Source of the DNA: Paraburkholderia sp. BL10I2N1
Lineage (GTDB): Bacteria; Pseudomonadota; Gammaproteobacteria; Burkholderiales; Burkholderiaceae
NCBI RefSeq assembly: GCF_004361815.1
Contig: NZ_SNWA01000001.1
Coordinates: 2,294,001 to 2,358,000 of the forward strand
Length of the DNA stretch: 64,000 nt
Reading direction: 5' to 3'
The translations under genes were made by a program, and so were the position numbers. Positions 1-64,000 of this stretch are shown here, piece after piece. The notes under the pieces are model-generated. The model worked only from the letters and a program-made list of their open reading frames with translations. It was not told where the DNA came from and did not search any database. Numbering within the stretch: the stretch's first letter is position 1; each line of letters begins with the position of its first letter.

Positions 1-493
1 TCGTGAAGCCGTGAATACCCGCCTTGGCAGTCGAGTAGTTCGTCTGGCCGAACTGCCCCTTCTGGCCATTCACGGATGAGATGTTGATGATTCGCCCCCA
101 CTCCCTGCTGACCATCCCCTCGATGACCTGCTTGGTCACGTTGAACAGGCTCGTCAGGTTCGTGTCGATGACATCGTTCCAGTTCTCACGCGACATCTTG
201 CGAAACACGCCGTCTCGCGTAATGCCGGCATTGTTCACCAGCACGTCAATCTCACCGACCTCTTTCTTCACCTTGGCGAAAGCGGCTTCTGTGGACTCCC
301 AGTCGGCGACATTGCCCTCCGAAGCAATGAACGAGAATCCAAGGGCGGTCTGCTCGGCCAGCCACCGCTCCCGCCGTGGTGAGTTGGGTCCGCATCCGGC
401 CACGACCGTTAGTCCGTCCTTGTGAAGCCGCTGACATATCGCCGTACCAATTCCACCCATACCGCCCGTTACGTAAGCGATTCGCTTTGACAT
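1..493 (-). CDS. phaB: Acetoacetyl-CoA reductase PhaB, 3' part outside window
   Basis: Reading the minus strand from the ATG at 493 gives an SDR protein beginning MSKRIAYVTGGMGGIGTAI, with the Rossmann TGGxGGIG motif, the NNAGITRD motif near residue 90, and the catalytic Ser...YxxxK (ISSVNGQ, then NYSTAKAG) before the window edge. This is the NADPH-dependent reductase that makes (R)-3-hydroxybutyryl-CoA for PHB synthesis. About 164 of roughly 247 residues are present; the C-terminus lies beyond position 1. A GAGGG Shine-Dalgarno sits 7 nt before the start. A phasin gene lies 1.5 kb away, which fits a PHB-related locus. The wording INISSVNGQKGQFGQTNYS is typical of PhaB rather than FabG. Confidence 0.93.
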   Translation of the reverse strand, partial: MSKRIAYVTGGMGGIGTAICQRLHKDGLTVVAGCGPNSPRRERWLAEQTALGFSFIASEGNVADWESTEAAFAKVKKEVGEIDVLVNNAGITRDGVFRKMSRENWNDVIDTNLTSLFNVTKQVIEGMVSREWGRIINISSVNGQKGQFGQTNYSTAKAGIHGFT

Positions 494-558
494 GTTCTAC
501 CCTCGGTTGCTGTTGCGGTTAAGGATTCAAACTTGTGGTTCGCGTGCATGCATGCGGC

Positions 559-942
559 TTACGCTGATTCGCACGCCTTCGCCTTCTGTGAGTCCGTGCT
601 TTTTCGCTTCCGGGCGACGGGTTTGCGAGCAGACACAGGTCCGGGTGCCGCGCTGGGTACCCCCTCCGGCAAACGGCCGCACTCGATAAAGTCCTGTAGC
701 ACCTTCGCCGCAGCCGGCTTCCCGCGCTGCTCCAGTCTTCTGCGAAGGGCCCCTGCAAATGCCTTCATGTCGTCGCGTCCGTGCCTGGCCTCGAACTCCA
801 GAATGGTTTCCCTGACCGCCGCAAGCATGCTTTCCTCGTACATCATGCTCGCGATATGCGAGGCGCCGCGCGCCAACTCCATCTCGTATTCATTCAGGCG
901 CGGCGGCTCCTCGAACGCCCCGTTTGGTTCAGCTGACTTCAC
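559..942 (-). CDS. Hypothetical protein with basic C-terminus, beside phaB
   Basis: A 127-residue protein read from a GTG start, with a GGGG ribosome binding site 7 nt upstream. I do not recognise the family. The first 85 residues look helical and charged (an ARGASHIASMMYEESM stretch, then FEARHGRDDMKAFAGALRRR). The last 30 residues are Ala/Pro/Lys/Arg-rich (SARKPVARKRKS), like nucleic-acid- or polyanion-binding tails. It is transcribed in the same direction as phaB, 65 nt upstream of it, so the two may form an operon. A PHB-related role is only suggested by position. Confidence 0.6.
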   Translation of the reverse strand: MKSAEPNGAFEEPPRLNEYEMELARGASHIASMMYEESMLAAVRETILEFEARHGRDDMKAFAGALRRRLEQRGKPAAAKVLQDFIECGRLPEGVPSAAPGPVSARKPVARKRKSTDSQKAKACESA

Positions 943-1106
943 ATCGATACCCCTAGGTTCTGCGGAAACACCTGCTGTGTCGCATCAGAAATGCGCACAG
1001 CGGTGTCATTTCGAAAGCGATGCCGACTGAGGTGTGCGCATCAGAACGTGTGAGGAGGGCCCGCGTGACACCGACTCCATTCACTGCAATTTCAATACAG
1101 TGCACA

Positions 1107-1379
1107 TCAGGCGACCTGAGTCTGCCCTGTGCAAAGCCAGTGAACGTCGAGATTGAGGACGGTGGCGAGACGCATACAGGCGTTCAGCGGCGGGACGGTG
1201 ATTCCACGTCGCCAGTATTGCACGTCGTATTCACTCACGCCCAGCCACTTCGCTGCGCGCGCAGAACTGATGCCGGCCCGTTTGAACGCCCTGTCGAGGC
1301 GTGCTGCCAAGGCACGCCTGAGGCGGTCATTCTCGGCAGTACGCTCGAGATGGTCAATATTCAGGGTGGCCCGATTCAT
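1107..1379 (-). CDS. XRE-family helix-turn-helix protein, 90 aa
   Basis: A small single-domain protein. Residues about 30-80 match the XRE/Cro fold: LDRAFKRAGISSARAAKWLGVSEYDVQYWRRG covers helices 2-3, followed by PLNACMRLATVLNLDVHWL. An N-terminal 25-residue helical extension precedes it. The start is ATG 1379 with GGGAG 9 nt upstream. It has no attached toxin or enzyme domain and no obvious toxin next to it. It probably represses its own or a neighbouring promoter; the A/T-rich segment just upstream (1385-1440) is a likely operator area, but I see no clear palindrome. Confidence 0.75.
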   Translation of the reverse strand: MNRATLNIDHLERTAENDRLRRALAARLDRAFKRAGISSARAAKWLGVSEYDVQYWRRGITVPPLNACMRLATVLNLDVHWLCTGQTQVA

Positions 1380-1602
1380 CTTCTTTATCTCCCAGCTTAT
1401 TTTTTTAAGCGATTCAGCACCGATTCTCCTCGATGCCGAATGAATCTATGCGTCCGCCATGACGGCCTCGTGACACCATGTTGGACTCTCCCGTTACGCT
1501 GTATCACAGCCGGAACAGCGTAACAGTCGCAGTTCCAACTATTCCTCCGCATGTATACCGAAGTCAAACGAAAAATAAATTGAACGATTTCGTTGCACCA
1601 CA

Positions 1603-1887
1603 TCAGGCTCGTGCCTCGGCTTTTCCGGTGACGAACTTTCTGCGCAGGCAACGGCTTTGGTCACGCAGCTTCGAAGCATTCGGTAGCGGGCCCCGGCGAG
1701 TGGATTGCAACACTTTTGCGGCGCTGCACACGTCCCGTGAAAGGCCCATGTCTCGCACCCGGTCGAAGCCCAGAAATGTTGCCAGGGTTTTCCCTGCAAA
1801 CCGTCTGTGACCCAACGCCGACGGGGCATTTGAGAAGACTCTCACGTACTGAGCACCGCTGCGATGGAACAGGTGATTGACATTCAC
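1603..1887 (-). CDS. Possible small basic protein, 94 aa
   Basis: The 630-bp gap between the XRE gene and the phasin gene contains no gene I can name. The best candidate is this minus-strand frame (starts MNVNHLFHRSGAQYVRVFSNAP), with a GGGG element about 9 nt before the ATG. Its composition is Arg-rich and Cys-containing, and I recognise no domain. Overlapping frames on both strands are also open, so it may not be coding. The remainder of 1380-2012 should hold the phasin promoter. Confidence 0.25.
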   Translation of the reverse strand: MNVNHLFHRSGAQYVRVFSNAPSALGHRRFAGKTLATFLGFDRVRDMGLSRDVCSAAKVLQSTRRGPLPNASKLRDQSRCLRRKFVTGKAEARA

Positions 1888-2012
1888 GCGCTACCCCATA
1901 AAATGAGATATTGCTGCATCGCATCAATCATTCACTTTTCGTGACCCATGGTGCGCGATTTCATTCATCGGACTTGCTGACATCGGTCACTTCACCTTCT
2001 ATGGAGTTAGTG

Positions 2013-2588
2013 ATGAGCAGTCTTACCCCGGAACAAATCGTCGCCGCGCAAAAAGCCGGTGTTGACACAACGTTTGGCCTCCTGAACAAAGCTTTTGCCG
2101 GCGTTGTAAAGCTGGTCGAACTGAATATGCAAGCGGCCAAATCGACCCTCGCCGAAAATCAGGAAATCCTGGCCAAGGGATTTTCAGCCGGAGCCCCGCA
2201 GGCGTTGTTCACTCAACAGGGAAGCCAGGTTCAACCCGCCATAGAAAAGGCGCAGTCGTACTGGCGCCTCGTCTACGAAATCACCTCCGGCACCCAAGCC
2301 GAATTCGCGGCGGTCGCCGAAGCGCAACTCAAGCAGTATCAACTCGATGCGCAGATTTTCGTGGACAGCCTCGTGAAAAACGCACCGGCAGGAAGCGAAA
2401 CCGCTGTGGCGGCATTGAAGACTTTCATAACGACGACAAGTGCGACGGCCAACAAGGCGTATGAAACAGCGAGGAAGGCAGCCAGGCAGGCAGTGGAGCT
2501 TGCAGAAAACAATATCAACGCTGCGTCGCCGGCCTCGACCAAGCGGACTCGACAGCTTCCGGCACCGGTCGAAGCCGCCGAGAAGTAA
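2013..2588 (+). CDS. phaP: Phasin (PHB granule-associated protein)
   Basis: A 191-aa protein of the Burkholderia/Ralstonia phasin family, the surfactant-like protein coating polyhydroxybutyrate granules. It begins [19 protein letters not shown] and continues with the typical amphipathic helical body ([28 protein letters not shown]). The C-terminal third is Ala-rich, with repeated heptad-like helices ([20 protein letters not shown]), and ends in a flexible Pro/Lys tail. ATG 2013 is preferred over the in-frame ATG at 2001 and a far upstream start because GGAG at 2003-2006 is spaced 6 nt from it. phaB upstream supports the assignment. Confidence 0.93.
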
Positions 2589-2885
2589 TAGCGTTTTGTC
2601 GTAGCCACCGCTATCAAATCTTTCACGCGAGCCCCGGCGCGGTTTTTTGGGGTGGTGGCCTGTGGCGCCCGGAAGCGACCAGCACGCCTCGAACGCCGTC
2701 ACGAAACCAATCTCTCGAGCCAGAAATTTTCAGGCGAAGTTGCGCAGGTTTTCTGCCGTAGCTTCGTTTGATTTCGTCTGGCATCAATCGCGGGAAGCGA
2801 CCACATTCCTCGCGGCCGAAGGTCTATCTAAGCGAGTGCCACATGGCAACGCCGGGACAACGGCAACGAGGCTGAGGAGGCGCGG

Positions 2886-3104
2886 ATGAACACGGCAGAA
2901 AGGCCCCTGCGGCTCCTGGTTGAAAAGTGGCTAACACCAACTTTTTCGACGCCGATTCGGGTAACCCGGTTCGGTCGCACTGGCACCAGCCGGCGACGCT
3001 ATGTGCGCGTTGAGGCACAGCGACCGGAAGGTTCGGTTGCGCTTTTTTTCTTCCGGCACGACGACGGCACATGGCACGTGTTCCCGCCGGAAACCGGGAG
3101 CTGA
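2886..3104 (+). CDS. Small hypothetical protein, 72 aa
   Basis: An open frame with a strong GAGGAGG ribosome binding site at about 2874-2880. The product ends in a beta-rich piece (RRRYVRVEAQRPEGSVALFFFRHDDGTWHVFPPE) that looks like a small compact sheet. I recognise no family. It lies downstream of the phasin gene in the same direction, but 300 nt away, so it probably has its own promoter. Confidence 0.55.
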   Translation: MNTAERPLRLLVEKWLTPTFSTPIRVTRFGRTGTSRRRYVRVEAQRPEGSVALFFFRHDDGTWHVFPPETGS

Positions 3105-3282
3105 CCATACTTGCTTGCGGCATGGTGCCGTGCGATGGGGTTATTTCAGCAGCCCGTTTGCTGTATTGCTTGACGTCAATTTTCGACCAAATTGAAATAT
3201 TTTCTATAGCAGAATAATTGAGTGCCACCGTTCTTTCGTGCACATGCCGGATAGAAAGAGCAGGTAAATCAGAGCGCATGCA

Positions 3283-3552
3283 ATGACCGCCACTGACAGA
3301 GGTTCGACGGGCAAAAGCCCCTACACGTTCCGCGACATCGACGCCGCGATAGCGCATCTCGAGCAGGTGCTGGGCGCAGAAGGCGCGAATTCTCTCTTCT
3401 CCAGAACTTACTGGCGTGGGCGCGTGCTTCAGGCACTTGCGACGCCGGGACTTGTACCGAACCAACAACAACGACTGCAGAGACTGCTGGAAAGCATCGA
3501 TGCCTTCCGGCCTGAAGTGCCAGTCTCCAGTCCGGAACAGTCGATGAGTTAG
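3283..3552 (+). CDS. Small hypothetical protein, 89 aa
   Basis: Predicted to be mostly helical: YTFRDIDAAIAHLEQVLGAEG, then FSRTYWRGRVLQALATPGLVPNQQQRLQRLLESIDAF. No domain recognised. The ribosome binding site is weak and an overlapping ATG lies 5 nt upstream in another frame, so the exact start is uncertain. It belongs to the run of short plus-strand hypothetical genes between the phasin and H-NS genes. Confidence 0.5.
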   Translation: MTATDRGSTGKSPYTFRDIDAAIAHLEQVLGAEGANSLFSRTYWRGRVLQALATPGLVPNQQQRLQRLLESIDAFRPEVPVSSPEQSMS

Positions 3553-3891
3553 GCCAACCGGCAGAGGGGCTCGCACATCCAGGCGGAACTCGCCTCATCG
3601 ATAGCCACTGCGGAGTTTCTATAGCACCACGCCATCGAAGTCGCGAGTTGGTTGCAAATGCAACTACAAGGGAAGAAAGTCTCAGGCTATCGGGTCGGGA
3701 CAGGCGCCGCTGCGAACCGTCCTGACTGCACTGCGCCCGCTACCCTATGGGTTGCGGTGACGCTTCCGCTTAACGAAAGGACTCGACAGCGGTCAACCCC
3801 GGGGGCCATCTGATTTATTATTGACCGGGTATGCCAGCGGGTGCTCTCGGCGGCAACCCTGCGTTCGAGTCAATAAGGAATCTATACAACT
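3553..3891. other. Intergenic stretch without a gene
   Basis: About 340 bases with no convincing reading frame on either strand. An A/T-rich patch (about 3808-3825) precedes the DUF1488-type gene and may hold its promoter. No hairpin or repeat stands out. Confidence 0.4.
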
Positions 3892-4164
3892 ATGGACGAC
3901 ACCCTCACCGCAGAACCCCGCGTTTCTTCAGACGGAAAAGTGGTTGCTTTCGTTGCATCTTTTCGCAACCAGTCGGTGCAATGCTCAATCACCCGCGACG
4001 CGCTCGAACGGCATTTCTGGTTGCCGGCCGGCGCAAACCAGGCGCGCGTATTGAAAGCGTTTGCCGACGGACACCTGCGCATAACGGCAGCCGTCGAAAG
4101 AAGAATGCTCAAGAAAGCCGGCGCCCCGATAGTATTGTCGGCAGCAGACTTTGCGGACCGATGA
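3892..4164 (+). CDS. DUF1488-type protein, 90 aa
   Basis: The sequence reads as a short DUF1488 family member. A first beta segment (DGKVVAFVASFRNQSVQCSITRDALERHFW) is followed by a helical half (RVLKAFADGHLRITAAVERRMLKKAGAPIVLSAADF), which matches the family pattern of a protein that begins with F-x-A-x-V-x-G-x-x-V-x-C-x-I-(S/T)-x-x-A-L. The function of the family is unknown. AAGGA lies 11 nt before the ATG. It is common in Burkholderiaceae accessory DNA. Confidence 0.65.
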   Translation: MDDTLTAEPRVSSDGKVVAFVASFRNQSVQCSITRDALERHFWLPAGANQARVLKAFADGHLRITAAVERRMLKKAGAPIVLSAADFADR

Positions 4165-4332
4165 CGCGGCTCCAGCGGCGACCATCTGTGCCGTCTCGCA
4201 CCGATTAAATCCGACGCATCTTTTAGAGGCGTATTGCATGCTTCCAATGCAGGCAGCCTCAGGGAGGCAACGCCAAACGCCAACCGAAGCGTCCGGACGG
4301 TGGTCGCGCCCGGTCCCCAGGAAACAACGTCG

Positions 4333-4563
4333 ATGAAAGAGAAAAAGGTCTCGGCGGAGGCACGCGCCCTCGAGCGCGTGGTGAGCGCCGCGCGAGAAGT
4401 ACAGGCCGCGTCACTACGGCTGGAAGCGCACTACGTGGAAGACCCACATAAGCAACCAACGACTTTGGGATTGGCCAGATTCGCGGCGGCCATGCAGGAA
4501 CTGAAGGACGCGCGGGAAGCCTTCGATGCGCTGCTCGAGAAAACAGACCTGACCTCACCCTGA
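4333..4563 (+). CDS. Small helical hypothetical protein, 76 aa
   Basis: Starts MKEKKVSAEARALERVVSAA and is almost entirely charged helix, with a possible coiled coil (REVQAASLRLEAHY ... ARFAAAMQELKDAREAFDALLEK). ATG 4333 is chosen because an AGGAA element lies 9 nt upstream; the longer frame from 4234 has no such site. No family recognised. Confidence 0.5.
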   Translation: MKEKKVSAEARALERVVSAAREVQAASLRLEAHYVEDPHKQPTTLGLARFAAAMQELKDAREAFDALLEKTDLTSP

Positions 4564-4780
4564 CGGCAATCTCACGAGTCAGCTTTGTGAGGCGGCAGTC
4601 GCTAGTTTCATTGGCATCGTGCCGTCGATACCGTGCTGAGCGCTTCCTGGACTGCACAGGAAGCACTGGTAATCCCGCGTTACCAATCTCGCACTGCCGT
4701 TTCACCTGTGTCCAACATTGCCTCCTACACTCCGAGCCACGTTCACTGACATTGCACGCAACGTGCGAGGAGAAGGGAAA

Positions 4781-5092
4781 ATGAACAAGACATTCGTTGG
4801 TGCGGCTCTCGGTCTGGCAGTGCTGGCAGTATCAACAGCAGCATCGGCCCACGTCGACGTCGGCATTGGTATCGGCATCCCGGTCGGGGTCTATGCCCCG
4901 GCTCAGCCGGTGTATGTTGCTCCGCCGCCAGTTGCCTACGCTCCCGCGCCCGTGGCCGTTGCCTACGGTGGCTACGACGATTGGCGGGCGCGGGCATGGC
5001 GCGAGCGTCGTGAATGGCGCGAACGTCAATGGCATCGCGACGAATCGCGTGACCACGAGTGGCACGACCGGGGCCGCTGGGGCGGCGATTGA
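4781..5092 (+). CDS. Secreted small protein with Pro/Val repeats and basic tail
   Basis: A 103-aa product with a clear Sec signal peptide (MNKTFVGAALGLAVLAVSTAASA, cleavage after ASA). Then come a Gly/Ile-alternating strand (DVGIGIGIPVGVY), a YxPxPVxVxPP-type low-complexity stretch and a Trp/Arg/His-rich tail (WRARAWRERREWRERQWHRDE). This architecture is common in small periplasmic or envelope proteins of Burkholderia; function unknown. GAGGAGAAGGG provides a strong ribosome binding site. Confidence 0.75.
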   Translation: MNKTFVGAALGLAVLAVSTAASAHVDVGIGIGIPVGVYAPAQPVYVAPPPVAYAPAPVAVAYGGYDDWRARAWRERREWRERQWHRDESRDHEWHDRGRWGGD

Positions 5093-5160
5093 ATCGGCGC
5101 CGGAACACACCACATCCCGAAAACATAACCCGAGCCTACCCTCGAATGAAAGCTAGCCCG

Positions 5161-5382
5161 ATGAAGTTTGCCTTGGCCGCTGCCACGCTGGCGTTGGCAA
5201 CAATTGGAACCGCCAACGCCGCCGGCTGCCTCAAGGGCGCGGTCGTCGGTGGTGTTGCTGGGCACTACGCGGGGAATCATGCGGTCGTCGGGGCCGTCGG
5301 CGGCTGCATGGTGGGCAAGCACCTGGCGAAGAAGCACGCCGAAGAACAGGCCGCGCAGCGCCAGACAGCGCAAGCTCAATAG
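5161..5382 (+). CDS. Glycine-zipper exported small protein, 73 aa
   Basis: A signal peptide (MKFALAAATLALATIGTANAAG) leads into a glycine-zipper segment (GAVVGGVAGHYAGNHAVVGAVGGCMVG) and a charged Gln/Ala-rich tail. This resembles glycine-zipper 2TM-type envelope proteins related to OmpA-like/SmpA-type lipoprotein domains, but there is no lipobox. The in-frame ATG 5146 is an alternative start. It lies 70 nt after the preceding secreted protein in the same direction and may be co-transcribed. Confidence 0.65.
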   Translation: MKFALAAATLALATIGTANAAGCLKGAVVGGVAGHYAGNHAVVGAVGGCMVGKHLAKKHAEEQAAQRQTAQAQ

Positions 5383-5400
5383 GACGTTGAATCAGGTTGG

Positions 5401-5433
5401 CCCGGTGGACCAGCGAGTCGCCGCTCCACCGGG
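5401..5433. terminator. Hairpin between convergent genes
   Basis: CCCGGTGGA at 5401-5409 is exactly complementary to TCCACCGGG at 5425-5433. It lies between the plus-strand glycine-zipper gene and the minus-strand H-NS gene. There is no T-run, so it is a candidate terminator or attenuating hairpin rather than a classical intrinsic terminator. Confidence 0.45.
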
Positions 5434-5447
5434 TAACCCTACTACCT

Positions 5448-6095
5448 TCAGGTCGCCGAGCCAGCGCCAGACTCGACTGTAGCCGCTGGAGTAGTCACGG
5501 CTGCGCTCTTGCGCGGCACTCTCTTTGCCGCCGACGTCCTGCTTGCAGCCCGCGCAGCCTTCTTCGCGGTCGCTCTCTTTGCCGGCGCCTTTGCGCTCAC
5601 CGCCTTCTTGGCGCCAGCTTTCTTCGCCGGCGATGCTTTCTTCACTGCGACAGCCTTCGTCACAACGACCTTCTTGGTGGCCGCTTTCTTTCCCGCAACC
5701 TTCGCCTTGCTCGCACCATCCGCATCGGTCGCCGCGCCGGCTTCTGCAATCAGGAACCTGCTGCGGTCCTTCACGTCCTTAATCCATGCTCGAGGCCGGG
5801 CATGACCACTCCACGTTTCGCCGGTTTTTGGATTCAAATATTTCGGTGACGGCTTCCCTTTTCACTGGGATGCCGCGTTCGCTTTGGTCCTGACCGCTGT
5901 CGTCGCGCTGACACTCAGCTTGTGTTCGCGTTTCTTGCCACCAACATGCACGTCGATGTCAGCAATCGTCAGGCCGTGTTTTGACGTTAACTCACGCATC
6001 TTGTCGATGACAGCGACGACTGCTTCGCAATGAGTGCGTCCGCTTGCGCATCTCAATTTCTTCATCTTTGCCCGGAGTTGTTCTAGTGTTGCCAT
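5448..6095 (-). pseudogene. H-NS-type nucleoid protein interrupted by one in-frame TGA
   Basis: The first 77 codons (MATLEQLRAKMKKLRC ... HGLTIADIDVHVGGKKREHKL) are the oligomerisation half of a Burkholderia H-NS protein. They end at TGA 5862-5864. In the same frame, 8 codons later, the DNA-binding half continues (KYLNPKTGETWSGHARPRAWI), then a long AAKK-type Ala/Lys-rich histone-H1-like tail. With the TGA read through, the gene is 215 codons with no other defect. Either a single CGA/CAA-type codon became a stop, or the two halves are made separately (the second part could only start at TTG 5837 or similar). It is divergent from another H-NS-like gene at 6391. Confidence 0.85.
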
Positions 6096-6390
6096 ATCAA
6101 CTCCGTGCGTCGTAGTTCAATTGCACGCAATATGCCAGGAGCGCGCATAATATTGCTGTGGAATTCCGGCACGACCGAAGTTCGGCTCCGGTCCCCACGC
6201 TGAGCGCAGCCTCGAACGACCCCGGTCATATTTCCAGTAGCGGTACATTCAGCGTCTGACGGGGAAACAGTGTGTGGAGGGCCTCATCGTCGCTCGCGGC
6301 CCATCACAGTATTCCATAGACCGAAACGGCACATCGCTGCAATCGGCGAGCGATTTCCTCAAGGAAATTGCTTTAAGGAAGGAATGGTTC

Positions 6391-6780
6391 ATGGACGAAA
6401 GAAAACGGGATAGCATGGTTGCTTATCTCCGTCGCCGTATGCAGGAATTTGGCATCAAGCCGGCCGACTTGGCATCAGCGATTGCGAGCGACCAATCAAC
6501 GCTTGCAGGACCGCGCTACCGCAGTGCGACCGGAGACACGTGGAACGGGGAAGGAAAGATGCCGCAATGGCTGCAACAAGCGATTAGTGCGGGACAGTCC
6601 GCCGAACACTTCAAAGTGTCCTCAAACGGGAAGCACCTGCGGAAAACCAGAGAAAAGGTCGACTGGCGCGATGACCCGTTTGCAGGAAGCCCGCTGGCGC
6701 GGGTGCAGCGCGAACCATCAACTGAGGCTTTTGCGACTCGCTACCTTCTGTCAACGCGGCACGGCCTTCGGCATAAGTAA
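6391..6780 (+). CDS. H-NS histone-family protein with C-terminal extension
   Basis: A 129-aa product. Residues 9-35 (MVAYLRRRMQEFGIKPADLASAI) are the end of an H-NS dimerisation region. Residues 43-61 (YRSATGDTWNGEGKMPQWL) match the DNA-binding motif Y-x-x-x-x-G-x-T-W-x-G-x-G-x-x-P-x-W of Burkholderia H-NS proteins. A basic 65-residue tail follows. ATG 6391 is chosen for the GGAAGGA element about 8 nt upstream; a GTG at 6274 in the same frame would add 39 residues without family resemblance. The N-terminal oligomerisation helix is shorter than usual, so it may act as a modulator of other H-NS proteins. Confidence 0.75.
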   Translation: MDERKRDSMVAYLRRRMQEFGIKPADLASAIASDQSTLAGPRYRSATGDTWNGEGKMPQWLQQAISAGQSAEHFKVSSNGKHLRKTREKVDWRDDPFAGSPLARVQREPSTEAFATRYLLSTRHGLRHK

Positions 6781-7356
6781 CAGCCTGATGGCGACATAAA
6801 CCATACGCCGCCGCATTCGGCCCTGATTGCAACTCGTCCCGGAGGGACCGAGCCACAGTTCCCTTTTAGCGCTCAAATCTTGAGCTTGTTTAGACTAACA
6901 GCCGATGCTCGTAGTACGGTCTATCTCTGTCATCATGAATTGCGTGTAGCTCGGCCAGATTGGAAACCACTTCCTCCCGGGCCGCAACTCCGCCACCCGC
7001 CGAGTGTTTTCCGTTGATGTCGAGGCAACAAGCCGTTCCTCGACAGGAGATATCTATCTGCTTCCGAGAAGAACGGGCGCGTCGCGAATTACATATCAGC
7101 AAATCTCGCCGTACCTGTGGTACTTTTTTTGAGCGTCCACAAATCTCCCCAGATGGCAGCCACTTTTTATTGGCCGTCATGCTCATCAAATCTGGTTATA
7201 CCTACTGCCGACTATCGCAGTGCTCTGAAGTCCTCAAGGACAGCAGTGTGCAGCAGCAGCCGAACGGAAGGTGCACCTTAAGTGTGCTCCATTGGATTTA
7301 AGCGAATCTGGCTGGGAGATATTGGGCTCTTTTAAAAGCGCAGTGGGTAATGCGGC
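6781..7356. other. Gene-poor stretch before the ISL3 transposase
   Basis: Several overlapping frames of 65-115 codons are open here, but none has coding-like composition or recognisable similarity. The last 30 bases (about 7,325 onward, GGCTCTTTTAAAAGCGC) probably contain the transposase-distal end of the ISL3 element. Confidence 0.4.
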
Positions 7357-8586
7357 TCACGAGGCATGCGGATTGAGTGCTGAGAAGTCGAGTTTGCCCG
7401 CGATGAGAAACAGCACGGTGCGCATGGTCTTGAAGCTGGCGTATCCCCGTGCCTTGCGCTTGGCGGCCTGAAACAGGCCGTTGATCGCCTCAATGAATCC
7501 ATTGGTCTGGCGTGTCTGCGCCCACGCGATGATGCCGTCGAAATGACGACGGATCATGCGCGCGACGTCCTTCATGGGCTCGACCTTGGAACGCATGACG
7601 TTGCCGCACCACCGGCGCAGCATTTTGGAGACGACGTGGATCTGTTTGCGATCGAGAATCTCGCGCAGTTGCTCGCGGTACATCCACGCTCGGGCCGTGC
7701 GGTTGGTGGCGTACTGGCTGATCAGCGCCTCGAGATCGGTCAGTTGCGCGAGATCGAGTTTCTCGGCATCCTTGAGCAGCGACCAGCGCATGCCCTTCAG
7801 CGAGGGATCGGTTTTCTGCTGCGCGCGGCGCACACCATCAAGCGCTTTGGACGCATGCGCCACGACATGAAACTTGTCGAAGGTCACACGCGCGTCGGGC
7901 AGGTGTTCGTCCACGCCCTTGATGAAGGCAGCCGACATGTCGATGCTGACCGATTCGATCTGTGCAGGCGTGGCATTATGTTCCTCCAGGTGCCGGGCAA
8001 AGCGTTCGACAACGCCGGCATCCTTGCCTGGCGTGACGAAGACCACGCGCCTTGCGTCCATGTCGGCGACCAGCGAGATATAGTCCTGCCCACGTCGGGC
8101 CGACGTTTCGTCAATGGCCACCGCGGTAACTTCGGACAGGTCGGTCGCGGCCACGGCCAGGTCCACGTAACGGTCACAGATGGCCTTCACCCGATGCCAC
8201 GACAGGTTCACCACGCGGGCCACCGCGGCAAATGTCATCTCCCGGCACAGCGTCAGCACGAGCGCTTCAAACAGCAGCGTGAAGCCGTCCAGCTTGCCTA
8301 TCCAGTCGGGTTCGACCAGGCGCACCGAGCCGTCCGGCAGACGCACCCGCGGCACCCGAACCTCCAGATAGCACTCGTGCTGAAAGAAGTTGAGGTGGCG
8401 CAGCCGCTTGATCTGGGTGTCGTGAGCCGGATGCTCGCCCGCGACGCCGGGATAGGGAAAGCGCGTACCCGCGACAAAGTCCACGGCAATGGTCAGTTCA
8501 CGCCGCGCGGCATCGAAATCGACGCCTTGCACGTACCACGGGGCCTTGATTCCCAAGGCGGCTTCAAACAGTTGGGTCTGGTTCAT
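7357..8586 (-). CDS. ISL3-family transposase
   Basis: A 409-aa DDE transposase. It has an N-terminal zinc-ribbon-like/HTH part (VVNLSWHRVKAICDRYVDLA), then the ISL3 core: AVAIDETSARRGQDYISLVADMDARRVVF (first Asp), VSIDMSAAFIKGV (second Asp), DKFHVVAHASKALDGVRR, and C-terminal TNGFIEAINGLFQAAKRKARGY with the final Glu. ATG 8586 gives MNQTQLFEAALGIKAPWYV, the usual start for the family. It looks intact. Confidence 0.95.
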   Translation of the reverse strand: MNQTQLFEAALGIKAPWYVQGVDFDAARRELTIAVDFVAGTRFPYPGVAGEHPAHDTQIKRLRHLNFFQHECYLEVRVPRVRLPDGSVRLVEPDWIGKLDGFTLLFEALVLTLCREMTFAAVARVVNLSWHRVKAICDRYVDLAVAATDLSEVTAVAIDETSARRGQDYISLVADMDARRVVFVTPGKDAGVVERFARHLEEHNATPAQIESVSIDMSAAFIKGVDEHLPDARVTFDKFHVVAHASKALDGVRRAQQKTDPSLKGMRWSLLKDAEKLDLAQLTDLEALISQYATNRTARAWMYREQLREILDRKQIHVVSKMLRRWCGNVMRSKVEPMKDVARMIRRHFDGIIAWAQTRQTNGFIEAINGLFQAAKRKARGYASFKTMRTVLFLIAGKLDFSALNPHAS

Positions 8587-8603
8587 CGGTTCACGTTGTC
8601 TTG

Positions 8604-8704
8604 CAGGGCTGGTTGCCGCATTCTGCCGCAACCAGCCCTGTCCCAGCTTACTTCTTCAACGCGCGTCAAGTATTCGCTTCGCCGGGCTGACGCCCGTACT
8701 TGAC
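8604..8704. repeat. Two strong hairpins upstream of the ISL3 transposase
   Basis: CAGGGCTGGTTGC (8604-8616) pairs perfectly with GCAACCAGCCCTG (8628-8640), 18 nt before the transposase start. A second structure has an outer stem GTCAAGTA/TACTTGAC (8665-8672 / 8697-8704) enclosing an inner CGGGC/GCCCG hairpin. The first would stop or attenuate transcription entering the transposase from outside the element. Confidence 0.6.
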
Positions 8705-8746
8705 CCGCCAAACCAGCCACTCGGAATTTGAAATAGGCAGATATTG

Positions 8747-9394
8747 ATGAACGACGCGACAATGTTTGATGGAATTGACGAGCTTTTTCAGTTCGGCACT
8801 TTGCTCCCGCTCTGGACTTTCAAGCCGAGGCCAGAGCAGACCTCTGGTTTGCCCGACAGCACTCCGGTGCTGACTTGCGCGCTGACGAACAAGGAGGCTG
8901 ACTGTCTAGAGACTGAGCATTCTGATTCATATATCACTTTCGAGTGGGTCGAGACTGATGACTTTATTAGCTTGAACATCTGTCTGTATCTTGGCTACAC
9001 GCGGGTGTACTGGGTCGTTGATATAAGCGACCCTGAAGTTTATGAGGCAATCGAGTTGTGGAAACGCGCTGGCAAGGTTCCTATTGCGTTTTTCGCCCGC
9101 GACGGTGAGGTCCGGCGTCAGCTTTATCACGTTGCACGGATGCCACCATTTAATCCGGAGGTTGGCACGTACTGGTCTGACCCGTGCCATGAACCGACCG
9201 CGCGCCGATGGGAGGCGATGACCGTATTGCTCAACGCATGGCTCCGATTGCCCTACATAACCGAAGTTATCGTCGGTACGCCGCTGCGGCACGCTCTCGG
9301 GAATGTTCTGCTGACGAAGCGCTGGGAACGGCTCGCAAACGAAGGTATCGTCGCCAATTCAAGGAAAGCGATGCGCGCGGAAATACCGGATTAG
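8747..9394 (+). CDS. Hypothetical protein, 215 aa, lower GC
   Basis: Not recognised. The product starts MNDATMFDGIDELFQFG and is acidic and globular, with alternating strands and helices (YITFEWVETDDFISLNICLYLGYTRVYWVVDISDPEVYEAIELW; KVPIAFFARDGEVRRQLYH). There is no signal peptide, membrane segment or known catalytic motif. Its A/T-richer codons differ from the core genes of the window, which suggests transfer. TTG 8744 directly precedes the ATG used here; the ribosome binding site is weak. It sits beside the ISL3 element and faces the kptA row tail to tail. Confidence 0.65.
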   Translation: MNDATMFDGIDELFQFGTLLPLWTFKPRPEQTSGLPDSTPVLTCALTNKEADCLETEHSDSYITFEWVETDDFISLNICLYLGYTRVYWVVDISDPEVYEAIELWKRAGKVPIAFFARDGEVRRQLYHVARMPPFNPEVGTYWSDPCHEPTARRWEAMTVLLNAWLRLPYITEVIVGTPLRHALGNVLLTKRWERLANEGIVANSRKAMRAEIPD

Positions 9395-9749
9395 TCTCGC
9401 GTGTGTCTTACATCATTTGCGTTTCCGACGATAAGTCACAATCTCCTGGTACGGGCATGTCATGATGAGACGCGCAGGTCGCTGCGTTACCTAACGTTCG
9501 GTTTGGCGGATAGGTCTCTGAACAATCAGCCCCTCGGCGAAAGGATGTTGCATACGTTGTAGCGTAGCTCGGCTCGCGTTTGCGGTCGGAAGCTTCGGCG
9601 AAATTCGAACTCGCTACGTACGCACCCGCCTTTCTCGTCTCGGAGACCAGACGTAGTATCAGCGAGTAGCAGTTCTTTCGCGCGCTGCAGATTTAGCCCG
9701 CACCTTTGCACTCGTCGCATCTTGAGAGGTTTGAGATAAGCGCAGACAT
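9395..9749. other. Intergenic region between convergent genes
   Basis: Some 355 bases with no supported gene; the one open minus-strand frame overlaps the kptA end and has no coding character. A CCTAACGTTCGG segment at about 9490 resembles the core motif near 10,430 and 15,294, but I cannot assign it to a known site type. Confidence 0.35.
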
Positions 9750-10388
9750 TCACGATTTTGGCTCGCTTTCGTACGGTCTGAACTGTGAGAGGTAAGCTGC
9801 CGGCACAACCTGAGTAAGCCATACGCCGTTATCCGAGCGGGAGAAGGTGTACCCATCAGCGTGCATCTGCGCGGCATCCACGACCAGTATCAATGGTTGA
9901 CCGTGGCGGGCGCCTACCCGCGTTGCCGTGTCGACGTCCGTGCTCAGATGGACGGCGTGTCTGGTTCGAGGCGTCAACCCTTCTTCAGCAATACTCGCCC
10001 GGTTGCTCCAGGTAGTGCCGTGATAAAGAACCGTCGGCGGCTCCATCTCGGCATATCCAAGGTCTACCTCTACAGAGTGGCCTTGCGCCGCGCGTATTCG
10101 CTTGCCATCCAGCGAGAGCGTGAATCGTTGTTTATCGTTCGTGGCAACGACCGCCTCTATGATGTCTCTGGTGATTGTCGGCAGTGTCCTAAGTCGCTTC
10201 GATGCACCCGCTTTACGCGCGGTACGTTCGATTGCGCGTATCAGTTCGTCGACAGATACCCATCCTTGGTTGTCGAGACGGACACCAACCATCCGGGATT
10301 CGTGACGTAAAATTCTCGAGAGCAGTCTGCTAATCGCGACATCGTCCCCTAGCGAATGCGAATCTTTATTTGTGTTCATAGGAGGCAT
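9750..10388 (-). CDS. kptA: RNA 2'-phosphotransferase, Tpt1/KptA family
   Basis: A 212-aa member of the Tpt1/KptA family, which uses NAD+ to transfer a splice-junction 2'-phosphate (or, in some homologues, ADP-ribosylates nucleic acid ends). The N-terminal winged-helix part has LSRILRHESRMVGVRLDNQGWVSVDELI with the catalytic Arg-His. The C-terminal ADP-ribosyltransferase-like part has RIRAAQGHSVEVD, TVLYHGTTW, HLSTDVDTATRVGARHG and FSRSDNGVWLTQVVP. All family motifs are present, so it should be active. Bacteria have no matching tRNA splicing, so its role is unknown. ATG 10388 is preceded by GGAGG at 3 nt; ATG 10379 is the alternative. It is the last gene of a minus-strand row. Confidence 0.92.
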   Translation of the reverse strand: MPPMNTNKDSHSLGDDVAISRLLSRILRHESRMVGVRLDNQGWVSVDELIRAIERTARKAGASKRLRTLPTITRDIIEAVVATNDKQRFTLSLDGKRIRAAQGHSVEVDLGYAEMEPPTVLYHGTTWSNRASIAEEGLTPRTRHAVHLSTDVDTATRVGARHGQPLILVVDAAQMHADGYTFSRSDNGVWLTQVVPAAYLSQFRPYESEPKS

Positions 10389-10540
10389 ACGCCTCCACCG
10401 GCATCCAGGCCCTGCGGCGAAGCTAGGCTAACGGCGCCCGCAGTGATGAGCAGTCCGTCTGCTTCTCGCAGCCAAGTGGCCACGTTCTCCTGCTCGTCTT
10501 GCGAATCGGCCACCTCTGCATCTCCATTAGAGTACGCCAA
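10376..10540 (-). pseudogene. Sirtuin (Sir2) N-terminal remnant
   Basis: Read on the minus strand from TTG 10540, this frame gives AYSNGDAEVADSQDEQENV, then ATWLREADGLLITAGA. The latter is the first NAD-binding motif of bacterial Sir2 proteins (normally continuing GAGMGVDSGLPDFRG). After TAGA the similarity stops exactly at the TAACGGCGCC repeat (10429-10438), and the remaining 18 codons are unrelated. The stop codon falls inside the first codons of kptA. A roughly 35-residue match is short but very characteristic. It is a decayed fragment, not a working sirtuin. Confidence 0.6.
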
Positions 10541-10554
10541 CGGTTAACGGCGCC
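10429..10554. repeat. Direct repeat TAACGGCGCC flanking the Sir2 remnant
   Basis: TAACGGCGCC occurs at 10429-10438 and again at 10545-10554, 116 bp apart, bracketing the sirtuin-like piece. Such a pair fits a deletion or recombination junction that removed the rest of the gene. Confidence 0.6.
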
Positions 10555-10586
10555 TGCTCCCAAGCCGCCGTGGCGTTGCGTTCGCT

Positions 10587-10970
10587 TCAATTCGGTTTCG
10601 GCCGCACCGCGCGCCATTGTTCCAGCTCTTTGCTGAGCGCGTCTATTTGCGCTTGCATGCCGTCCGCTCGTTTCAGCAGCTGTCCGACTTCATACCAGTA
10701 GGCATATCCTAAGTCCCCGTCCTCCAAGCCCAATTCGTGAAGCTTGCGAAGCGCAATCTCGAGGTCAATATGGTTATCCGAGTTCATCTCTTTTTCCGCT
10801 GATTTTGAGGCGTCGTGGTCGCGCTGCGTGGCAGGCATGCGCCTAAACAAAACCCCTTCGTTCACGTATCTCCTTTTGATGCGCAGCATGACCAAAGTGA
10901 GTACGAACCCGACTGCCGGCACGACCAGAAGTGCGGGCTTATTGAGCGCGAAGGTCAGGAGTTCTTTCAT
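10587..10970 (-). CDS. One-TM hypothetical protein with C-terminal coiled coil
   Basis: A 127-aa product with an N-terminal membrane segment (LLVVPAVGFVLTLVMLRI, residues about 14-31) followed by positive residues, so the bulk is predicted cytoplasmic. The C-terminal half is acidic and helical (IDLEIALRKLHELGLEDGDLGYAYWYEVGQLL, then a heptad-like MQAQIDALSKELEQW). No family recognised. It begins 33 nt after the end of the upstream gene at 11004 and may be co-transcribed with it. An internal in-frame ATG (MNSDNHID) could give a soluble short form. Confidence 0.55.
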   Translation of the reverse strand: MKELLTFALNKPALLVVPAVGFVLTLVMLRIKRRYVNEGVLFRRMPATQRDHDASKSAEKEMNSDNHIDLEIALRKLHELGLEDGDLGYAYWYEVGQLLKRADGMQAQIDALSKELEQWRAVRPKPN

Positions 10971-11003
10971 GGCGAGCAGAGTTAAGAAACTGAAGTCTTG
11001 TGC

Positions 11004-11687
11004 CTACGGAAACAGCCTCGCGTATTGTTCCGCGAACCTCACAGCTTCCTCTACTACCGGCTCGACATCTTCGGCTGATAGCCGTTGGAGCGGCGTAGAA
11101 CCGCCCAGCGAATCAACCGGGGTCGTGAAGAAGTCAAACATGGTCCATGAGTCGATTTCGCCTAGACGGCGTATGACTTTCGCGAAATCGTCGCGGAAAA
11201 TCATGTGCGAAAGAAAAAACGCTGGATAGTAGGGCTCAGGCCCGAAGTAAACGCGGAACATTCGACTCGAAGCGACATACTTATCCAGCTTCTTTTCGGT
11301 GATGCCAGCCGCCGCGCAGAAGTCGGAGGTTCGAAGTACCTTACCCTGAAGCACGAGAGGGTAGCGCTCAGCGTTCGCTTTATTGGCCCCTGGCAAAGGC
11401 TCATGTTCGGGAGTCCGCTGCGACGCACGTTTGACGCGCTTGCGAAGATTCTCTTCCTCCTCTCGAAGCGCGGGAAGGTCGATTCCGTACACCGTGGCCA
11501 CGCCGACGACTTCACAGAGATGATTTTTGAAGATGCGGCCAAGCGCAGCATCAGGGATTTTGAGCAGCGTTTCAGCGACTTTGGGGTCGAACAGGACGGC
11601 AGCAATGACAGTGCGACGGATGATGTGTTGCACCCATTCGTCCTTGAGCGATGTTTCGTTCTTCGTAGCACGCATAGTCCGCGGCAT
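11004..11687 (-). CDS. Protein with Xre/MbcA/ParS-like C-terminal domain, 227 aa
   Basis: The N-terminal 60 residues are helical (KDEWVQHIIRRTVIAAVLFDPKVAETLLKIPDAALGRI). The middle contains a Lys/Arg-rich segment and LQGKVLRTSDFCAAAGITEKKLDKYV, which resembles an HTH. The end (SWTMFDFFTTPVDSLGGSTPLQRLSAEDVEPVVEEA) matches the pattern W-x-x-x-P-x-x-x-L-x-G-x-T-P-L-x-L of the Xre/MbcA/ParS (DUF2384) toxin-binding domain of RES-Xre systems. No RES toxin is adjacent. ATG 11687 is chosen because AAGGA lies 6 nt upstream; ATG 11693 and 11741 are less likely. Confidence 0.6.
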   Translation of the reverse strand: MPRTMRATKNETSLKDEWVQHIIRRTVIAAVLFDPKVAETLLKIPDAALGRIFKNHLCEVVGVATVYGIDLPALREEEENLRKRVKRASQRTPEHEPLPGANKANAERYPLVLQGKVLRTSDFCAAAGITEKKLDKYVASSRMFRVYFGPEPYYPAFFLSHMIFRDDFAKVIRRLGEIDSWTMFDFFTTPVDSLGGSTPLQRLSAEDVEPVVEEAVRFAEQYARLFP

Positions 11688-11865
11688 GGTCATTCCTTTA
11701 CTTAAGCTAAAACCTGTTGGCGCAGAGTTGACGACACGCAAATACCAGACGACCCCCGTCCGTTGGCGGCTTGTATAGTCTCCAGACTACGTCTTCCAAT
11801 CGCTGTGGCATCTCTGCCCCTCGCTTCTTATGACCTGCGCCGCGTATGCAACAGATATGTGGGCA

Positions 11866-12207
11866 CTAGGCATCGTCGTCACTCACAGATTTCGCGAGCA
11901 TCAGTTCTGTGACATCTTTAACGGCGCCGCCCTGTCCGCGGGTGATGGTGTGAAACCAGATGTCCCAGGTGTCGATAACGCCCCAAAAGAATCCGGGCTC
12001 GCCAAGGAGTCGGTAGGTGAGGCCGTCGCTCGTCTGCACGTGCGTCGTTTTCGGGTTGAACGTAACGAGAGCAGAACTTACGCGTCCTTGGTCAACGGAG
12101 TCGTAGCCAACAAGACGCTTCAAACCGTCATCGGTCTCGAAGATTCGCCAACGCGAGAGATAGACATCAGGCTCGACCGCGGCGAGGGGTGTCGGTCGAC
12201 GGGGCAT
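11866..12207 (-). CDS. Hypothetical protein, 113 aa, promoter cut off by IS66
   Basis: The start is set at ATG 12207 by an excellent GAGGAGG site 5 nt upstream, giving MPRRPTPLAAVEPDVYLSRW. The longer frame to 12321 enters the IS66 end and is an artefact. The product is beta-rich (DVYLSRWRIFETDDGLKRLVGYD, SSALVTFNPKTTHVQTSDGLTYRLLGEPG, VIDTWDIWFHTI) with no membrane segment or known motif. It heads the minus-strand row that ends in kptA, with a 178-nt gap to the next gene. IS66 sits 55 bp upstream of the start. Confidence 0.6.
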   Translation of the reverse strand: MPRRPTPLAAVEPDVYLSRWRIFETDDGLKRLVGYDSVDQGRVSSALVTFNPKTTHVQTSDGLTYRLLGEPGFFWGVIDTWDIWFHTITRGQGGAVKDVTELMLAKSVSDDDA

Positions 12208-12349
12208 CAGTACCTCCTCAATTACTCTGGCCTCATATAGCGTGAAATAGCCAGCTTGCTCGTAAGCGCCCGGCAATGTCACCTTGAACCGGCGGGTCAT
12301 GAAAGCGACGATCGTGTCCACCTATTTTTTTAATGGACACGTGTACGCT

Positions 12350-12736
12350 ATGAACGAAAATGAAGTGGGTTCTGAAGTGGTGCAGCCGAGGCGGCGCCGT
12401 CGGCACAGCAAGGAGTTCAAGGAGAAGGTGATTCGTGCGGCGATGCAGCCGAATGTGTCAATCGCTGCGGTCGCGCTGCATTACCAGTTGAATGCGAATT
12501 TGTTGCGCCGATGGGTGGCTGCACAGGAGGAACAGGACCTCGCACGTGAGGCGCGCCAGTCGATGAGCGTGCCGCCGGCGGAGTTCGTTCCGCTGCAACT
12601 GCAGGCGCCGGGCGCGGTGCCCGCTTCGACGGAGATTCAGATCGAGGTGCGCCGGGGAGCGGCGACCGTCATGGTGCGCTGGCCGCTTTGTGCCGCAGCC
12701 GATTGCGCCGCCTGGTTGCAAGGGTGGCTGCGATGA
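12350..12736 (+). CDS. tnpA: IS66 accessory protein TnpA
   Basis: A 128-aa product with the usual basic HTH region (RRRRRHSKEFKEKVIRAAMQPNVSIAAVALHYQLNANLLRRWV), an IS3/IS66 OrfA-type transposase DNA-binding domain. The C-terminal part is a beta-strand segment typical of IS66 TnpA (IQIEVRRGAATVMVRWP). ATG 12350 is chosen; upstream in-frame codons lie in the terminal repeat region. The stop overlaps the tnpB start (ATGA). Confidence 0.9.
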   Translation: MNENEVGSEVVQPRRRRRHSKEFKEKVIRAAMQPNVSIAAVALHYQLNANLLRRWVAAQEEQDLAREARQSMSVPPAEFVPLQLQAPGAVPASTEIQIEVRRGAATVMVRWPLCAAADCAAWLQGWLR

Positions 12737-13068
12737 TCCGCATCGAGGCGATCTGGCTGGCGACGGAGCCCATCGATATGCGCGCCGGCATCGACACGGT
12801 CCTGGCGCGTGTGGTCAAGGTGTTCGGCGCGGCACGTCCGCACCACGCCTACCTGTTCGCCAATAAGCATTCGACGCGCATGAAGGTACTGGTGTACGAC
12901 GGGTTCGGTATCTGGTTGGCTGCGCGTCGCCTGAACAAGGGGCGGTTCATCTGGACGAATGGGGACCAGGCGATCGCCACCGCGCTCAATCCCGAGCAGT
13001 TGCGAGCGCTCGTGACCGGACTACCGTGGCAGACGCTCACACACGATCACGCGATTACGGTCGTGTAA
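12733..13068 (+). CDS. tnpB: IS66 accessory protein TnpB
   Basis: A 111-aa IS66 Orf2-like protein. It begins MIRIEAIWLATEPIDMRAGI (the family start is I-x-x-A-T-x-P-x-D-M-R-x-G) and contains AYLFANKHSTRMKVLVYDGFGIWLAARRLNKGRF. Full length. Required with TnpA and TnpC for transposition in studied IS66 members. Confidence 0.95.
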   Translation: MIRIEAIWLATEPIDMRAGIDTVLARVVKVFGAARPHHAYLFANKHSTRMKVLVYDGFGIWLAARRLNKGRFIWTNGDQAIATALNPEQLRALVTGLPWQTLTHDHAITVV

Positions 13069-13131
13069 TACCCCCAAAGACGTAAACTGGCTTGCTTGCC
13101 GCAGCGGGTTGGGTTCTGGCAGACTGGCCCC

Positions 13132-14664
13132 ATGAACCTGCCCGCCAACCTCGACGCTCTGAGCCCCGACGAACTGCGCACACTGGCTGCGCAGTTGATG
13201 GCTCAGGTCGGCGAGAACGAGCGGGAACTGCGCTACCGTAAGACGCGCATCGACCAGCTCACACACGAGATTGCCGTGCTCAGGCGTCTGCATTTCGGCA
13301 AGCGCAGCGAGCAGCTCAACGCCGAGCAACTGAGTCTGCTCAATGAGGCGATCGATGCCGATCTGGCAGCACTCGAAATCGAACTTGAGCAGTTGCAGCC
13401 GGATACACCACCGGATAAGCAACGACAGAAGCCCAGGCGCACACCGCTGCCTCCGCACTTGCCGCGCACCGACATCCACCATGAACCCGACGACAAGACG
13501 TGCTCCTGCGGTTGCCAGCGAGTGCGTATCGGCGAGGACGTCAGCGAGAAGCTGGACTATACGCCGGGCGTGTTCACGGTCGAGCGGCACATTCGCGGCA
13601 AGTGGGCCTGCAAGGCGTGCGAAACGCTGATTCAGGCGCCTGTTCCGCCTCATGTGATCGACAAGGGCATCCCTACCGCCGGCTTGCTCGCGCAAGTGCT
13701 GGTCGCCAAATACGGCGATCACTTGCCGCTGTACCGTCAGGAACGCATCTTCGAACGCGCGGGTCTTGCAATTCCCCAATCAACGCTTGGCGAGTGGGTT
13801 GGCGTTTGCGGCGTGCGGTTGCAGCCGCTAGTCGACGCGCTGCGCGACGAGCTTCTGCAACAGGGTGTGCTGCACGCCGATGAGACGCCGGTGCAAATGC
13901 TGGTTCCCGGTAAAGGAAAAACGCAACGCGCCTATGTATGGGCGTATGCCACCACGCAGTTCGCCGACGTGCGCGCAGTGGTCTATGAATTCGCGGATAG
14001 CCGTGCTGGCGAACATGCTCGCACGTTCCTCGGCAAATGGCGTGGCAAGCTGGTGTGTGATGATTACAGCGCCTATAAAGCCGGATTCGAGCTGGGCATC
14101 ACTGAAATCGGCTGCGCGGCACATGCCAGGAGGAAGTTCTTCGAACTGTACGCCAACCACAAGAGCCAGATCGCGGAACAGGCCCTGAAATACTTCGTCG
14201 CGCTATACGACGTCGAGCGCGACGTTGCAGACCTGAAGCCCGATCGAAGATGTATCGAGCGCCAAGAGCGAGCGCGACCCATTGCCGATGCATTGCATGC
14301 CTGGATGACCGGTCAGCGCAAACTGGTCTCCGAGGGATCGGCGATCGCCAGGGCACTCGACTACAGCCTCAAGCGATGGGACGCGCTTACACGCTACCTG
14401 GTCGATGGGCATGTGCCCATCGACAACAACTGGCTGGAAAATCAGATTCGTCCATGGGCCCTGGGAAGGGCGAACTGGCTCTTCGCGGGCTCTTTGCGTG
14501 CGGGCCAACGTGCAGCCGCGATTATGAGCCTGATTCGATCAGCGCAGCTCAACGGCCATGATCCATACGTCTACCTGAAAGACGTACTGAATCGCTTGCC
14601 AACGCATCGCGCCGACCACATCGCTCAGCTACTGCCTCATCGCTGGGCGCCGATCACCGCCTGA
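13132..14664 (+). CDS. tnpC: IS66 transposase TnpC
   Basis: A 510-aa protein. It has an N-terminal leucine-zipper-like helix (RTLAAQLMAQVGENERELRYRK), then the RRLHFGKRSEQL motif and a zinc-binding CSCGCQRVRIGEDVSEKLDY segment with CKACETL. The DDE core follows, with HADETPVQMLVPGKGKTQRAYVW, VCDDYSAYKAG and, near the end, DNNWLENQIRPWALGRANWLF with the catalytic Glu. Full length and intact. Confidence 0.96.
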   Translation: MNLPANLDALSPDELRTLAAQLMAQVGENERELRYRKTRIDQLTHEIAVLRRLHFGKRSEQLNAEQLSLLNEAIDADLAALEIELEQLQPDTPPDKQRQKPRRTPLPPHLPRTDIHHEPDDKTCSCGCQRVRIGEDVSEKLDYTPGVFTVERHIRGKWACKACETLIQAPVPPHVIDKGIPTAGLLAQVLVAKYGDHLPLYRQERIFERAGLAIPQSTLGEWVGVCGVRLQPLVDALRDELLQQGVLHADETPVQMLVPGKGKTQRAYVWAYATTQFADVRAVVYEFADSRAGEHARTFLGKWRGKLVCDDYSAYKAGFELGITEIGCAAHARRKFFELYANHKSQIAEQALKYFVALYDVERDVADLKPDRRCIERQERARPIADALHAWMTGQRKLVSEGSAIARALDYSLKRWDALTRYLVDGHVPIDNNWLENQIRPWALGRANWLFAGSLRAGQRAAAIMSLIRSAQLNGHDPYVYLKDVLNRLPTHRADHIAQLLPHRWAPITA

Positions 14665-14786
14665 TCGCTGTAGGCACTCCCCAGGGTGCCATTGCCGGGC
14701 GCTTACGCTTGCTCCACATAAACAGCCCATCCGCAAGTTACGCGGTAGGTCAAGTGCGTTCACATCAAATACCAAATAGCCGATAT

Positions 14787-14800
14787 TCGACTATAGTCGA
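14787..14800. promoter_or_regulatory. Palindromic operator candidate TCGACTATAGTCGA
   Basis: A perfect 14-bp palindrome at 14787-14800, followed by a further half-site-like GGACTA at about 14805-14810. GACT...AGTC half-sites resemble operators bound by small XRE/C-type regulators. It lies 60 bp before the XRE gene. Before the IS66 insertion it was also in the shared upstream region of the minus-strand row. Confidence 0.55.
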
Positions 14801-14859
14801 TTTTGGACTATTTCAAACGTGACCGCAAGCTGTCGCCGTTCTGACATCTTGGCCCTCTC

Positions 14860-15216
14860 GTGCAAAAGTCCATATACACCGAGCATTACGGTCTTCTCTT
14901 GTCCACGCTGCGGGAAGCGAGGAAGACAGCCGGATTGTCACAAGTCGAATTGGGGAGAAGGTTGGACCTTACCCAGTCAATCATTGGAAAATGCGAGCGT
15001 GGCGAACGGCGGCTCGACGTCATCGAGCTCAGAGAATGGTGTGGTGCGATTGGCGTTACGCTCAGCGAGTTAGTAAGTGACCTTGAGGCAGCCATTTTGC
15101 ATTTCGAAGCCGTCAAGGCGAACGCGCGAAAAACTGCGAGCAAGACCGCACGGAGGACCGGGAAAAAAACGATACAAAAGCCAGCGCGAAAAACTTTGCG
15201 AAAAAACCGCGCGTAA
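14860..15216 (+). CDS. XRE-family regulator with histone-like basic tail, 118 aa
   Basis: Residues 10-75 are a clear HTH_XRE domain (STLREARKTAGLSQVELGRRLDLTQSIIGKCERGERRLDVIELREWCGAIGVTLSELV). The last 30 residues are a Lys/Arg/Thr/Ala repeat (ARKTASKTARRTGKKTIQKP), similar to H1-like DNA-compacting tails. The start is GTG 14860. The palindrome 60 bp upstream is a likely autoregulatory operator. Before the IS66 insertion it was divergent from the 113-aa gene now at 11866-12207, about 200 bp away, so it may have controlled that row. Confidence 0.8.
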   Translation: MQKSIYTEHYGLLLSTLREARKTAGLSQVELGRRLDLTQSIIGKCERGERRLDVIELREWCGAIGVTLSELVSDLEAAILHFEAVKANARKTASKTARRTGKKTIQKPARKTLRKNRA

Positions 15217-15247
15217 GGTGGTCAAAAGCCGCCTGTGCCGCTTCCCC

Positions 15248-15321
15248 GTGTGCACAACTTCGCTGCCCACACCACGAGGGTGTGGACAGCCGCCTAACGG
15301 CGGTTCCGAAGTTGCACACAC
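15248..15321. repeat. Three-way-junction inverted repeat
   Basis: The outer arms 15248-15262 and 15307-15321 pair at 13 of 15 positions. Inside are two perfect hairpins: CCACACC/GGTGTGG (15267-15273 / 15279-15285) and CCGCC/GGCGG (15290-15294 / 15299-15303). The whole folds as a cruciform with two branches. It may be a terminator for the XRE gene or a recombination-related site at the edge of the accessory region. Confidence 0.5.
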
Positions 15322-15486
15322 TTGAGGCTGACGCGCCGGCTACGCCGGCTTGCCCAAACTTAAATTACAAATCCATTGAAAAACCAGAGTCGACTTGCGA
15401 TAGCCCGTAGGTTCTGCGTGGGAAGTGCAGAAAGCCAATCTGGTCGCGGCGTTGATGGTAACAAGTCGATGTAGGAAGAACAGGCG

Positions 15487-16311
15487 ATGTGCGGCCTGAT
15501 GGATGCGACTGGCTCGCCAGACGGCACGCCGACGCTCGTCGGCGAATCGGTGTCCGACGTCGTGAGCGGCCTGTTCGCTTCGTGGGGGGTGCTGGCCGCG
15601 TTGCTGTCGCGCGAGAAGACGGGCAAGGGCACGCACGTCGATGTGTCGATGTTCGATGCCACGCTGAGCCTGAGCGCCACACTGGTCGCGCGCTTTGCGG
15701 CGACGGGCATCGCGCCGCAGCGAGTGGGCAACCGCCACCCTTCGTCTGGGCCATTCGGTGCGTATCGCGCAGCTGATGGTTTTTTCGTCGTGGCAGTACT
15801 GAACAACAAACTGTTCGAAACGTTTGCGCACGCGATCGGGCAGCCGCATCTCGCATCTGATTCGCGCTACGTGTCCGACGAATCGCGCTGCCGCTTCGAA
15901 GCGGAGTTGCGCGCCAGCATCGAAGCGTGGTCGGCCGAGTGCACCGTCGACGAGGTCAACCGCGTTCTGGGCGCAGCCGGCATTCCGGTTGCGCCGATCC
16001 GCAACGTGCAGCAGGCGCTCGAAAGCGATCACGCAGCGTTTCGTGGCTTGTTGACCGATGTGCCGCACAACGATGGTCGCTCGATGCGACTGCCGTCACA
16101 GCCGGTGAAGTTCTCGGCGTACGACACGAACCGCGTCACGTCCGCGCCTGCACTCGGCGAGCACACGGAGCCGGTATTGAAGGCGTTGGGCCTCACCGCG
16201 GGGCGGATAGGCGAACTGCGCGCGAGCGGCGCACTGGGCTGTGACGTGAACGCGGGGGTAACTGCCGCCACAAGAGAAGGCGGACTGACGGAGGAGAAAC
16301 ATCATGCTTAA
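15487..16311 (+). pseudogene. Class III (CaiB/BaiF) CoA-transferase, 5' truncated
   Basis: The frame opens in the middle of the family motif (QA)MCGLMDATGSPDGTPTLVG and continues normally: DVVSGLFASWGVLAALLSREKTGKGTHVDVSMFDATLS, later VGNRHPSSGPFGAYRAADGFFVVA. The first 140 or so residues, including the catalytic Asp region, are missing. The frame has a stop just upstream (TAG at about 15471), so similarity ends at a junction near 15,480. The 274 remaining codons could be translated from ATG 15487 but should be inactive. It overlaps the acyl-CoA dehydrogenase start by 8 nt, the remains of a two-gene operon for an acyl-CoA catabolic step. Confidence 0.88.
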
Positions 16312-17443
16312 GCGGATGGGCGTCGAGCAGAACGACATGGAGATCGCGGATGCCATCGAAGGCTTCGCTCAAAGCGAGCTGGCGCCGCAAGCCGCGCAGG
16401 TGGACCGGGACGAGATTCCGACGACACGTTATGTGAAGCAGCTTGCCGAACTCGGCGTGATGGGGATGAACCTGCCTGAGCGGTGGGGCGGAATCGGTGC
16501 GTCGCCGGTCGCGGTCATTCTGTCGCTGGTGGAAATCGCGAAGGCTTGCGCGGCCACGTCGTCGATGATCGGTGCACACTATCTGGCGACCGATTCGATC
16601 CTGATCGGCGGCGATGACAGCCTGCGCGACCGTTACCTTCCCGAAGCGGCTGCTGGCACGAAGCTCGGTGCCTTCGCGCTGACCGAACCGCGTGCAGGCT
16701 CGAATCCCGCCGATATGGCGACGCGCGCCACCGTCGAAGGCGAGGGCTACCGCATTCGCGGCGTGAAGCATTTCATTTCGAATGCGGATGCGGCGGACTT
16801 CATCGTGGTGTACGCGAAGACCGATCCGGAGGCGGGTGCGCGCGGCATCAGTGCGTTCGTCGTCGATCGTCATACAGAGGGCGTCGCTGTGTCGCCGGCC
16901 GAGAAGCTGATGGGTATTCGCGGCGCGCCGGCGCACGAAGTCGCGCTCGACTGTTTCGTGCCGGATGCCAACCGTGTTGGTGCTGATGGCACGGGCTTTC
17001 GCACAGCGATGAAGGTGTTCGATAACAGCCGGCTCGATGTCGCGGCAACGAGTCTCGGTATCGCAGAAGCGGCGCTCGCGGGCGCGGTCGAATGGGCGAA
17101 GCAGCGTCAGGTGGGCGGCGAGCCGATCGCACGCAAGCAGGGTCTGCAATGGATGTTCGCCGATATGAAGACTCGACTGGAGGCCGCGTGGCTTCTCACG
17201 CTGCAGGCGGCTGTCCGGCGCGCGGCTGACGAGCCGTTCACGGATGCGGCGTCGATGGCGAAGCTGTATGCATCTGAGACCGTCGCGTTCGTCACCGATA
17301 CCGCCTTGCAGATCCTTGGCGGCTACGGCTTTACACGCGAGATGCCGCTTGAGCGGCTGGTGCGCGATGCGCGTATTCTGCGCATCTACGAAGGATCGTC
17401 GGAAATCCAGCGCACGGTGATCGCGCGCTCGGTGCTTGTGTGA
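16304..17443 (+). CDS. Acyl-CoA dehydrogenase, FAD-dependent
   Basis: A 379-aa enzyme with the full acyl-CoA dehydrogenase layout. It has an N-terminal helical domain (AIEGFAQSELAPQAAQVDRDEIP), the middle beta domain with the FAD/substrate signature FALTEPRAGSNPADM and YRIRGVKHFISNA, and the C-terminal helical domain ending ILRIYEGSSEIQRTV. Glu 363 there sits in the catalytic-base position of medium-chain enzymes. It would introduce a 2,3-double bond into an acyl-CoA. The usual partner CoA-transferase just upstream is truncated, so the pathway is probably broken even though this gene looks intact. The specific substrate is unknown. Confidence 0.93.
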   Translation: MLKRMGVEQNDMEIADAIEGFAQSELAPQAAQVDRDEIPTTRYVKQLAELGVMGMNLPERWGGIGASPVAVILSLVEIAKACAATSSMIGAHYLATDSILIGGDDSLRDRYLPEAAAGTKLGAFALTEPRAGSNPADMATRATVEGEGYRIRGVKHFISNADAADFIVVYAKTDPEAGARGISAFVVDRHTEGVAVSPAEKLMGIRGAPAHEVALDCFVPDANRVGADGTGFRTAMKVFDNSRLDVAATSLGIAEAALAGAVEWAKQRQVGGEPIARKQGLQWMFADMKTRLEAAWLLTLQAAVRRAADEPFTDAASMAKLYASETVAFVTDTALQILGGYGFTREMPLERLVRDARILRIYEGSSEIQRTVIARSVLV

Positions 17444-17736
17444 GCTGTCGGGAAAGAGGGCGTCCTCGAGGCGTTGTCCGCGTTCCTGCTGTTCCTGCTT
17501 GCGTTCTTTACCCCGTGGAGCGCGCACACTGGACGCCGGAACGGCGGGCGAGACAGGCCGAAGCGATCCGGCGCTGGAAACCGTGGGAATGCTCAACGGG
17601 GCCAGTAAGGGACGCGGGCAAAGCGGTCGTGTCCGGTAATGCGACGAAGCATGGCATGTGTTCGGCGCACTGGCGGGATGAATTGCGACGCCTGAATGCT
17701 CTGTTGCGTGAATGCAAAAGGCGGCTGCAGCGCTAG
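17440..17736 (+). CDS. Small hypothetical protein with HGMCSAHW motif
   Basis: The informative part is the last 65 residues (WTPERRARQAEAIRRWKPWECS, then SGNATKHGMCSAHWRDELRRLNALLRECKR). This matches a family of short Burkholderiaceae proteins of unknown function with a conserved TPE-RR-R-A-IRRWKPWE...KHG-RS-E-L-ELRRLN pattern, often near phage genes. GTG 17440 overlaps the preceding stop; the real start may be further in. It may be a remnant. Confidence 0.45.
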   Translation: MSCRERGRPRGVVRVPAVPACVLYPVERAHWTPERRARQAEAIRRWKPWECSTGPVRDAGKAVVSGNATKHGMCSAHWRDELRRLNALLRECKRRLQR

Positions 17737-18068
17737 TTCTCGCGGCACGACGGCGAGGTTTGTAACGAGTGGTTAAACCGGGGGGTAACTTGCAGACACA
17801 GCCAGTCGAACCCGGATGAGTGCGCCGCCCGTCGTCCGGTCTGATTGTCTATCAAAGAATCAGACGCGCTCGCTCGTTGCAAAAAACGGCTGACCATCGT
17901 TGACATTTTTCAGAACGATCCCATCGAATTCGGACCCCTAATTCATTTAGAGTAATGCTGAGGTCGTGAGCCCGGCGCGGGCAAGTGACCCCATCGGCGC
18001 AGTTTTTTATACGGGACACTTAGGACTTGATAGCAGGCATTGATCTTTTCCATTCAGGGGGCTTGAAA
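17737..18068. other. Intergenic stretch with possible promoter
   Basis: No gene seen. A TTGACA at about 17,900 in a T-rich context (TTGACATTTTTC) could be a -35 element for the PAAR gene, but no convincing -10 follows. Confidence 0.3.
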
Positions 18069-18437
18069 ATGTCGGAACAGCAGAAGAACGAAACGACGTA
18101 TCTGTTTGCCACCATCGGCGTACATGCCGGGCGCGGCGGCTGGATCAGCAGCGTCACGACCGGCGCAGAGTACAAGGGGCTGGCGCTGGCCCGCGTTGGC
18201 GATACCGTTACCTATGACGACGGGAGAAAGGCGACCATTCTCGACGGCGCTGGTTCTGCGGCAATGTGGGAAGACAAGCCGCTCGCGCTGGTTGGCTCGC
18301 GTTTGAGCAATGGCGACACGATCACGGCAACCTTGCAGGATCGGTGGGGCATCACGGTTCGCGACGGCGAACCCATCCCCGGCCTGTTCGACGCGGACTG
18401 GACGCATGTCCGAGAAAGGCCGCGTCGTCGTACTTGA
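18069..18437 (+). CDS. PAAR-domain protein, probable T6SS spike tip
   Basis: A 122-aa product whose body (residues 10-110: LFATIGVHAGRGGWISSVTTGAEYKGLALARVGDTVTYDDGR, then WEDKPLALVGSRLSNGDTITATL and GITVRDGEPIPGLFD) is a PAAR-type repeat protein. Such proteins cap the VgrG spike of type VI secretion systems and carry effectors. The start is MSEQQKNE at 18069. The last 12 residues (DWTHVRERPRRRT) look like an out-of-frame read of the next gene's start, so a frameshift may separate two parts of a longer protein. Confidence 0.75.
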   Translation: MSEQQKNETTYLFATIGVHAGRGGWISSVTTGAEYKGLALARVGDTVTYDDGRKATILDGAGSAAMWEDKPLALVGSRLSNGDTITATLQDRWGITVRDGEPIPGLFDADWTHVRERPRRRT

Positions 18438-18819
18438 CGACGATCACGTGTTGTGTCCGTGTGGGACAAACAGGGTGATCGTCGTCAGCGATCCCGGCGT
18501 ATGGGTCCGCACAAGCGACGGCGGCTCTGGCAGCGCGATCAGGGCTAGCGCAGTGTCAGCGCGTTCGGAAGACGACACGAAGCCCGTTTTACAAGCTATT
18601 GAGGAACAACATACTCGTGTGTTTTTTGTGTGGGATAGCGTTACTGGTGAAGCTCTAGCCAACCGGGATTACGTGGTCGATGTTGGAGGCGTGAGGCAAC
18701 GTGGCAAAACGGATGGGGAGGGGTACGCGAAGATCACGACTAACGGCGAGCAGCCCGTCAACATTCACGTCATCTTTTCGTCACCAAGGCGCTCCCTGAA
18801 GCCCCGTCCAGGAAACTAG
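18406..18819 (+). CDS. T6SS-associated PAAR-like/beta-sandwich protein
   Basis: A 137-aa product overlapping the PAAR gene by 32 nt in another frame. The N-terminus (GRVVVLDDDHVLCPCGTNRVIV) keeps PAAR-like His/Cys positions. Residues 75-130 (FFVWDSVTGEALANRDYVVDVGGVRQRGKTDGEGYAKITT) form a transthyretin-like strand pattern (F-x-x-x-D-x-x-T-G-E-x-L-x-N-x-x-Y), often found at the C-terminus of T6SS PAAR or VgrG adaptors. It may be the second half of a formerly single PAAR-adaptor protein. Confidence 0.6.
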   Translation: MSEKGRVVVLDDDHVLCPCGTNRVIVVSDPGVWVRTSDGGSGSAIRASAVSARSEDDTKPVLQAIEEQHTRVFFVWDSVTGEALANRDYVVDVGGVRQRGKTDGEGYAKITTNGEQPVNIHVIFSSPRRSLKPRPGN

Positions 18820-18821
18820 CC

Positions 18822-19430
18822 GTGACAGCAGACTACGACATTGAGCATTGGACGTCGGCCTGTACAATGGTCGGCAATAGCAAAGATAACGCCATCGGAA
18901 TCAAAGTTGACAATCGGGCGGCGACGCGGCAGGCGATTATCAACCGAGTACGTCAAAGCGGCATGAACTTCGTGGAACGGTCAAATTGGGCCGCGCACAA
19001 AAACCGCCCGGCTCGGATGCATGACGACTGGGATTACAGCAAGATCGCTATCCACCATGCCGGGCGCAGCTTCACGTGTGGGCCAGCCGCGCTTCAATTG
19101 CAGGATATTCAGGACATGCAGATGGGGCGAAACTCTGCCGCAAGCGACGATATCGGCTATCACTACGCACTCGACTGTGTCGGAAATGTCTTTGAGGCTC
19201 GGGATATCCGGTTCAAGGGCGAAAACGTGCACAACTACAACACGGGGGTAATCGGCATCGTTTTGTTGGAGAACTTGACGGACCGCGGTGAGGGGGACGA
19301 TGGCGTCGCGAGGGTCACAAAACTCCTTAACATCATCGGCCTTAAACAAAAGCCACAAGTCCCCGAAAAACAGAAGGCATCGATTGTGAGCAAGATCGAC
19401 TGCTTCCCCGTTTGCCAAGGTCGACGATGA
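18822..19430 (+). pseudogene. N-acetylmuramoyl-L-alanine amidase (T6SS effector type), 3' truncated
   Basis: Read from GTG 18822 just after the PAAR-like gene. Residues 45-150 match the amidase_2/PGRP fold: NFVERSNWAAHKNRP, IAIHHAG (first Zn His, residues 77-81), DIGYHYALDCVGNVFEARD, and NTGVIGIVLLENL. After residue about 180 the frame loses similarity and stops at 19430. The last part of the domain, which normally carries the second Zn His (GGHREF-like) and the CPG motif with the Cys ligand, is absent. The gene is therefore an effector for peptidoglycan cleavage that should no longer be catalytic. Confidence 0.75.
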
Positions 19431-19530
19431 ATGGCGGCGACTCGATTTCGCAAGGGAACCGATTGTTCTTCCGAGTACGCATAGTGCGGCTTAGTCTAAC
19501 GCATCATTAGGGCGGACTTGCGCGTCATCG

Positions 19531-19656
19531 TTACGCCTGCGGACAGGCATGCCTTGCCCATGCTTCCATAAGTGGGCGGCGCTGCTCCAGCAAATCGGTG
19601 CGGTGATAGGCCGCTTCAACCTTGTTCGGCACCGTATGCGCGAGCTTAGCCTTGGA
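19531..19656 (-). pseudogene. C-terminal remnant of a phage-type tyrosine integrase
   Basis: Minus-strand translation gives AKLAHTVPNKVEAAYHRTDL, then LEQRRPLMEAWARHACPQA and a stop. This is the well-known C-terminus of P4/CP4-type integrases (QLAHxVxNxVxAAYxRTDLLEQRRxLMxxWA), including the catalytic Tyr in AAYHRTD. The preceding codons no longer resemble an integrase, so only about 40 residues survive. It lies 1.3 kb from tRNA-Thr, which fits decay of a tRNA-targeted island. Confidence 0.8.
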
Positions 19657-20092
19657 CGACGCGACGGCGCGGGCGGTAACGCTGCTGCGTCGCCCAACGC
19701 GCTTAAATATGGCGTGTATTTGTGGTGTACTGGCGCGACGAGCAGCGGCGCGTGAATTACGTGCTGCGCGAGTTATGGAACCTGAGATGGAACGGGAGAA
19801 TCTTCCGCCTCAAAGCAGACATGCGACCGAATGACAGCGGTGCGAACCCGCAGCAACCTGAATAAGTTCGCACCCGCGCCACCCTTAAAGCCCTGACACG
19901 CAAGGCAACAAACGTCCCGCGCAGGTTCCGTGGGTTCGCCTCGACAGCGCAGGTTAGCCATTTCGTGAAGCCGCGTTTATGCGGCGAGGCGGCAATCTCC
20001 CTCCCCCCAAAAAATCCCGCCGGGCGCTTTTTTCCGTCTCGACGCACCGAGCACGAACAGGGGTTTCTTTTAAGGGACAAACCTGTTGCAAA
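19657..20092. other. Stretch without a confident gene
   Basis: A minus-strand frame (19757-20128, 123 codons) and shorter plus-strand frames are open but have Cys/Arg-rich, non-conserved-looking products. The segment resembles phage-type leader regions found near integrated elements. No gene is claimed. Confidence 0.3.
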
Positions 20093-20746
20093 ATGCCAGG
20101 CATGCCAACCGGTTCGGAGAAACTCCATGGCAACGGGAAGGTGGGACAGCGATTTCAGCGCTTTGCCATCCGTATAGGTGCCTGGTTTCGATCCGCGTTC
20201 GCATGGCTGTGGACCAACGCCGACCCGGTGTCGAAATGGGCAATTACGCTCGGGACTATCGCGGCGATCAGCGGGGCGACATTTGCTTACTACCAGTTCA
20301 AAATCGCTGGCGGCTCAGACTGGGCGGTCAATTTATCGCTGTCTACAGAGGTCGTTCCGTATCAGGACAATCTCGGTTTGCTTGTGGTGCATGTACGGTC
20401 GACGAACGCGCGCGCCAGCGAGGTCGATGTCGAGCCTCCTGCTGACAGCTTTAAGCTGACGGTGAAGCTGGTCCCGGACGGCTTGGCGTCCGGCAACGTC
20501 ATTAATCCCGACGACGATTCCGACGCGCACCACCTAATACCGCCGATAGACCTACTTCCGAAAGAGGGCTATGTATTCGCCCCAGGCGCCGACTTTGAGG
20601 ATGTCAGGGGCATCGTGGTGCCGTTGGGAAGCAAGATGTCGATTACGGCGAAACTGATCCACGACGGCGATGACGTTTCCGCAAGTAGTTTTCTGACGGT
20701 GGAACCCCCTGCGAGTGCGCCGGTATCCGTCCGCCTCCTTCCTTGA
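20093..20746 (+). CDS. Membrane-anchored hypothetical protein, about 217 aa
   Basis: One transmembrane segment (WAITLGTIAAISGATFAYYQF, about residues 45-65) is followed by an extracytoplasmic or cytoplasmic beta-rich domain (WAVNLSLSTEVVPYQDNLGLLVVHVRSTNARASEVDV ... MSITAKLIHDGDDVSASSFLTVE). No family recognised. The start could be ATG 20093 or 20102; neither has a strong ribosome binding site. A strong terminator follows. Its place after a T6SS effector remnant allows a guess of an immunity or envelope role, but nothing in the sequence proves it. Confidence 0.55.
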   Translation: MPGMPTGSEKLHGNGKVGQRFQRFAIRIGAWFRSAFAWLWTNADPVSKWAITLGTIAAISGATFAYYQFKIAGGSDWAVNLSLSTEVVPYQDNLGLLVVHVRSTNARASEVDVEPPADSFKLTVKLVPDGLASGNVINPDDDSDAHHLIPPIDLLPKEGYVFAPGADFEDVRGIVVPLGSKMSITAKLIHDGDDVSASSFLTVEPPASAPVSVRLLP

Positions 20747-20793
20747 GGCCGAGAATGAGCAAAAGGAGTTCAATCTTCCAGCCAAAAAAGGAG

Positions 20794-20818
20794 GCCCGCC
20801 ATCGTCGCGGGTTTTTTC
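20794..20818 (+). terminator. Intrinsic terminator
   Basis: Stem CCCGC (20795-20799) / GCGGG (20807-20811) with a 7-nt loop, followed by TTTTTT. It lies 48 nt after the membrane-protein stop. Confidence 0.8.
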
Positions 20819-20935
20819 ATGCCAATGCAGCGCGCTGGAAAATTGGCAGGCAGCGTTTGGCGCGGAAGCAATGGTTACCACCGAATGGCGTTGATCGAAA
20901 TTGCCTACACAGTGCCTACACGGACTCCAGAAAGC

Positions 20936-20962
20936 AAAAAGCCCAGTCGCAGTGACTGGGCT
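20936..20962 (-). terminator. Intrinsic terminator of tRNA-Thr
   Basis: On the minus strand, AGCCCAGTC pairs with GACTGGGCT over 9 bp, followed by TTTTT, starting 18 nt after the tRNA 3' end. Confidence 0.88.
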
Positions 20963-20979
20963 AAGTGCTTGAATCTTGT

Positions 20980-21055
20980 TGGTGCCGGAAAGAGGAATCG
21001 AACCCCCGACCTTCGCATTACGAATGCGCTGCTCTACCGTCTGAGCTATTCCGGC
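20980..21055 (-). tRNA. tRNA-Thr (anticodon CGT)
   Basis: The minus strand folds as a 76-nt tRNA with encoded CCA. The acceptor arm GCCGGAA pairs with TTCCGGC. The D-arm is GCTC...GAGC, the anticodon loop TTCGTAA has anticodon CGT (reads ACG, Thr), and the T-arm is around GGGGGTTCGATTCCTC. The last anticodon-stem pair (G27-A43) is a mismatch. Its 3' end points to the integrase remnant and T6SS fragments, the usual layout for a tRNA attachment site. Confidence 0.96.
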
Positions 21056-21109
21056 AACCGGAGAAACGAAATTATAGGGACTACATTGCCGCTTTGACAA
21101 GCCCCTCGG

Positions 21110-22126
21110 TCAACTTTTTGTTTCGAGGTGGTAGCGGGTCACGCGATCGACCTCGTTCTTCGAACCGAGGAACACCGCGACACGTTCGTGCAGGCTCTTC
21201 GGCCTGACGTCGAGAATACGCTTCTCGCCGTTGGTCGCAGCGCCCCCAGCCTGTTCGACGATGAAGGCCATCGGATTCGCTTCGTACATCAAACGCAGCT
21301 TGCCTGGCTTGTCCGGCGTGCGCTTGTCGGCCGGGTACATGAAGATCCCGCCGCGGTTCAGGATACGGTGCACGTCAGCCACCATCGACGCGATCCAGCG
21401 CATATTGAAGTCCTGCTGGCGCGGGCCGTCCTTGCCGGCATTCAGTTCGCTCACGTACTGCTGGACCGGCGGATACCAGTGCCGCGCATTCGACGCGTTG
21501 ATGGCGTACTCGCGCGTTTCCACAGGAATGCGCAGGTCGCTTTGCGTGAGCACCCACGAGCCGAGTTCGCGGTCGAGCGTGAAACAGTTCACGCCATTGC
21601 CGGTGGTCAGCACGAGCACCGTTTGCGGACCGTACACCGCGTAGCCCGCCGCGACCTGCTGCGTGCCGGGTTGCAGGAAGGACTGTTCGGTCGGCTGCTG
21701 GCCGTCCGGGCAGCGCAGCACTGAGAAGATCGTGCCGATCGACACATTCACGTCGATGTTCGACGAGCCATCGAGCGGATCGAACACCAGCAGGTATTCG
21801 CCCTTCGGATAGTTGCTCGGAATCGGGAAGAACGTTTCCATCTCTTCCGACGCCATTGCGGCGAGGTTGCCACCCCATTCGTTTGCGTCGAGCAGGATTT
21901 CGTTCGACAGGATGTCGAGGTTCTTCTGCACTTCGCCCTGCACGTTCTCGCTGCCAGCGGTGCCGAGCGCCTCGCCAAGCGCGCCCTTGCTGACGTGGTA
22001 ACTGATCGACTTGCACGCCCGCGCAACGACCTCGATCAACAGACGCAGATCGGCAGGCAGATTGTTGTTCTCGCGTTGCTGCTCGATCAGGTACTTCGTA
22101 AGAGTGGTACGACGTTGCAAAGACAT
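21110..22126 (-). CDS. fbp: Fructose-1,6-bisphosphatase, class I
   Basis: A 338-aa protein of normal length for the proteobacterial class I enzyme, which hydrolyses fructose-1,6-bisphosphate to fructose-6-phosphate in gluconeogenesis. It contains the metal-binding motif [21 protein letters not shown] (about 115-135), substrate residues in [37 protein letters not shown], and the C-terminal [16 protein letters not shown]. It starts [17 protein letters not shown] with no competing start. Single-gene unit, conserved chromosomal position next to metR/metE and pepN in Burkholderia (from memory of the group). Confidence 0.97.
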
Positions 22127-22218
22127 TGCTGTACTCCGGAAAAGGCGTAGGAATGCCCCGATTTTACCTGCTCGCCCCTGTCGGCTTTGTGGTTTTCAAA
22201 TGACAGCGCGATTTTGCT

Positions 22219-23151
22219 TCACAGCAGTTCGATCTGCGGCAGGTTCAGCAGGCTGGTTTCGCGCATGATCGACACGAAATCGGCGGCATATGGGCGCGCG
22301 GAGAACGCGGGCAAGGTCGCCGCATACAGTTCGCCTGCGAGCGGCGCGCCGTCGGCCGCGTGCACCGGGCGTGGCGTCACGTAGCGTTTGTCGAGCCAGG
22401 TCGCGACGGCCCACAGCGGCAGCGCAGCCACGCCGCGCCGGCTCGCAACCAGTTGCAGGATCGCGACCGTCAGTTCGGAAGTGCGCCGCTTCGGCTCGAT
22501 TCCCGCGGGCTTCAGTACCTGGCGGACGATGTCGAGCATATCGTCGGGCACGGGGTAGGTGATCAGCGTCTCGTCGCGGAAATCGTCGGCTTCGAGCGCG
22601 GGTTTGTGCGCGAGCGGGTGATCGTTGGCGACGAGCCCGACGATCTGGAAACGGAATAACGGATGATGGTCGACGGCTTCGTCAGGGTCGGCCTCCGCCA
22701 CGATCGCCAGATCCGCGCGGTCCTGATGCAGCAGGCCGATCGGGTCCGCATGGAAGCCGGACACGATATCGAGTTCGATCTCGGGCCACCGCTGGCGAAA
22801 GGCGTCCATGGCGGGCATCAGCCAGTCGAAGCACGTATGACATTCCACGGCGATCCGCAATGTCCCGCCCGTGCCCTGCGCAAGCCGCGCGACGTCGCGT
22901 TCGGCTTCTTCGATCGCCGGCACGACGCCTTCCGCGAGCGCCAGCAGCCGCTTGCCACCTGGCGTGAACGCGAGCGGCGCCGATTTGCGCACGAAAAGCG
23001 GCATGCCGAAATGCGTTTCGAGCGCCTTCAACTGGTGCGATAGCGCGGACTGCGTCAGACACAGAAACTGCGCGGCGCGCGACAGGTTGCCGGTGTCGCG
23101 CAGCGCGATCAGCGTCTGCAGATGCCTGAGTTCCAGAGGCGAACGGATCAT
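22219..23151 (-). CDS. metR: LysR-type regulator MetR
   Basis: A 310-aa LysR regulator. The N-terminal winged HTH reads LRHLQTLIALRDTGNLSRAAQFLCLTQSALSHQLKALETHFGMPLFVRKS. The effector domain begins with GTLRIAVECHTCFDWLMPAMDAFRQRWPEIELDIVSGF, a segment characteristic of MetR, which responds to homocysteine and activates metE. ATG 23151 fits the LysR start MIRSPLELRHLQTL better than the 7-codon longer frame. It is divergent from metE, with a MetR-type operator between the two genes. Confidence 0.93.
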   Translation of the reverse strand: MIRSPLELRHLQTLIALRDTGNLSRAAQFLCLTQSALSHQLKALETHFGMPLFVRKSAPLAFTPGGKRLLALAEGVVPAIEEAERDVARLAQGTGGTLRIAVECHTCFDWLMPAMDAFRQRWPEIELDIVSGFHADPIGLLHQDRADLAIVAEADPDEAVDHHPLFRFQIVGLVANDHPLAHKPALEADDFRDETLITYPVPDDMLDIVRQVLKPAGIEPKRRTSELTVAILQLVASRRGVAALPLWAVATWLDKRYVTPRPVHAADGAPLAGELYAATLPAFSARPYAADFVSIMRETSLLNLPQIELL

Positions 23152-23214
23152 GACGGGCCGCCAGATTAGCATGATGTTGAAAAAAATTAATGATAAACCA
23201 GAAAAACTTTCGTT

Positions 23215-23227
23215 TGAATAATATTCA
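23215..23227. promoter_or_regulatory. MetR operator TGAA-N5-TTCA
   Basis: TGAATAATATTCA at 23215-23227 is an exact match to the enterobacterial MetR consensus TGAA-N5-TTCA and is a near-perfect palindrome. It lies 60 bp upstream of metE and 64 bp upstream of metR, which suits both metE activation and metR autoregulation. Confidence 0.85.
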
Positions 23228-23287
23228 GGCGAATTCGATACTGGCGCTCATCCACTGACTTCTGCGAACGAACCATTCGACACGGCC

Positions 23288-25594
23288 ATGAGCACCGCAC
23301 ACATTCTGGGTTTCCCGCGCATCGGCGCGCATCGTGAACTGAAATTCGCCCTGGAGCGCTACTGGCGCGAAGGCCCGACCGCGGACGGCGAACGTGCGTT
23401 GCGCGAAACCGGCCGCGCGCTGCGTGCCGCGCACTGGCGCGCACAACGTGAAGCCGGGTTGACGTTCGTCACCGTCGGCGATTTCGCATGGTACGACCAT
23501 GTGCTGACCACGCTTGCGCACGTCGGCGCCCTGCCGCAGCGCTTCGGTTTCGACGCGGCCGAATTGACGCTCGCGCAGTATTTCACGATGGCGCGCGGCA
23601 CGGCAACGCAGCCAGCGATGGAAATGACCAAGTGGTTCGATACGAACTATCACTACCTTGTCCCAGAGTATTCGGCGTCGACGTGCTTCGGCGCGGGCGT
23701 GTCATGGCTCTTCGACGAGGTGAGGGAGGCGCAGGCCGCTGGCCATCACGCGAAGGTGGCGCTGGTGGGACCGTTGACGCTGTTATGGATCGGCAAGGAG
23801 CGCGACGGCCTCGCTGACCGGCTCGCGCTGCTGCCGGCGCTGTTGCCGGCCTATCAGGCGCTGCTTGCGCGGCTGCGGGAGCAGGGCGTCGACTGGGTGC
23901 AGATTGACGAGCCAATCTTCGCGCTCGATCTGCCTGACGCATGGCGCGACGCCGCTCCGGCCGCGTATGACGCGCTGGTGCCGCACGCGCCGAAGCTGCT
24001 GCTCACGACGTATTTCGACGACGTCAGCGAACACGCCACGCTGCTGAAATCGCTGCCGGTGGCCGGGGTGCATATCGACCTGGTGCGCGCGCCGTCGCAG
24101 CTCGACGCGTTCCTCGACGCGTTTCCCGCTGACAAGGTGTTGTCGTGCGGGATCGTCGATGGCCGCAACGTGTGGCGCAACGATCTGGACGCATCGCTGG
24201 CACGACTGACGGCGGCGCATCAGCAACTGGGCCCGAGGCTCTGGCTGGGGACGAGTTGCTCGCTGCTGCACACGCCGGTCGACCTCGCGAATGAAGCGAA
24301 GCTCGACGCCGAACTGCGCGCATGGCTCGCGTTTGCTGTGCAAAAGGTGCGCGAAGTGGCGCTGCTGCGGGATGCATTGACGCTCGGCCGCGCGTCGGTA
24401 GCCGCTGAGTTCGATGATGCCCGTGCTGCCTGCGCGAGCCGACGCACGTCGCTGCGCATCCACAATCCGCTCGTGAAGCGCCGCGTAGAAGCGGTGAGCG
24501 ACGCCGATGCGACGCGTCGCTCGCCGTACGCGACACGCGCGGCAACCCAGCGCGCGCGCTTCAATCTGCCGCTTCTGCCGACCACGACGATCGGTTCGTT
24601 CCCGCAGACGGCGGAGATTCGAGCGGCGCGCGCCGCTCACCGGCAAGGCGGGTTGAGCCATCTGGACTACCTCGAAGCGATGCGCGCGCATGTCCGTTTC
24701 GCTGTCGGCCAGCAGCTCGCGTATGGTCTCGACGTACTGGTGCATGGCGAGGCCGAGCGCAACGACATGGTCGAATATTTCGGCGAGCTTTTATGGGGCT
24801 TCGCGATCACAGAGAGCGGCTGGGTTCAGAGCTATGGTTCGCGCTGCGTGAAGCCGCCATTGATCTACGGTGACGTGTACATGCCGGAGCCGATGACGCT
24901 CGGTTGGGCGACCTACGCACAGTCGCTCACCGACAAGCCGGTGAAAGGCATGCTGACCGGCCCGGTGACGATGCTGCAGTGGTCATTCGTGCGTGACGAC
25001 CAGCCGCATGCGCAGACCGCCTTGCAGATCGCGCTGGCGCTGCGGCAGGAAACGCTTGCGCTCGAAGCGGCGCAGATCGGCATGATCCAGGTGGACGAAC
25101 CGGCGCTGCGCGAAGGCTTGCCGCTGAAGGCGCGCGACCGCGCACATTACCTGGACTGGGCCGTTCGCGCATTCAAGGTGGCCGTATCGGGCGTCGAGGA
25201 CGATACGCAGATTCACACTCATATGTGCTATTCGGAATTCGGCGACATCCTGTCTTCGATCGCCGCGCTCGATGCCGACGTGATCTCCATCGAGACGACC
25301 CGCTCGAACATGGAACTGCTCGCGGCGTTCGAGACCTTCGAGTATCCGAATGAGATCGGCCCCGGCGTCTATGACATTCATTCCCCCCGCGTGCCGGGCG
25401 CCGATGAAATGGCCGCGCTGATCGGTCTCGCGCTGGAGCGGATTCCTGCGGAGCGGCTGTGGGTGAATCCGGACTGCGGTCTGAAGACGCGCGACTGGCA
25501 GCAGGTAGGGCCAGCGCTCACGTCGATGGTCGAGGCAGCGAAGAAAGCGCGCGCAGCTCTCGCGCTGAAGTTCAGGGCCTGCGTCGCGGCTTGA
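23288..25594 (+). CDS. metE: Cobalamin-independent methionine synthase
   Basis: A 768-aa enzyme that transfers the methyl group of 5-methyltetrahydropteroyl-triglutamate to homocysteine. The N-terminal half starts [26 protein letters not shown]. The C-terminal catalytic half begins at [22 protein letters not shown] and carries the zinc ligands in [10 protein letters not shown] (His, Cys), a Glu in [12 protein letters not shown], and Cys in [10 protein letters not shown]. Full length. Expression is probably controlled by the divergent MetR. The ribosome binding site is weak. A bidirectional terminator follows. Confidence 0.98.
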
Positions 25595-25683
25595 CGGAGA
25601 GGGCGCGGTCGATCGCGGCCGCCGCGAGGGCGGCCGCGCGCGTGCGGCTGCGCGGCGGCCGGGGCTATCCATCCAGATGGACG

Positions 25684-25713
25684 AAAAAAAACCGGCAACG
25701 CGCGCCGGTTTTT
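25684..25713. terminator. Bidirectional terminator between metE and pepN
   Basis: ACCGGC (25691-25696) pairs with GCCGGT (25704-25709). It is flanked by seven A on the left and TTTT on the right, so it can work for both convergent genes. Confidence 0.85.
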
Positions 25714-25737
25714 CATGTGCCCGGGAAAAACAGCCCG

Positions 25738-28440
25738 TCAGGCCAGCGCCTTCTCCACAATCTCACGCACATCGCGCGATTTCGCCTGTGCCGCGACCGC
25801 TTCCAGCGCGGAGCGCATGCCGTCGCGCAAGGCCGGCGTGAAGCGGCGCCACAGTTCCAGCGACCGCGCGAGGCGCGCCGCGACCTGCGGATTGATCGCG
25901 TCGAGGGCGATCACTTGCTCGGCCCAGAACCGGTATCCCGAGCCGTCTTCGGCGTGGAACTGCGCCGGGTTCGCCGCGCAGAAGCTGAAGATCAGCGAGC
26001 GCGCGCGATTCGGATTCTTCAGGTTGAACGCCGGATGCGTCATCAGCCCGCGCACGATATCGATCACCGGGCGCTGCGCGCTGCCGCGCTGCGTGGCCTG
26101 CAGCGCGAACCATTTGTCGATGACGAGCGGTTCCTTCTCGAAGCGTCGATAGAAGTCTTCGAGCGCCGCCTGCGCGAGCGCGCCACCGCCTGCCGCGGAG
26201 GCCGTCAGCAGCGCTGCCAGCGCCGCCGACCGGTCGGTCATGTTGTCGGCTGCGTCGTATTGGGCGTTGGCGAGGCGCACGGCATCGTCGGGACTGTCCA
26301 GCTCGGCGAGATAGGACAGCGCGAGATTTTTCAGCGCGCGATGACCGGCGGCGTCCGGCGTCGCTTCATACGTGCCGGGTGTCTGGTGTTTGTCGTAGAT
26401 CGCAAGCCATTCGCGGTGCAACGCGCTGGCGAGGCGCTTGCGGACGAACTGTCGTGCGCTGTGAACTGCAGCCGGATTCGATTCGGCCATCTGCTCGGCG
26501 AGATACGCCTCCGACGGCAGCATCAGCGCAAGTTCGCGGAACGCCGGCGACAGCGATTCGTCCGTCAGCACGCGCGAGAAGGCAGCGACCACCGCATCGT
26601 CGAGTTGCAGTGCAGCGCCCGTCGCCGCACGCGACGCGAGCGTCATCAGTTCGCGGGTCGCCAGGCGTTGACCGGCTTCCCAACGGTTGAACGGATCGCT
26701 GTCGTGCGCGAGCAGGAAGGCGAGCTCGTCGTTCGTATAGTCGTACTCGACGATCACCGGCGCCGAGAAATTGCGCAGCAGCGATGGCAGCGGCCGTTCC
26801 GCGACGTCGACGAACGTGAAGGTCTGTTCGGTCTGGGTGAACTCGAGCACGCGCGTCATGCCCTGCGCCGCCGCGGCTTCACCTTCAAGGCGAAGCGGCA
26901 GGTCCGTGCCGTCGTGGCCAATCAGGCCGATCGCGAACGGAATCAGGAGCGGCCCCTTTTGCGTTTCCCGCGCGGTGGGCGAACCTTCGCCGTAACCCTG
27001 CGTGAGCGTCACGCTATAGCTGCGCTGTGCGGGGTCCCAGGCGGTTTTCACTGTCACGCGGGGCGTGCCGGCCTGGCTGTACCAGCGCTCGAACTGCGCG
27101 AGGTCGCGGCCGTTTGCATCGGCGAGCGCGTTGCGGAAGTCGTCGCAGGTCACCGCCTGGCCATCGTGACGCTTGAAGTACAGATCCATGCCGCGCCGGA
27201 ACCCGTCGCGGCCGAACAGCATCTGGTACATCCGCACGACTTCCGAGCCTTTCTCATAGACCGTCATCGTGTAGAAGTTGTTGATCTCGACGTAGCTTTC
27301 GGGGCGGACCGGGTGCGCCATCGGGCCTGCGTCTTCGGCGAACTGCATCTGGCGCAGCACGCGCACGTCCTCGATGCGCTTGGTCGCGCGGGCGGCTTCA
27401 TCGCTGCCGTTGAGCTGGCCACCGGCCATGTCGGCTGAAAACTCCTGATCGCGGAATACTGTCAGGCCTTCTTTCAGGCTCAGCTGGAACCAGTCGCGGC
27501 AGGTCACGCGATTGCCGGTCCAGTTGTGGAAATACTCGTGGCCGACCACCGCCTCGATGTTCGCGAAGTCGTTATCGGTCGCCGTTTCGGGGTTCGCCAG
27601 CACGTACTTCGTGTTGAAGATGTTGAGCCCCTTGTTCTCCATCGCGCCCATGTTGAAGTCGCTGACCGCGACGATCATGAAACGGTCCAGATCGAGTTCG
27701 AGCCCGAAGCGTTTCTCATCCCAGCGGATCGAGTGGATCAGCGAATCCATCGCGTGGCGGGTCTTGTCGAGGTCGTGCGGCTCGACCCACACCTGCAGCA
27801 GTTTTTCCTTGCCGGAGCCGGTCTTCACACGCTCCTCGAGCGCGACCAGCTTGCCTGCGACCAGCGCGAACAGATAGCTCGGCTTCCTGAACGGGTCTTC
27901 CCAGCGTGCAAAGTGGCGGCCGTCGGGCAGCTCGCCTTCCTCGATCAGATTGCCGTTCGAGAGCAGCACCGGATAGGCCGCCTTGTCTGCGGCGAGCGTC
28001 ACCGTATAGGTGGCCATGACGTCGGGCCGGTCGAGGAAATACGTGATTCGGCGAAAGCCCTCGGCCTCGCACTGCGTAAAGAAATTGCCGCTCGACACAT
28101 ACAGCCCCGACAGCGTCGTGTTCTCCGCCGGATTGCAGACGGAGACGAGCGTCAGTTCGAATGCATCCGGCACATTGTCGAGCGTGAGACCGTGCTCATG
28201 CGGATGCGCGGCGGCGTGCGGCGTGCCGTCGATCGTCGCGTTGACGAACTCCATCTGCTCGCCCATCAGTTCCAGATGCGGCGTGCGGGCGGCGTCGGGA
28301 TTGCGGCGCACGCGCATCGTGCTCCGGACCGTCGTGCGTTCCGGGACGAGGTCGAACTCGAGCGCGACGGTGTCGATCAGGAAGGCGGGCGGTGCGTAGT
28401 CGGCGCGGCGGATCACGGCAGGCGTAGCGGTGTCGGACAT
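25738..28440 (-). CDS. pepN: Aminopeptidase N (M1 metallopeptidase)
   Basis: A 900-aa cytoplasmic M1 aminopeptidase. GAMEN (residues 265-269) binds the substrate N-terminus. HEYFHNWTGNRVTCRDWFQLSLKEG holds the zinc site (His 301, His 305, Glu 324) with Glu 302 as catalytic base. N-terminal beta-sandwich and C-terminal helical domains are complete. ATG 28440 (MSDTATPAVIRRADY) is preferred over a 32-codon extension. It removes N-terminal residues from peptides during protein turnover. Confidence 0.97.
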   Translation of the reverse strand: MSDTATPAVIRRADYAPPAFLIDTVALEFDLVPERTTVRSTMRVRRNPDAARTPHLELMGEQMEFVNATIDGTPHAAAHPHEHGLTLDNVPDAFELTLVSVCNPAENTTLSGLYVSSGNFFTQCEAEGFRRITYFLDRPDVMATYTVTLAADKAAYPVLLSNGNLIEEGELPDGRHFARWEDPFRKPSYLFALVAGKLVALEERVKTGSGKEKLLQVWVEPHDLDKTRHAMDSLIHSIRWDEKRFGLELDLDRFMIVAVSDFNMGAMENKGLNIFNTKYVLANPETATDNDFANIEAVVGHEYFHNWTGNRVTCRDWFQLSLKEGLTVFRDQEFSADMAGGQLNGSDEAARATKRIEDVRVLRQMQFAEDAGPMAHPVRPESYVEINNFYTMTVYEKGSEVVRMYQMLFGRDGFRRGMDLYFKRHDGQAVTCDDFRNALADANGRDLAQFERWYSQAGTPRVTVKTAWDPAQRSYSVTLTQGYGEGSPTARETQKGPLLIPFAIGLIGHDGTDLPLRLEGEAAAAQGMTRVLEFTQTEQTFTFVDVAERPLPSLLRNFSAPVIVEYDYTNDELAFLLAHDSDPFNRWEAGQRLATRELMTLASRAATGAALQLDDAVVAAFSRVLTDESLSPAFRELALMLPSEAYLAEQMAESNPAAVHSARQFVRKRLASALHREWLAIYDKHQTPGTYEATPDAAGHRALKNLALSYLAELDSPDDAVRLANAQYDAADNMTDRSAALAALLTASAAGGGALAQAALEDFYRRFEKEPLVIDKWFALQATQRGSAQRPVIDIVRGLMTHPAFNLKNPNRARSLIFSFCAANPAQFHAEDGSGYRFWAEQVIALDAINPQVAARLARSLELWRRFTPALRDGMRSALEAVAAQAKSRDVREIVEKALA

Positions 28441-28637
28441 GGTGGTTTTGGTGTGGAGAGTGCAGGGTGGCCGCCACGCGCGCACGGTGCGCCGGACGAG
28501 CCTGTCGGGCCATTGTACAAAGCCTTGCCGCTTCATGCGGGCGAACTTTTTACCGATGGCTCGGGTCAGCGTATTATCAGGCCGCCGTGCCTGGACGCGC
28601 GGCCTGGATCAGAAGCTGAAGAAACACAAGGAAGACC

Positions 28638-29333
28638 ATGACGCTCGACCGATGGACCCGTCGCGCCGCGCTGGTACTGGCGGCACTGGCAGGGATGCTT
28701 TCCGGCTGTACGACCTACGTGGAGACCCAGGTCACGGCCTTCTCCGACTGGAGCGGCAGCGACACTACCCGCACTTACGCGTTCGAGCGCAGCCCCGACC
28801 AGCAGAACAATCTCGAACAGTCGACCTACGAACAGCTCGTCGCACACGAGCTCGCCACCCACGCGTTCCAGCGCGTCAGCCTGTCGGAAGCGCGCTATCT
28901 GGTGGCGCTCAGCTACGGGATCCGTAGCGATATGGTGACGGTTTCGCAGCCCGTCTATTACAACCCGTGGCCAGCGCCGTACTACTGGGGGCGTCCAATG
29001 ATCGATCCGTGGGGACCGTTCGGCCCGTTCCCGGCGGGCTATGTCGATCAGAGCTATCCGGTCTACACGCATGTGCTCGGTATCCGCATCACCCAGCGCG
29101 CGACCGGCAAGGAGGTGTACAAGGTGACGGCGCGCAACTCGGGTGCCGAATCGTCGCTGGTGCGCGCCATGCCTTATCTTGCGCGCAGCGCGCTGTCGGG
29201 CTTCCCGCTTGGCAACGGCGCCGTGCAGACCGTGAAGCTCCCAGTCGACAGCAACGGAGCAGTGCCTTCGAACGAAGTGGCGGCGTCGCCTGCTTCCGGT
29301 GCGCCTGCTTCCGCGCCGAAGGTCGCGCAGTAA
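28638..29333 (+). CDS. DUF4136-type outer-envelope lipoprotein
   Basis: A 231-aa protein with a lipoprotein signal peptide (RRAALVLAALAGMLSGC, lipobox LSGC with Cys about 24). The DUF4136 pattern follows: YVETQVTAFSDWSGSDTTRTYAFER, then EQLVAHELATHAFQRVSLSEARYLVALSYG. The middle contains a Tyr/Pro/Trp-rich loop (YYNPWPAPYYWGRP), and the C-terminus is an Ala/Ser/Pro linker. The family's function is unknown. Divergent from pepN; a strong terminator follows. Confidence 0.85.
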   Translation: MTLDRWTRRAALVLAALAGMLSGCTTYVETQVTAFSDWSGSDTTRTYAFERSPDQQNNLEQSTYEQLVAHELATHAFQRVSLSEARYLVALSYGIRSDMVTVSQPVYYNPWPAPYYWGRPMIDPWGPFGPFPAGYVDQSYPVYTHVLGIRITQRATGKEVYKVTARNSGAESSLVRAMPYLARSALSGFPLGNGAVQTVKLPVDSNGAVPSNEVAASPASGAPASAPKVAQ

Positions 29334-29371
29334 CTTACGCCGCCATGTTCAGCGAGCAGGATGCGCGGATG

Positions 29372-29406
29372 AAAAACAGCCGGCCACTTCACGGGCCGGC
29401 TTTTTT
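29372..29406. terminator. Bidirectional intrinsic terminator
   Basis: GCCGGCC (29379-29385) pairs with GGCCGGC (29394-29400). AAAAA lies on the left and TTTTTT on the right. It sits between the convergent lipoprotein and TMEM165-type genes. Confidence 0.88.
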
Positions 29407-29435
29407 GTGCGGACAGGATCGGCAAACGATGCCGC

Positions 29436-30008
29436 TCAAGCGCCCACGCCGAAGAGTGCGAGCGCTCCAAGCACGACGAACATCACTGCGGCGATACCGT
29501 GCACGAGCTTGGTCGGCAGCCGGTGGGCGAACCGGTCGCCCAGCAGGATCGCCGGCACGTTGGCGATCATCATGCCGAGCGTCGTTCCTGCAACCACCCA
29601 GAAGAAGTCGTGAAAGCGGGCGGCGAGCGCGACCGTGGCGATCTGCGTCTTGTCGCCCATTTCCGCGAGGAAGAACGTCACCACCGTCGCGCCGAACACG
29701 CCAAGCCGGCTGCGGTTGGTGTTGGCTTCTTCGTCGTCGAGTTTGTCCGGCACGAGAATCCACAGCCCCATACCGATGAACGAAGCGGCGAGCGCCCAGC
29801 GCATGAGAGTCGGTGTGACGAGCGTGCCGAGCCATGCGCCCAGCGCGCCGGCGCCCGCGTGATTGACCAGCGTGGCGACGAGGACCCCGAGAATGATCGG
29901 TAGCGGCTTGCGATAGCGGGCAGCGAGGACGAGCGAAAGCAGTTGCGTCTTGTCGCCGATTTCAGCGAGCGCGACAGCGCCGGTCGAGATCAGAAAGGCT
30001 TGATGCAC
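29436..30008 (-). CDS. TMEM165/GDT1-family exporter, probably manganese
   Basis: A 190-aa membrane protein with about six transmembrane helices and the two hallmark repeats ALAEIGDKTQLLSLVLAARY and FLAEMGDKTQIATVALAARF (E-x-G-D-K-T-Q). The family exports Mn2+ (or Ca2+) in exchange for protons; bacterial members such as MntX/MneA protect against manganese excess. A yybP-ykoY riboswitch in the leader strongly supports a manganese role. It starts MHQAFLISTGAVALAEIGDKTQ. Confidence 0.92.
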   Translation of the reverse strand: MHQAFLISTGAVALAEIGDKTQLLSLVLAARYRKPLPIILGVLVATLVNHAGAGALGAWLGTLVTPTLMRWALAASFIGMGLWILVPDKLDDEEANTNRSRLGVFGATVVTFFLAEMGDKTQIATVALAARFHDFFWVVAGTTLGMMIANVPAILLGDRFAHRLPTKLVHGIAAVMFVVLGALALFGVGA

Positions 30009-30086
30009 GGTGTGATGGTTCCTCGGGCCGGAATATGCACGAGCGACGACCCACTACGCGCCGGGCCCCGTTGCGGCGGTGGTGGA

Positions 30087-30232
30087 TCATCGGTCTCGCC
30101 AGGCCAGAGGCTGCGTCTGCCATGGCCTTACAGGCCAAGTCTGTTGACAGGCGCCCCCGCGTGTCACGCGTGTGGCGCAGGCGTTTCGGCTTGCGCGGGC
30201 GTGTTGCGGGGCGGCTACTCCCCAATGAGGGG
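30087..30232 (-). ncRNA. yybP-ykoY manganese riboswitch
   Basis: Read on the minus strand, the leader of the TMEM165-type gene has the signature elements in order: TTGGGGAGTAGCC at the 5' side (about 30,228), a long helical arm, GTCAACAGACTTGGCC in the middle (about 30,150), and GGCGAGACCGATG at the 3' end (about 30,095). These match the conserved GGGGAGUAG and CGAGACC boxes of the class that senses Mn2+ and turns on exporters. About 80 bases separate it from the start codon, room for an expression platform. Confidence 0.9.
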
Positions 30233-30694
30233 CGGATTATAGCATCGGTGTTTGCACGCACGGCGAAGTGTCCGGGAAGCAAACGTTTTACAGAAAGTAA
30301 AGCCGGGCGACTTGCCGAACTGGGTCGACGAATCGAGTGATCCCATTAATGACGGGCTTTTGGAGGTAAGGTACAAAATCGTCTGACCTTCCGTCGCGCG
30401 GGCGACACGGATACAGATGGATACGTCTTTTGTGGCTGATTTAATTCAGAATGTTCAGTATGATTCCGGCGATTCCACGGGGGAGTCCGAGTCGAATTAA
30501 CCCTCATGGCCTTGCCGCCCGGCCCTAAATAATTCCGGGCGAATGCCGTTAATTCGCTGAACACATAACAAGACTGGATCAACCCCCGGTTGGCGTCTAC
30601 TAGAGCTGGGTTATGCGTCCACGTCGCGCCGTTGGCCGGCGCGTGCGATGAGACGCCCGTAGCCCTGGCAGCTTTCAATCGTGCGAACACCGAT
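30233..30694. other. Upstream region of the aryl polyene operon
   Basis: 460 bases between the riboswitch and the first aryl polyene gene, so the operon promoter should be here. It is more A/T-rich than its surroundings. A possible 27-codon leader frame (30417-30500, MDTSFVADLIQNVQYDSGD...) has only a weak ribosome binding site. No clear operator palindrome was found. Confidence 0.4.
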
Positions 30695-31390
30695 ATGCCC
30701 GATCTGCACTGGACCATTCCGGTTGCTCGCTGGTCTTCCTGGCCTGCCGTCGCAGCCACCGCCCCCGATATTGGCTTTATCGAGCCGATCGTGCGTCGGC
30801 GTCTGAGCACGCTGTCGCGGGCGGCGCTCAAGGTCGCGCACGACTGCGTCGGCGATCTGGCTGGCGTGCGTGTCGTATTCGCGTCGCGGCACGGCGAATT
30901 GCGCCGTACCACCGACATCCTGCGCACGATCAGCGCGGGCGAGCCCGTTTCGCCGACCGCGTTCAGCCTGTCGGTTCTCAACGCGATGACGGGCGTGTTC
31001 AGCATTGCGCGTAGCGACCGGTCAGCTGCCAACGCCATTTCGGCGGGGGCCGAAACAGTCGGTTATGCGATGCTCGAAGCGCACGCCCAATACGCGGCGG
31101 ATCCCGCCACGCCCGTGCTGATCGTCTACGCCGACGAACCGGCGGATCCAGCCTACGGCACGATCGAAGATGAGGTGCAGGGCGGCGCACTCGCGATCCT
31201 GCTGGATGCGGGTCGCGCCGAAGGGCAACTGACGTGTGCACTCACCCGCGCGCCTGCGGCGGACGCTGCGCCCGCCTGCTTTCCGACGCAGAGCCAGGCG
31301 CTGGAGCATTGTCTCGACACGCACTCGGCGGCCGCGTGGCAAGGCGCGAGTGCGACCTGGCACTGGAGCTGGCATGATGGCGCGGCTTGA
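30695..31390 (+). CDS. Beta-ketoacyl synthase-like protein of the aryl polyene cluster
   Basis: A 231-aa protein resembling only the N-terminal half of a ketosynthase (PF13723-type): LHWTIPVARWSSWPAVAATAPDIGFIEPIVRRRLSTLSRAALKVA, GVRVVFASRHGELRRTTDIL, SPTAFSLSVLNAMTGVFSIAR. No complete Cys-His-His triad is present, so it is not an active condensing enzyme. A short ketosynthase-like gene of this sort opens aryl polyene operons. ATG 30695 is the best start, but its ribosome binding site is poor. It overlaps the acyltransferase gene by 17 nt. Confidence 0.8.
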   Translation: MPDLHWTIPVARWSSWPAVAATAPDIGFIEPIVRRRLSTLSRAALKVAHDCVGDLAGVRVVFASRHGELRRTTDILRTISAGEPVSPTAFSLSVLNAMTGVFSIARSDRSAANAISAGAETVGYAMLEAHAQYAADPATPVLIVYADEPADPAYGTIEDEVQGGALAILLDAGRAEGQLTCALTRAPAADAAPACFPTQSQALEHCLDTHSAAAWQGASATWHWSWHDGAA

Positions 31391-32168
31391 TTTCGCATGG
31401 CGCCTGTGCGCCACCGGCATGGCCTTCGTGGTGTTCGGCGTGTGCGGCGTGCTGTTTTCGGTGCTCGTGTTCCCGCTCGCCTGGTTGTGGCCGCATCGAG
31501 CGTCGCGTCAGCTTGCGGTGACGACGGTCATCCACTGGTTTTTCCGGGCGCTGGTCGCCGTGCTGCGGCGCGGCGGTGTGATGGACCTGAAAGTGCAGGG
31601 CGGCGACGCGCTGCGTACGTGCCGTCCTGCGATCATCGTCGCGAATCACCCGACTTATCTCGACGTGATGGTGCTGCTCTCGCTTACGCCACACGCGTGC
31701 TGCGTCGTGAAGAACGCGCATTGGAGCAATCCGTGCTTCTACGGCATCGTGCGTGCGGCCGAATATGTGAGCAATGCGGATCCTGTCGAACTCGTCGAAG
31801 CCGGTAGCCGGCAGCTCGAAGCCGGCTACACGATGATCATTTTCCCGGAAGGAACCCGCAGCCCCGCGCCGAACCGCCTGCATGCGTTTTCACGCGGCTT
31901 CGCGCACATGGCGCTGAAGGCGGGCGCGCCGATCCTGCCGGTGCTGATGGATTGCGATCCTCCGGCCTTCACCAAGCAGATGCGCTGGTACAACGTGCCG
32001 GCGCGTGCATTCCGCATGCGCGTTAGCGTGCTTGAACCCCTCGGGGTCGACTGTCTTGCCGCCCACGATACTCCGCCGGCGATTGCCGCGCGCACCGTGA
32101 CCAGCGCTATCGAGGCGCACATTACACAGCATCTGTTCGATTATGGATTCTTTAAAACTGGAAATTAA
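31374..32168 (+). CDS. 1-acyl-glycerol-3-phosphate-type acyltransferase
   Basis: A 264-aa membrane-bound PlsC-like acyltransferase. An N-terminal transmembrane region (MAFVVFGVCGVLFSVLVFPLAWLW) precedes the catalytic NHPTYLD (H-x4-D) at about residue 90 and the FPEGTR motif at about 160. In aryl polyene clusters such enzymes attach the polyenoyl chain to a lipid carrier. ATG 31374 or 31377 are both possible. The end overlaps the first ACP by 26 nt. Confidence 0.88.
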   Translation: MMARLDFAWRLCATGMAFVVFGVCGVLFSVLVFPLAWLWPHRASRQLAVTTVIHWFFRALVAVLRRGGVMDLKVQGGDALRTCRPAIIVANHPTYLDVMVLLSLTPHACCVVKNAHWSNPCFYGIVRAAEYVSNADPVELVEAGSRQLEAGYTMIIFPEGTRSPAPNRLHAFSRGFAHMALKAGAPILPVLMDCDPPAFTKQMRWYNVPARAFRMRVSVLEPLGVDCLAAHDTPPAIAARTVTSAIEAHITQHLFDYGFFKTGN

Positions 32169-32442
32169 GCAGCTCCTGATCGAAGCACTTGATCTGGAAG
32201 ACCTGAGCCCTGCCGACATCGACGACGATGCGCCGCTCTTCGACACCGACGGTATCGGTCTCGATTCGATCGACGCGCTCGAAATCGGCATCGTTTTGCG
32301 AAAACAATACCAACTGACCATCGCTGCAAACGACGAACGCACGCGCGAGCACTTCCGCTCGATCAATACTCTGGCCGCGCTCGTCGCGAGCCAGCGCGAG
32401 CCGGCGCATGCAGCTGACGAAACCGTCAAAAAAGGGGAATAA
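32143..32442 (+). CDS. Acyl carrier protein 1 (aryl polyene)
   Basis: A 99-aa acyl carrier protein with the phosphopantetheine attachment motif GLDSIDALEIG (Ser about 41) and the usual four helices. The C-terminal tail is longer than in AcpP. It is expected to hold the growing polyene or the aryl starter. Confidence 0.9.
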   Translation: MDSLKLEIKQLLIEALDLEDLSPADIDDDAPLFDTDGIGLDSIDALEIGIVLRKQYQLTIAANDERTREHFRSINTLAALVASQREPAHAADETVKKGE

Positions 32443-32445
32443 ATC

Positions 32446-32697
32446 GTGACCGACGCAGAGATCCTTGAGCGCATCCGCGCCATCTTCAAAGAGAACTTCG
32501 CGATAGAGCCTGAGCGTGTGACGCCAGAGGCTCATCTGTTCGAAGACCTCGATCTGGACAGTATCGATGCCGTCGACCTCGCGATCAAGCTGCAGGAAAT
32601 GACCGGTCGTCGCATCAAGCCGGAAGAATTCAGGTCGGTGCGCACGGTGGGCGACGTGATCGGCGCAGTCGAGTCGCTGCTCGCGGCGCAGGGCTGA
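32446..32697 (+). CDS. Acyl carrier protein 2 (aryl polyene)
   Basis: An 83-aa acyl carrier protein with DLDLDSIDAVDLAIKL (modified Ser about 39). GTG start at 32446, 3 nt after the first ACP. Two ACPs in tandem are typical of aryl polyene clusters. The stop overlaps the next start. Confidence 0.92.
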   Translation: MTDAEILERIRAIFKENFAIEPERVTPEAHLFEDLDLDSIDAVDLAIKLQEMTGRRIKPEEFRSVRTVGDVIGAVESLLAAQG

Positions 32698-33329
32698 TGC
32701 AACCGGCTCAGTCGGGTGCGCAGGGGCCAGCCGCCGGCAGGATGGCGCGCGTCGTCATGCAGGTGCTGTTGAAGCTGGCCTATCCGGCGTTGATCCTGAG
32801 TGCATGGAAGTGGGATACGCCGCGCTATATCGGGCTGATGCTGCTGGCCATTCTCTGGCTGCAGCGTTTCGCCGGCACAGGCAGCTTCGCGTCCTCGCTG
32901 CGTCGTTTGACGGCTGTCGACTGGTGGGTCGCCGGCTTGCTGAGCTGCGCGTCGGCCGCGATCGTGTTGACCAACAGCGAGATGTTGCTGCGTATCTATC
33001 CTTCGCTCGTGAATCTCGGTTTGTTGATCGCGTTCGGCGCAACGCTCGTGCGCGGCCCGACGATGATCGAGAAATTCGCCCGCATCCGCACGCCTGATCT
33101 CAGCGCGTCCGCAGTGCTGTATACGCGTCGCGTCACGCAGATCTGGTGTGCGTTCTTCGCGGTGAACGGCGCGTTTTCGGCTTACACGGCGTTCTACTGG
33201 ACACGCGATGCGTGGTCTCTCTATAACGGCGCGATTGCCTATGGGCTGGTCGGCGTGCTGCTGGTCGGAGAAATCGCGTGGCGCTATCTGGTGCTGATGC
33301 CGCGTGCCGCGCGCTCGGAGGCTGCATGA
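32697..33329 (+). CDS. COG4648-type membrane protein (aryl polyene)
   Basis: A 210-aa integral membrane protein with about five hydrophobic segments (YIGLMLLAILWLQ, WWVAGLLSCASAAIVL, YPSLVNLGLLIAFGATL, WCAFFAVNGAFSAYTAFYW, AIAYGLVGVLLVGEIAWRYLVL). Its pattern (TPDLSASAVLYTRRVTQIWC) matches the conserved COG4648 protein between ACP and ligase genes in these clusters. The exact role is unknown; it is probably part of the membrane assembly or transport step. TGATG coupling to the ACP, ATGA coupling to the ligase. Confidence 0.85.
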   Translation: MQPAQSGAQGPAAGRMARVVMQVLLKLAYPALILSAWKWDTPRYIGLMLLAILWLQRFAGTGSFASSLRRLTAVDWWVAGLLSCASAAIVLTNSEMLLRIYPSLVNLGLLIAFGATLVRGPTMIEKFARIRTPDLSASAVLYTRRVTQIWCAFFAVNGAFSAYTAFYWTRDAWSLYNGAIAYGLVGVLLVGEIAWRYLVLMPRAARSEAA

Positions 33330-35014
33330 TCGCGCTGCATGACCTGCTGTGCGCCGTGCGGCCCGATGCGACGCCGGTTTGCCGCGATGGCGACAGGTTG
33401 CTGGATTTCGCCGCGTTCCGCGCGCGCGTGCGGGCGATTGCCGCGATGCTGCGCGTGCAGCCCGCGGCGAGACGTTATGCGCTGTGTGTCGATGATCCGT
33501 TCGACTTCGCGTCGGCGCTCTTTGCGCTCTTTGCATGCGGCAAGGAGCCGGTCATTCCCGCGAACGCGACGCCCGGCTATCTGGCCGACCTGTCCGGCGC
33601 ATTCGATGCAGTGCTGACGGATGCCGATCTGCAGGATCCCGGCACGCCCGCGCTGCCGGACGAACACAGCAGCACGTCGATCGATCCGGATGCGCCACTC
33701 ACGCTGTTCACGTCGGGCAGCAGCGGCACACCGAAGCCGATCCACAAAACACTCGCCCAGTTCAACGCCGAGGTGCACACGCTCGAAGGGCAATGGGGCG
33801 CGCTCGTCGCCGACGCGACGATGCTCGCGAGCGTGCCGCATCACCACATCTACGGGCTGCTGTTTCGGGTGCTGTGGCCGCTTGCTGCAGGGCGCGCCTT
33901 CGATCGCACGATCACCACCGAACCGTTGCATCTCCAGGAACGGATCGACAGGTGCGGCGCGACGGTTGTCGTGTCGACACCTGCGCAACTTTCGCGCTGG
34001 CCTGCGTTGTCCGGATTCGCGACGCTGTCGCCGGTGCCGCGCGCGTTCTTTTCGTCGGGCGGTCCGCTTGCCGCTGAAGCCGCTTTTGAATACGCCAACG
34101 CGTTCGGCGCAGCTCCGTTCGAGATCTACGGCAGCACCGAGACGGGCGGCATCGCCTGGCGCCGGCAAAACGAATCGGCTGCCTGGCAGCCCGTGACCGG
34201 GATCGAAGTGCGTCGCGAAGAAGACGGCGCGCTCAATGTGCGTTCACCGCATCTGGGTCACGACGGCTGGCATCGTACCGACGACGCAATTTCCTTCGAC
34301 GACGACGGCCGCTTCCGCCTGGCGGGCCGCCTCGATCGCGTGATCAAGCTCGATGGCAAGCGCGTGTCGCTGCCCGAACTCGAAGTACGGCTCGCGCTGC
34401 ACCCCTACGTCGCCCAGGCCGCCGTGGTGCCGCTTGAAGGCGCGACGCGCGAGCGCGTCGGCGCACTTGTCGCGCTCACCGACGCAGGCAGCGACGCGCT
34501 GCGAGGCGAAGGGCGGCTGGCGCTCGCGAAAACGTTGCGCCGTCATCTTGCGGCCTATTTCGACGTCGTCGTGCTGCCGCGCCACTGGCGCTTCCGGATC
34601 GCGTTGCCGTTCGATGAGCGCGGCAAGCTGCCGGTCGCCGCGGTTGCCGCTGCGTTCGGCGCGCGCGAGGACGGCGTCGAAGTACTCGCCGAAGCACGCA
34701 GCGGTGACACGGTGCGCTATGAGCTGCGCGTGCCGCCGACGCTCGTCCACTTCGCCGGCCACTTTCCCGGTCTGCCGATCCTGCCGGGTGTCGTGCAGGT
34801 CGACTGGGCGGCGCGCCTTGCTTGCGCGCATGTTGCCGGCGTACGGGCGATCGCGTCGGTCGACCGGCTGAAGTTCATGGCGCCGGTGTTGCCGGGCGCG
34901 ATACTGGACCTGACGCTCGCGCATGATGCGTCGCGGCGTCGCGTGCAGTTCAACTTTCGGCATGAGGGGCGCGACTGCTCGTCCGGCGTGATCGTGTATC
35001 GGGAGCGCGCATGA
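33326..35014 (+). CDS. Acyl-AMP ligase fused to hot-dog 3-hydroxyacyl-ACP dehydratase
   Basis: A 562-aa two-domain enzyme. Residues 1-445 form an AMP-binding ligase (LFTSGSSGTPKPIHKTLAQF, IYGSTETGGIAWRR, HRTDDAISFDDDGRFRLAGRLDRVIKLDGKRVSLPELE). It would activate the cinnamate- or coumarate-type starter and load an ACP. Residues about 455-562 are a FabZ/FabA-like dehydratase (TLVHFAGHFPGLPILPGVVQVDWAARLA with the active His, then FMAPVLPGAILDLTL). These two activities are often separate genes in other aryl polyene clusters. There is no stop between them, so it is a true fusion. Confidence 0.9.
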   Translation: MIALHDLLCAVRPDATPVCRDGDRLLDFAAFRARVRAIAAMLRVQPAARRYALCVDDPFDFASALFALFACGKEPVIPANATPGYLADLSGAFDAVLTDADLQDPGTPALPDEHSSTSIDPDAPLTLFTSGSSGTPKPIHKTLAQFNAEVHTLEGQWGALVADATMLASVPHHHIYGLLFRVLWPLAAGRAFDRTITTEPLHLQERIDRCGATVVVSTPAQLSRWPALSGFATLSPVPRAFFSSGGPLAAEAAFEYANAFGAAPFEIYGSTETGGIAWRRQNESAAWQPVTGIEVRREEDGALNVRSPHLGHDGWHRTDDAISFDDDGRFRLAGRLDRVIKLDGKRVSLPELEVRLALHPYVAQAAVVPLEGATRERVGALVALTDAGSDALRGEGRLALAKTLRRHLAAYFDVVVLPRHWRFRIALPFDERGKLPVAAVAAAFGAREDGVEVLAEARSGDTVRYELRVPPTLVHFAGHFPGLPILPGVVQVDWAARLACAHVAGVRAIASVDRLKFMAPVLPGAILDLTLAHDASRRRVQFNFRHEGRDCSSGVIVYRERA

Positions 35015-36777
35015 ACTTCGCCCCCTGTATCGTCATCCCGATCTACAACCACAAGGACGCGATCGCCTCGACCGTTGCGAATCTCGTGGTGCACGGTTTG
35101 CCGCTCTTCATCGTCGACGACGGTAGCGACGAGGCGACGCAGCAGGTGCTCGCCGCGCTGGCCGAACGTTACGCAGGGCAGCTCACGTTGCTGCGCCTGC
35201 CCGTCAACGGCGGCAAGGGCGCGGCGGTGATGGCCGGCCTGCGCGCAGCGCGCGCGGCCGGCTACACGCATGCGCTGCAGATCGACGCCGATGGCCAGCA
35301 CGATGCCGCCGATGTTCCGCGCTTCCTCGATGCCGCGCGCGCCGAGCCTGGCGCGGTGATTCTGGGGCGGCCGGTCTATGACGACAGCGTGCCGAAGTCG
35401 CGCCTCTATGGCCGCTACCTGACGCATGTGTGGGTGTGGATCGAAACGCTGTCGTTCGATATCCGCGACTCGATGTGCGGCTTCCGGATGTATCCGCTCG
35501 ACGTCGCCTGCGCGCTGATCGACAGTGTCCAGTTGCCGACGCGCATGGACTTCGACATTGAGATCCTCGTACGCCTGCACTGGCGGCGCATCGTGTTCCG
35601 CGCGATTCGAACGCGCGTGACTTATGCGACCGACGGCGTCTCGCACTTCGACGTGCTGTGGGACAACGTGCGTATCAGCCGCAGTCATATACGGCTTGTG
35701 ACCGGCATGGTCCTGAGGCTTCCGCTACTGCTCGCGCACAAGCTGATGCCGCGTCGCGCGCCGCGGCCATCGCAGGAACGCGACGGCCCGCGCCCATGGT
35801 GGGGCATCGCGGAACGCGGCAGCGCGCTCGGCATGACGCTGCTGGCACTCAGCTGCCGATTGTTCGGCATGCGCTTCACCGAGCTTTGGCTGCATCCGGT
35901 CGTTGCCTATTTTCTGCTGACGGGGCGCGCTGCACGCGATGCGTCGCGCGACTACTTCACGCACCTTCAGCAGGTGTCTTTGCCCGGCGCGAAGACGCCG
36001 CGTCCTGGCTGGCTTTCCGCGTACCGCCAGATGCTCGCCTTCGCGCAGTCCGGTCTCGACAAACTCGCTGCATGGTCGGGCCATGTCAACACGGCCAACG
36101 TGCGGTTCGACGACCCGAAGCCGTTCGAAGCGCTGATTGCGAGTGGCCGCGGGGCGCTGGTGATCGGTGCGCACCTCGGCAACCTGGAAATGACGCGCGC
36201 GCTCGCGGCGCGCGGCGCGCACGCGAAAGTGACGGCCATCGTCTACACGGAGCATGCGCGCCGTTTCAACCGTGTGCTGGCGTCGGCGAGCAGCGAGTTT
36301 GCGCAGCGCCTCGTCGAGGTCAGCGACTTCGGTCCCGAGACCGCGATGATGATGCAGGAGCGCGTCGATGCGGGCGAGCTGCTCGTGATCGTCGGCGACC
36401 GCGTGCCGGCCAACGAATCCGGCCGCACGACGGAAGCGCGGTTTCTAGGCGAGATCGCGCCGTTCGCGCAGGGCCCGTACGTGCTCGCGCATGCGCTGGG
36501 TTGCCCCGTATATCTGTTTTTCTGCATCAAGGAACATCCGGGATACCGGCTCTATTTCGAACCGTTCGCCCAGCGCATCGACCTGCCGCGCCGCGAACGC
36601 GCACAGCATCTGGCTTCGTGGGCGCAACGCTATGCGGCGCGTCTTGAATATTTCTGCTGCAAGGCTCCTTTTCAATGGTTCAATTTTTTCGATTTCTGGG
36701 CGCGCTCCCCACGGGAGCGACCCGCAAGGGCACTTCCTGCGGAATCCGCCAACGGAGGCGCGAATGGCCGAACATGA
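35011..36777 (+). CDS. Family 2 glycosyltransferase fused to LpxL-type acyltransferase
   Basis: A 588-aa protein. The N-terminal GT-A domain (IVIPIYNHKDAIASTVANL; IVDDGSDEATQ; ALQIDADGQHDAADVPRFLDAAR; DSMCGFRMYPLDVA) resembles dolichol-phosphate-mannose-synthase-like enzymes. A membrane-proximal linker (residues 235-300) follows. The C-terminal domain (ALVIGAHLGNLEMTRALAARG with H-x4-E; LVIVGDRVPANESGRTTEARFLGEIAPFAQGPYVLAHALG) is an HtrB/LpxL-like lipid acyltransferase. It would glycosylate and acylate the polyene lipid anchor. It overlaps the lyase gene by 14 nt. Confidence 0.9.
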   Translation: MNFAPCIVIPIYNHKDAIASTVANLVVHGLPLFIVDDGSDEATQQVLAALAERYAGQLTLLRLPVNGGKGAAVMAGLRAARAAGYTHALQIDADGQHDAADVPRFLDAARAEPGAVILGRPVYDDSVPKSRLYGRYLTHVWVWIETLSFDIRDSMCGFRMYPLDVACALIDSVQLPTRMDFDIEILVRLHWRRIVFRAIRTRVTYATDGVSHFDVLWDNVRISRSHIRLVTGMVLRLPLLLAHKLMPRRAPRPSQERDGPRPWWGIAERGSALGMTLLALSCRLFGMRFTELWLHPVVAYFLLTGRAARDASRDYFTHLQQVSLPGAKTPRPGWLSAYRQMLAFAQSGLDKLAAWSGHVNTANVRFDDPKPFEALIASGRGALVIGAHLGNLEMTRALAARGAHAKVTAIVYTEHARRFNRVLASASSEFAQRLVEVSDFGPETAMMMQERVDAGELLVIVGDRVPANESGRTTEARFLGEIAPFAQGPYVLAHALGCPVYLFFCIKEHPGYRLYFEPFAQRIDLPRRERAQHLASWAQRYAARLEYFCCKAPFQWFNFFDFWARSPRERPARALPAESANGGANGRT

Positions 36778-38359
36778 TCTGATCCGCGACGACGCGGTCG
36801 CGGCGATCGGGGCCGACGCCATCGTGATCGGCGGCCGGCGGCTGACGATCGAAGAGGTGGTCGCGATCGCGCAGCGTCGGGTGCCGGTAGTGTTGAGCGG
36901 CGATCCTGCATGGCGCTCGCGCATCGAACGCGGCGCGGAATTTCTGCGTAGGCATCTCGCCTCGGGCGAGACCGTGTATGGCGTCAACACCGGTTATGGC
37001 GATGCGTGTGTCGTCGACGTGCCGATGGATCTCGTCGAAGCGCTGCCGCTGCAGCTCACGCGCTATCACGGCTGCGGCATGGGGCAACATCTCGACGACG
37101 CGCAGACGCTCGCCGTCATCGCCGCGCGGCTCAATTCGCTGGCGTATGGTTTCTCGGGTGTACGCCCTGTGTTGCTCGAGCGTCTGACGGACCTGATCAA
37201 CCATCGCGTGTTACCGCGCATTCCGTCGGAAGGATCGGTGGGCGCGAGCGGTGACCTCACGCCGCTGTCGTACGTTGCCGCGGCGCTCGTCGGCGAACGT
37301 GACGTGCTGTTCGACGGCCAGTTTCGCGATGCATCCGGCGTCTGGGCACAACTCGGACGCGCACCGCTGACGCTCGCACCGAAGGAAGGCCTCGCGCTGA
37401 TGAACGGCACCGCGGTGATGACGGGTCTCGCGTGCCTTGCCTACGCGCGCGCCGATCACCTGAGCCGGCTGGCCGCACGCCTGACGGCGCTGTCGACGGT
37501 GGCACTCGACGGCCGCGCCGCGCATTTCGACCCGATGCTATTCGAAGTGAAACCGCACGCAGGCCAGGCCGAGGCAGCCGCGTGGATACGTGAAGATCTC
37601 GCTGACCGCGCCGATACGCCGGGCCATCGGTTGCAGGATCGCTACTCGATCCGCTGTGCGCCCCATGTGATCGGAGTCGCGCGCGATGCGCTGTCATGGG
37701 TGCGTCGCGATGTCGAGAACGAACTGAACAGTGCCAACGACAACCCGCTGATCGATCCGGACGGCGAACGCGTGCTGCACGGTGGCAATTTCTATGGCGG
37801 CCACATTGCGTTCGCGATGGATTCGCTCAAGGTCGCCGTCGCGAATCTGGCCGATCTGATGGACCGCCAGCTGGCGCTTCTCGTCGACGACAAGTTCAAT
37901 AACGGCCTGCCGCGCAACCTGTCGGGCGCATCGGCCGCGCGCGCACCGATCAACCATGGCTTCAAGGCCGTGCAGATCTCATCGTCCGCATGGACCGCCG
38001 AAGCGCTCAAACTGACGATGCCTGCCAGTGTGTTTTCCCGTTCGACGGAGGCGCATAACCAGGACAAGGTGAGCATGGGCACGATCGCTGCCCGCGATTG
38101 CCTGCGCGTGCTGGAACTCACCGAACAGGTCGCGGCGGCCCACACGCTCGCGACCGTGCAGGCCGTGCAGCTGCGCCTGCGGATCAACGAGGCGACGCCC
38201 GTGCCCGTGCCATTGCGCGCGTTTGCCGATCGCGTGACAGCGGCTTCGCCGTTCGTCGACGAAGACCGCGCGCTGGAGGGTGACCTGCGCGCGTTGACGG
38301 CGTGCATCGCCGCTTGCGCGTTGATCGACGGCTATCGCGGAGACGTGGGGCATGACTGA
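36764..38359 (+). CDS. Aromatic amino acid ammonia lyase (HAL/TAL/PAL family)
   Basis: A 531-aa lyase forming an MIO group from ASG at residues 161-163 (GSVGASGDLTPLSYVAA). It also has NSANDNPLID, GGNFYGGHIAFAMD and FSRSTEAHNQDKVSMG. In aryl polyene clusters it deaminates tyrosine or phenylalanine to the aryl starter acid. The substrate-selecting pair lies in LTRYHGCGMG (Tyr-His, residues 101-102), different from the His-Leu of Rhodobacter TAL and the Ser-His of histidase, so the substrate cannot be read directly. ATG 36764 is supported by GGAGG upstream. Confidence 0.93.
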   Translation: MAEHDLIRDDAVAAIGADAIVIGGRRLTIEEVVAIAQRRVPVVLSGDPAWRSRIERGAEFLRRHLASGETVYGVNTGYGDACVVDVPMDLVEALPLQLTRYHGCGMGQHLDDAQTLAVIAARLNSLAYGFSGVRPVLLERLTDLINHRVLPRIPSEGSVGASGDLTPLSYVAAALVGERDVLFDGQFRDASGVWAQLGRAPLTLAPKEGLALMNGTAVMTGLACLAYARADHLSRLAARLTALSTVALDGRAAHFDPMLFEVKPHAGQAEAAAWIREDLADRADTPGHRLQDRYSIRCAPHVIGVARDALSWVRRDVENELNSANDNPLIDPDGERVLHGGNFYGGHIAFAMDSLKVAVANLADLMDRQLALLVDDKFNNGLPRNLSGASAARAPINHGFKAVQISSSAWTAEALKLTMPASVFSRSTEAHNQDKVSMGTIAARDCLRVLELTEQVAAAHTLATVQAVQLRLRINEATPVPVPLRAFADRVTAASPFVDEDRALEGDLRALTACIAACALIDGYRGDVGHD

Positions 38360-38783
38360 ATCCGCGAAAGTGCTGACGGCGAGCACGACGGTCGAAGTGC
38401 CGTTTCATGACGTGGACGCCATGAACGTCTGCTGGCACGGGCACTATCTGAAGTACTTCGAGATCGGCCGCGCGGCGCTGCTGCGCGTGTTCGACTACGA
38501 TTATCACGAGATGCGGCAGTCCGGCTATCTGTGGCCGATCGTCGAGGCGCATCTCAAGTACGTGCGGCCGGCGACCTACGGCCAGAAAATCGACGTGTGC
38601 GCGACCTTGCTCGAGTATGAGAACCGGCTGAAGATTGGCTATGAGATCGTCGATTGCACGTCGGGCACGCGTTTGACGAAGGGTTACACGATCCAGGTGG
38701 CGGTCGATGCCGCGACGCAGGAACTGCAGTTCGTCTCGCCTCCGGTGGTCTTCGAGAAACTGGAGCGCGCATGGTCACGCTGA
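38352..38783 (+). CDS. Hot-dog (4HBT) thioesterase
   Basis: A 143-aa thioesterase of the 4HBT/YbgC type (VEVPFHDVDAMNVCWHGHYLKYFEIGRAALL, with catalytic Asp in DVDAMN). It probably releases or edits polyenoyl-ACP in the aryl polyene pathway. It overlaps the genes on both sides. Confidence 0.9.
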   Translation: MTESAKVLTASTTVEVPFHDVDAMNVCWHGHYLKYFEIGRAALLRVFDYDYHEMRQSGYLWPIVEAHLKYVRPATYGQKIDVCATLLEYENRLKIGYEIVDCTSGTRLTKGYTIQVAVDAATQELQFVSPPVVFEKLERAWSR

Positions 38784-39442
38784 AACTTCGCGCGTGCATC
38801 TGTGCGGCGCTGATCGCGGGTGCGTTGCCTTCGGTGGGCGCTTTCGCTGCTTCCGTCGCGCCACAATCCGCATCGGCGAGCGACACGCAACTGGTGCAGC
38901 AGATCACAGGCAAGCTCGCTCAGGCGAAGGGCGTGCGCGCGCAGTTCACGCAGACGCAGACACTCTCGGCGATGAACAGGCCGCTCGTCAGCACGGGTTC
39001 GCTGGTGTTTTTCCGTGAGCGCGGAGTCCTCTGGCAGATCGACACGCCGTACAAGGCAATCTACGTCATCACCGACGCGGGCGTGGCCGAAGTCAACGCA
39101 GCGGGTCAGCGCGTGAACACGAACGCGCCGCAGCAGGGCGCACGCGGCGTCGCGCAGGTCTCGAAGATGATGCGCGCGATGCTCGGCGGCGATCTGTCGG
39201 CGCTGTATTCGCAATTCGACGTCAAGGCCGCAGGCACGCCCGGGCAATGGCGCATGCAATTGACGCCGAACCAGCCGCAGCTCGCCCAGGCAATCAAGGG
39301 TCTGCAGATGGAGGGCGGCGATTATCTGAAGACGCTGCGCATCACGCTCGCCAACGGCGACGTGACCCAGATCGAGTTCGCCAATAGCCGCGCGGTCGAT
39401 GAACTGCAGCAGTCCGAACGCACGCTGCTGGGAGCGAAGTGA
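38771..39442 (+). CDS. LolA-like periplasmic outer-membrane carrier
   Basis: A 223-aa protein with a Sec signal peptide (RACICAALIAGALPSVGAFAAS) and the LolA-like lipid-carrier fold pattern (VRAQFTQTQTLSAMNRPLVSTGSLVFFRERGVLWQIDTPYKAIYVITDAGV). In this cluster it would carry the lipid-linked polyene across the periplasm to the outer membrane, working with the following exporter. No lipobox. Confidence 0.9.
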   Translation: MVTLKLRACICAALIAGALPSVGAFAASVAPQSASASDTQLVQQITGKLAQAKGVRAQFTQTQTLSAMNRPLVSTGSLVFFRERGVLWQIDTPYKAIYVITDAGVAEVNAAGQRVNTNAPQQGARGVAQVSKMMRAMLGGDLSALYSQFDVKAAGTPGQWRMQLTPNQPQLAQAIKGLQMEGGDYLKTLRITLANGDVTQIEFANSRAVDELQQSERTLLGAK

Positions 39443-41844
39443 TGTACGCATTGCAACGGCAGGCAACCAGACATGCGTGGGGCATGCGCGCCGCGTGGCT
39501 GCTGCTGGCCGTCGTGGCGACGCTGTACTGCGTGTGGCGTTTCAGTGCCTCGTCGCCGTTGCAGACCAATCTGCTGGCTCTGCTGCCGGCCACCGAAGCC
39601 GACCCTGTCGCTGAACAGGCCGTCGATACGCTCGCTACCGCGCTCGGCGATCGCACGGTGTTGCTCGTCACCGCCAACGATGCGGCGCACGCGAAGGCGG
39701 CCGCGAAAACGTTTGGCGCGACGCTCTCGAAGAGCGGCGCATTCGGCTCGGTCATCGCGGAAGTGCCGCCGTTCGACCCGACGCAGATCACGCGGCTGTA
39801 CCTGCCGTACCGCTTCAATCTGCTTGCGCCGGCCGATCGCGCGGCGCTTGCCGACGGTTCGGCCGCGCTGCACGATGCGCTTGCGCGGCGTCTGTACAGC
39901 CCGCTGCAGGGCGGCCTTTCGGCGCCGGTTGCCGACGATCCGTTTGGCTGGCTCGAACACTGGCTGACGACCCTGCCGCTTGCGACATCGAATCTGGAAA
40001 TCGAGGACAACCTGCTGGTCGTGCATCGCGGCGCTGCGACGAGCGTCCTGATCGTCGCGACGCTGCCGGGCTCGGCTTACGAATCGAAGACCCAGCATGC
40101 GGTGCTCGACGCGGTGGCAAGCGGTGAATCAGCGCTCAGACAGCAATATCCCGACGTGACGCTCGCACGCACCGGCGCGGTGTTCTACGCGGAATCGGCG
40201 CGTTCCGCGTCGGAGCGCGAGGTGCACCTGATCGGCGCGGTATCCGCATGCGGGATTGCGTTGCTGATGCTGTGGGTGTTCCGTTCGCCGCGTCTGTTGC
40301 TGCTTGGTTTTGTCTCGACGGCGCTCGGCGTCGTCTGTGCGCTCGCCGTGACGATGCTGGTATTCGGCAAGCTCCATCTTCTGACGCTTGTGTTCGGCGC
40401 GAGCCTGATCGGTGAGGCGGTCGACTACTCGATCCAGTACTTCGTCGTCTATCTCGGCGCGCGAGACGACTGGGAATCGAGGCGCGGTGCCCGCGAGGTC
40501 CGGCCTGCGCTGACGGTCGCGCTCGTGACGAGCCTGCTCGGCTACGCGATCCTCGCCTGGGTGCCGTTTCCGGCGCTCAAGCAGATTGCGTGCTTCGCGA
40601 TAGCAGGCATCTGCACGGCGTTCGCCTCGGTGCTGTGGTTGCTTCCCGCGCTGCTGGTGCGCCCGCCGAAGCGCCGTCCGCGGCGGCTTTTCGTTGCCTC
40701 GGCGAAGTTGCTGGCGCGCTGGCATGCGGCGATTGGCGGCCGCCGCGCGTGGGGCGTGGCAGCGTTGGCGCTGATTGTCGCGGTGCCTGGCTGGCTGCGC
40801 CTCACCAGCGATGACGACATCCATCTGCTGATCCAGCGCGATCCGGTGCTTGTCGCGCAGGAGCAGAAGGTGCGCGACGCGATCGGCGTCGACAACAGCG
40901 CGCAGTTCTTCGTCGTGCGCGGCGAGACGCCCGAGATCGTGCTGCAGCGCGCGGAAGCACTTGGCACCCGGCTCGATGCGCTGCCCATCAACATGAGAGT
41001 GGATGGCTGGCAGTCGGTGACTTCCTTTGTGCCTTCCGCGAAACGCCAGCAGGAAGACCGGACGCTGATCGCGCAACACGTATTCAACGATCCCGCGGCC
41101 TTGCGCGCGATGCTGACCGACGCTGGTTTTCGTGACGACGTTGTCGATACGTGGCTGAAAACCTACGCGCAGTCGGAGCATTCGGTTTTGAGCGTCGACC
41201 GCTGGCTTGCTGCGCCCTGGTCGCAGCCGTACCGGCATCTCTGGCTGGGCGCGGTCGATGCTCCGTCGCACGGCTATGCGGCGGTCGTGATTCCGCAGCG
41301 AGTCACGCCTGAAAATCAGCCGACGCTCGTGGCGACCGCGCAGACGCTGGAGGGCGTTACTTTCGTCGACAAGGCGGCGAGCGTGTCGAAGCTGTTCGGC
41401 GCGTATCGCGTCGACAGCGGGTTGTGGCTCGCGGGCGCACTGGCGCTCGTGCTGGCGCTCCTGATGCTGCGCTACCGGCCCCGTGGTGGCCTTGCGTTGA
41501 CACTGCCGGTGCTGCTGGCGGTCGGCGTGACGCTCGCGGTGTTCGGCTATGCCCGCGTGCCGCTCAATCTCTTCAACTGGCTCGCGCTGATGCTGGTGCT
41601 TGGCGTAGGCGCAAACTATGCGGTATTCCTGCGCGAAGGCTGCATGCGCGCGCCGCAGGAACTCGGCGCAGTGTGGACCGGCGTGCTGCTGTCCGCGGCC
41701 ACGACCTTGCTGTCGTTCGGCTCGCTCGGCATGAGTGAGATGCCCGCGCTGAAGAGCTTCGGCGCCACGCTCGCGCTCGGCATTGCCGTGTCGGTGCTGC
41801 TGGCACCGATCGGCATGCCATCGGATGAAAGGAGGGTCGCATGA
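39442..41844 (+). CDS. RND/MMPL-type exporter of the aryl polyene
   Basis: An 800-aa inner membrane protein with two halves of about six transmembrane helices each. The N-terminal half is ...AVSACGIALLMLWVFRSPRLLLLGFVSTALGVVCALAVTM, then LVFGASLIGEAVDYSIQYFVVY. The second is ...LWLAGALALVLALLMLRYRPRGGLALTLPVLLAVGVTLAVF, then LALMLVLGVGANYAVFLREG. Large periplasmic loops lie after the first helix of each half. It probably flips or exports the lipid-linked product. ATG 39442 overlaps the previous stop. The DUF3261 lipoprotein often found next to it in other clusters is absent. Confidence 0.92.
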   Translation: MYALQRQATRHAWGMRAAWLLLAVVATLYCVWRFSASSPLQTNLLALLPATEADPVAEQAVDTLATALGDRTVLLVTANDAAHAKAAAKTFGATLSKSGAFGSVIAEVPPFDPTQITRLYLPYRFNLLAPADRAALADGSAALHDALARRLYSPLQGGLSAPVADDPFGWLEHWLTTLPLATSNLEIEDNLLVVHRGAATSVLIVATLPGSAYESKTQHAVLDAVASGESALRQQYPDVTLARTGAVFYAESARSASEREVHLIGAVSACGIALLMLWVFRSPRLLLLGFVSTALGVVCALAVTMLVFGKLHLLTLVFGASLIGEAVDYSIQYFVVYLGARDDWESRRGAREVRPALTVALVTSLLGYAILAWVPFPALKQIACFAIAGICTAFASVLWLLPALLVRPPKRRPRRLFVASAKLLARWHAAIGGRRAWGVAALALIVAVPGWLRLTSDDDIHLLIQRDPVLVAQEQKVRDAIGVDNSAQFFVVRGETPEIVLQRAEALGTRLDALPINMRVDGWQSVTSFVPSAKRQQEDRTLIAQHVFNDPAALRAMLTDAGFRDDVVDTWLKTYAQSEHSVLSVDRWLAAPWSQPYRHLWLGAVDAPSHGYAAVVIPQRVTPENQPTLVATAQTLEGVTFVDKAASVSKLFGAYRVDSGLWLAGALALVLALLMLRYRPRGGLALTLPVLLAVGVTLAVFGYARVPLNLFNWLALMLVLGVGANYAVFLREGCMRAPQELGAVWTGVLLSAATTLLSFGSLGMSEMPALKSFGATLALGIAVSVLLAPIGMPSDERRVA

Positions 41845-43025
41845 ACGCGCCACGAGTCTATTTGCACGCGCTCGGCATGATCAACGCGCTCGGCGCCGAT
41901 GTCGAATCGATCCTGCCGGCGCTCGCGGCGACGCGGTCGCCCGGGATGGGCGTGGTCCAGATGCGCGCCGGCGATGCGTTTGTGGGTCGCGTGACGGCGT
42001 CGCTGGATGTCGCGCCGCATGCGTCGCTGGCACGCTATGACTGCCGCAATAACCGCCTGTTGCTGGCCGCACTTGCACAGATCTCGCCCCACATCGAAGC
42101 GGCGCGTGCGCGCTACGGCGCGCACCGGATCGGCGTGGTGCTGGGCACCAGCACCTCGGGGATCGAGGCGGCCGAAACCGCGTTTATCCACCAGGCGCAA
42201 GCGGGCCAGCTGCCCGAGAGCTTCAATTACCGGCAGATGGAAATCGGCACCGCCGCACCGTTCGCGGCCGCCGCGCTCGACCTTCACGGTCCGGCATTCA
42301 CCATTTCGACAGCATGCACATCGAGCGCGAAGGCGTTTGTTTCGGCGCGCCGTCTGCTGCAGTTGCAACTGTGCGATGCGGTGATCATCGGCGGCGTCGA
42401 TTCGCTGTGCGAGCTGACGGTGCAGGGCTTCGCGTCGCTCGAGTCGACCAGCAGCACACGCACGAACCCGATGAGCCGCAATCGCTGCGGGATCAACGTC
42501 GGGGAAGGCGCTGCCGTGTTCCTGATGAGCCGTGAAGAAGGACCGGTGGTGCTCGCAGGCGTGGGTGAATCGAGCGACGCGCACCATATTTCGGCGCCGG
42601 ACCCACAAGGCGTCGGGGGTGAAATCGCGTTGCGCGCGGCGCTTGCCGAAGCGGGCCTCGCGCCCTCGGCGATCGGCTATGTGAATCTGCACGCGACCGC
42701 CACGCGCAAGAACGATGAAATGGAAGCTCGCCTGATGGCGCGCGTATTCGCGGATGGCGTCGCCACGAGCGGCACGAAGCCGCTGACCGGTCACCAGCTT
42801 GGCGCGGCCGGCGCAACTGAACTCGGCTTCGCATGGCTCGCGCTCGCCCGCGATGACGTCGCGTTGCCACGTCATCTGTGGGACGGCGAAGCGGATCGCG
42901 AACTGCCGGCACTCGACCTCGTCGAGAGCGAACGCTACCTGTCTCGCGCGTCTGGCCCGCAGCATGTAATGAGCAATTCGTTTGCATTCGGCGGCAGCAA
43001 TGTCAGCCTGATCCTTGGACGATGA
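41841..43025 (+). CDS. Beta-ketoacyl-ACP synthase 1 of the cluster
   Basis: A 394-aa KAS-type condensing enzyme with intact Cys-His-His residues: ISTACTSSAKAF, VNLHATATRKNDE and LTGHQLGAAGATE. It probably extends the polyene with malonyl-ACP. AGGAGGG provides the ribosome binding site inside the exporter gene end. Confidence 0.92.
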   Translation: MNAPRVYLHALGMINALGADVESILPALAATRSPGMGVVQMRAGDAFVGRVTASLDVAPHASLARYDCRNNRLLLAALAQISPHIEAARARYGAHRIGVVLGTSTSGIEAAETAFIHQAQAGQLPESFNYRQMEIGTAAPFAAAALDLHGPAFTISTACTSSAKAFVSARRLLQLQLCDAVIIGGVDSLCELTVQGFASLESTSSTRTNPMSRNRCGINVGEGAAVFLMSREEGPVVLAGVGESSDAHHISAPDPQGVGGEIALRAALAEAGLAPSAIGYVNLHATATRKNDEMEARLMARVFADGVATSGTKPLTGHQLGAAGATELGFAWLALARDDVALPRHLWDGEADRELPALDLVESERYLSRASGPQHVMSNSFAFGGSNVSLILGR

Positions 43026-43534
43026 CGGAAGCGATGACAGAAGTAACCGACAACCGTGTCACCGGCGCGACCGGCACGGCCTTTCCGCCGATCGACGCAA
43101 TCCTGCCGCATCGCGGCACGATGCTGCTGATCGATGCCGTGCTGACGTGCGCGGACCAAAGGCTCACCGCTGAAGCCCACGTGCAGAGCGACGCGTGGTA
43201 CGCCGATGCCGACGGCGCGATGCCCGCCTGGATTGGCATCGAACTGATGGCGCAGACGATCGCCGCGCACATCAGCCTGCTCGCGATGCGTGCAGGCGGC
43301 AGGGCGCGGCATGGTGTGCTGCTCGGCACGCGCAGCTATGCGGCGCTGCTGCCGGCATTTCCCGCCCGCGCGCGCCTCGTCGTCGAAGCGACGGAACTGC
43401 TGCGCGGCGAAGAAGGGCACAGCGCGTACGAATGCGCCATCGACCACGACGGCGTGCGTTGCGCCGAGGCCGTCATCAAGGTCTTCCAGCCGACCGATTT
43501 TCAGACATTCATCGAGGGGAGCTTCAGCTCATGA
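43022..43534 (+). CDS. Hot-dog 3-hydroxyacyl-ACP dehydratase 2
   Basis: A 170-aa protein of the FabA/FabZ-like family used in aryl polyene clusters (PPIDAILPHRGTMLLIDAVL; AWIGIELMAQTIAAHISLLAMRAG; GVLLGTRSYAALLPAFPARARLVVEATEL). The His in PHRG sits in the catalytic region. It works with the ketoreductase to create the conjugated double bonds. Starts at ATG 43022; ATG 43034 is an alternative. Confidence 0.88.
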   Translation: MTEAMTEVTDNRVTGATGTAFPPIDAILPHRGTMLLIDAVLTCADQRLTAEAHVQSDAWYADADGAMPAWIGIELMAQTIAAHISLLAMRAGGRARHGVLLGTRSYAALLPAFPARARLVVEATELLRGEEGHSAYECAIDHDGVRCAEAVIKVFQPTDFQTFIEGSFSS

Positions 43535-44256
43535 GCCGGCGTGTTCTCGTAACCGGTGCAAGCCGCGGCATTGGCCGTGCGATTGCCTATCAACTGGCTG
43601 CCGATGGCTTCATCGTCTCCGTGCATTGCCGCACGGGCCGCAGCGAAGCGCAGGCCGTCACCGCCGGCATCGCCGCCCAGGGCGGCACGGCGCGTGTGCT
43701 GCAGTTCGATGTGCGCGACCGCGCGACCTGCCGCGAAGTGCTCGAAGCGGATGTCGCCGCGCATGGGCCTTACTACGGCATCGTCTGCAGCGCAGGGGTC
43801 ACACGCGATGCCGCCTTTCCCGCTCTGACCGAAGAAGACTGGGACGTCGTGATCGAAACCGGTCTCGACTCCTTCTACAACGTCGTGCATCCACTGACGA
43901 TGCCGATGGTGCGCGCACGCAAAGGCGGCCGGATCGTCACGATCGCGTCCGTTTCGGGCGTGATGGGCAACCGTGGCCAGGTCAACTACAGCGCGGCGAA
44001 AGCAGGTCTGATCGGCGCGACCAAGGCGCTCGCCGTCGAACTTGCGACGCGCAACATCACGGTCAACTGCGTCGCGCCTGGGTTGATCGAGACCGGCATG
44101 CTTGACGAAGTGCCCCTCGAACACGCGCTCAAGACCGTGCCGATGAACCGCGTCGGCCAGCCGGTCGAAGTGGCATCGGTGGTGAGTTTCCTGATGTCGG
44201 ATGCGGCGTCGTATGTGACGCGGCAGGTGATCGGCGTCAATGGCGGGATGGTGTGA
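43531..44256 (+). CDS. 3-oxoacyl-ACP reductase (FabG-like)
   Basis: A 241-aa SDR reductase: VLVTGASRGIGRAIAYQLAADG (NADPH site), CSAGVTRDAAF, ASVSGVMGNRGQVNYSAAKAGLIG (catalytic Ser-Tyr-Lys), VAPGLIETGM and a C-terminal VIGVNGGMV. It reduces 3-ketoacyl-ACP in each polyene extension cycle. Overlaps neighbouring genes at both ends. Confidence 0.95.
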   Translation: MSRRVLVTGASRGIGRAIAYQLAADGFIVSVHCRTGRSEAQAVTAGIAAQGGTARVLQFDVRDRATCREVLEADVAAHGPYYGIVCSAGVTRDAAFPALTEEDWDVVIETGLDSFYNVVHPLTMPMVRARKGGRIVTIASVSGVMGNRGQVNYSAAKAGLIGATKALAVELATRNITVNCVAPGLIETGMLDEVPLEHALKTVPMNRVGQPVEVASVVSFLMSDAASYVTRQVIGVNGGMV

Positions 44257-45482
44257 TGAAGCGCGTCGTCATCACCGGCATGGGCGGCGTCACGGCGTTC
44301 GGCAGCGACTGGAGCGACATCGAGGCCAGGCTGAAGAGCGGCCGCAACGCCGTGCGGCGCATGCCCGAATGGGATTACTTCACGTCCCTGCATACGCGGC
44401 TTGCGTGTCCGTTGCCGGAATTCACGCTGCCCGCGCACTATCCGCGCAAGAAGACGCGCTCGATGGGACCCGTCTCGATGTACTCGGTGCGCGCGAGCGA
44501 ATTCGCGCTGGCCGATGCCGGCCTGCTCGACGATGCCTCCATCAGCGATGGCCGCATGGGCGTCGCATACGGATCGTCGTCGGGATCCGTGCAGCCGATC
44601 CGCGCCTTTGGAAGCATGCTCGAAACCGGCTCGATGAGTGAGGTGACGTCGAACAGCTACGTGCAGATGATGCCGCACACCGCCGCGGTCAACGTCAGTC
44701 TCTTCTGGGATCTGAAAGGCCGCATCGTGCCGACGTCGTGTGCGTGCGCGTCCGGCAGCCAGGCAATCGGCTACGCGTACGAGACGATCGCGACCGGCAG
44801 GCAGACGCTGATGCTCGCGGGCGGCGCGGAGGAACTGTCGGGGCCGGCGGTGGCCGTATTCGACACGCTCTATGCGACCAGCACGCGCAACGACGCACCG
44901 CATCTGACGCCGCGTCCGTTCGACGTTGCGCGTGACGGGCTCGTGGTGGGCGAAGGCGCGGCGACGCTGGTGCTGGAAGACTACGACCACGCGATTGCGC
45001 GTGGCGCGAAGATTCACGCGGAGATCGTCGGGTTCGGCTGCAATTCGGATGGCGCGCACATGACGCAGCCGACCGCTGCAACGATGGCGCATGCGATGCA
45101 GCTTGCCTTGCGCGATGCGCAACTCTCACCCGAAGCGATCGCGTACGTGAATGCACACGGCACGTCGACCGATCGCGGCGATGTCGCTGAAAGCCAGGCG
45201 ACCGCACAGACTTTCGGCGCACGGATGCCGATCAGTTCGCTGAAGAGTTACGTCGGCCACACGCTCGGCGCGTGTGGCGCGCTCGAAGCATGGTGGACCA
45301 TCGAGATGATGAAGCGCAACTGGTATGCACCCACGCTCAACCTGACCGAGGTCGATCCCGCCTGCGCAACCCTCGACTACATCATGGGCGAAGGCCGCGT
45401 GATCGACGCGGAATACGTGATGAGCAATAACTTCGCGTTCGGCGGAATCAACACATCGCTGATTTTCAGGCGCGCACCGTGA
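44256..45482 (+). CDS. Beta-ketoacyl-ACP synthase 2 of the cluster
   Basis: A 408-aa KAS II-like protein. It keeps VPTSCACASGSQAIGYAYE (active Cys), YVNAHGTSTDRGD and SYVGHTLGACGALEAWW (both His). All three catalytic residues are present. One of the ketosynthases in such clusters acts with a partner as a chain-length-determining pair; which one cannot be decided here. Confidence 0.92.
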   Translation: MKRVVITGMGGVTAFGSDWSDIEARLKSGRNAVRRMPEWDYFTSLHTRLACPLPEFTLPAHYPRKKTRSMGPVSMYSVRASEFALADAGLLDDASISDGRMGVAYGSSSGSVQPIRAFGSMLETGSMSEVTSNSYVQMMPHTAAVNVSLFWDLKGRIVPTSCACASGSQAIGYAYETIATGRQTLMLAGGAEELSGPAVAVFDTLYATSTRNDAPHLTPRPFDVARDGLVVGEGAATLVLEDYDHAIARGAKIHAEIVGFGCNSDGAHMTQPTAATMAHAMQLALRDAQLSPEAIAYVNAHGTSTDRGDVAESQATAQTFGARMPISSLKSYVGHTLGACGALEAWWTIEMMKRNWYAPTLNLTEVDPACATLDYIMGEGRVIDAEYVMSNNFAFGGINTSLIFRRAP

Positions 45483-45502
45483 GTGAGTTGAAGGGGCGCG
45501 GC

Positions 45503-46726
45503 ATGTCACGTGTGGTCGTCACCGGGATGGGCATCGTGTCGTGCCTGGGCAACTCGCTCGACGACGTGTCGGCCGCGCTACGTGCGGGGCGCGGCGGCAT
45601 CACGCGGATCGATGCGTGGCGTGAGCGCGGTTTCGAAACCCAGGTAGCGGGGGTTGCATCGGTGGCCGGCGAGACGCACTTCGACCGAAAGCTCGAGCGT
45701 TTCATGGGCGATACGGCGCGTTTCGCGGCACATGCGGCCCGCAAGGCGCTCGACGACGCCGCGCTCGATCCGGCCGCGCTTCGCTCGCCGCGCGCAGGCG
45801 CGGTGATCGGCTCGGGCGTCGGCACGATGTCGGCCTATGATGCAGCGATGGCGATCGCCAATGCACGCGGTGTCGAGAAAACCCCGCCGTACACGGTGCC
45901 GCAGGCAATGAGCAGCACCGCTTCGGCGAACGTCGCCCAGGTGTTCGGGGTGGAGGGCGTGACGTATTCGCCTTCGTCCGCGTGCACGACTTCATCGCTG
46001 GCGATCGGGCAGGCGATGCAGCTGATCCAGACCGGCCGCCAGGACATCGTACTGGCCGGCGGCAGCGAAGCGCTGCACGACAACATGACGCTGATGTTCG
46101 ATGCGATGGGCGCGTTGTCGCGGCGCTTCAACGACACGCCTTCGCGCGCGTCGCGCCCCTACGACGTCGCGCGCGACGGCTTCGTGATCGCTTCGGGGGC
46201 TGGCGTGCTGGTGCTGGAGTCGCTCGCGCACGCGCTGGCGCGCGGTGCGCGCATATACGCGGAACTGACCGGCTTCGGCCATTGCACCGACGGCGCCGGC
46301 ATGGTGACGCCGCACGCAGAGGGCATTGCGCGCGCGATACGCGGTGCGCTCGAAGAAGCAGGTACGCAGCCGGACTACATCAACACCCATGCGCCGTCGA
46401 CGCCACGCGGCGATGCAGAAGAATTGCTCGCGCTGCAGACGGTCTTCGGCGAACAGTTGCCGGCGTTTTCGTCGACGAAAGGATTGACCGGGCATCCTCT
46501 TGGCGCGTGCGGCGCACACGAAGCGATCTATGCGTTGCTGATGATGCGCGACGGGTTCATCGCAGGCGCGACGGGAATCGAGACGGACGATCCCGATCTG
46601 GGCATTGAGCGTATGCCGCTCGTGAGGGCGTCGCGGGATGCGACGATCGAAGCGGCGATGTCGGTTTCATTCGGGTTTGGCGGCAGTTGCTCCAGCCTGA
46701 TGTTTAGCGCCTGGAAGGGCGTTTGA
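45503..46726 (+). CDS. Beta-ketoacyl-ACP synthase 3 of the cluster
   Basis: A 407-aa KAS-like protein (VVVTGMGIVSCLGNSLDDVSAAL; PSSACTTSSLAIGQAMQLIQTGR; LTGHPLGACGAHEA). The first His motif reads INTHAPSTPRGD instead of the usual NAHGTST, keeping His but replacing Gly by Pro after Ala. ATG 45503 is chosen because AAGGGG lies 6 nt upstream; GTG 45479 overlapping the previous stop would add 8 residues. Last biosynthetic gene of the tightly coupled operon. Confidence 0.9.
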   Translation: MSRVVVTGMGIVSCLGNSLDDVSAALRAGRGGITRIDAWRERGFETQVAGVASVAGETHFDRKLERFMGDTARFAAHAARKALDDAALDPAALRSPRAGAVIGSGVGTMSAYDAAMAIANARGVEKTPPYTVPQAMSSTASANVAQVFGVEGVTYSPSSACTTSSLAIGQAMQLIQTGRQDIVLAGGSEALHDNMTLMFDAMGALSRRFNDTPSRASRPYDVARDGFVIASGAGVLVLESLAHALARGARIYAELTGFGHCTDGAGMVTPHAEGIARAIRGALEEAGTQPDYINTHAPSTPRGDAEELLALQTVFGEQLPAFSSTKGLTGHPLGACGAHEAIYALLMMRDGFIAGATGIETDDPDLGIERMPLVRASRDATIEAAMSVSFGFGGSCSSLMFSAWKGV

Positions 46727-46766
46727 AGTACAGAAGAAGACCGTAACCATAACGAGGGAAATAATA

Positions 46767-46823
46767 ATGAAGTTTGGCCACACACTCGGCGCGCTGGCTG
46801 TCGCCGTACTCGAAGCAAAATAA
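46767..46823 (+). CDS. 18-codon mini-ORF with strong ribosome binding site
   Basis: ATG 46767 is preceded by CGAGGGAAATAATA and encodes MKFGHTLGALAVAVLEAK, then TAA. The sequence looks like the beginning of a signal peptide cut short. It may be a remnant of a lost exported protein or a translated leader for the next gene, whose start follows 18 nt later with its own GAGGAGAG site. Confidence 0.4.
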   Translation: MKFGHTLGALAVAVLEAK

Positions 46824-46841
46824 TCAATACGAGGAGAGACC

Positions 46842-47276
46842 ATGAAACGCCAACTGATGCTTGCGACCCTGTTCGCCACACTTGCTACCTCGCACGCCTT
46901 TGCGCGCGATACCGTGCATGACTATCCGGTCGACGAAGCGCTGCAGAGTGAGCCGGGCAAGGTAAGCGACGATATTCCGTTATATTTCGCCGGTCAGCGT
47001 CATCCGGCTGTCGTGAAATCGCAGGGCGAATTCGCGACAAACAAGAAGACCAACGCGTTCGGCAAGAGCGATGAGGTAGCCTGCAAGCACGTGTTCCTGT
47101 CGGCCGTAATCGAGTTGCAGGAGCGCGCACGCAAGGAAGGCGGCAATGCCGTCATCAACATCAAGAGCAACTACCGGAACGAACTGCGCGAGAGCGCAAC
47201 CCAGTACACGTGCGGCGCCGGTGCCGTCATCGCCGGCGTGGCGCTGATTGGCGATGTGGTTACGCTGAAGAAGTAA
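46842..47276 (+). CDS. Exported YbjQ-like ("excinuclease"-annotated) protein
   Basis: A 144-aa protein with a Sec signal peptide (MKRQLMLATLFATLATSHAFA) and a body (HVFLSAVIELQERARKEGGNAVINIKSNYRNELRESATQYTCGAGAVIAGVALIGDVVTL). It matches a family often called excinuclease ATPase subunit in databases, although nothing in it is UvrA-like. It regularly accompanies aryl polyene clusters. The function is unknown; it is probably periplasmic. The GNAVINIKSNY motif is the conserved core. Confidence 0.8.
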   Translation: MKRQLMLATLFATLATSHAFARDTVHDYPVDEALQSEPGKVSDDIPLYFAGQRHPAVVKSQGEFATNKKTNAFGKSDEVACKHVFLSAVIELQERARKEGGNAVINIKSNYRNELRESATQYTCGAGAVIAGVALIGDVVTLKK

Positions 47277-47380
47277 CGACCTGCGGCAACCTGGGCGGCG
47301 ACACACCGGGAGTCGGTGTTGCCGCCTCAGCGGTTTTATTGGCGCGTTGCGTCAGGTAACCCGGGACGTTTCAGGCCGCC

Positions 47381-48106
47381 TCAGGTCGATCGGATCGCGG
47401 CGACATTGACGAGCGTTTCGCGACGCTTGCCAGGTTGCGGACGATGCAGGCCGAGCCGTTCGAAAAGGCCGAAATCCTTCGCCCGGCTCCACCAGAGATA
47501 AGGCAGGGAAATGTTCCGCGAAGAGAACGTAAAGCCCGCATGACGGATCATGTCGAGGTAACCATCGGCGCTTTTCTGCACATGCATCGGATGGCGGAAC
47601 AGCAGGCGGATGACCCACGACTTGATGTACGCATCGGTCGATTCGGCGAACAGCAGCACGCCGCCCGGTTTCAGCACACGGCGGAATTCCGCGAGTGCGC
47701 GTTCCTGTTCGACGAGGTGATGGAACGTTTGGTGACAGAACACGATGTCCGCGCTGGCGTCGGCGAGCGGCAACTGCGCGCAGTCGGCATGCATGACTTC
47801 GATAGTGGTCTGCGGCGGGCAGGCGCGGCCCGCATGTTCTGCAAGCGCCAGCGACGGCTTGTGAAAGTCGATGCCGACGATGCGCTCGGGCTTGAATGCT
47901 TCGGCCAGAAGGCGAAACGAGATACCCTGGCCGCAGCCGACGTCCACGATGACGGGTGCGACGGGCAGTGGTGCGTCGATCAGTCGTTTGAGGTCGTTGA
48001 TTGCGACGCGCAGGACGTGGTGTTCCCAGGTACGGGTACGCAGAAACCAGATGCCGAAGGCCGTTTCCGGCACGAAAGGCACGTGGGATGTTTCTGATGG
48101 CGACAT
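47381..48106 (-). CDS. SAM-dependent methyltransferase (aryl polyene-associated)
   Basis: A 241-aa class I methyltransferase: IVDVGCGQGISFRLLAEAF (SAM motif I, about residues 53-71), IVGIDFHKPSLALAEHAG, LPLADASADIVFCHQTFHHL and VLKPGGVLLFAES. The usual target in aryl polyene clusters is the aryl head-group. It is on the opposite strand to the operon, tail to tail with the YbjQ-like gene and divergent from the halogenase-like gene. Confidence 0.88.
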   Translation of the reverse strand: MSPSETSHVPFVPETAFGIWFLRTRTWEHHVLRVAINDLKRLIDAPLPVAPVIVDVGCGQGISFRLLAEAFKPERIVGIDFHKPSLALAEHAGRACPPQTTIEVMHADCAQLPLADASADIVFCHQTFHHLVEQERALAEFRRVLKPGGVLLFAESTDAYIKSWVIRLLFRHPMHVQKSADGYLDMIRHAGFTFSSRNISLPYLWWSRAKDFGLFERLGLHRPQPGKRRETLVNVAAIRST

Positions 48107-48236
48107 GTGATCTCCTCGCCGGGATAGTGTTGTTGATTATTGATCCGCGCGCCATTGTAATGGCAAGCGGATGTATCGTGGGCGAAGAGATAGAGCGCAG
48201 GAAGCTGTCGAGTGAAGGCAACTAGAAGAGGGTGTG

Positions 48237-49484
48237 TTGAATACGATATCAGGCTCATCAGATAACGACGTCGATGTGGCTATCATTGGCGCGGGACCAT
48301 CGGGTGCTGTTGCGGCGGCGTTACTCAGGCAAGCGGGGCGTTCGGTGCTGGTGCTCGAGCGCCAGCATTTTCCGCGTTTCTCCATTGGCGAGAGCTTGCT
48401 GCCGCAAAGCATGGCTTACCTCGAAGAGGCGGGCATGTTGCAGGCTGTGGTTGAAGCGGGCTTTCAGCACAAGAATGGAGCGCACTTCATTCACAGGGAG
48501 CGCTCATCCGCATTCGATTTCCGCGACAAGCATTCCGCCGGGTGGGGCACGACCTATCAGGTAGACCGCGCGACCTTCGATGACCTGCTGATTCGCTGTG
48601 CCGCGCAGCAGGGCGCCGATGTACGCTTTGGCCACTCTGTGCGTGCGATGCAGGCGGGCGATGCACCGGTGCTCGATGTCGAAGATGAGGCGGGCCACGT
48701 CTATCAGGTGCGTGCGCGGTTCGTGCTGGACGCGAGCGGATTTGGGCGCGTGCTGCCACGGCTGCTGAATCTCGAAGCGCCGACGCGGATGCCCACACGG
48801 GCCGCGATTTTTACGCACGTGTGCGATGGGATTCCCTTTGGCGCGATTGACCGCAACAAGATCGTGGTTGCTGTTCATCCCGAGCGGCGGGACGTCTGGT
48901 ACTGGATGATTCCGCTAGCGGGAGGGCGATCTTCAGTGGGATGCGTGGCTGAGGCGAGCTTTCTTGATTGCCCCGATGAAGAGCGCGACGCGCGGTTGCG
49001 GGAGTTGATCCTGGAGGAGCCTACGCTGGGGGCTTTGATCGGCACTGCGCCGTTCTTGATGCCTGTGCGGCATATCGGTGGTTATGCGGCCAATGTGGCG
49101 CAGCTGCATGGACCTGGATATGCGTTGCTTGGCAATGCCGGGGAGTTTCTTGATCCTGTTTTTTCTTCCGGTGTGACTATTGCGATGCGGTCTGCGCATC
49201 TTGCCGTGCAGACTTTGTTGCGGCAGTTTGCGGGTGGTTCTGTTGACTGGCGGGTTGATTATGATTTGCCGCTGCGTAAAGGGATCGATACGTTTCGGGC
49301 TTTTGTCGAGCGGTGGTACACCGGCGAATTGCAGGAGATCATTTTTTATCCAGAGCAGACGGCTTCTATTCGGCGCATGATCAGCGCTGTGCTTGCTGGG
49401 TATGCCTGGGATGAGAGTAATCCTTATGTTGCTGATCCACAGCGGCGGTTGAATGCTTTGTATCAGGTTTGTGTGCAAGGGTGA
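48237..49484 (+). CDS. Flavin-dependent halogenase-like oxidoreductase
   Basis: About 415 aa. Numbered from the in-frame GTG at 48234, it has the FAD-binding GxGxxG (VAIIGAGPSGAVAAALLRQAG), FPRFSIGESLLP (47-57), the Lys of the catalytic tunnel in AGFQHKNGAHF (Lys 80), and WYWMIP (222-227), which is the W-x-W-x-I-P signature of flavin halogenases. It also has the second FAD motif YALLGNAGEFLDPVFSSGV. It therefore resembles phenolic halogenases and could chlorinate or brominate the aryl polyene head, as in xanthomonadin-type pigments. TTG 48237 has the better spacing to GAAGAGG, though GTG 48234 is close. Third-position GC falls clearly after about 49,040. Confidence 0.85.
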   Translation: MNTISGSSDNDVDVAIIGAGPSGAVAAALLRQAGRSVLVLERQHFPRFSIGESLLPQSMAYLEEAGMLQAVVEAGFQHKNGAHFIHRERSSAFDFRDKHSAGWGTTYQVDRATFDDLLIRCAAQQGADVRFGHSVRAMQAGDAPVLDVEDEAGHVYQVRARFVLDASGFGRVLPRLLNLEAPTRMPTRAAIFTHVCDGIPFGAIDRNKIVVAVHPERRDVWYWMIPLAGGRSSVGCVAEASFLDCPDEERDARLRELILEEPTLGALIGTAPFLMPVRHIGGYAANVAQLHGPGYALLGNAGEFLDPVFSSGVTIAMRSAHLAVQTLLRQFAGGSVDWRVDYDLPLRKGIDTFRAFVERWYTGELQEIIFYPEQTASIRRMISAVLAGYAWDESNPYVADPQRRLNALYQVCVQG

Positions 49485-49528
49485 CGGGTGAGTTTGCTTC
49501 TGTTTTCGCGGTTCCTTGTTTTGTTAGT

Positions 49529-49571
49529 GGTTTATTGGCGTTGCCCCTGTGCGGGGCGACGCTAATAAACC
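49529..49571. terminator. 19-bp inverted repeat between convergent genes
   Basis: The left arm (49529-49547, GGTTTATTGGCGTTGCCCC) pairs with the right arm (49553-49571) over all 19 positions, two of them as G-T wobble, with a 5-nt loop TGTGC. I recall near-identical repeats in other Paraburkholderia intergenic spaces. It can terminate transcription from both sides. Confidence 0.75.
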
Positions 49572-49620
49572 AGAAGCAAATCAAGAAAAGGCAACTACAA
49601 AATCAAACAGAAGAAAAAAC

Positions 49621-50952
49621 TCAAACAGCAGCAATACGAACAACCTGCTCCTTAACGACATCCCTCTGATGCACCCGCTTGCCAGCGGCATAAGTCTCGA
49701 ACACAGTCCGATCATCCCCAAGCAACGCAAACGAAAACAACAGCTCCTCGAGCGACTCACATCGCGCATTCCGCCTTGCAAGCAAAGGCGTCGCCGCCGG
49801 ATCGAGCACGACAAAATCCGCCTCCGCGCCGGCGCGAAGCGTCCCAACCTTGTCGGCAAGATCAAGCGCCTCCGCCGCGCCGGCGGTCGCAAGCCAGAAC
49901 ATGCGCGTCGCCGTCAGATGATGCCCATTGAGCCGGGCAACCTTATGCGCTTCGTTCATCGTCTGCAGCATCGAGAACGACGTGCCGCCACCGACGTCGG
50001 TAGCCAGCGCAACCGGCATTCCCGCTTCACCGGCCTTGTCGAAATCGAACAGCCCGCTGCCAAGAAACAGATTCGACGTCGGGCAATGCGACGCAACCGC
50101 GCCAGTCTGCGCCATCCGCCTGCGGTCCTCGTCGTCGAGATAGATGCAGTGCCCGTACACCGCGCGACGACGCAGCAAGCCGTAGTGATCGTAAATGTCG
50201 AGATAACTGCGATGCCCTGGGAACAGATCCGCGACCCATTTCACTTCGTCGGTGTTCTCGGCGACGTGGCTCTGGACAAACACATCCTGATGCTCGCGCG
50301 CGAGGACACCGCACGCTTCCAGCTGCGCTTCGGTCGAAGTGGGCGCAAAGCGCGGCGTCAACGCGTACATCTGCCGGCCGCGGTTGTGCCAGCGGTCAAT
50401 CAGCTCCCTGCTGTCGTCGTATCCCGACTGCGCGGTGTCGCGCAGGAACTCAGGACAGTTGCGGTCCATCAACACCTTGCCCGCCACCATCCGCAGATTG
50501 CGCAGTTCGCTTTCGGCAAACAGCGCATCCGCCGACTGTTTGTGCACCGTGCAGTAGACCAGCGCGGTCGTCGTGCCGCACGCGAGCAGCTCGTCGACGA
50601 AGAACATCGCCGTGTCCCGCGCATAGGCCATGTCCTCGAACCGACGCTCGGTTGGGAACGTATAGGTGTCCAGCCACGGCAGAAGCCCGGGCGCCGGCGA
50701 CGCAATCATGTCCGTCTGCGGATAGTGGATGTGCGTGTCGATAAAGCCCGGCACGATCAGCTTGCCGCGCATCTCTGTTACCTGCGTGTCCGGCGCGAGC
50801 TGCTTCGACAGGGCCGCATACGCGCCGCTCGCGACTACGTGTCCGTCCTCGACGATCAGCAGGCCGTCTTCGTTGAAGACCGCTGCGTTGGACGATTGCG
50901 CGGGATCGCCATTGAAGGTCAGCAGTTGTGCGCGGTAAGCCGTCTGATTCAT
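49621..50952 (-). CDS. guaD: Guanine deaminase
   Basis: A 443-aa amidohydrolase that turns guanine into xanthine. The metal site is in PGFIDTHIHYPQTD (H-x-H), HVAEN (His), YGHCIYLDDEDRRRM (His) and ALATDVGGGTSFSMLQTMNEA (Asp). The guanine deaminase signature is complete and the length is normal. ATG 50952 gives MNQTAYRAQLLTFN. It heads toward the terminator and is downstream of the adenine deaminase in the same direction. Confidence 0.95.
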   Translation of the reverse strand: MNQTAYRAQLLTFNGDPAQSSNAAVFNEDGLLIVEDGHVVASGAYAALSKQLAPDTQVTEMRGKLIVPGFIDTHIHYPQTDMIASPAPGLLPWLDTYTFPTERRFEDMAYARDTAMFFVDELLACGTTTALVYCTVHKQSADALFAESELRNLRMVAGKVLMDRNCPEFLRDTAQSGYDDSRELIDRWHNRGRQMYALTPRFAPTSTEAQLEACGVLAREHQDVFVQSHVAENTDEVKWVADLFPGHRSYLDIYDHYGLLRRRAVYGHCIYLDDEDRRRMAQTGAVASHCPTSNLFLGSGLFDFDKAGEAGMPVALATDVGGGTSFSMLQTMNEAHKVARLNGHHLTATRMFWLATAGAAEALDLADKVGTLRAGAEADFVVLDPAATPLLARRNARCESLEELLFSFALLGDDRTVFETYAAGKRVHQRDVVKEQVVRIAAV

Positions 50953-51025
50953 GAGAAACACTGTCTCCGTAATAGCCTGGGATCGAGAGGCCGGCTGGCC
51001 TCCCCGTCACCTTCGATGCCTGCTG

Positions 51026-53166
<2,141 letters not shown>

Positions 53167-53248
53167 ACAGGGCCTCACGGGATCGCCGTGCGGCTGGTTG
53201 ATCGTGGCGGCCTGCGCGCTTCATGTGCGCGCAGGCCGCCTGTGTAAT

Positions 53249-55666
53249 CTAGGCAGTCGTATCGGCGGCTGCGGGCGCGGGAGCGGTTCCCGCAGCCGCC
53301 TTTGCGTCCGTCGCAGCCTGCAGTGTCTCGAGCGCGTCGAGAATCGCCTCGGGTGTCGCCGGCGCGCGCAATGACGGTGCGCTCGGCGCATCGGGCACGG
53401 CGGCCGCGATCGCATCGCGCAGCGCCAGAAACACCGAGAACGGCAACAGCAATGGAGGCTCGCCGACAGCCTTCGAACGGAACACGGTTGGCTCGGCGTT
53501 TTCGTTGCGATACAACTGGACGTGGAACGCGGCCGGTGTGTCGCTGATCGCCGGAATCTTGTACGTCGATGGCGCATGCGTCATCAGACGGCCATCGCGA
53601 TTCCACCAGAGTTCTTCGGTGGTGAGCCAGCCCATGCCCTGGATGAATCCTCCTTCCACCTGGCCGATATCGATGGCCGGATTGATCGACTGCCCGACAT
53701 CGTGCAGGGCGTCGGCGCGTATGAGCTTCCATTCGCCTGTCAGTGTATCGATCACAACCTCCGACACCGCAGCGCCATAGGCGAAATAGTAGAACGGATG
53801 ACCGGTCAGCGTCTTGGCGTCCCAGTGGACTTTGGGTGTCGTATAGAAACCGTCGGACCACAGTTGCACGCGGGCCAGATACGCGGCGCCCGTCAGCTGT
53901 TCAAACGGCATGGCCGCGCCGTTGACGCTCACCATGCCGTCAGCGAACTGCACGTCTTCGGCCGCGCCGCTGAGTTCTTTCGCAGCGAGTGCCGCGAGCC
54001 GCTCGCGTATCGTGCGCGCGGCCGCTTCGGCGGCCTTGCCGTTCAGGTCGCTGCCCGTCGACGCCGCCGTCGCCGATGTGTTCGCGACTTTCGACGTATC
54101 GGTCGCGGTCACGCGCACACGGGACAGCGCCACGCCGAATTCGCCGGCGACGACCTGGGCGACCTTCGTGTTGAGTCCCTGGCCCATCTCGGTGCCGCCG
54201 TGATTGACGAGGATCGAGCCATCCTTGTAGATGTGCACGAGCGCGCCCGCCTGATTCAGGAACGGCACGTTGAACGAGATGCCGAACTTCACAGGCGTCA
54301 AGGCTATCCCGCGCTTGAGCACCGGGCTTGCCGCGTTGAATGCGGCAAGGGCGGCACGCCGCGCACGATAGTCGCTGGTTGCGAGGAGTTTGTCGGTGAG
54401 CGGCGCGATGATGTTGTCCTCGACGCGTTGTCCATACGGTGTCACGTCGCGCTCACCGACGCCGTAGAAGTTGGCAAGTCGCACGTCGAGTGGATCGCAT
54501 TTCAGCTGCCGCGCGATGCTGTCGAGCATCACCTCCATCACGAGCGCGCCCTGCGGGCCGCCGAAGCCGCGAAAGGCGGTGTTCGACTGCGTATTCGTCT
54601 TGCAGCACAGCGCGACGATGTCGACGTCGGACAGGTAATACGCATTGTCGAAGTGACATACGGCGCGTGTCGCTACGGCACCCGACAGGTCCGCCGAATA
54701 GCCGGCCCGCAACGCGATTTCGACGCGTGCGCCGAGAATCCGGCCGGTGTCGTCGAACCCGGCTTCGTATTCGTAGAAGGCGTCATGGCGCTTGCCGGTG
54801 ATCATGAAGTCGTCGTCGCGGTCGGCGCGCAGTTTCACCGGACGCCGCAGCTTGTGCGCTGCGAGCGCCGCGACGCAGGCGAACAGCGCCGACTGCGATT
54901 CCTTGCCGCCGAACCCCCCGCCCATCCGCCGACATTCGCAGATCACGTTGTGCGTCGGCCAGCCGAGCATGTGCGCGACGACGTGCTGCATTTCGCTGGG
55001 ATGTTGCGTCGAGCTGTAGACGAGCATGCCGTCCATCTCTTTCGGCAGCGCGTACGCGACCTGTCCTTCGAGATAGAACTGCTCCTGGCCACCGACCTCG
55101 AACGTGTCCTTGATCCGGTGCGGCGCTGAGGCGATCTTCTCGACAGGCGCGCCGCGCGTCAGATGCAGTGGCGGCAGTACGAACTGCTTTTTCGCTTTGG
55201 CTTCGGCCGGCGTAAGCACGACTTCGAGTGGCTCATAGCGAATCACATCGTCGCTCCTTGCGAGCGATGCGGCGCGGCGCGCGAGTTCATGGCTCTGTGC
55301 GATCACGGCGAACACCGGTTGGCCGAGATACAACACTTCGTCGGTGGCGAGGATCGGATCGTCGTGCAGCACCGGACCGCAATTGTTTTCGCCGGGGATG
55401 TCGGCGGCGGTCAGGACCGCGATCACGCCAGGGGCATTGCGCACAGCGTCGAGATCGAGCGAGACGATGCGCGCATGCGCATGGCGCGAAAGACCGAGCG
55501 CGGCGTGCAGCGTGTCCTGGAGTTCGGGGATATCGTCGGTGTAGGTGGCTTCGCCACTCACATGCAGCGCCGCCGATTCGTGCGGCAATGCCGCGCCGAT
55601 CGCAGTCGCGGCCGTTGTGTTGCGACCGCTGGCCTCGACGATGAATGCATCGGTCTGCCTGTTCAT
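53249..55666 (-). CDS. xdhB: Xanthine dehydrogenase, molybdopterin-binding subunit
   Basis: An 805-aa subunit that binds the Mo cofactor and oxidises hypoxanthine to xanthine and then urate. It has the first domain VSGEATYTDDIPELQDTLHAALG, the cofactor loops CRRMGGGFGGKESQS, TQSNTAFRGFGGPQG and NHGGTEMGQGLNTKV, and the catalytic Glu region VGEPPLLLPFSVFLAL near the C-terminus. Its start overlaps the xdhA stop by 4 nt. The tail after residue 770 is Ala/Pro-rich and not needed for the fold. Confidence 0.97.
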   Translation of the reverse strand: MNRQTDAFIVEASGRNTTAATAIGAALPHESAALHVSGEATYTDDIPELQDTLHAALGLSRHAHARIVSLDLDAVRNAPGVIAVLTAADIPGENNCGPVLHDDPILATDEVLYLGQPVFAVIAQSHELARRAASLARSDDVIRYEPLEVVLTPAEAKAKKQFVLPPLHLTRGAPVEKIASAPHRIKDTFEVGGQEQFYLEGQVAYALPKEMDGMLVYSSTQHPSEMQHVVAHMLGWPTHNVICECRRMGGGFGGKESQSALFACVAALAAHKLRRPVKLRADRDDDFMITGKRHDAFYEYEAGFDDTGRILGARVEIALRAGYSADLSGAVATRAVCHFDNAYYLSDVDIVALCCKTNTQSNTAFRGFGGPQGALVMEVMLDSIARQLKCDPLDVRLANFYGVGERDVTPYGQRVEDNIIAPLTDKLLATSDYRARRAALAAFNAASPVLKRGIALTPVKFGISFNVPFLNQAGALVHIYKDGSILVNHGGTEMGQGLNTKVAQVVAGEFGVALSRVRVTATDTSKVANTSATAASTGSDLNGKAAEAAARTIRERLAALAAKELSGAAEDVQFADGMVSVNGAAMPFEQLTGAAYLARVQLWSDGFYTTPKVHWDAKTLTGHPFYYFAYGAAVSEVVIDTLTGEWKLIRADALHDVGQSINPAIDIGQVEGGFIQGMGWLTTEELWWNRDGRLMTHAPSTYKIPAISDTPAAFHVQLYRNENAEPTVFRSKAVGEPPLLLPFSVFLALRDAIAAAVPDAPSAPSLRAPATPEAILDALETLQAATDAKAAAGTAPAPAAADTTA

Positions 55667-57213
55667 GGCGACGGCTCCTGTGCGGTTGCGGCCTTAGCCT
55701 GGTCTGCTTCAAATGCGAAGGCATTCACGTCGCACAGAGCGAGCGGCGCAGTGTCGCGCGTTTCAAGATGGAAGCGCCACAGCAGATTGCGCGCGACCTT
55801 CAACCGGTATCCGCTCGATGCCCGCATATCGGTCAGCGGCTGATAGTCGGCGGCGAGTGCATCCATTGCGTGGCGCACGGTTGCTTCATTCCAGATCGCG
55901 CCGCTGAGGGCCGCTTCGGCGTGACCGGCCCGTTGCGGAATCGCCGCCATGCCGCCGAATGCGATACGTGCATCGATGATCGCGCCGCGATCATCGATGC
56001 GCAGCGCGAACGCCGCGCATACGGCCGAGATGTCCTGATCGTACCGCTTCGAGACCTTGTAGGTGCGAAAGCGCAGATCGCGCGCGGGGCGCGGCACGCG
56101 GATGGCCGCGACGAATTCGCCCACGTGCAGCGCGCTTTTCTGATATCCCAGATAGAACGCGTCGAGCGGCAGCGTGCGTGTTCGGTCTGCCTGCCGCAGG
56201 ACGACCTCGGCGCCGAGCGCGATCAACGCAGGCATCGAGTCGCCGATCGGCGACCCGTTCGCGACGTTGCCGCCGAGTGTGCCGGCATTGCGGATCGGCA
56301 GCGAAGCGAAGCGGGTCCACAGTTCGGCGAGTTCGGGGTAGTCGACGGCGAGCGCCGCATAGGCATCTTCAAGCGATGCCGCCGCGCCGATCGTCAGCGT
56401 CTGCGCATCCCGTTCGATGGTTTTGAGTTCGGCGACGTTGCCGGTGTACAGGATGTCGCCGAGATCGCGAAACTGCTTCGTCACCCACAGGCCGACGTCG
56501 GTGCTGCCCGCGAGAATGCGCGCGTGCGGATGCAGCGCGCGCAACATGGCAAAAGTGTTGATGTCGACTGGCGCGTAAAACGTCGACGCGTCGAATTCAG
56601 CGCCGCGTGCATCGGGCGCGGTGTACTCGAACGTGTCATGACGCTGGATGGCCTGCAGCGTTTCGGCGATCTTCGCGCGGTCGAACGGCACGCGCGGATA
56701 TTGCCGGTAGTCGAACATTTTCTGCGCGGCTTCGACGATCGGCCGGTAGCCAGTGCAGCGGCACAGGTTGCCGGACAGGGCGGTGTTGATTTCATCGCGT
56801 GTCGGCAGGCCGGCCGCGGCCGGCTGGTTCTCATAGAGCGCCCACATCGACATGACGAAACCAGGCGTACAGAACCCGCATTGCGAACCGTGGCAGTCGA
56901 CCATCGCCTGCTGGACCGGATGTAGCGCGCCGTCCGTATCGCGCAGGTCTTCGACGGTGAAGAGCGCGCGGCCGTCGAGCGTCGGCAGGAACTGGATGCA
57001 CGCGTTGACCGCTTTCAGCTGGAGCGCGCCGTGCGCGTCGCATTCGCCGACCACGACCGTGCATGCGCCGCAATCGCCTTCCGCGCAGCCTTCCTTAGTG
57101 CCTGTGCAATGGAGATCCTCACGCAGATGCTGGAGCACCGTGCGCGACGCAGGCACGTCGCGTATTTCACGGACGGACCCACGGTAATAGAAACGGATGG
57201 TTTGCGTTGTCAT
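55663..57213 (-). CDS. xdhA: Xanthine dehydrogenase, Fe-S/FAD subunit
   Basis: A 516-aa subunit. The plant-type 2Fe-2S cluster is in GCAEGDCGACTVVVGE and a distal Cys; the second 2Fe-2S site is in HGSQCGFCTPGFVMSMW and NLCRCTGYRPIVEAA. The FAD domain from residue about 190 has ILAGSTDVGLWVTKQFRDLGDILY and LPIRNAGTLGGNVANGSPIGDSMPALIALGAEV. The long form of XdhA with all cofactors is complete. ATG 57213 (MTTQTIRFYYRGS) is chosen over a 52-codon extension lacking similarity. Confidence 0.97.
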   Translation of the reverse strand: MTTQTIRFYYRGSVREIRDVPASRTVLQHLREDLHCTGTKEGCAEGDCGACTVVVGECDAHGALQLKAVNACIQFLPTLDGRALFTVEDLRDTDGALHPVQQAMVDCHGSQCGFCTPGFVMSMWALYENQPAAAGLPTRDEINTALSGNLCRCTGYRPIVEAAQKMFDYRQYPRVPFDRAKIAETLQAIQRHDTFEYTAPDARGAEFDASTFYAPVDINTFAMLRALHPHARILAGSTDVGLWVTKQFRDLGDILYTGNVAELKTIERDAQTLTIGAAASLEDAYAALAVDYPELAELWTRFASLPIRNAGTLGGNVANGSPIGDSMPALIALGAEVVLRQADRTRTLPLDAFYLGYQKSALHVGEFVAAIRVPRPARDLRFRTYKVSKRYDQDISAVCAAFALRIDDRGAIIDARIAFGGMAAIPQRAGHAEAALSGAIWNEATVRHAMDALAADYQPLTDMRASSGYRLKVARNLLWRFHLETRDTAPLALCDVNAFAFEADQAKAATAQEPSP

Positions 57214-57582
57214 GGCCAATCCAGAAGACATTGCGGACCGGGCGCGCGTTACGCTTGGGGTCGCGCCGTAGCCGGCCTCGCGCACGTAGATCGCCATCCA
57301 TGACCGAAGATAGCACTGACGGGCTCCGGAAAGTATTTCCCGGCGATGATGCGGGTTATCAGCACGCAATCATGACAATCGTACGATTCGCGTGCGGCGC
57401 GGAAGTTGCGCGCCGGGGGAGATGGCGCGGGAGTGAGGCGGGACGGGGCACACAGCCTGTGTGGCTGGACCCCGTACCGGACGCAGAGGCGGGAATCGCA
57501 GCGACCGGGTATGCACACCCCCGGCCAGGTGTTTACGCGCAGGCGGCCCGGAGCCAGGCCTGCCTGCGCGATGTCGTTGCGC
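57214..57582. other. Upstream region of xdhA with a hairpin near dsbB
   Basis: No gene supported. It must hold the xdhA promoter; no obvious operator palindrome was found. A 12-bp stem with one bulge (57537-57548 / 57557-57569) lies just beyond the dsbB stop and may terminate dsbB on the minus strand, although there is no T-run. Confidence 0.4.
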
Positions 57583-58107
57583 TTATCCGCGTCGGCGGTT
57601 GCGCAGCAGGCTCAGCGCGAGCGGCACAAAGGCGACCACGAACGCGATCAGCGACCAGCCCGGCAGCGAGATGCCGAAGATCGGCGGGTAGGGCGTTTCG
57701 CACAGGCCCGCCACCTTGAATACGCTGGGCAGCCAGTGCGCGGGAGGCAGGTTGTCGACGACGGGCTGCAACGCGTCGAAGCCGCAGCTGAAGCCAGGGT
57801 GGGCCTGCACATAGACATGGCGCGCGGCGGTGACGATGCCGCCGAGTGCCGACAGCGCAGCGAGGAATTCCAGCAGGCGTACACCGCGCCAGCTTTGGAA
57901 GCGCGCGCCGAGGAATGCGAAGATGGCGATCAGCAGGAAGAAATAACGCTGGATGATGCACAGCGGACAGGGATCCTGGTGCTCGACGAATTGCAGATAC
58001 AACGCGCCGGCGACCAGCGCTACGCAGATCAGGCCAAGCAGGACCAGCAGGGTGCGCTCACGACGCAGCACGGGGTCGTGGTTCTTCATCAGATGGGTCA
58101 GGGCCAT
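57583..58107 (-). CDS. dsbB: Disulfide bond formation protein DsbB
   Basis: A 174-aa inner membrane protein with four helices that reoxidises DsbA using quinone. The first periplasmic pair is in [17 protein letters not shown] (CPLC). The second pair is formed by Cys in [13 protein letters not shown] and [14 protein letters not shown]. Normal length for Burkholderia DsbB. Starts [12 protein letters not shown]. Confidence 0.95.
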
Positions 58108-58182
58108 ATATTTAATTTAGGGCTGAATTAGCGTGGTGGTGAGCGCGATTCTAGCGCGAACCCCGGTTGCATCGCGTTTTGT

Positions 58183-59559
58183 CTAGCGGATCGTGTTGAG
58201 GACGGCTTCAGTCGCCCGGCCGATGGCGAGCAGGGCATCGTCAGCGTGCGGCGCGCCGGCGAGCATCAGCCCGACGGGTGCACTGCTGCGCGGATGGCAC
58301 GGCAGCGACAGGGCGCACGAATCGAGGAAATTGAACGCGCTCGGATTCCGCAGGATCAATGCGTTGACCCGGCCGAAAGCGTCGTCGTCGTGTTCCAGAT
58401 CGGCGACGCGCGGCGGCAAGACCGGCACCGTCGGCGCGACGATCGCGTCGAAACGTTGCCACAGTGCGCGCGCAGCCTCGAGCAGCGCGTTGCGTTCGGC
58501 GACGAGGTCAAGATAGTCGGCTGCGCTGGCTGGCTGGCCTTTGAGAATCCGCGCCAGTACGCGCGGGTCGTACTCGTCACGGTGTTTCTCGAGCAACGGA
58601 CGGTGCCATGCATAGGCCTCGATCGGCGAAAAGCCGAAGCGGTTAATCTCTGGCAGCCGGTCGAGCGGTGCGAAGCGAACCTCGCTGACAATCGCGCCGG
58701 CCGCTTCCAGATGCTTGAGCGCGGTATCGATTGCCTCGGCCACGGCGGGCTCCACGCCGTCCGTGACATGGTTCGTGAGCACGCCGAGCCGCACGCCTTC
58801 GAGCGGCCGCGCGGCTGGAATGCGCGGCTCGAGCCCGGCCAGCACCCGGTCGATCAGCGCGCAGCACGCCACCGAAACGCCGATCGGGCCGAACGAATCG
58901 AGCGTCGGCGAGAGCGGCACGCCGCCCTGTTTTGGAATGCGGTCGGCGGTCGGCTTGAAGCCGGTCAGGCCGCAGAGCGCAGCCGGAATGCGGATCGAGC
59001 CGCCGGTGTCCGTGCCGAGCGCGACCGCGGCCATGCCGTCCGCAACCGACGCCGCCGCGCCCGACGACGAACCGCCCGAGATGCGTTCGTCGCCTTTCAC
59101 CCCGCGCCGGTAGGGCGACAGCGGGTTGCCGTAATGCGGATTGAGGCCGAGACCGGAGAACGCAAATTCGCTCATGTTGGTGCGGCCGACGATGACTGCG
59201 CCCGCCCGCTTCAGCCGGGCGACCGCCACTGCATCGGCGATTGCCGGGGCGGCGTTTTCGAGCGCGCGTGAACCGGCGCGCGTCACCTGGCCCTGAATGT
59301 CGAACAGGTCCTTCACCGAGACGGGGATGCCGGCGAGCGGCGACAGCACGGTGCCGGCGGCGCGCAGGCGGTCGTGCGCGTCGGCAGCGGCGCGGGCGCT
59401 GTCGGCATCGACGTGCATGAAGGCAATGGCGCCTTGGCCTGCCGGATCGGCGATCCTGTCGAGTGCGGCTTCGACGAGTGCGCGGCTGGTGGTGCGTCCG
59501 GCGGCCAGATCGGCGGCGAGTTGGGCGAGCGGCGGGAAGGGCGTGAATTCGGTGGCCAT
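58183..59559 (-). CDS. Amidase-signature enzyme
   Basis: A 458-aa amidase signature hydrolase with the Ser-cisSer-Lys triad: Lys in IPVSVKDLFDIQG, ISGGSSSGAAASVADGMAAVALGTDTGGSIRIPAALCG with both Ser. Substrate unknown: it could be a simple amide hydrolase or a GatA-like enzyme, but no gatB/gatC is nearby. ATG 59559 (MATEFTPFPPLAQL) is chosen. Divergent from the CPA2 antiporter. Confidence 0.9.
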   Translation of the reverse strand: MATEFTPFPPLAQLAADLAAGRTTSRALVEAALDRIADPAGQGAIAFMHVDADSARAAADAHDRLRAAGTVLSPLAGIPVSVKDLFDIQGQVTRAGSRALENAAPAIADAVAVARLKRAGAVIVGRTNMSEFAFSGLGLNPHYGNPLSPYRRGVKGDERISGGSSSGAAASVADGMAAVALGTDTGGSIRIPAALCGLTGFKPTADRIPKQGGVPLSPTLDSFGPIGVSVACCALIDRVLAGLEPRIPAARPLEGVRLGVLTNHVTDGVEPAVAEAIDTALKHLEAAGAIVSEVRFAPLDRLPEINRFGFSPIEAYAWHRPLLEKHRDEYDPRVLARILKGQPASAADYLDLVAERNALLEAARALWQRFDAIVAPTVPVLPPRVADLEHDDDAFGRVNALILRNPSAFNFLDSCALSLPCHPRSSAPVGLMLAGAPHADDALLAIGRATEAVLNTIR

Positions 59560-59800
59560 GGCAGTCCGGGTCGGTTGCATGATGCGTGGACCGGCTTCGC
59601 TACGTGCCGCGGGGCTGTCTCAATGACGTGGTACCAAGGGACAGGACAGGCGGGCGGCGGCGAAACCGTCAGGCGATATCGTCCGCATTGTAGATCGGCT
59701 CCCGCCAGCTGGCGGATGACTGAACCGTAACCGGCTGAAATCGATCCGCCGAGGGGATGGGTTACCATTCAAGTTTTACATATTGTAAGGATTCTCGCGC

Positions 59801-61558
59801 ATGCATCACGGCATCGGCTTCATTCAGGACCTGGCGGTGGTGATGGCGATCGCGGGCGTCGTCACCGTGCTGTTTCATCGCCTGAAACAGCCGGTGGTGC
59901 TCGGATACATCGCAGCGGGCGTGATCATCGGGCCATACACGCCGCCGTTCCAGCTGATCCACGACGAGCAGACGATCCAGACCCTGGGCGAGCTCGGCGT
60001 GGTATTCCTGATGTTCTCGCTCGGGCTCGAGTTCAGTCTGCGCAAGCTTTTTCGCGTGGGGGCGACAGCGGTTGTCGCGGCCTTGTCCGAGATCGTCTTG
60101 ATGCTGTGGCTGGGCTATGAAATCGGCAGCGCGTTCGGCTGGAACCCGATGGATTCGCTGTTCCTCGGCGCGATCCTCGCGGTATCGTCGACGACGATCA
60201 TCGTCAAGGCGCTCTCGGATCTCGGTCTCAAGCGCGAGCGTTTCGCGCAGCTCGTCTTCGGCATCCTGATCGTCGAGGATATTCTCGCGATTGCGATGCT
60301 CGTCCTGCTCTCCGGCATCGCGCAGACGGGCCAGTTGAGCCCGGGCATCGCGTTCATCACGCTCGGCAAGCTGCTGCTGTTCATGACGGTGTCGTTAGTG
60401 GTCGGGATTCTCGTCGTACCGCGGGCGCTCAATTATGTCGCGCGTTCGAACAGCGACGAGATGCTGCTCGTGTCGGTGCTCGGCTTTTGCTTCGGCTTCT
60501 GTCTGCTCGTCGTGAAGCTCGACTACAGCATTGCGCTTGGCGCCTTCATGATCGGTGCGATCATGGCCGAGTCGCGTCATCTGCATCGCATCGAGCATCT
60601 GATCGCGCCGCTGCGCGATGCGTTCTCCGCGATTTTCTTCGTCACGATCGGGCTGATGCTGAATCCGGCCGTGCTGGTCGACTACGCATGGCCGATCGCC
60701 GTGATCACGGCCGCGGTAGTCCTGGGCAAAATCGTCTCGTGCGGGCTCGGCGCCTTTCTCGCCGGCAGGGACGGGCGCACGGCGATGCGGGTCGGCATGA
60801 CCGTCTCGCAGATCGGCGAGTTCTCGTTCATCATCGCGTCGCTCGGCCTCACGCTGAAGGTGACGAGCGCGTTTCTCTATCCGATCGCGGTCGCCGTCTC
60901 GGCGCTCACGACACTCTTCACGCCCTACCTGATCCGCGCCGCAGACCCGCTGACGCGCCGCCTCGGCGCGGCGCTGCCGTCCACTGTCGTGAACGTCTTC
61001 GGCATGTACGGGCAATGGCTCGACAGCTTGCGGCCGGAGAGCGGCGGTCCGACCGTGTTCAGCATCACGCGACATATCGTCCTGCAGATCGCGGTGAATC
61101 TTGCGCTCGTCGCGGCGATCTTCCTGGCCGCTTCGTATGGCGCGCCGTATGCCGGGGCGTGGCTCGCGCGCTGGGTGCCATCCGAGCCGATCCAGCACGT
61201 CGTGCTGTGGAGCGCGGCGCTCGTCGTGTCGATACCGTTTCTTGTCGCGGTCTATCGCAAGACCAAGTCGCTTGCCTTGCTGCTCGCCGAAGTCAGCGTG
61301 CAGCCCGCGAAGGCGGGGCGCTTCACCAGTGCGCTTCGTTATGCGATCTCGGACCTCGTGCCGGTGGTCTCGATGATCGGCGTGTTTCTGCTCGTCGCGG
61401 CGCTCTCCGGCGCGATCCTGCCGCCGACTGGCCTGCTCGTCGCCGTGCTGGTCTGCGCGGCATTGCTGGTGGCGCTGCTGTGGCGCTGGTGCGTGAAGAT
61501 CCACGCCTCGATGCAGATCGCGCTGCGCGAAACGCTCGACGAACAGCCCGACCCGTGA
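59801..61558 (+). CDS. CPA2 monovalent cation:proton antiporter
   Basis: A 585-aa membrane protein of the KefB/YbaL/RosB type. The N-terminal 380 residues form the Na+/H+ exchanger domain (MAIAGVVTVLFHRLKQPVVLGYIAAGVIIGPYTPP; LGVVFLMFSLGLEFSLRKL; AILAVSSTTIIVKAL; FGILIVEDILAIAMLVLLSGI with the ion-binding Asp). The usual TrkA-N nucleotide-binding domain is missing. Instead, the C-terminal 200 residues have extra hydrophobic helices (IVLQIAVNLALVAAIFLAASY; VVLWSAALVVSIPFLVAVY; VSMIGVFLLVAALSGAIL). It probably exchanges K+ or Na+ for H+. Confidence 0.9.
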   Translation: MHHGIGFIQDLAVVMAIAGVVTVLFHRLKQPVVLGYIAAGVIIGPYTPPFQLIHDEQTIQTLGELGVVFLMFSLGLEFSLRKLFRVGATAVVAALSEIVLMLWLGYEIGSAFGWNPMDSLFLGAILAVSSTTIIVKALSDLGLKRERFAQLVFGILIVEDILAIAMLVLLSGIAQTGQLSPGIAFITLGKLLLFMTVSLVVGILVVPRALNYVARSNSDEMLLVSVLGFCFGFCLLVVKLDYSIALGAFMIGAIMAESRHLHRIEHLIAPLRDAFSAIFFVTIGLMLNPAVLVDYAWPIAVITAAVVLGKIVSCGLGAFLAGRDGRTAMRVGMTVSQIGEFSFIIASLGLTLKVTSAFLYPIAVAVSALTTLFTPYLIRAADPLTRRLGAALPSTVVNVFGMYGQWLDSLRPESGGPTVFSITRHIVLQIAVNLALVAAIFLAASYGAPYAGAWLARWVPSEPIQHVVLWSAALVVSIPFLVAVYRKTKSLALLLAEVSVQPAKAGRFTSALRYAISDLVPVVSMIGVFLLVAALSGAILPPTGLLVAVLVCAALLVALLWRWCVKIHASMQIALRETLDEQPDP

Positions 61559-61684
61559 TCCGGCGACGCCGAAAAAAACGCAACAATGTGAGTAATTGTT
61601 TGGAGGTTTGCCCGCCATCGCCCGGTGGCGGATAATCAGGGCTGGTCCATTCGTTCGCGTGCCCGGCGCGCCTGCCCCACAGTC

Positions 61685-63067
61685 ATGAGCGAAAACAAGT
61701 CAGCCAATCCCGGCACACCCGGCGCTTCTCCGGCAACCGACCTGCCTGGCGTTTCGACGTCTGCCTCGACGTCTGAAACACAGCAGGGATCGACGGGGCC
61801 TTCCAGCGAAACCAGCGAGGCGGCGGCACGCGCCTCGACCGATGCGCCCGCAAGCGCATCGACCGTGACGCCAGCCGATCCTCCCAGGACCCAGCAACAG
61901 CTCGATGCAGCACGGGCCCGCGCCGCCGCCGTGGAGGCGACCGCGAAGCAGGAAGCCGAAGTGCATGAGCGGGACCGGGACAAGGCTGCGAGGCATGGCA
62001 GCCCGGCGTCGCCGGCTTCAGCCGCTCCGGCTGCGCAACAGGCTCACAAGGCAGCGGCGGACACCACCGAGGCAGCGGCGGACGCTTCGGCGAAACCCGC
62101 GCCTGGGTCGCCGCCCCCGGGCTTTACGTCGCAACCCGATTTCACTGCCTTCAACCCGCCGCCGGCCAGTGCGCTGCCGCCGTCAACGCCGCGCTATCTG
62201 CGGCAGAGCGATTCGGCCTGGTCGGTGTTCGGCCGGATCATCGCGGCACGTGCCCGGCAGCTGTTCGATCGCGCCGGTCAGAGGATTACCCAGCGCACGC
62301 TGCGCATCGGCGTGTCCGCGCGGATCTTTCACCCGGAACCGGGTGCGAGAGGGCTGCGCGGCAAGACGTTGCAGTACCTGGAAGAATCGATTGCCCACTG
62401 GGTGATGTCACGCGACGTGATCGTCTTCATGATCCCGACGGTCGGGCATCAAGGCATGCTGCATCCGAGCAACATCCGGCTGCGCGACTATGCAAAGCAT
62501 CTCGACGGGCTGTTGCTGCAGGGTGGCGCGGACGTGTCGCCGCAGTCGTACGAGGAAGTCGCAACGCGGCCGGAATGGCCCGGCGACCGTGTCCGGGACA
62601 TGTACGAACTCGAGCTGCTGCATGAATTCGTCGAGTCAGGCAAACCGGTGCTCGGCGTTTGCCGCGGTTGCCAGCTGATCAACGTCGCGTTCGGCGGCAC
62701 GCTGTACCAGGACATCGCCACCGATGTGCCGACTGCCGGCGTGCACGTCAGCGAACATTACGACCAGCACCGTCACGCGATCCACTTCCCGGACGGCTCC
62801 ACGCTGGCGAACATGTTCCCCGGGCGCCGCGAGGCGATCGTCAATTCGATCCACCACCAGGCGGTGAAGTCGCTCGGACGCGACCTGAACATCGAGGCGG
62901 TGTCAGCCGCGGACGGCATCATCGAAGCCGTGCGCTATCGTCGCGCTCCGTTCGTGATGGGCGTGCAGTGGCACCCTGAGTTTCACCGCGCCGGTGGTCC
63001 GGAACTGCTCGATTGCACGCCGTTGCTCGATACCTTCCTGCGGGTGGCGCGCGAGACCCGCTTCTAG
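61685..63067 (+). CDS. Gamma-glutamyl-hydrolase-type glutamine amidotransferase with long disordered N-terminus
   Basis: A 460-aa protein. The first 185 residues are Ala/Ser/Thr/Pro-rich low complexity with a short helical charged part (RAAAVEATAKQEAEVHERDRDKAARHG). Residues about 215-460 are a peptidase C26/PuuD-like domain (IGVSARIFHPEPGARGL; YAKHLDGLLLQGGADVSPQSY; GKPVLGVCRGCQLINVAFGGTLYQDI with the nucleophile Cys; MGVQWHPEFHRAG with the catalytic His-Glu). It would cleave gamma-glutamyl bonds such as gamma-glutamyl-GABA in putrescine breakdown, but no other puu genes are here. ATG 61685 is chosen. Confidence 0.88.
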   Translation: MSENKSANPGTPGASPATDLPGVSTSASTSETQQGSTGPSSETSEAAARASTDAPASASTVTPADPPRTQQQLDAARARAAAVEATAKQEAEVHERDRDKAARHGSPASPASAAPAAQQAHKAAADTTEAAADASAKPAPGSPPPGFTSQPDFTAFNPPPASALPPSTPRYLRQSDSAWSVFGRIIAARARQLFDRAGQRITQRTLRIGVSARIFHPEPGARGLRGKTLQYLEESIAHWVMSRDVIVFMIPTVGHQGMLHPSNIRLRDYAKHLDGLLLQGGADVSPQSYEEVATRPEWPGDRVRDMYELELLHEFVESGKPVLGVCRGCQLINVAFGGTLYQDIATDVPTAGVHVSEHYDQHRHAIHFPDGSTLANMFPGRREAIVNSIHHQAVKSLGRDLNIEAVSAADGIIEAVRYRRAPFVMGVQWHPEFHRAGGPELLDCTPLLDTFLRVARETRF

Positions 63068-63106
63068 CGTATGCCTTCCCGGGCGTTTCCGAGGCACCTG
63101 AAAAAG

Positions 63107-63127
63107 CCGGCTTCAAGCCGGTTTTTT
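63107..63127 (+). terminator. Intrinsic terminator
   Basis: CCGGC (63107-63111) pairs with GCCGG (63117-63121) with a 5-nt loop, followed by TTTTTT. It lies 40 nt after the amidotransferase stop. Confidence 0.8.
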
Positions 63128-63347
63128 CTTGTCGTTGTCCGTGATAGTTCAGCCGCTCGGCGCGGCGAAATTTCTATGCATCGCGGCGACGGCCGAGTGG
63201 GGCGGATCAATCGACAGCACCGCCGACATCACCGGTCTTTATCTTGATTTAAAGTCCCGCCGCGCGACTGTAGAACGCTTCGCTTTGCTACGAATCCGCG
63301 CGATAATAAGCGGCTCTACTGGAATTGTTTCGCTTGGAGCGTGCACG

Positions 63348-64000
63348 ATGAAGTACTCCTTATCTCTGCGGCGCGTGGCATTGCTTGCCATGGCGGGCGC
63401 CTCGCTGCATGGCGCGTTGGCGCTGGCGCAGGAGAGCGAGGCGACGGTGCCCGTCGTCGGCACGCGGCCTGCGATGAGTGCACTGACGGCGCAGCCCGCC
63501 ACGTCCGCGCCCGCACCGCAGGCCGCATCGGGCGTCGTAGCGGGAAATGACGCGGACGTGCAAGGCTACGTTGCCGAACTGATCCAGATGATCCACGACG
63601 CGAAGCTGGTCGAGTTGCGTACGACGTACAACGGCAGCTTCGGTGCGAGTCTCTTTTTCCATCCTGACGAAGTGACGTACTACGTCGCGCTGTTTCAGGA
63701 CCGTCATTTCTGGCGCGTAATCAAGTCCCAGGACGAGGCGCGTGCCGAAGCGATCTATGCGGGCTTCGTGCAGCAAACGTCGCAGCTGGCTGAAATCGAG
63801 ATTCACCGCACGCAGTTGCAGGCACAAAACGCGTTTCTCGATCGCGTGATTGCGTCGTCGGCAGATCGCGCACGGCGTCTGCAGGCTGATCTCGAAGTCG
63901 CTCGCACGCAACAGGCGCAGGTCAGCGATCGTCAGCGTCAGATGCAGGCCGAGGCCGTCGCGTTGCGTGTCGAGAAAGAGAAGGCCCAGGCACAGTTGCG
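63348..64000 (+). CDS. DUF2968-type exported protein, 3' part outside window
   Basis: Translation from ATG 63348 (MKYSLSLRRVALLAMAG) shows a signal peptide cleaved near ALAQ, a low-complexity Ala/Pro/Thr linker, then a globular part (DVQGYVAELIQMIHDAKLVELRTTYNGSFGASLFFHPDEVTYYVALFQDRHFWRVIKSQ) typical of DUF2968. A long coiled coil (AEIEIHRTQLQAQNAFLDRVIASSADRARRLQADLEVARTQQAQ) continues past the window end. 217 codons are visible. The family's function is unknown; a periplasmic location is predicted. Confidence 0.85.
   Translation, partial: MKYSLSLRRVALLAMAGASLHGALALAQESEATVPVVGTRPAMSALTAQPATSAPAPQAASGVVAGNDADVQGYVAELIQMIHDAKLVELRTTYNGSFGASLFFHPDEVTYYVALFQDRHFWRVIKSQDEARAEAIYAGFVQQTSQLAEIEIHRTQLQAQNAFLDRVIASSADRARRLQADLEVARTQQAQVSDRQRQMQAEAVALRVEKEKAQAQL

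Follow-up and report, generated by a model that had tools for sequence, protein, structure and literature searches.

Many bacteria carry RNA 2'-phosphotransferases of the KptA/Tpt1 family without a known 2'-phosphorylated RNA, and the reason for this has been called a "longstanding conundrum" (PMC6333775). According to the same article, bacterial Tpt1 homologues rescue a yeast tpt1 deletion, and Cth Tpt1 made in E. coli held ADP-ribose-1''-phosphate, from which its authors argued that bacteria contain a substrate (PMC6333775). Another related group comprises the RES-Xre/MbcA/ParS toxin-antitoxin systems (ParST, MbcTA, and NatRT). In NatR-NatT, a RES enzyme is paired with an Xre/ParS-like repressor (PMC11535050), and both RES and KptA are enzymes of the ADP-ribosyltransferase superfamily with phosphate as the acceptor (PMC9503650). 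Proposed phage NAD+-dependent RNA-repair neighborhoods combine a sirtuin or KptA with SAK-HAD, calcineurin-like, 2H, cREC, and ligase genes, and human BLES03 (C11orf68) is a putative phosphothreonine lyase with the eIF4E fold. Among the papers searched, five mention KptA alongside Sir2 and two alongside the RES domain. In our literature search, the gene row reported here was not found described, although a 2016 RNA-repair review (10.1093/nar/gkw722) could contain it; Bles03 together with KptA was not found either.

The row lies in a 64,000-nt window (the whole stretch of DNA analyzed; positions 2,294,001-2,358,000 of contig NZ_SNWA01000001.1 of Paraburkholderia sp. BL10I2N1), and all coordinates are window positions (Table 1). 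The original prediction listed five minus-strand units. The intact kptA and the three other intact ORFs were found again, but the units number six, four intact ORFs and two remnants (the 5' end of a sirtuin gene and a phosphatase-like fragment), the additional one being the phosphatase-like remnant between the 113- and 227-aa genes.

Table 1. Features of the gene row and its right flank in the window
Feature	Position	Strand	Remarks
kptA, row-type predicted RNA 2'-phosphotransferase (Tpt1/KptA)	9750..10388	-	212 aa; assigned by PF01885, tetrad, clade, and dN/dS
sir2 remnant	10432..10531	-	pre-start region and ~28 codons; non-functional
TMcc127	10587..10970	-	127 aa; putative single TM helix and coiled coil (reading of the original prediction)
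p227, Xre/MbcA/ParS-like	11004..11687	-	227 aa; PF09722 match under cut-off
c14 remnant, dual-specificity-phosphatase-like	11710..11814	-	~35 codons; tblastn 54% over 35 residues
p113	11866..12207	-	113 aa, at the head of the row; no known family; predicted beta-rich, two helices
IS66-like element	12262..14706		TIR 22/24, perfect 8-bp target duplication
XRE (HTH_3) regulator	14860..15216	+	PF01381 E 9.3e-11

The p113 family was present in 57 of the 249 Burkholderiaceae genomes surveyed, and a separate comparison gave 52 homologous proteins; its structure model (pLDDT 71.9) gave no significant match in a fold search. The TMcc127 family occurred in 27 of these genomes, and the window protein is 88% identical to the product of the gene upstream of kptA in locus L005. 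The homologue of the c14 remnant in locus L185 matched DSPc at E 6.8e-5, under the cut-off. On the right, the IS66-like element separates the row from the XRE gene. This element, which we take to belong to the IS66 family, is flanked by 8-bp direct repeats at 12254-12261 and 14707-14714 and stands 54 bp upstream of p113. The XRE protein matched that of locus L005 at 53%, and its homologues in loci L005 and L180 are divergent and adjoin the row.

The sirtuin remnant is genuine: approximately 100 nt match the sir2 5' region (80.6% DNA identity over 103 columns to locus L179; tblastn 71% over 28 residues). It represents about a tenth of the intact gene, and a full NAD-binding and catalytic sirtuin domain is absent from the window row. 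The copy in the window is rearranged, since the remnant lies upstream of kptA, whereas in relatives the sirtuin is downstream. The window row is real, and it represents a recurrent cassette in a decayed state. In this strain, the genes for the sirtuin, Bles03, HTH_17, and the phosphatase-like protein are dead or missing, and an IS66-like copy occupies the front of the row; therefore, probably only a core of KptA and p227 could still work.

Inspection of the 249 genomes, with neighbors counted within 7 kb of kptA, showed that the cassette recurs in Paraburkholderia and Caballeronia. Twelve row-type kptA genes, found in only 10 genomes, form one clade with 100/100 support in a tree whose bootstrap had not fully settled; they were compared with 20 other kptA places, several of them broken or partial. 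The p227 family was near 11 of the 12 row-type genes (the contig ends at the twelfth) and near none of the 20 others. For a randomly placed gene the expected rate is about 0.03%, so the proximity of p227 and kptA is more than chance. The 127-aa family accompanied 9/12 row-type and 1/20 other genes, sirtuin 6/12 and 0/20, and the 113-aa family 4/12 and 1/20, while a Bles03-like protein was encoded at 8/12 row-type places. The partners named in the original prediction thus do occur with kptA elsewhere, and therefore the NAD+- and RNA-centered gene set that it proposed is real in relatives. The counts used 32 of 33 KptA, 35 of 37 TMcc, and 12 of 13 Bles03 places, omitting second pieces of genes (for KptA, that of the broken G098 gene). 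The p227, Sir2, and p113 lists were partial at first, and a recount with every listed place in the kptA-carrying genomes left the result unchanged. Loci L190, L222, and L268 duplicate L007, L003, and L173.

Kinship between the genomes inflates these co-occurrence counts, which would suit a simple hitch-hiking scenario: accessory islands of Burkholderiaceae would be collecting places for enzymes, small regulators, and remnants of antitoxins, with no functional bond between kptA and its neighbors. Gene order and content are variable, several members are broken, and the Tn7-like transposition genes in loci L183, L185, L186, and L187 are adjoined by varying sets of p113, BPSL0761-family, p141, p227, and TMcc genes, with kptA missing. 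The latter finding also argues against a single fixed system, as does the lack of kptA at nine of the 21 strong p227 places (one being at a contig end), which also counts against our preferred reading given below. On the contrary, the row-type KptA clade, with an insertion of its own, is accompanied by p227 across at least two genera and in different flanking contexts, and dN/dS values of 0.10-0.28 were obtained across kptA, p227, TMcc, and p113 of the window (simple NG86 estimates; dS exceeded 1 for a number of pairs). We consider such hitch-hiking unlikely, although it keeps appreciable weight.

The window protein is a member of the KptA/Tpt1 family and a predicted 2'-phosphotransferase. It matched PF01885 at E 6.9e-47 with a full-domain score of 160.2 bits against a gathering cut-off of 26, and a PDB relative is 7kw8 (E 2.6e-42). 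The tetrad R28, H29, R88, and R143 and the HGT motif 123-125 (H123 and T125), numbered by hand transfer from PMC6333775, are present, each of these residues being kept in 98 or 99 of 99 aligned KptA. The dN/dS of kptA was 0.10-0.22. Bacterial Tpt1/KptA of Clostridium thermocellum, Runella, and E. coli belong to the same Pfam family and have the same tetrad and HGT motif, but the row enzyme has 11 additional residues inserted in its RNA lobe, a feature confined to the KptA clade linked to p227, and it is in the constant company of p227. To our knowledge, E. coli KptA has no known partner. KptA could also act in housekeeping, repairing host tRNA or other RNA with 2'-phosphates as an island-borne stress gene without any link to conflict. 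The presence of other-clade KptA in other Burkholderiaceae without row genes and the ADP-ribose-1''-phosphate carried by Cth Tpt1 from E. coli are consistent with this role, but the rarity of row-type kptA and its separate clade make it very improbable.

The ParS/Xre label given to p227 in the original prediction corresponds to a match under the Pfam cut-off (PF09722, 13.6 bits versus 24.5, E 0.067). Among its relatives, 10 of 28 matched PF09722 at E ≤0.1, the best at 0.0018. A point new relative to that prediction is that the sister clade of p227 is tied to RES genes: 7 of its 10 members are directly upstream of RES-domain genes at a distance of 1-12 nt, the RES proteins scanned having been chosen by look and similarity among the ORFs downstream. 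For the other three (L277, L280, and L285) no RES gene was recognized, which, like the sub-threshold PF09722 match of p227, counts against our preferred reading given below; the p227 tree carried a long-branch warning for L267 and L285. p227 is a likely relative of toxin-neutralizing proteins. No RES gene is found directly downstream of p227 in the window, where TMcc127 and then KptA follow; the genome has RES at five places, all of them away from the row.

Together with the common superfamily and phosphate acceptor of RES and KptA, the RES-linked sister clade suggests that KptA may have replaced a RES toxin. p227 would then be a true antitoxin, and free KptA, by using up NAD+ or attaching ADP-ribose to RNA phosphates, would harm or stall the cell, as a new flavor of RES-Xre/ParS systems with NatR-NatT as a precedent. 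In locus L007 the only intact recognized row genes are p227 and kptA, with a trace of TMcc between them, and in L176 the gap between the two is 74 nt. The restriction of the RNA-lobe insertion to p227-linked KptA points in the same direction, as do the PrlF-like (above cut-off) and HTH_17-like (below cut-off) proteins of the L002 row, kinds common among antitoxins. The row differs from the known RES-Xre/MbcA/ParS systems in having KptA instead of RES, in its sub-threshold ParS match, and in the genes that usually lie in between. The genes separating p227 from kptA in most rows speak against a replacement. Moreover, p227 occurs without recognized kptA or RES in L171-L173, L178, L186, L187, L286, and L301, and the complementation of the yeast tpt1 deletion by bacterial Tpt1 argues against general toxicity of KptA. 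We regard this toxin replacement as unlikely.

The Bles03-like protein, absent from the window, has the eIF4E fold in its model. The L002 row protein is shorter than human BLES03 and aligns with it at E 6e-11; the fold is the same, and four pocket residues are present in its relatives. The gene neighbors would favor RNA phosphates over phosphothreonine as its target. Most of the alignments listed with human or mouse-type eIF4E start at residue 77 or 78; therefore Trp56, one of the m7G-cap sandwich tryptophans of eIF4E, is outside the aligned region. HAD_SAK_2, an RNA-repair HAD phosphatase, is encoded between p227 and kptA in locus L180, the only kptA row with this gene, and also in other p227-family loci, positions being compared by hand. 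HAD loci were 9 of 41 (excluding L303, chosen for its HAD gene), and seven of the nine involve distant p227 relatives; both this and the single occurrence among kptA rows weaken our preferred reading. The window row has no RNA-end phosphatase of the repair type.

As in the phage RNA-repair neighborhoods, KptA, sirtuin, SAK-HAD, and calcineurin-like enzymes recur across the window and related rows. The rows differ in being located in bacterial accessory DNA and in adding antitoxin-like regulators and the Bles03/eIF4E-fold protein. Unlike the phage neighborhoods, they contained no ligase, 2H, cREC, or Macro genes among the row genes scanned; for RNA ligase, the scan covered the four row ORFs of the window and a subset of the row genes of relatives. 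RtcB was found in 1/10 row genomes and 2H-family genes in 10/10, in both cases unlinked to the row, which does not favor RNA-end processing.

An intact sirtuin gene is located within 7 kb of kptA in the rows of five relatives and a split one in one more. The second NAD-using family that the original prediction placed beside KptA therefore belongs to the cassette in relatives and not to the window copy, in which the sirtuin is dead. The row sirtuin scored above the SIR2 Pfam cut-off with conserved motifs and looks like an ordinary deacylase, and its subfamily occurs in 69/249 genomes (E ≤1e-40), mostly away from rows; both observations speak against the RNA-end reading.

Our best reading, which we hold tentatively as quite possible, is that the cassette of the KptA subfamily and p227, decayed here, uses NAD+ in acting on phosphorylated ends of RNA during conflict with phages or mobile DNA. 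It would be an NAD+-dependent RNA-end-processing module under a regulator of the RES-antitoxin type. p227 may restrain the row or KptA itself, as Xre/ParS antitoxins restrain RES toxins. After RNA is cut in the conflict, KptA would take the 2'-phosphate from RNA that is damaged or has been rejoined and pass it to ADP-ribose from NAD+ or, alternatively, cap an RNA 5'-phosphate with ADP-ribose. Bles03 could assist via a phosphate-binding pocket, HAD_SAK_2 and calcineurin-like phosphoesterases could trim phosphates, and the sirtuin might perform NAD+-dependent deacylation or an activity parallel to that of KptA.

In a bolder form, which appears doubtful, a RES-Xre/ParS lineage would have swapped its NAD+-consuming toxin for KptA, an RNA-repair enzyme that would thereby have become an NAD+-dependent effector directed at RNA within a mobile conflict module; the eIF4E-fold protein would read RNA ends made or cleared by KptA, and the RNA-lobe insertion would contact the p227 antitoxin. 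With its almost invariant antitoxin-like partner, its own insertion, and recurrent RNA-end enzymes nearby, this KptA subfamily makes the conundrum approachable through two genes. Control of KptA by p227 would make RES and KptA two interchangeable NAD+-dependent effectors of a single antitoxin family; otherwise, the cassette would still put forward an eIF4E-fold protein as a candidate bacterial factor for RNA ends. Should the RNA-end reading be true, the widespread bacterial KptA would gain a job so far missing.

A putative defense role of the row has indirect support from the neighborhood. None of six ORFs, including all four intact row proteins, matched a model of PADLOC-DB 2.0.0. Ten hand-picked neighbors were scanned, three of which had no match; L007 has SIR2, HerA, and type IIG genes beside its row, and near L175 a gene matched type IV restriction models. 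In addition, TIR and HEPN genes were present in two row-like stretches.

The minus-strand row ending in kptA is one copy of an accessory cassette that recurs in Burkholderiaceae together with a KptA subfamily and with frequent neighbors related to NAD+ or RNA phosphate. In a single draw of 249 genomes of the family, KptA matches occurred in 30 genomes, p227-family matches (227-aa row protein, distant relatives counted) in 43, TMcc127 (TMcc, 127 aa) in 27, p113 (113 aa) in 57, the BLES03-like partner Bles03, with an eIF4E-fold model, in 9 (at E up to 1e-6), and sirtuins of the row's subfamily in 69 (at E up to 1e-40). Twelve kptA genes from ten genomes were of the row type, defined by an insertion in the RNA lobe and by clade. 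Within 7 kb of these genes, we found p227 at 11 of 12 places, TMcc at 9, Bles03 at 8, the sirtuin at 6 (intact in five rows, split in one), and p113 at 4; at the 20 remaining kptA places, of which several are broken or partial, the corresponding counts were 0, 1, 0, 0, and 1. The 113-, 227-, and 127-aa families and Sir2, which the original prediction had tentatively joined with kptA by position into an NAD- and RNA-centered defense or conflict system, thus do accompany row-type kptA elsewhere. The Fisher value for p227 was 9e-8, which overstates the case because the genomes are related. At the sole row-type locus without p227 (genome G238), the kptA contig ends within Bles03, and p227 followed by a piece of Bles03 lies near the end of another contig.

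The KptA of the window scored 160.2 bits versus a Pfam cut-off of 26, matched solved Tpt1 structures (7kw8, E 2.6e-42), and retained the Arg-His-Arg-Arg tetrad and HGT motif as given in PMC6333775. It was the sole KptA match in the 9.2 Mb genome. In all six near relatives of this KptA (74%–77% identity), one or more row genes adjoin kptA. Among 99 non-identical proteins, the 11-residue insertion was present in 13 of 13 row-type KptA (the twelve from the 249 genomes and that of stretch L005) versus none of 86 others, one of which carried a different, shorter extra stretch. Row-type KptA formed a single clade with a long stem and 100/100 support, the bootstrap being not fully settled.

Features of the row, its surroundings, and related stretches (window coordinates unless a stretch or genome is named)
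Feature	Location	Strand	Basis or remark
p113, 113 aa	first gene of row (from 12207)	-	ORF reading
Dual-specificity-phosphatase-like gene remnant	11710-11814	-	sequence comparison
p227, 227 aa	between phosphatase-like remnant and TMcc127	-	ORF reading
TMcc127, 127 aa	between p227 and sirtuin remnant	-	ORF reading
Sirtuin remnant	10432-10531	-	sequence comparison
kptA, intact, 212 aa	last of row, down to 9750	-	Pfam match
216-aa orphan protein	8744-9394	+	convergent with kptA
Transposase-like ORF, long	7357-8631	-	left of row; presumably resembles ISL3 type
H-NS C-terminal-domain match	6274-6780	+	over cut-off; beside row
H-NS C-terminal-domain match	5448-5837	-	just under cut-off; alanine/lysine-rich histone-like tail; beside row
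Intact sirtuin, row subfamily	G000:C1:2263819-2264637		82% to copy of L002 (P. ginsengisoli)
Calcineurin-like phosphoesterase, HAD_SAK_2, HipA, DUF6088, p227	L178 2244-8711	+	single stretch
TIR-domain gene and HEPN/Toprim-N gene	L173 4215-5375; L176 7747-8670	+	within row-like stretches
TnsA/TnsB/TniB/TniQ set	L183 1476-7130	+	also L185, L186, L187
Row, among fullest copies	L174		DUF6471, p113, BPSL0761, p227, TMcc, Bles03, PrlF-like, c9, HTH_17, kptA, sirtuin
Row, among fullest copies	L002		DUF6471, BPSL0761, p227, TMcc, Bles03, HTH_17, kptA, PrlF-like, sirtuin, p141

The window holds a decayed copy of the cassette in which kptA is still intact. It is one of the poorer copies, since Bles03 and HTH_17 are missing and the sirtuin survives only as a trace. 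Its G+C content is 56.3% versus 62.5% across the window. An element that we take to be IS66-like begins 54 bp upstream of p113 and stands between the row and an XRE gene, whose homologues adjoin the row divergently in two relatives, as judged by gene order and similarity. The terminal repeats of this element agree at 22 of 24 positions, and its 8-bp target duplication is perfect. Pairwise dN/dS was 0.10–0.22 for kptA against eight relatives and 0.18–0.28 for p227, TMcc, and p113, with dS close to or beyond saturation for some pairs. These values indicate that the four genes have been maintained by selection, in a comparison that cannot date the onset of this copy's decay. The intact sirtuin of genome G000, about 39 kb from kptA and with no row genes nearby, could stand in for the dead row copy. 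The 599-aa chain PDB 8rsn_A, which bears the name ADP-ribose 1''-phosphate phosphatase, contains a stretch resembling the sirtuin of the row (E 8e-18). The 216-aa orphan had no match in Pfam or PADLOC and may be part of a wider set, since homologous stretches (31%–37%) occur in L100 and L168 close to genes for p227 or TMcc.

The sole family match of p227, which did not reach threshold, was to the toxin-binding domain at the C terminus of Xre/MbcA/ParS antitoxins (E 0.067 for the window protein; also seen for 10 of 28 relatives, the best at E 0.0018), and this name is found in some source records as well. Inspection of 19 p227-family genes outside kptA rows revealed a RES domain protein as the next ORF, 1–12 nt downstream, for seven full-length relatives (six from one genus), and a 4-nt overlap with the RES gene for two distant ones. 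All nine downstream proteins scanned, chosen by look and similarity, were RES by Pfam. The cassette partner p227 has a RES-linked sister clade: one branch with 100/100 support parts the seven RES-linked from 14 KptA-linked proteins, in a tree with a long-branch warning on two rows of the RES side. Near three members of the RES-linked clade (L277, L280, and L285), no RES gene was seen. RES and KptA are members of one ADP-ribosyltransferase superfamily, and the acceptor is phosphate for both enzymes (PMC9503650). A plain exchange of RES for KptA is disfavored by nine KptA-side p227 proteins with neither enzyme recognized nearby (one, L224, is near a contig end) and by the TMcc or other genes that separate p227 from kptA in most rows. 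We favor, tentatively, RNA-end processing under a RES-antitoxin-type regulator, in which p227 would control the row or KptA itself and the row would act on RNA ends during conflict. KptA acting as the toxin in place of RES is a less likely yet serious alternative.

HAD_SAK_2 is the HAD domain of Swiss Army Knife RNA repair proteins. A gene for it lies between p227 and kptA in L180 (E 2e-19). In total, HAD_SAK_2 was found within 3 kb of a p227-family gene at 9 of 41 distinct loci not picked for it (distant p227 relatives in seven of the nine). In 22 genomes picked for row genes, a comparison by hand placed 6 of 16 HAD_SAK_2 genes no more than 3 kb from one of the row genes. Stretch L182 encodes a calcineurin-like phosphoesterase (Pfam), and L178, L269, L271, and L272 encode proteins similar to it. 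In phages, such kinds of enzymes are proposed parts of RNA repair (PMC9503650, PMC7824862). RtcB was absent from nine of ten row genomes, and 2H-family genes were present in all ten, unlinked to the row.

No PADLOC model was matched by any of the four intact row proteins. Ten hand-picked neighbors were scanned, and some rows have defense genes beside them: L007 has SIR2, HerA, and a type IIG enzyme, one gene near L175 matches models of type IV restriction, and weaker matches were found near L003 and L002. Tn7-like genes adjoin row genes such as p113, BPSL0761, p141, p227, and TMcc, without kptA, in L183, L185, L186, and L187, and therefore part of the row seems to travel with Tn7-like elements. 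TniB and TniQ of L183 exceeded Pfam cut-offs, TnsA and TnsB being named by position and weak matches, and L172 contains a TnsB-like gene. A Tn7-like element may regularly carry these small genes as cargo; queries with the L183 Tn7-like proteins gave no matches in the stretches examined around rows with kptA. Mere hitch-hiking of the row genes is less likely than the favored reading, yet a serious alternative to it.
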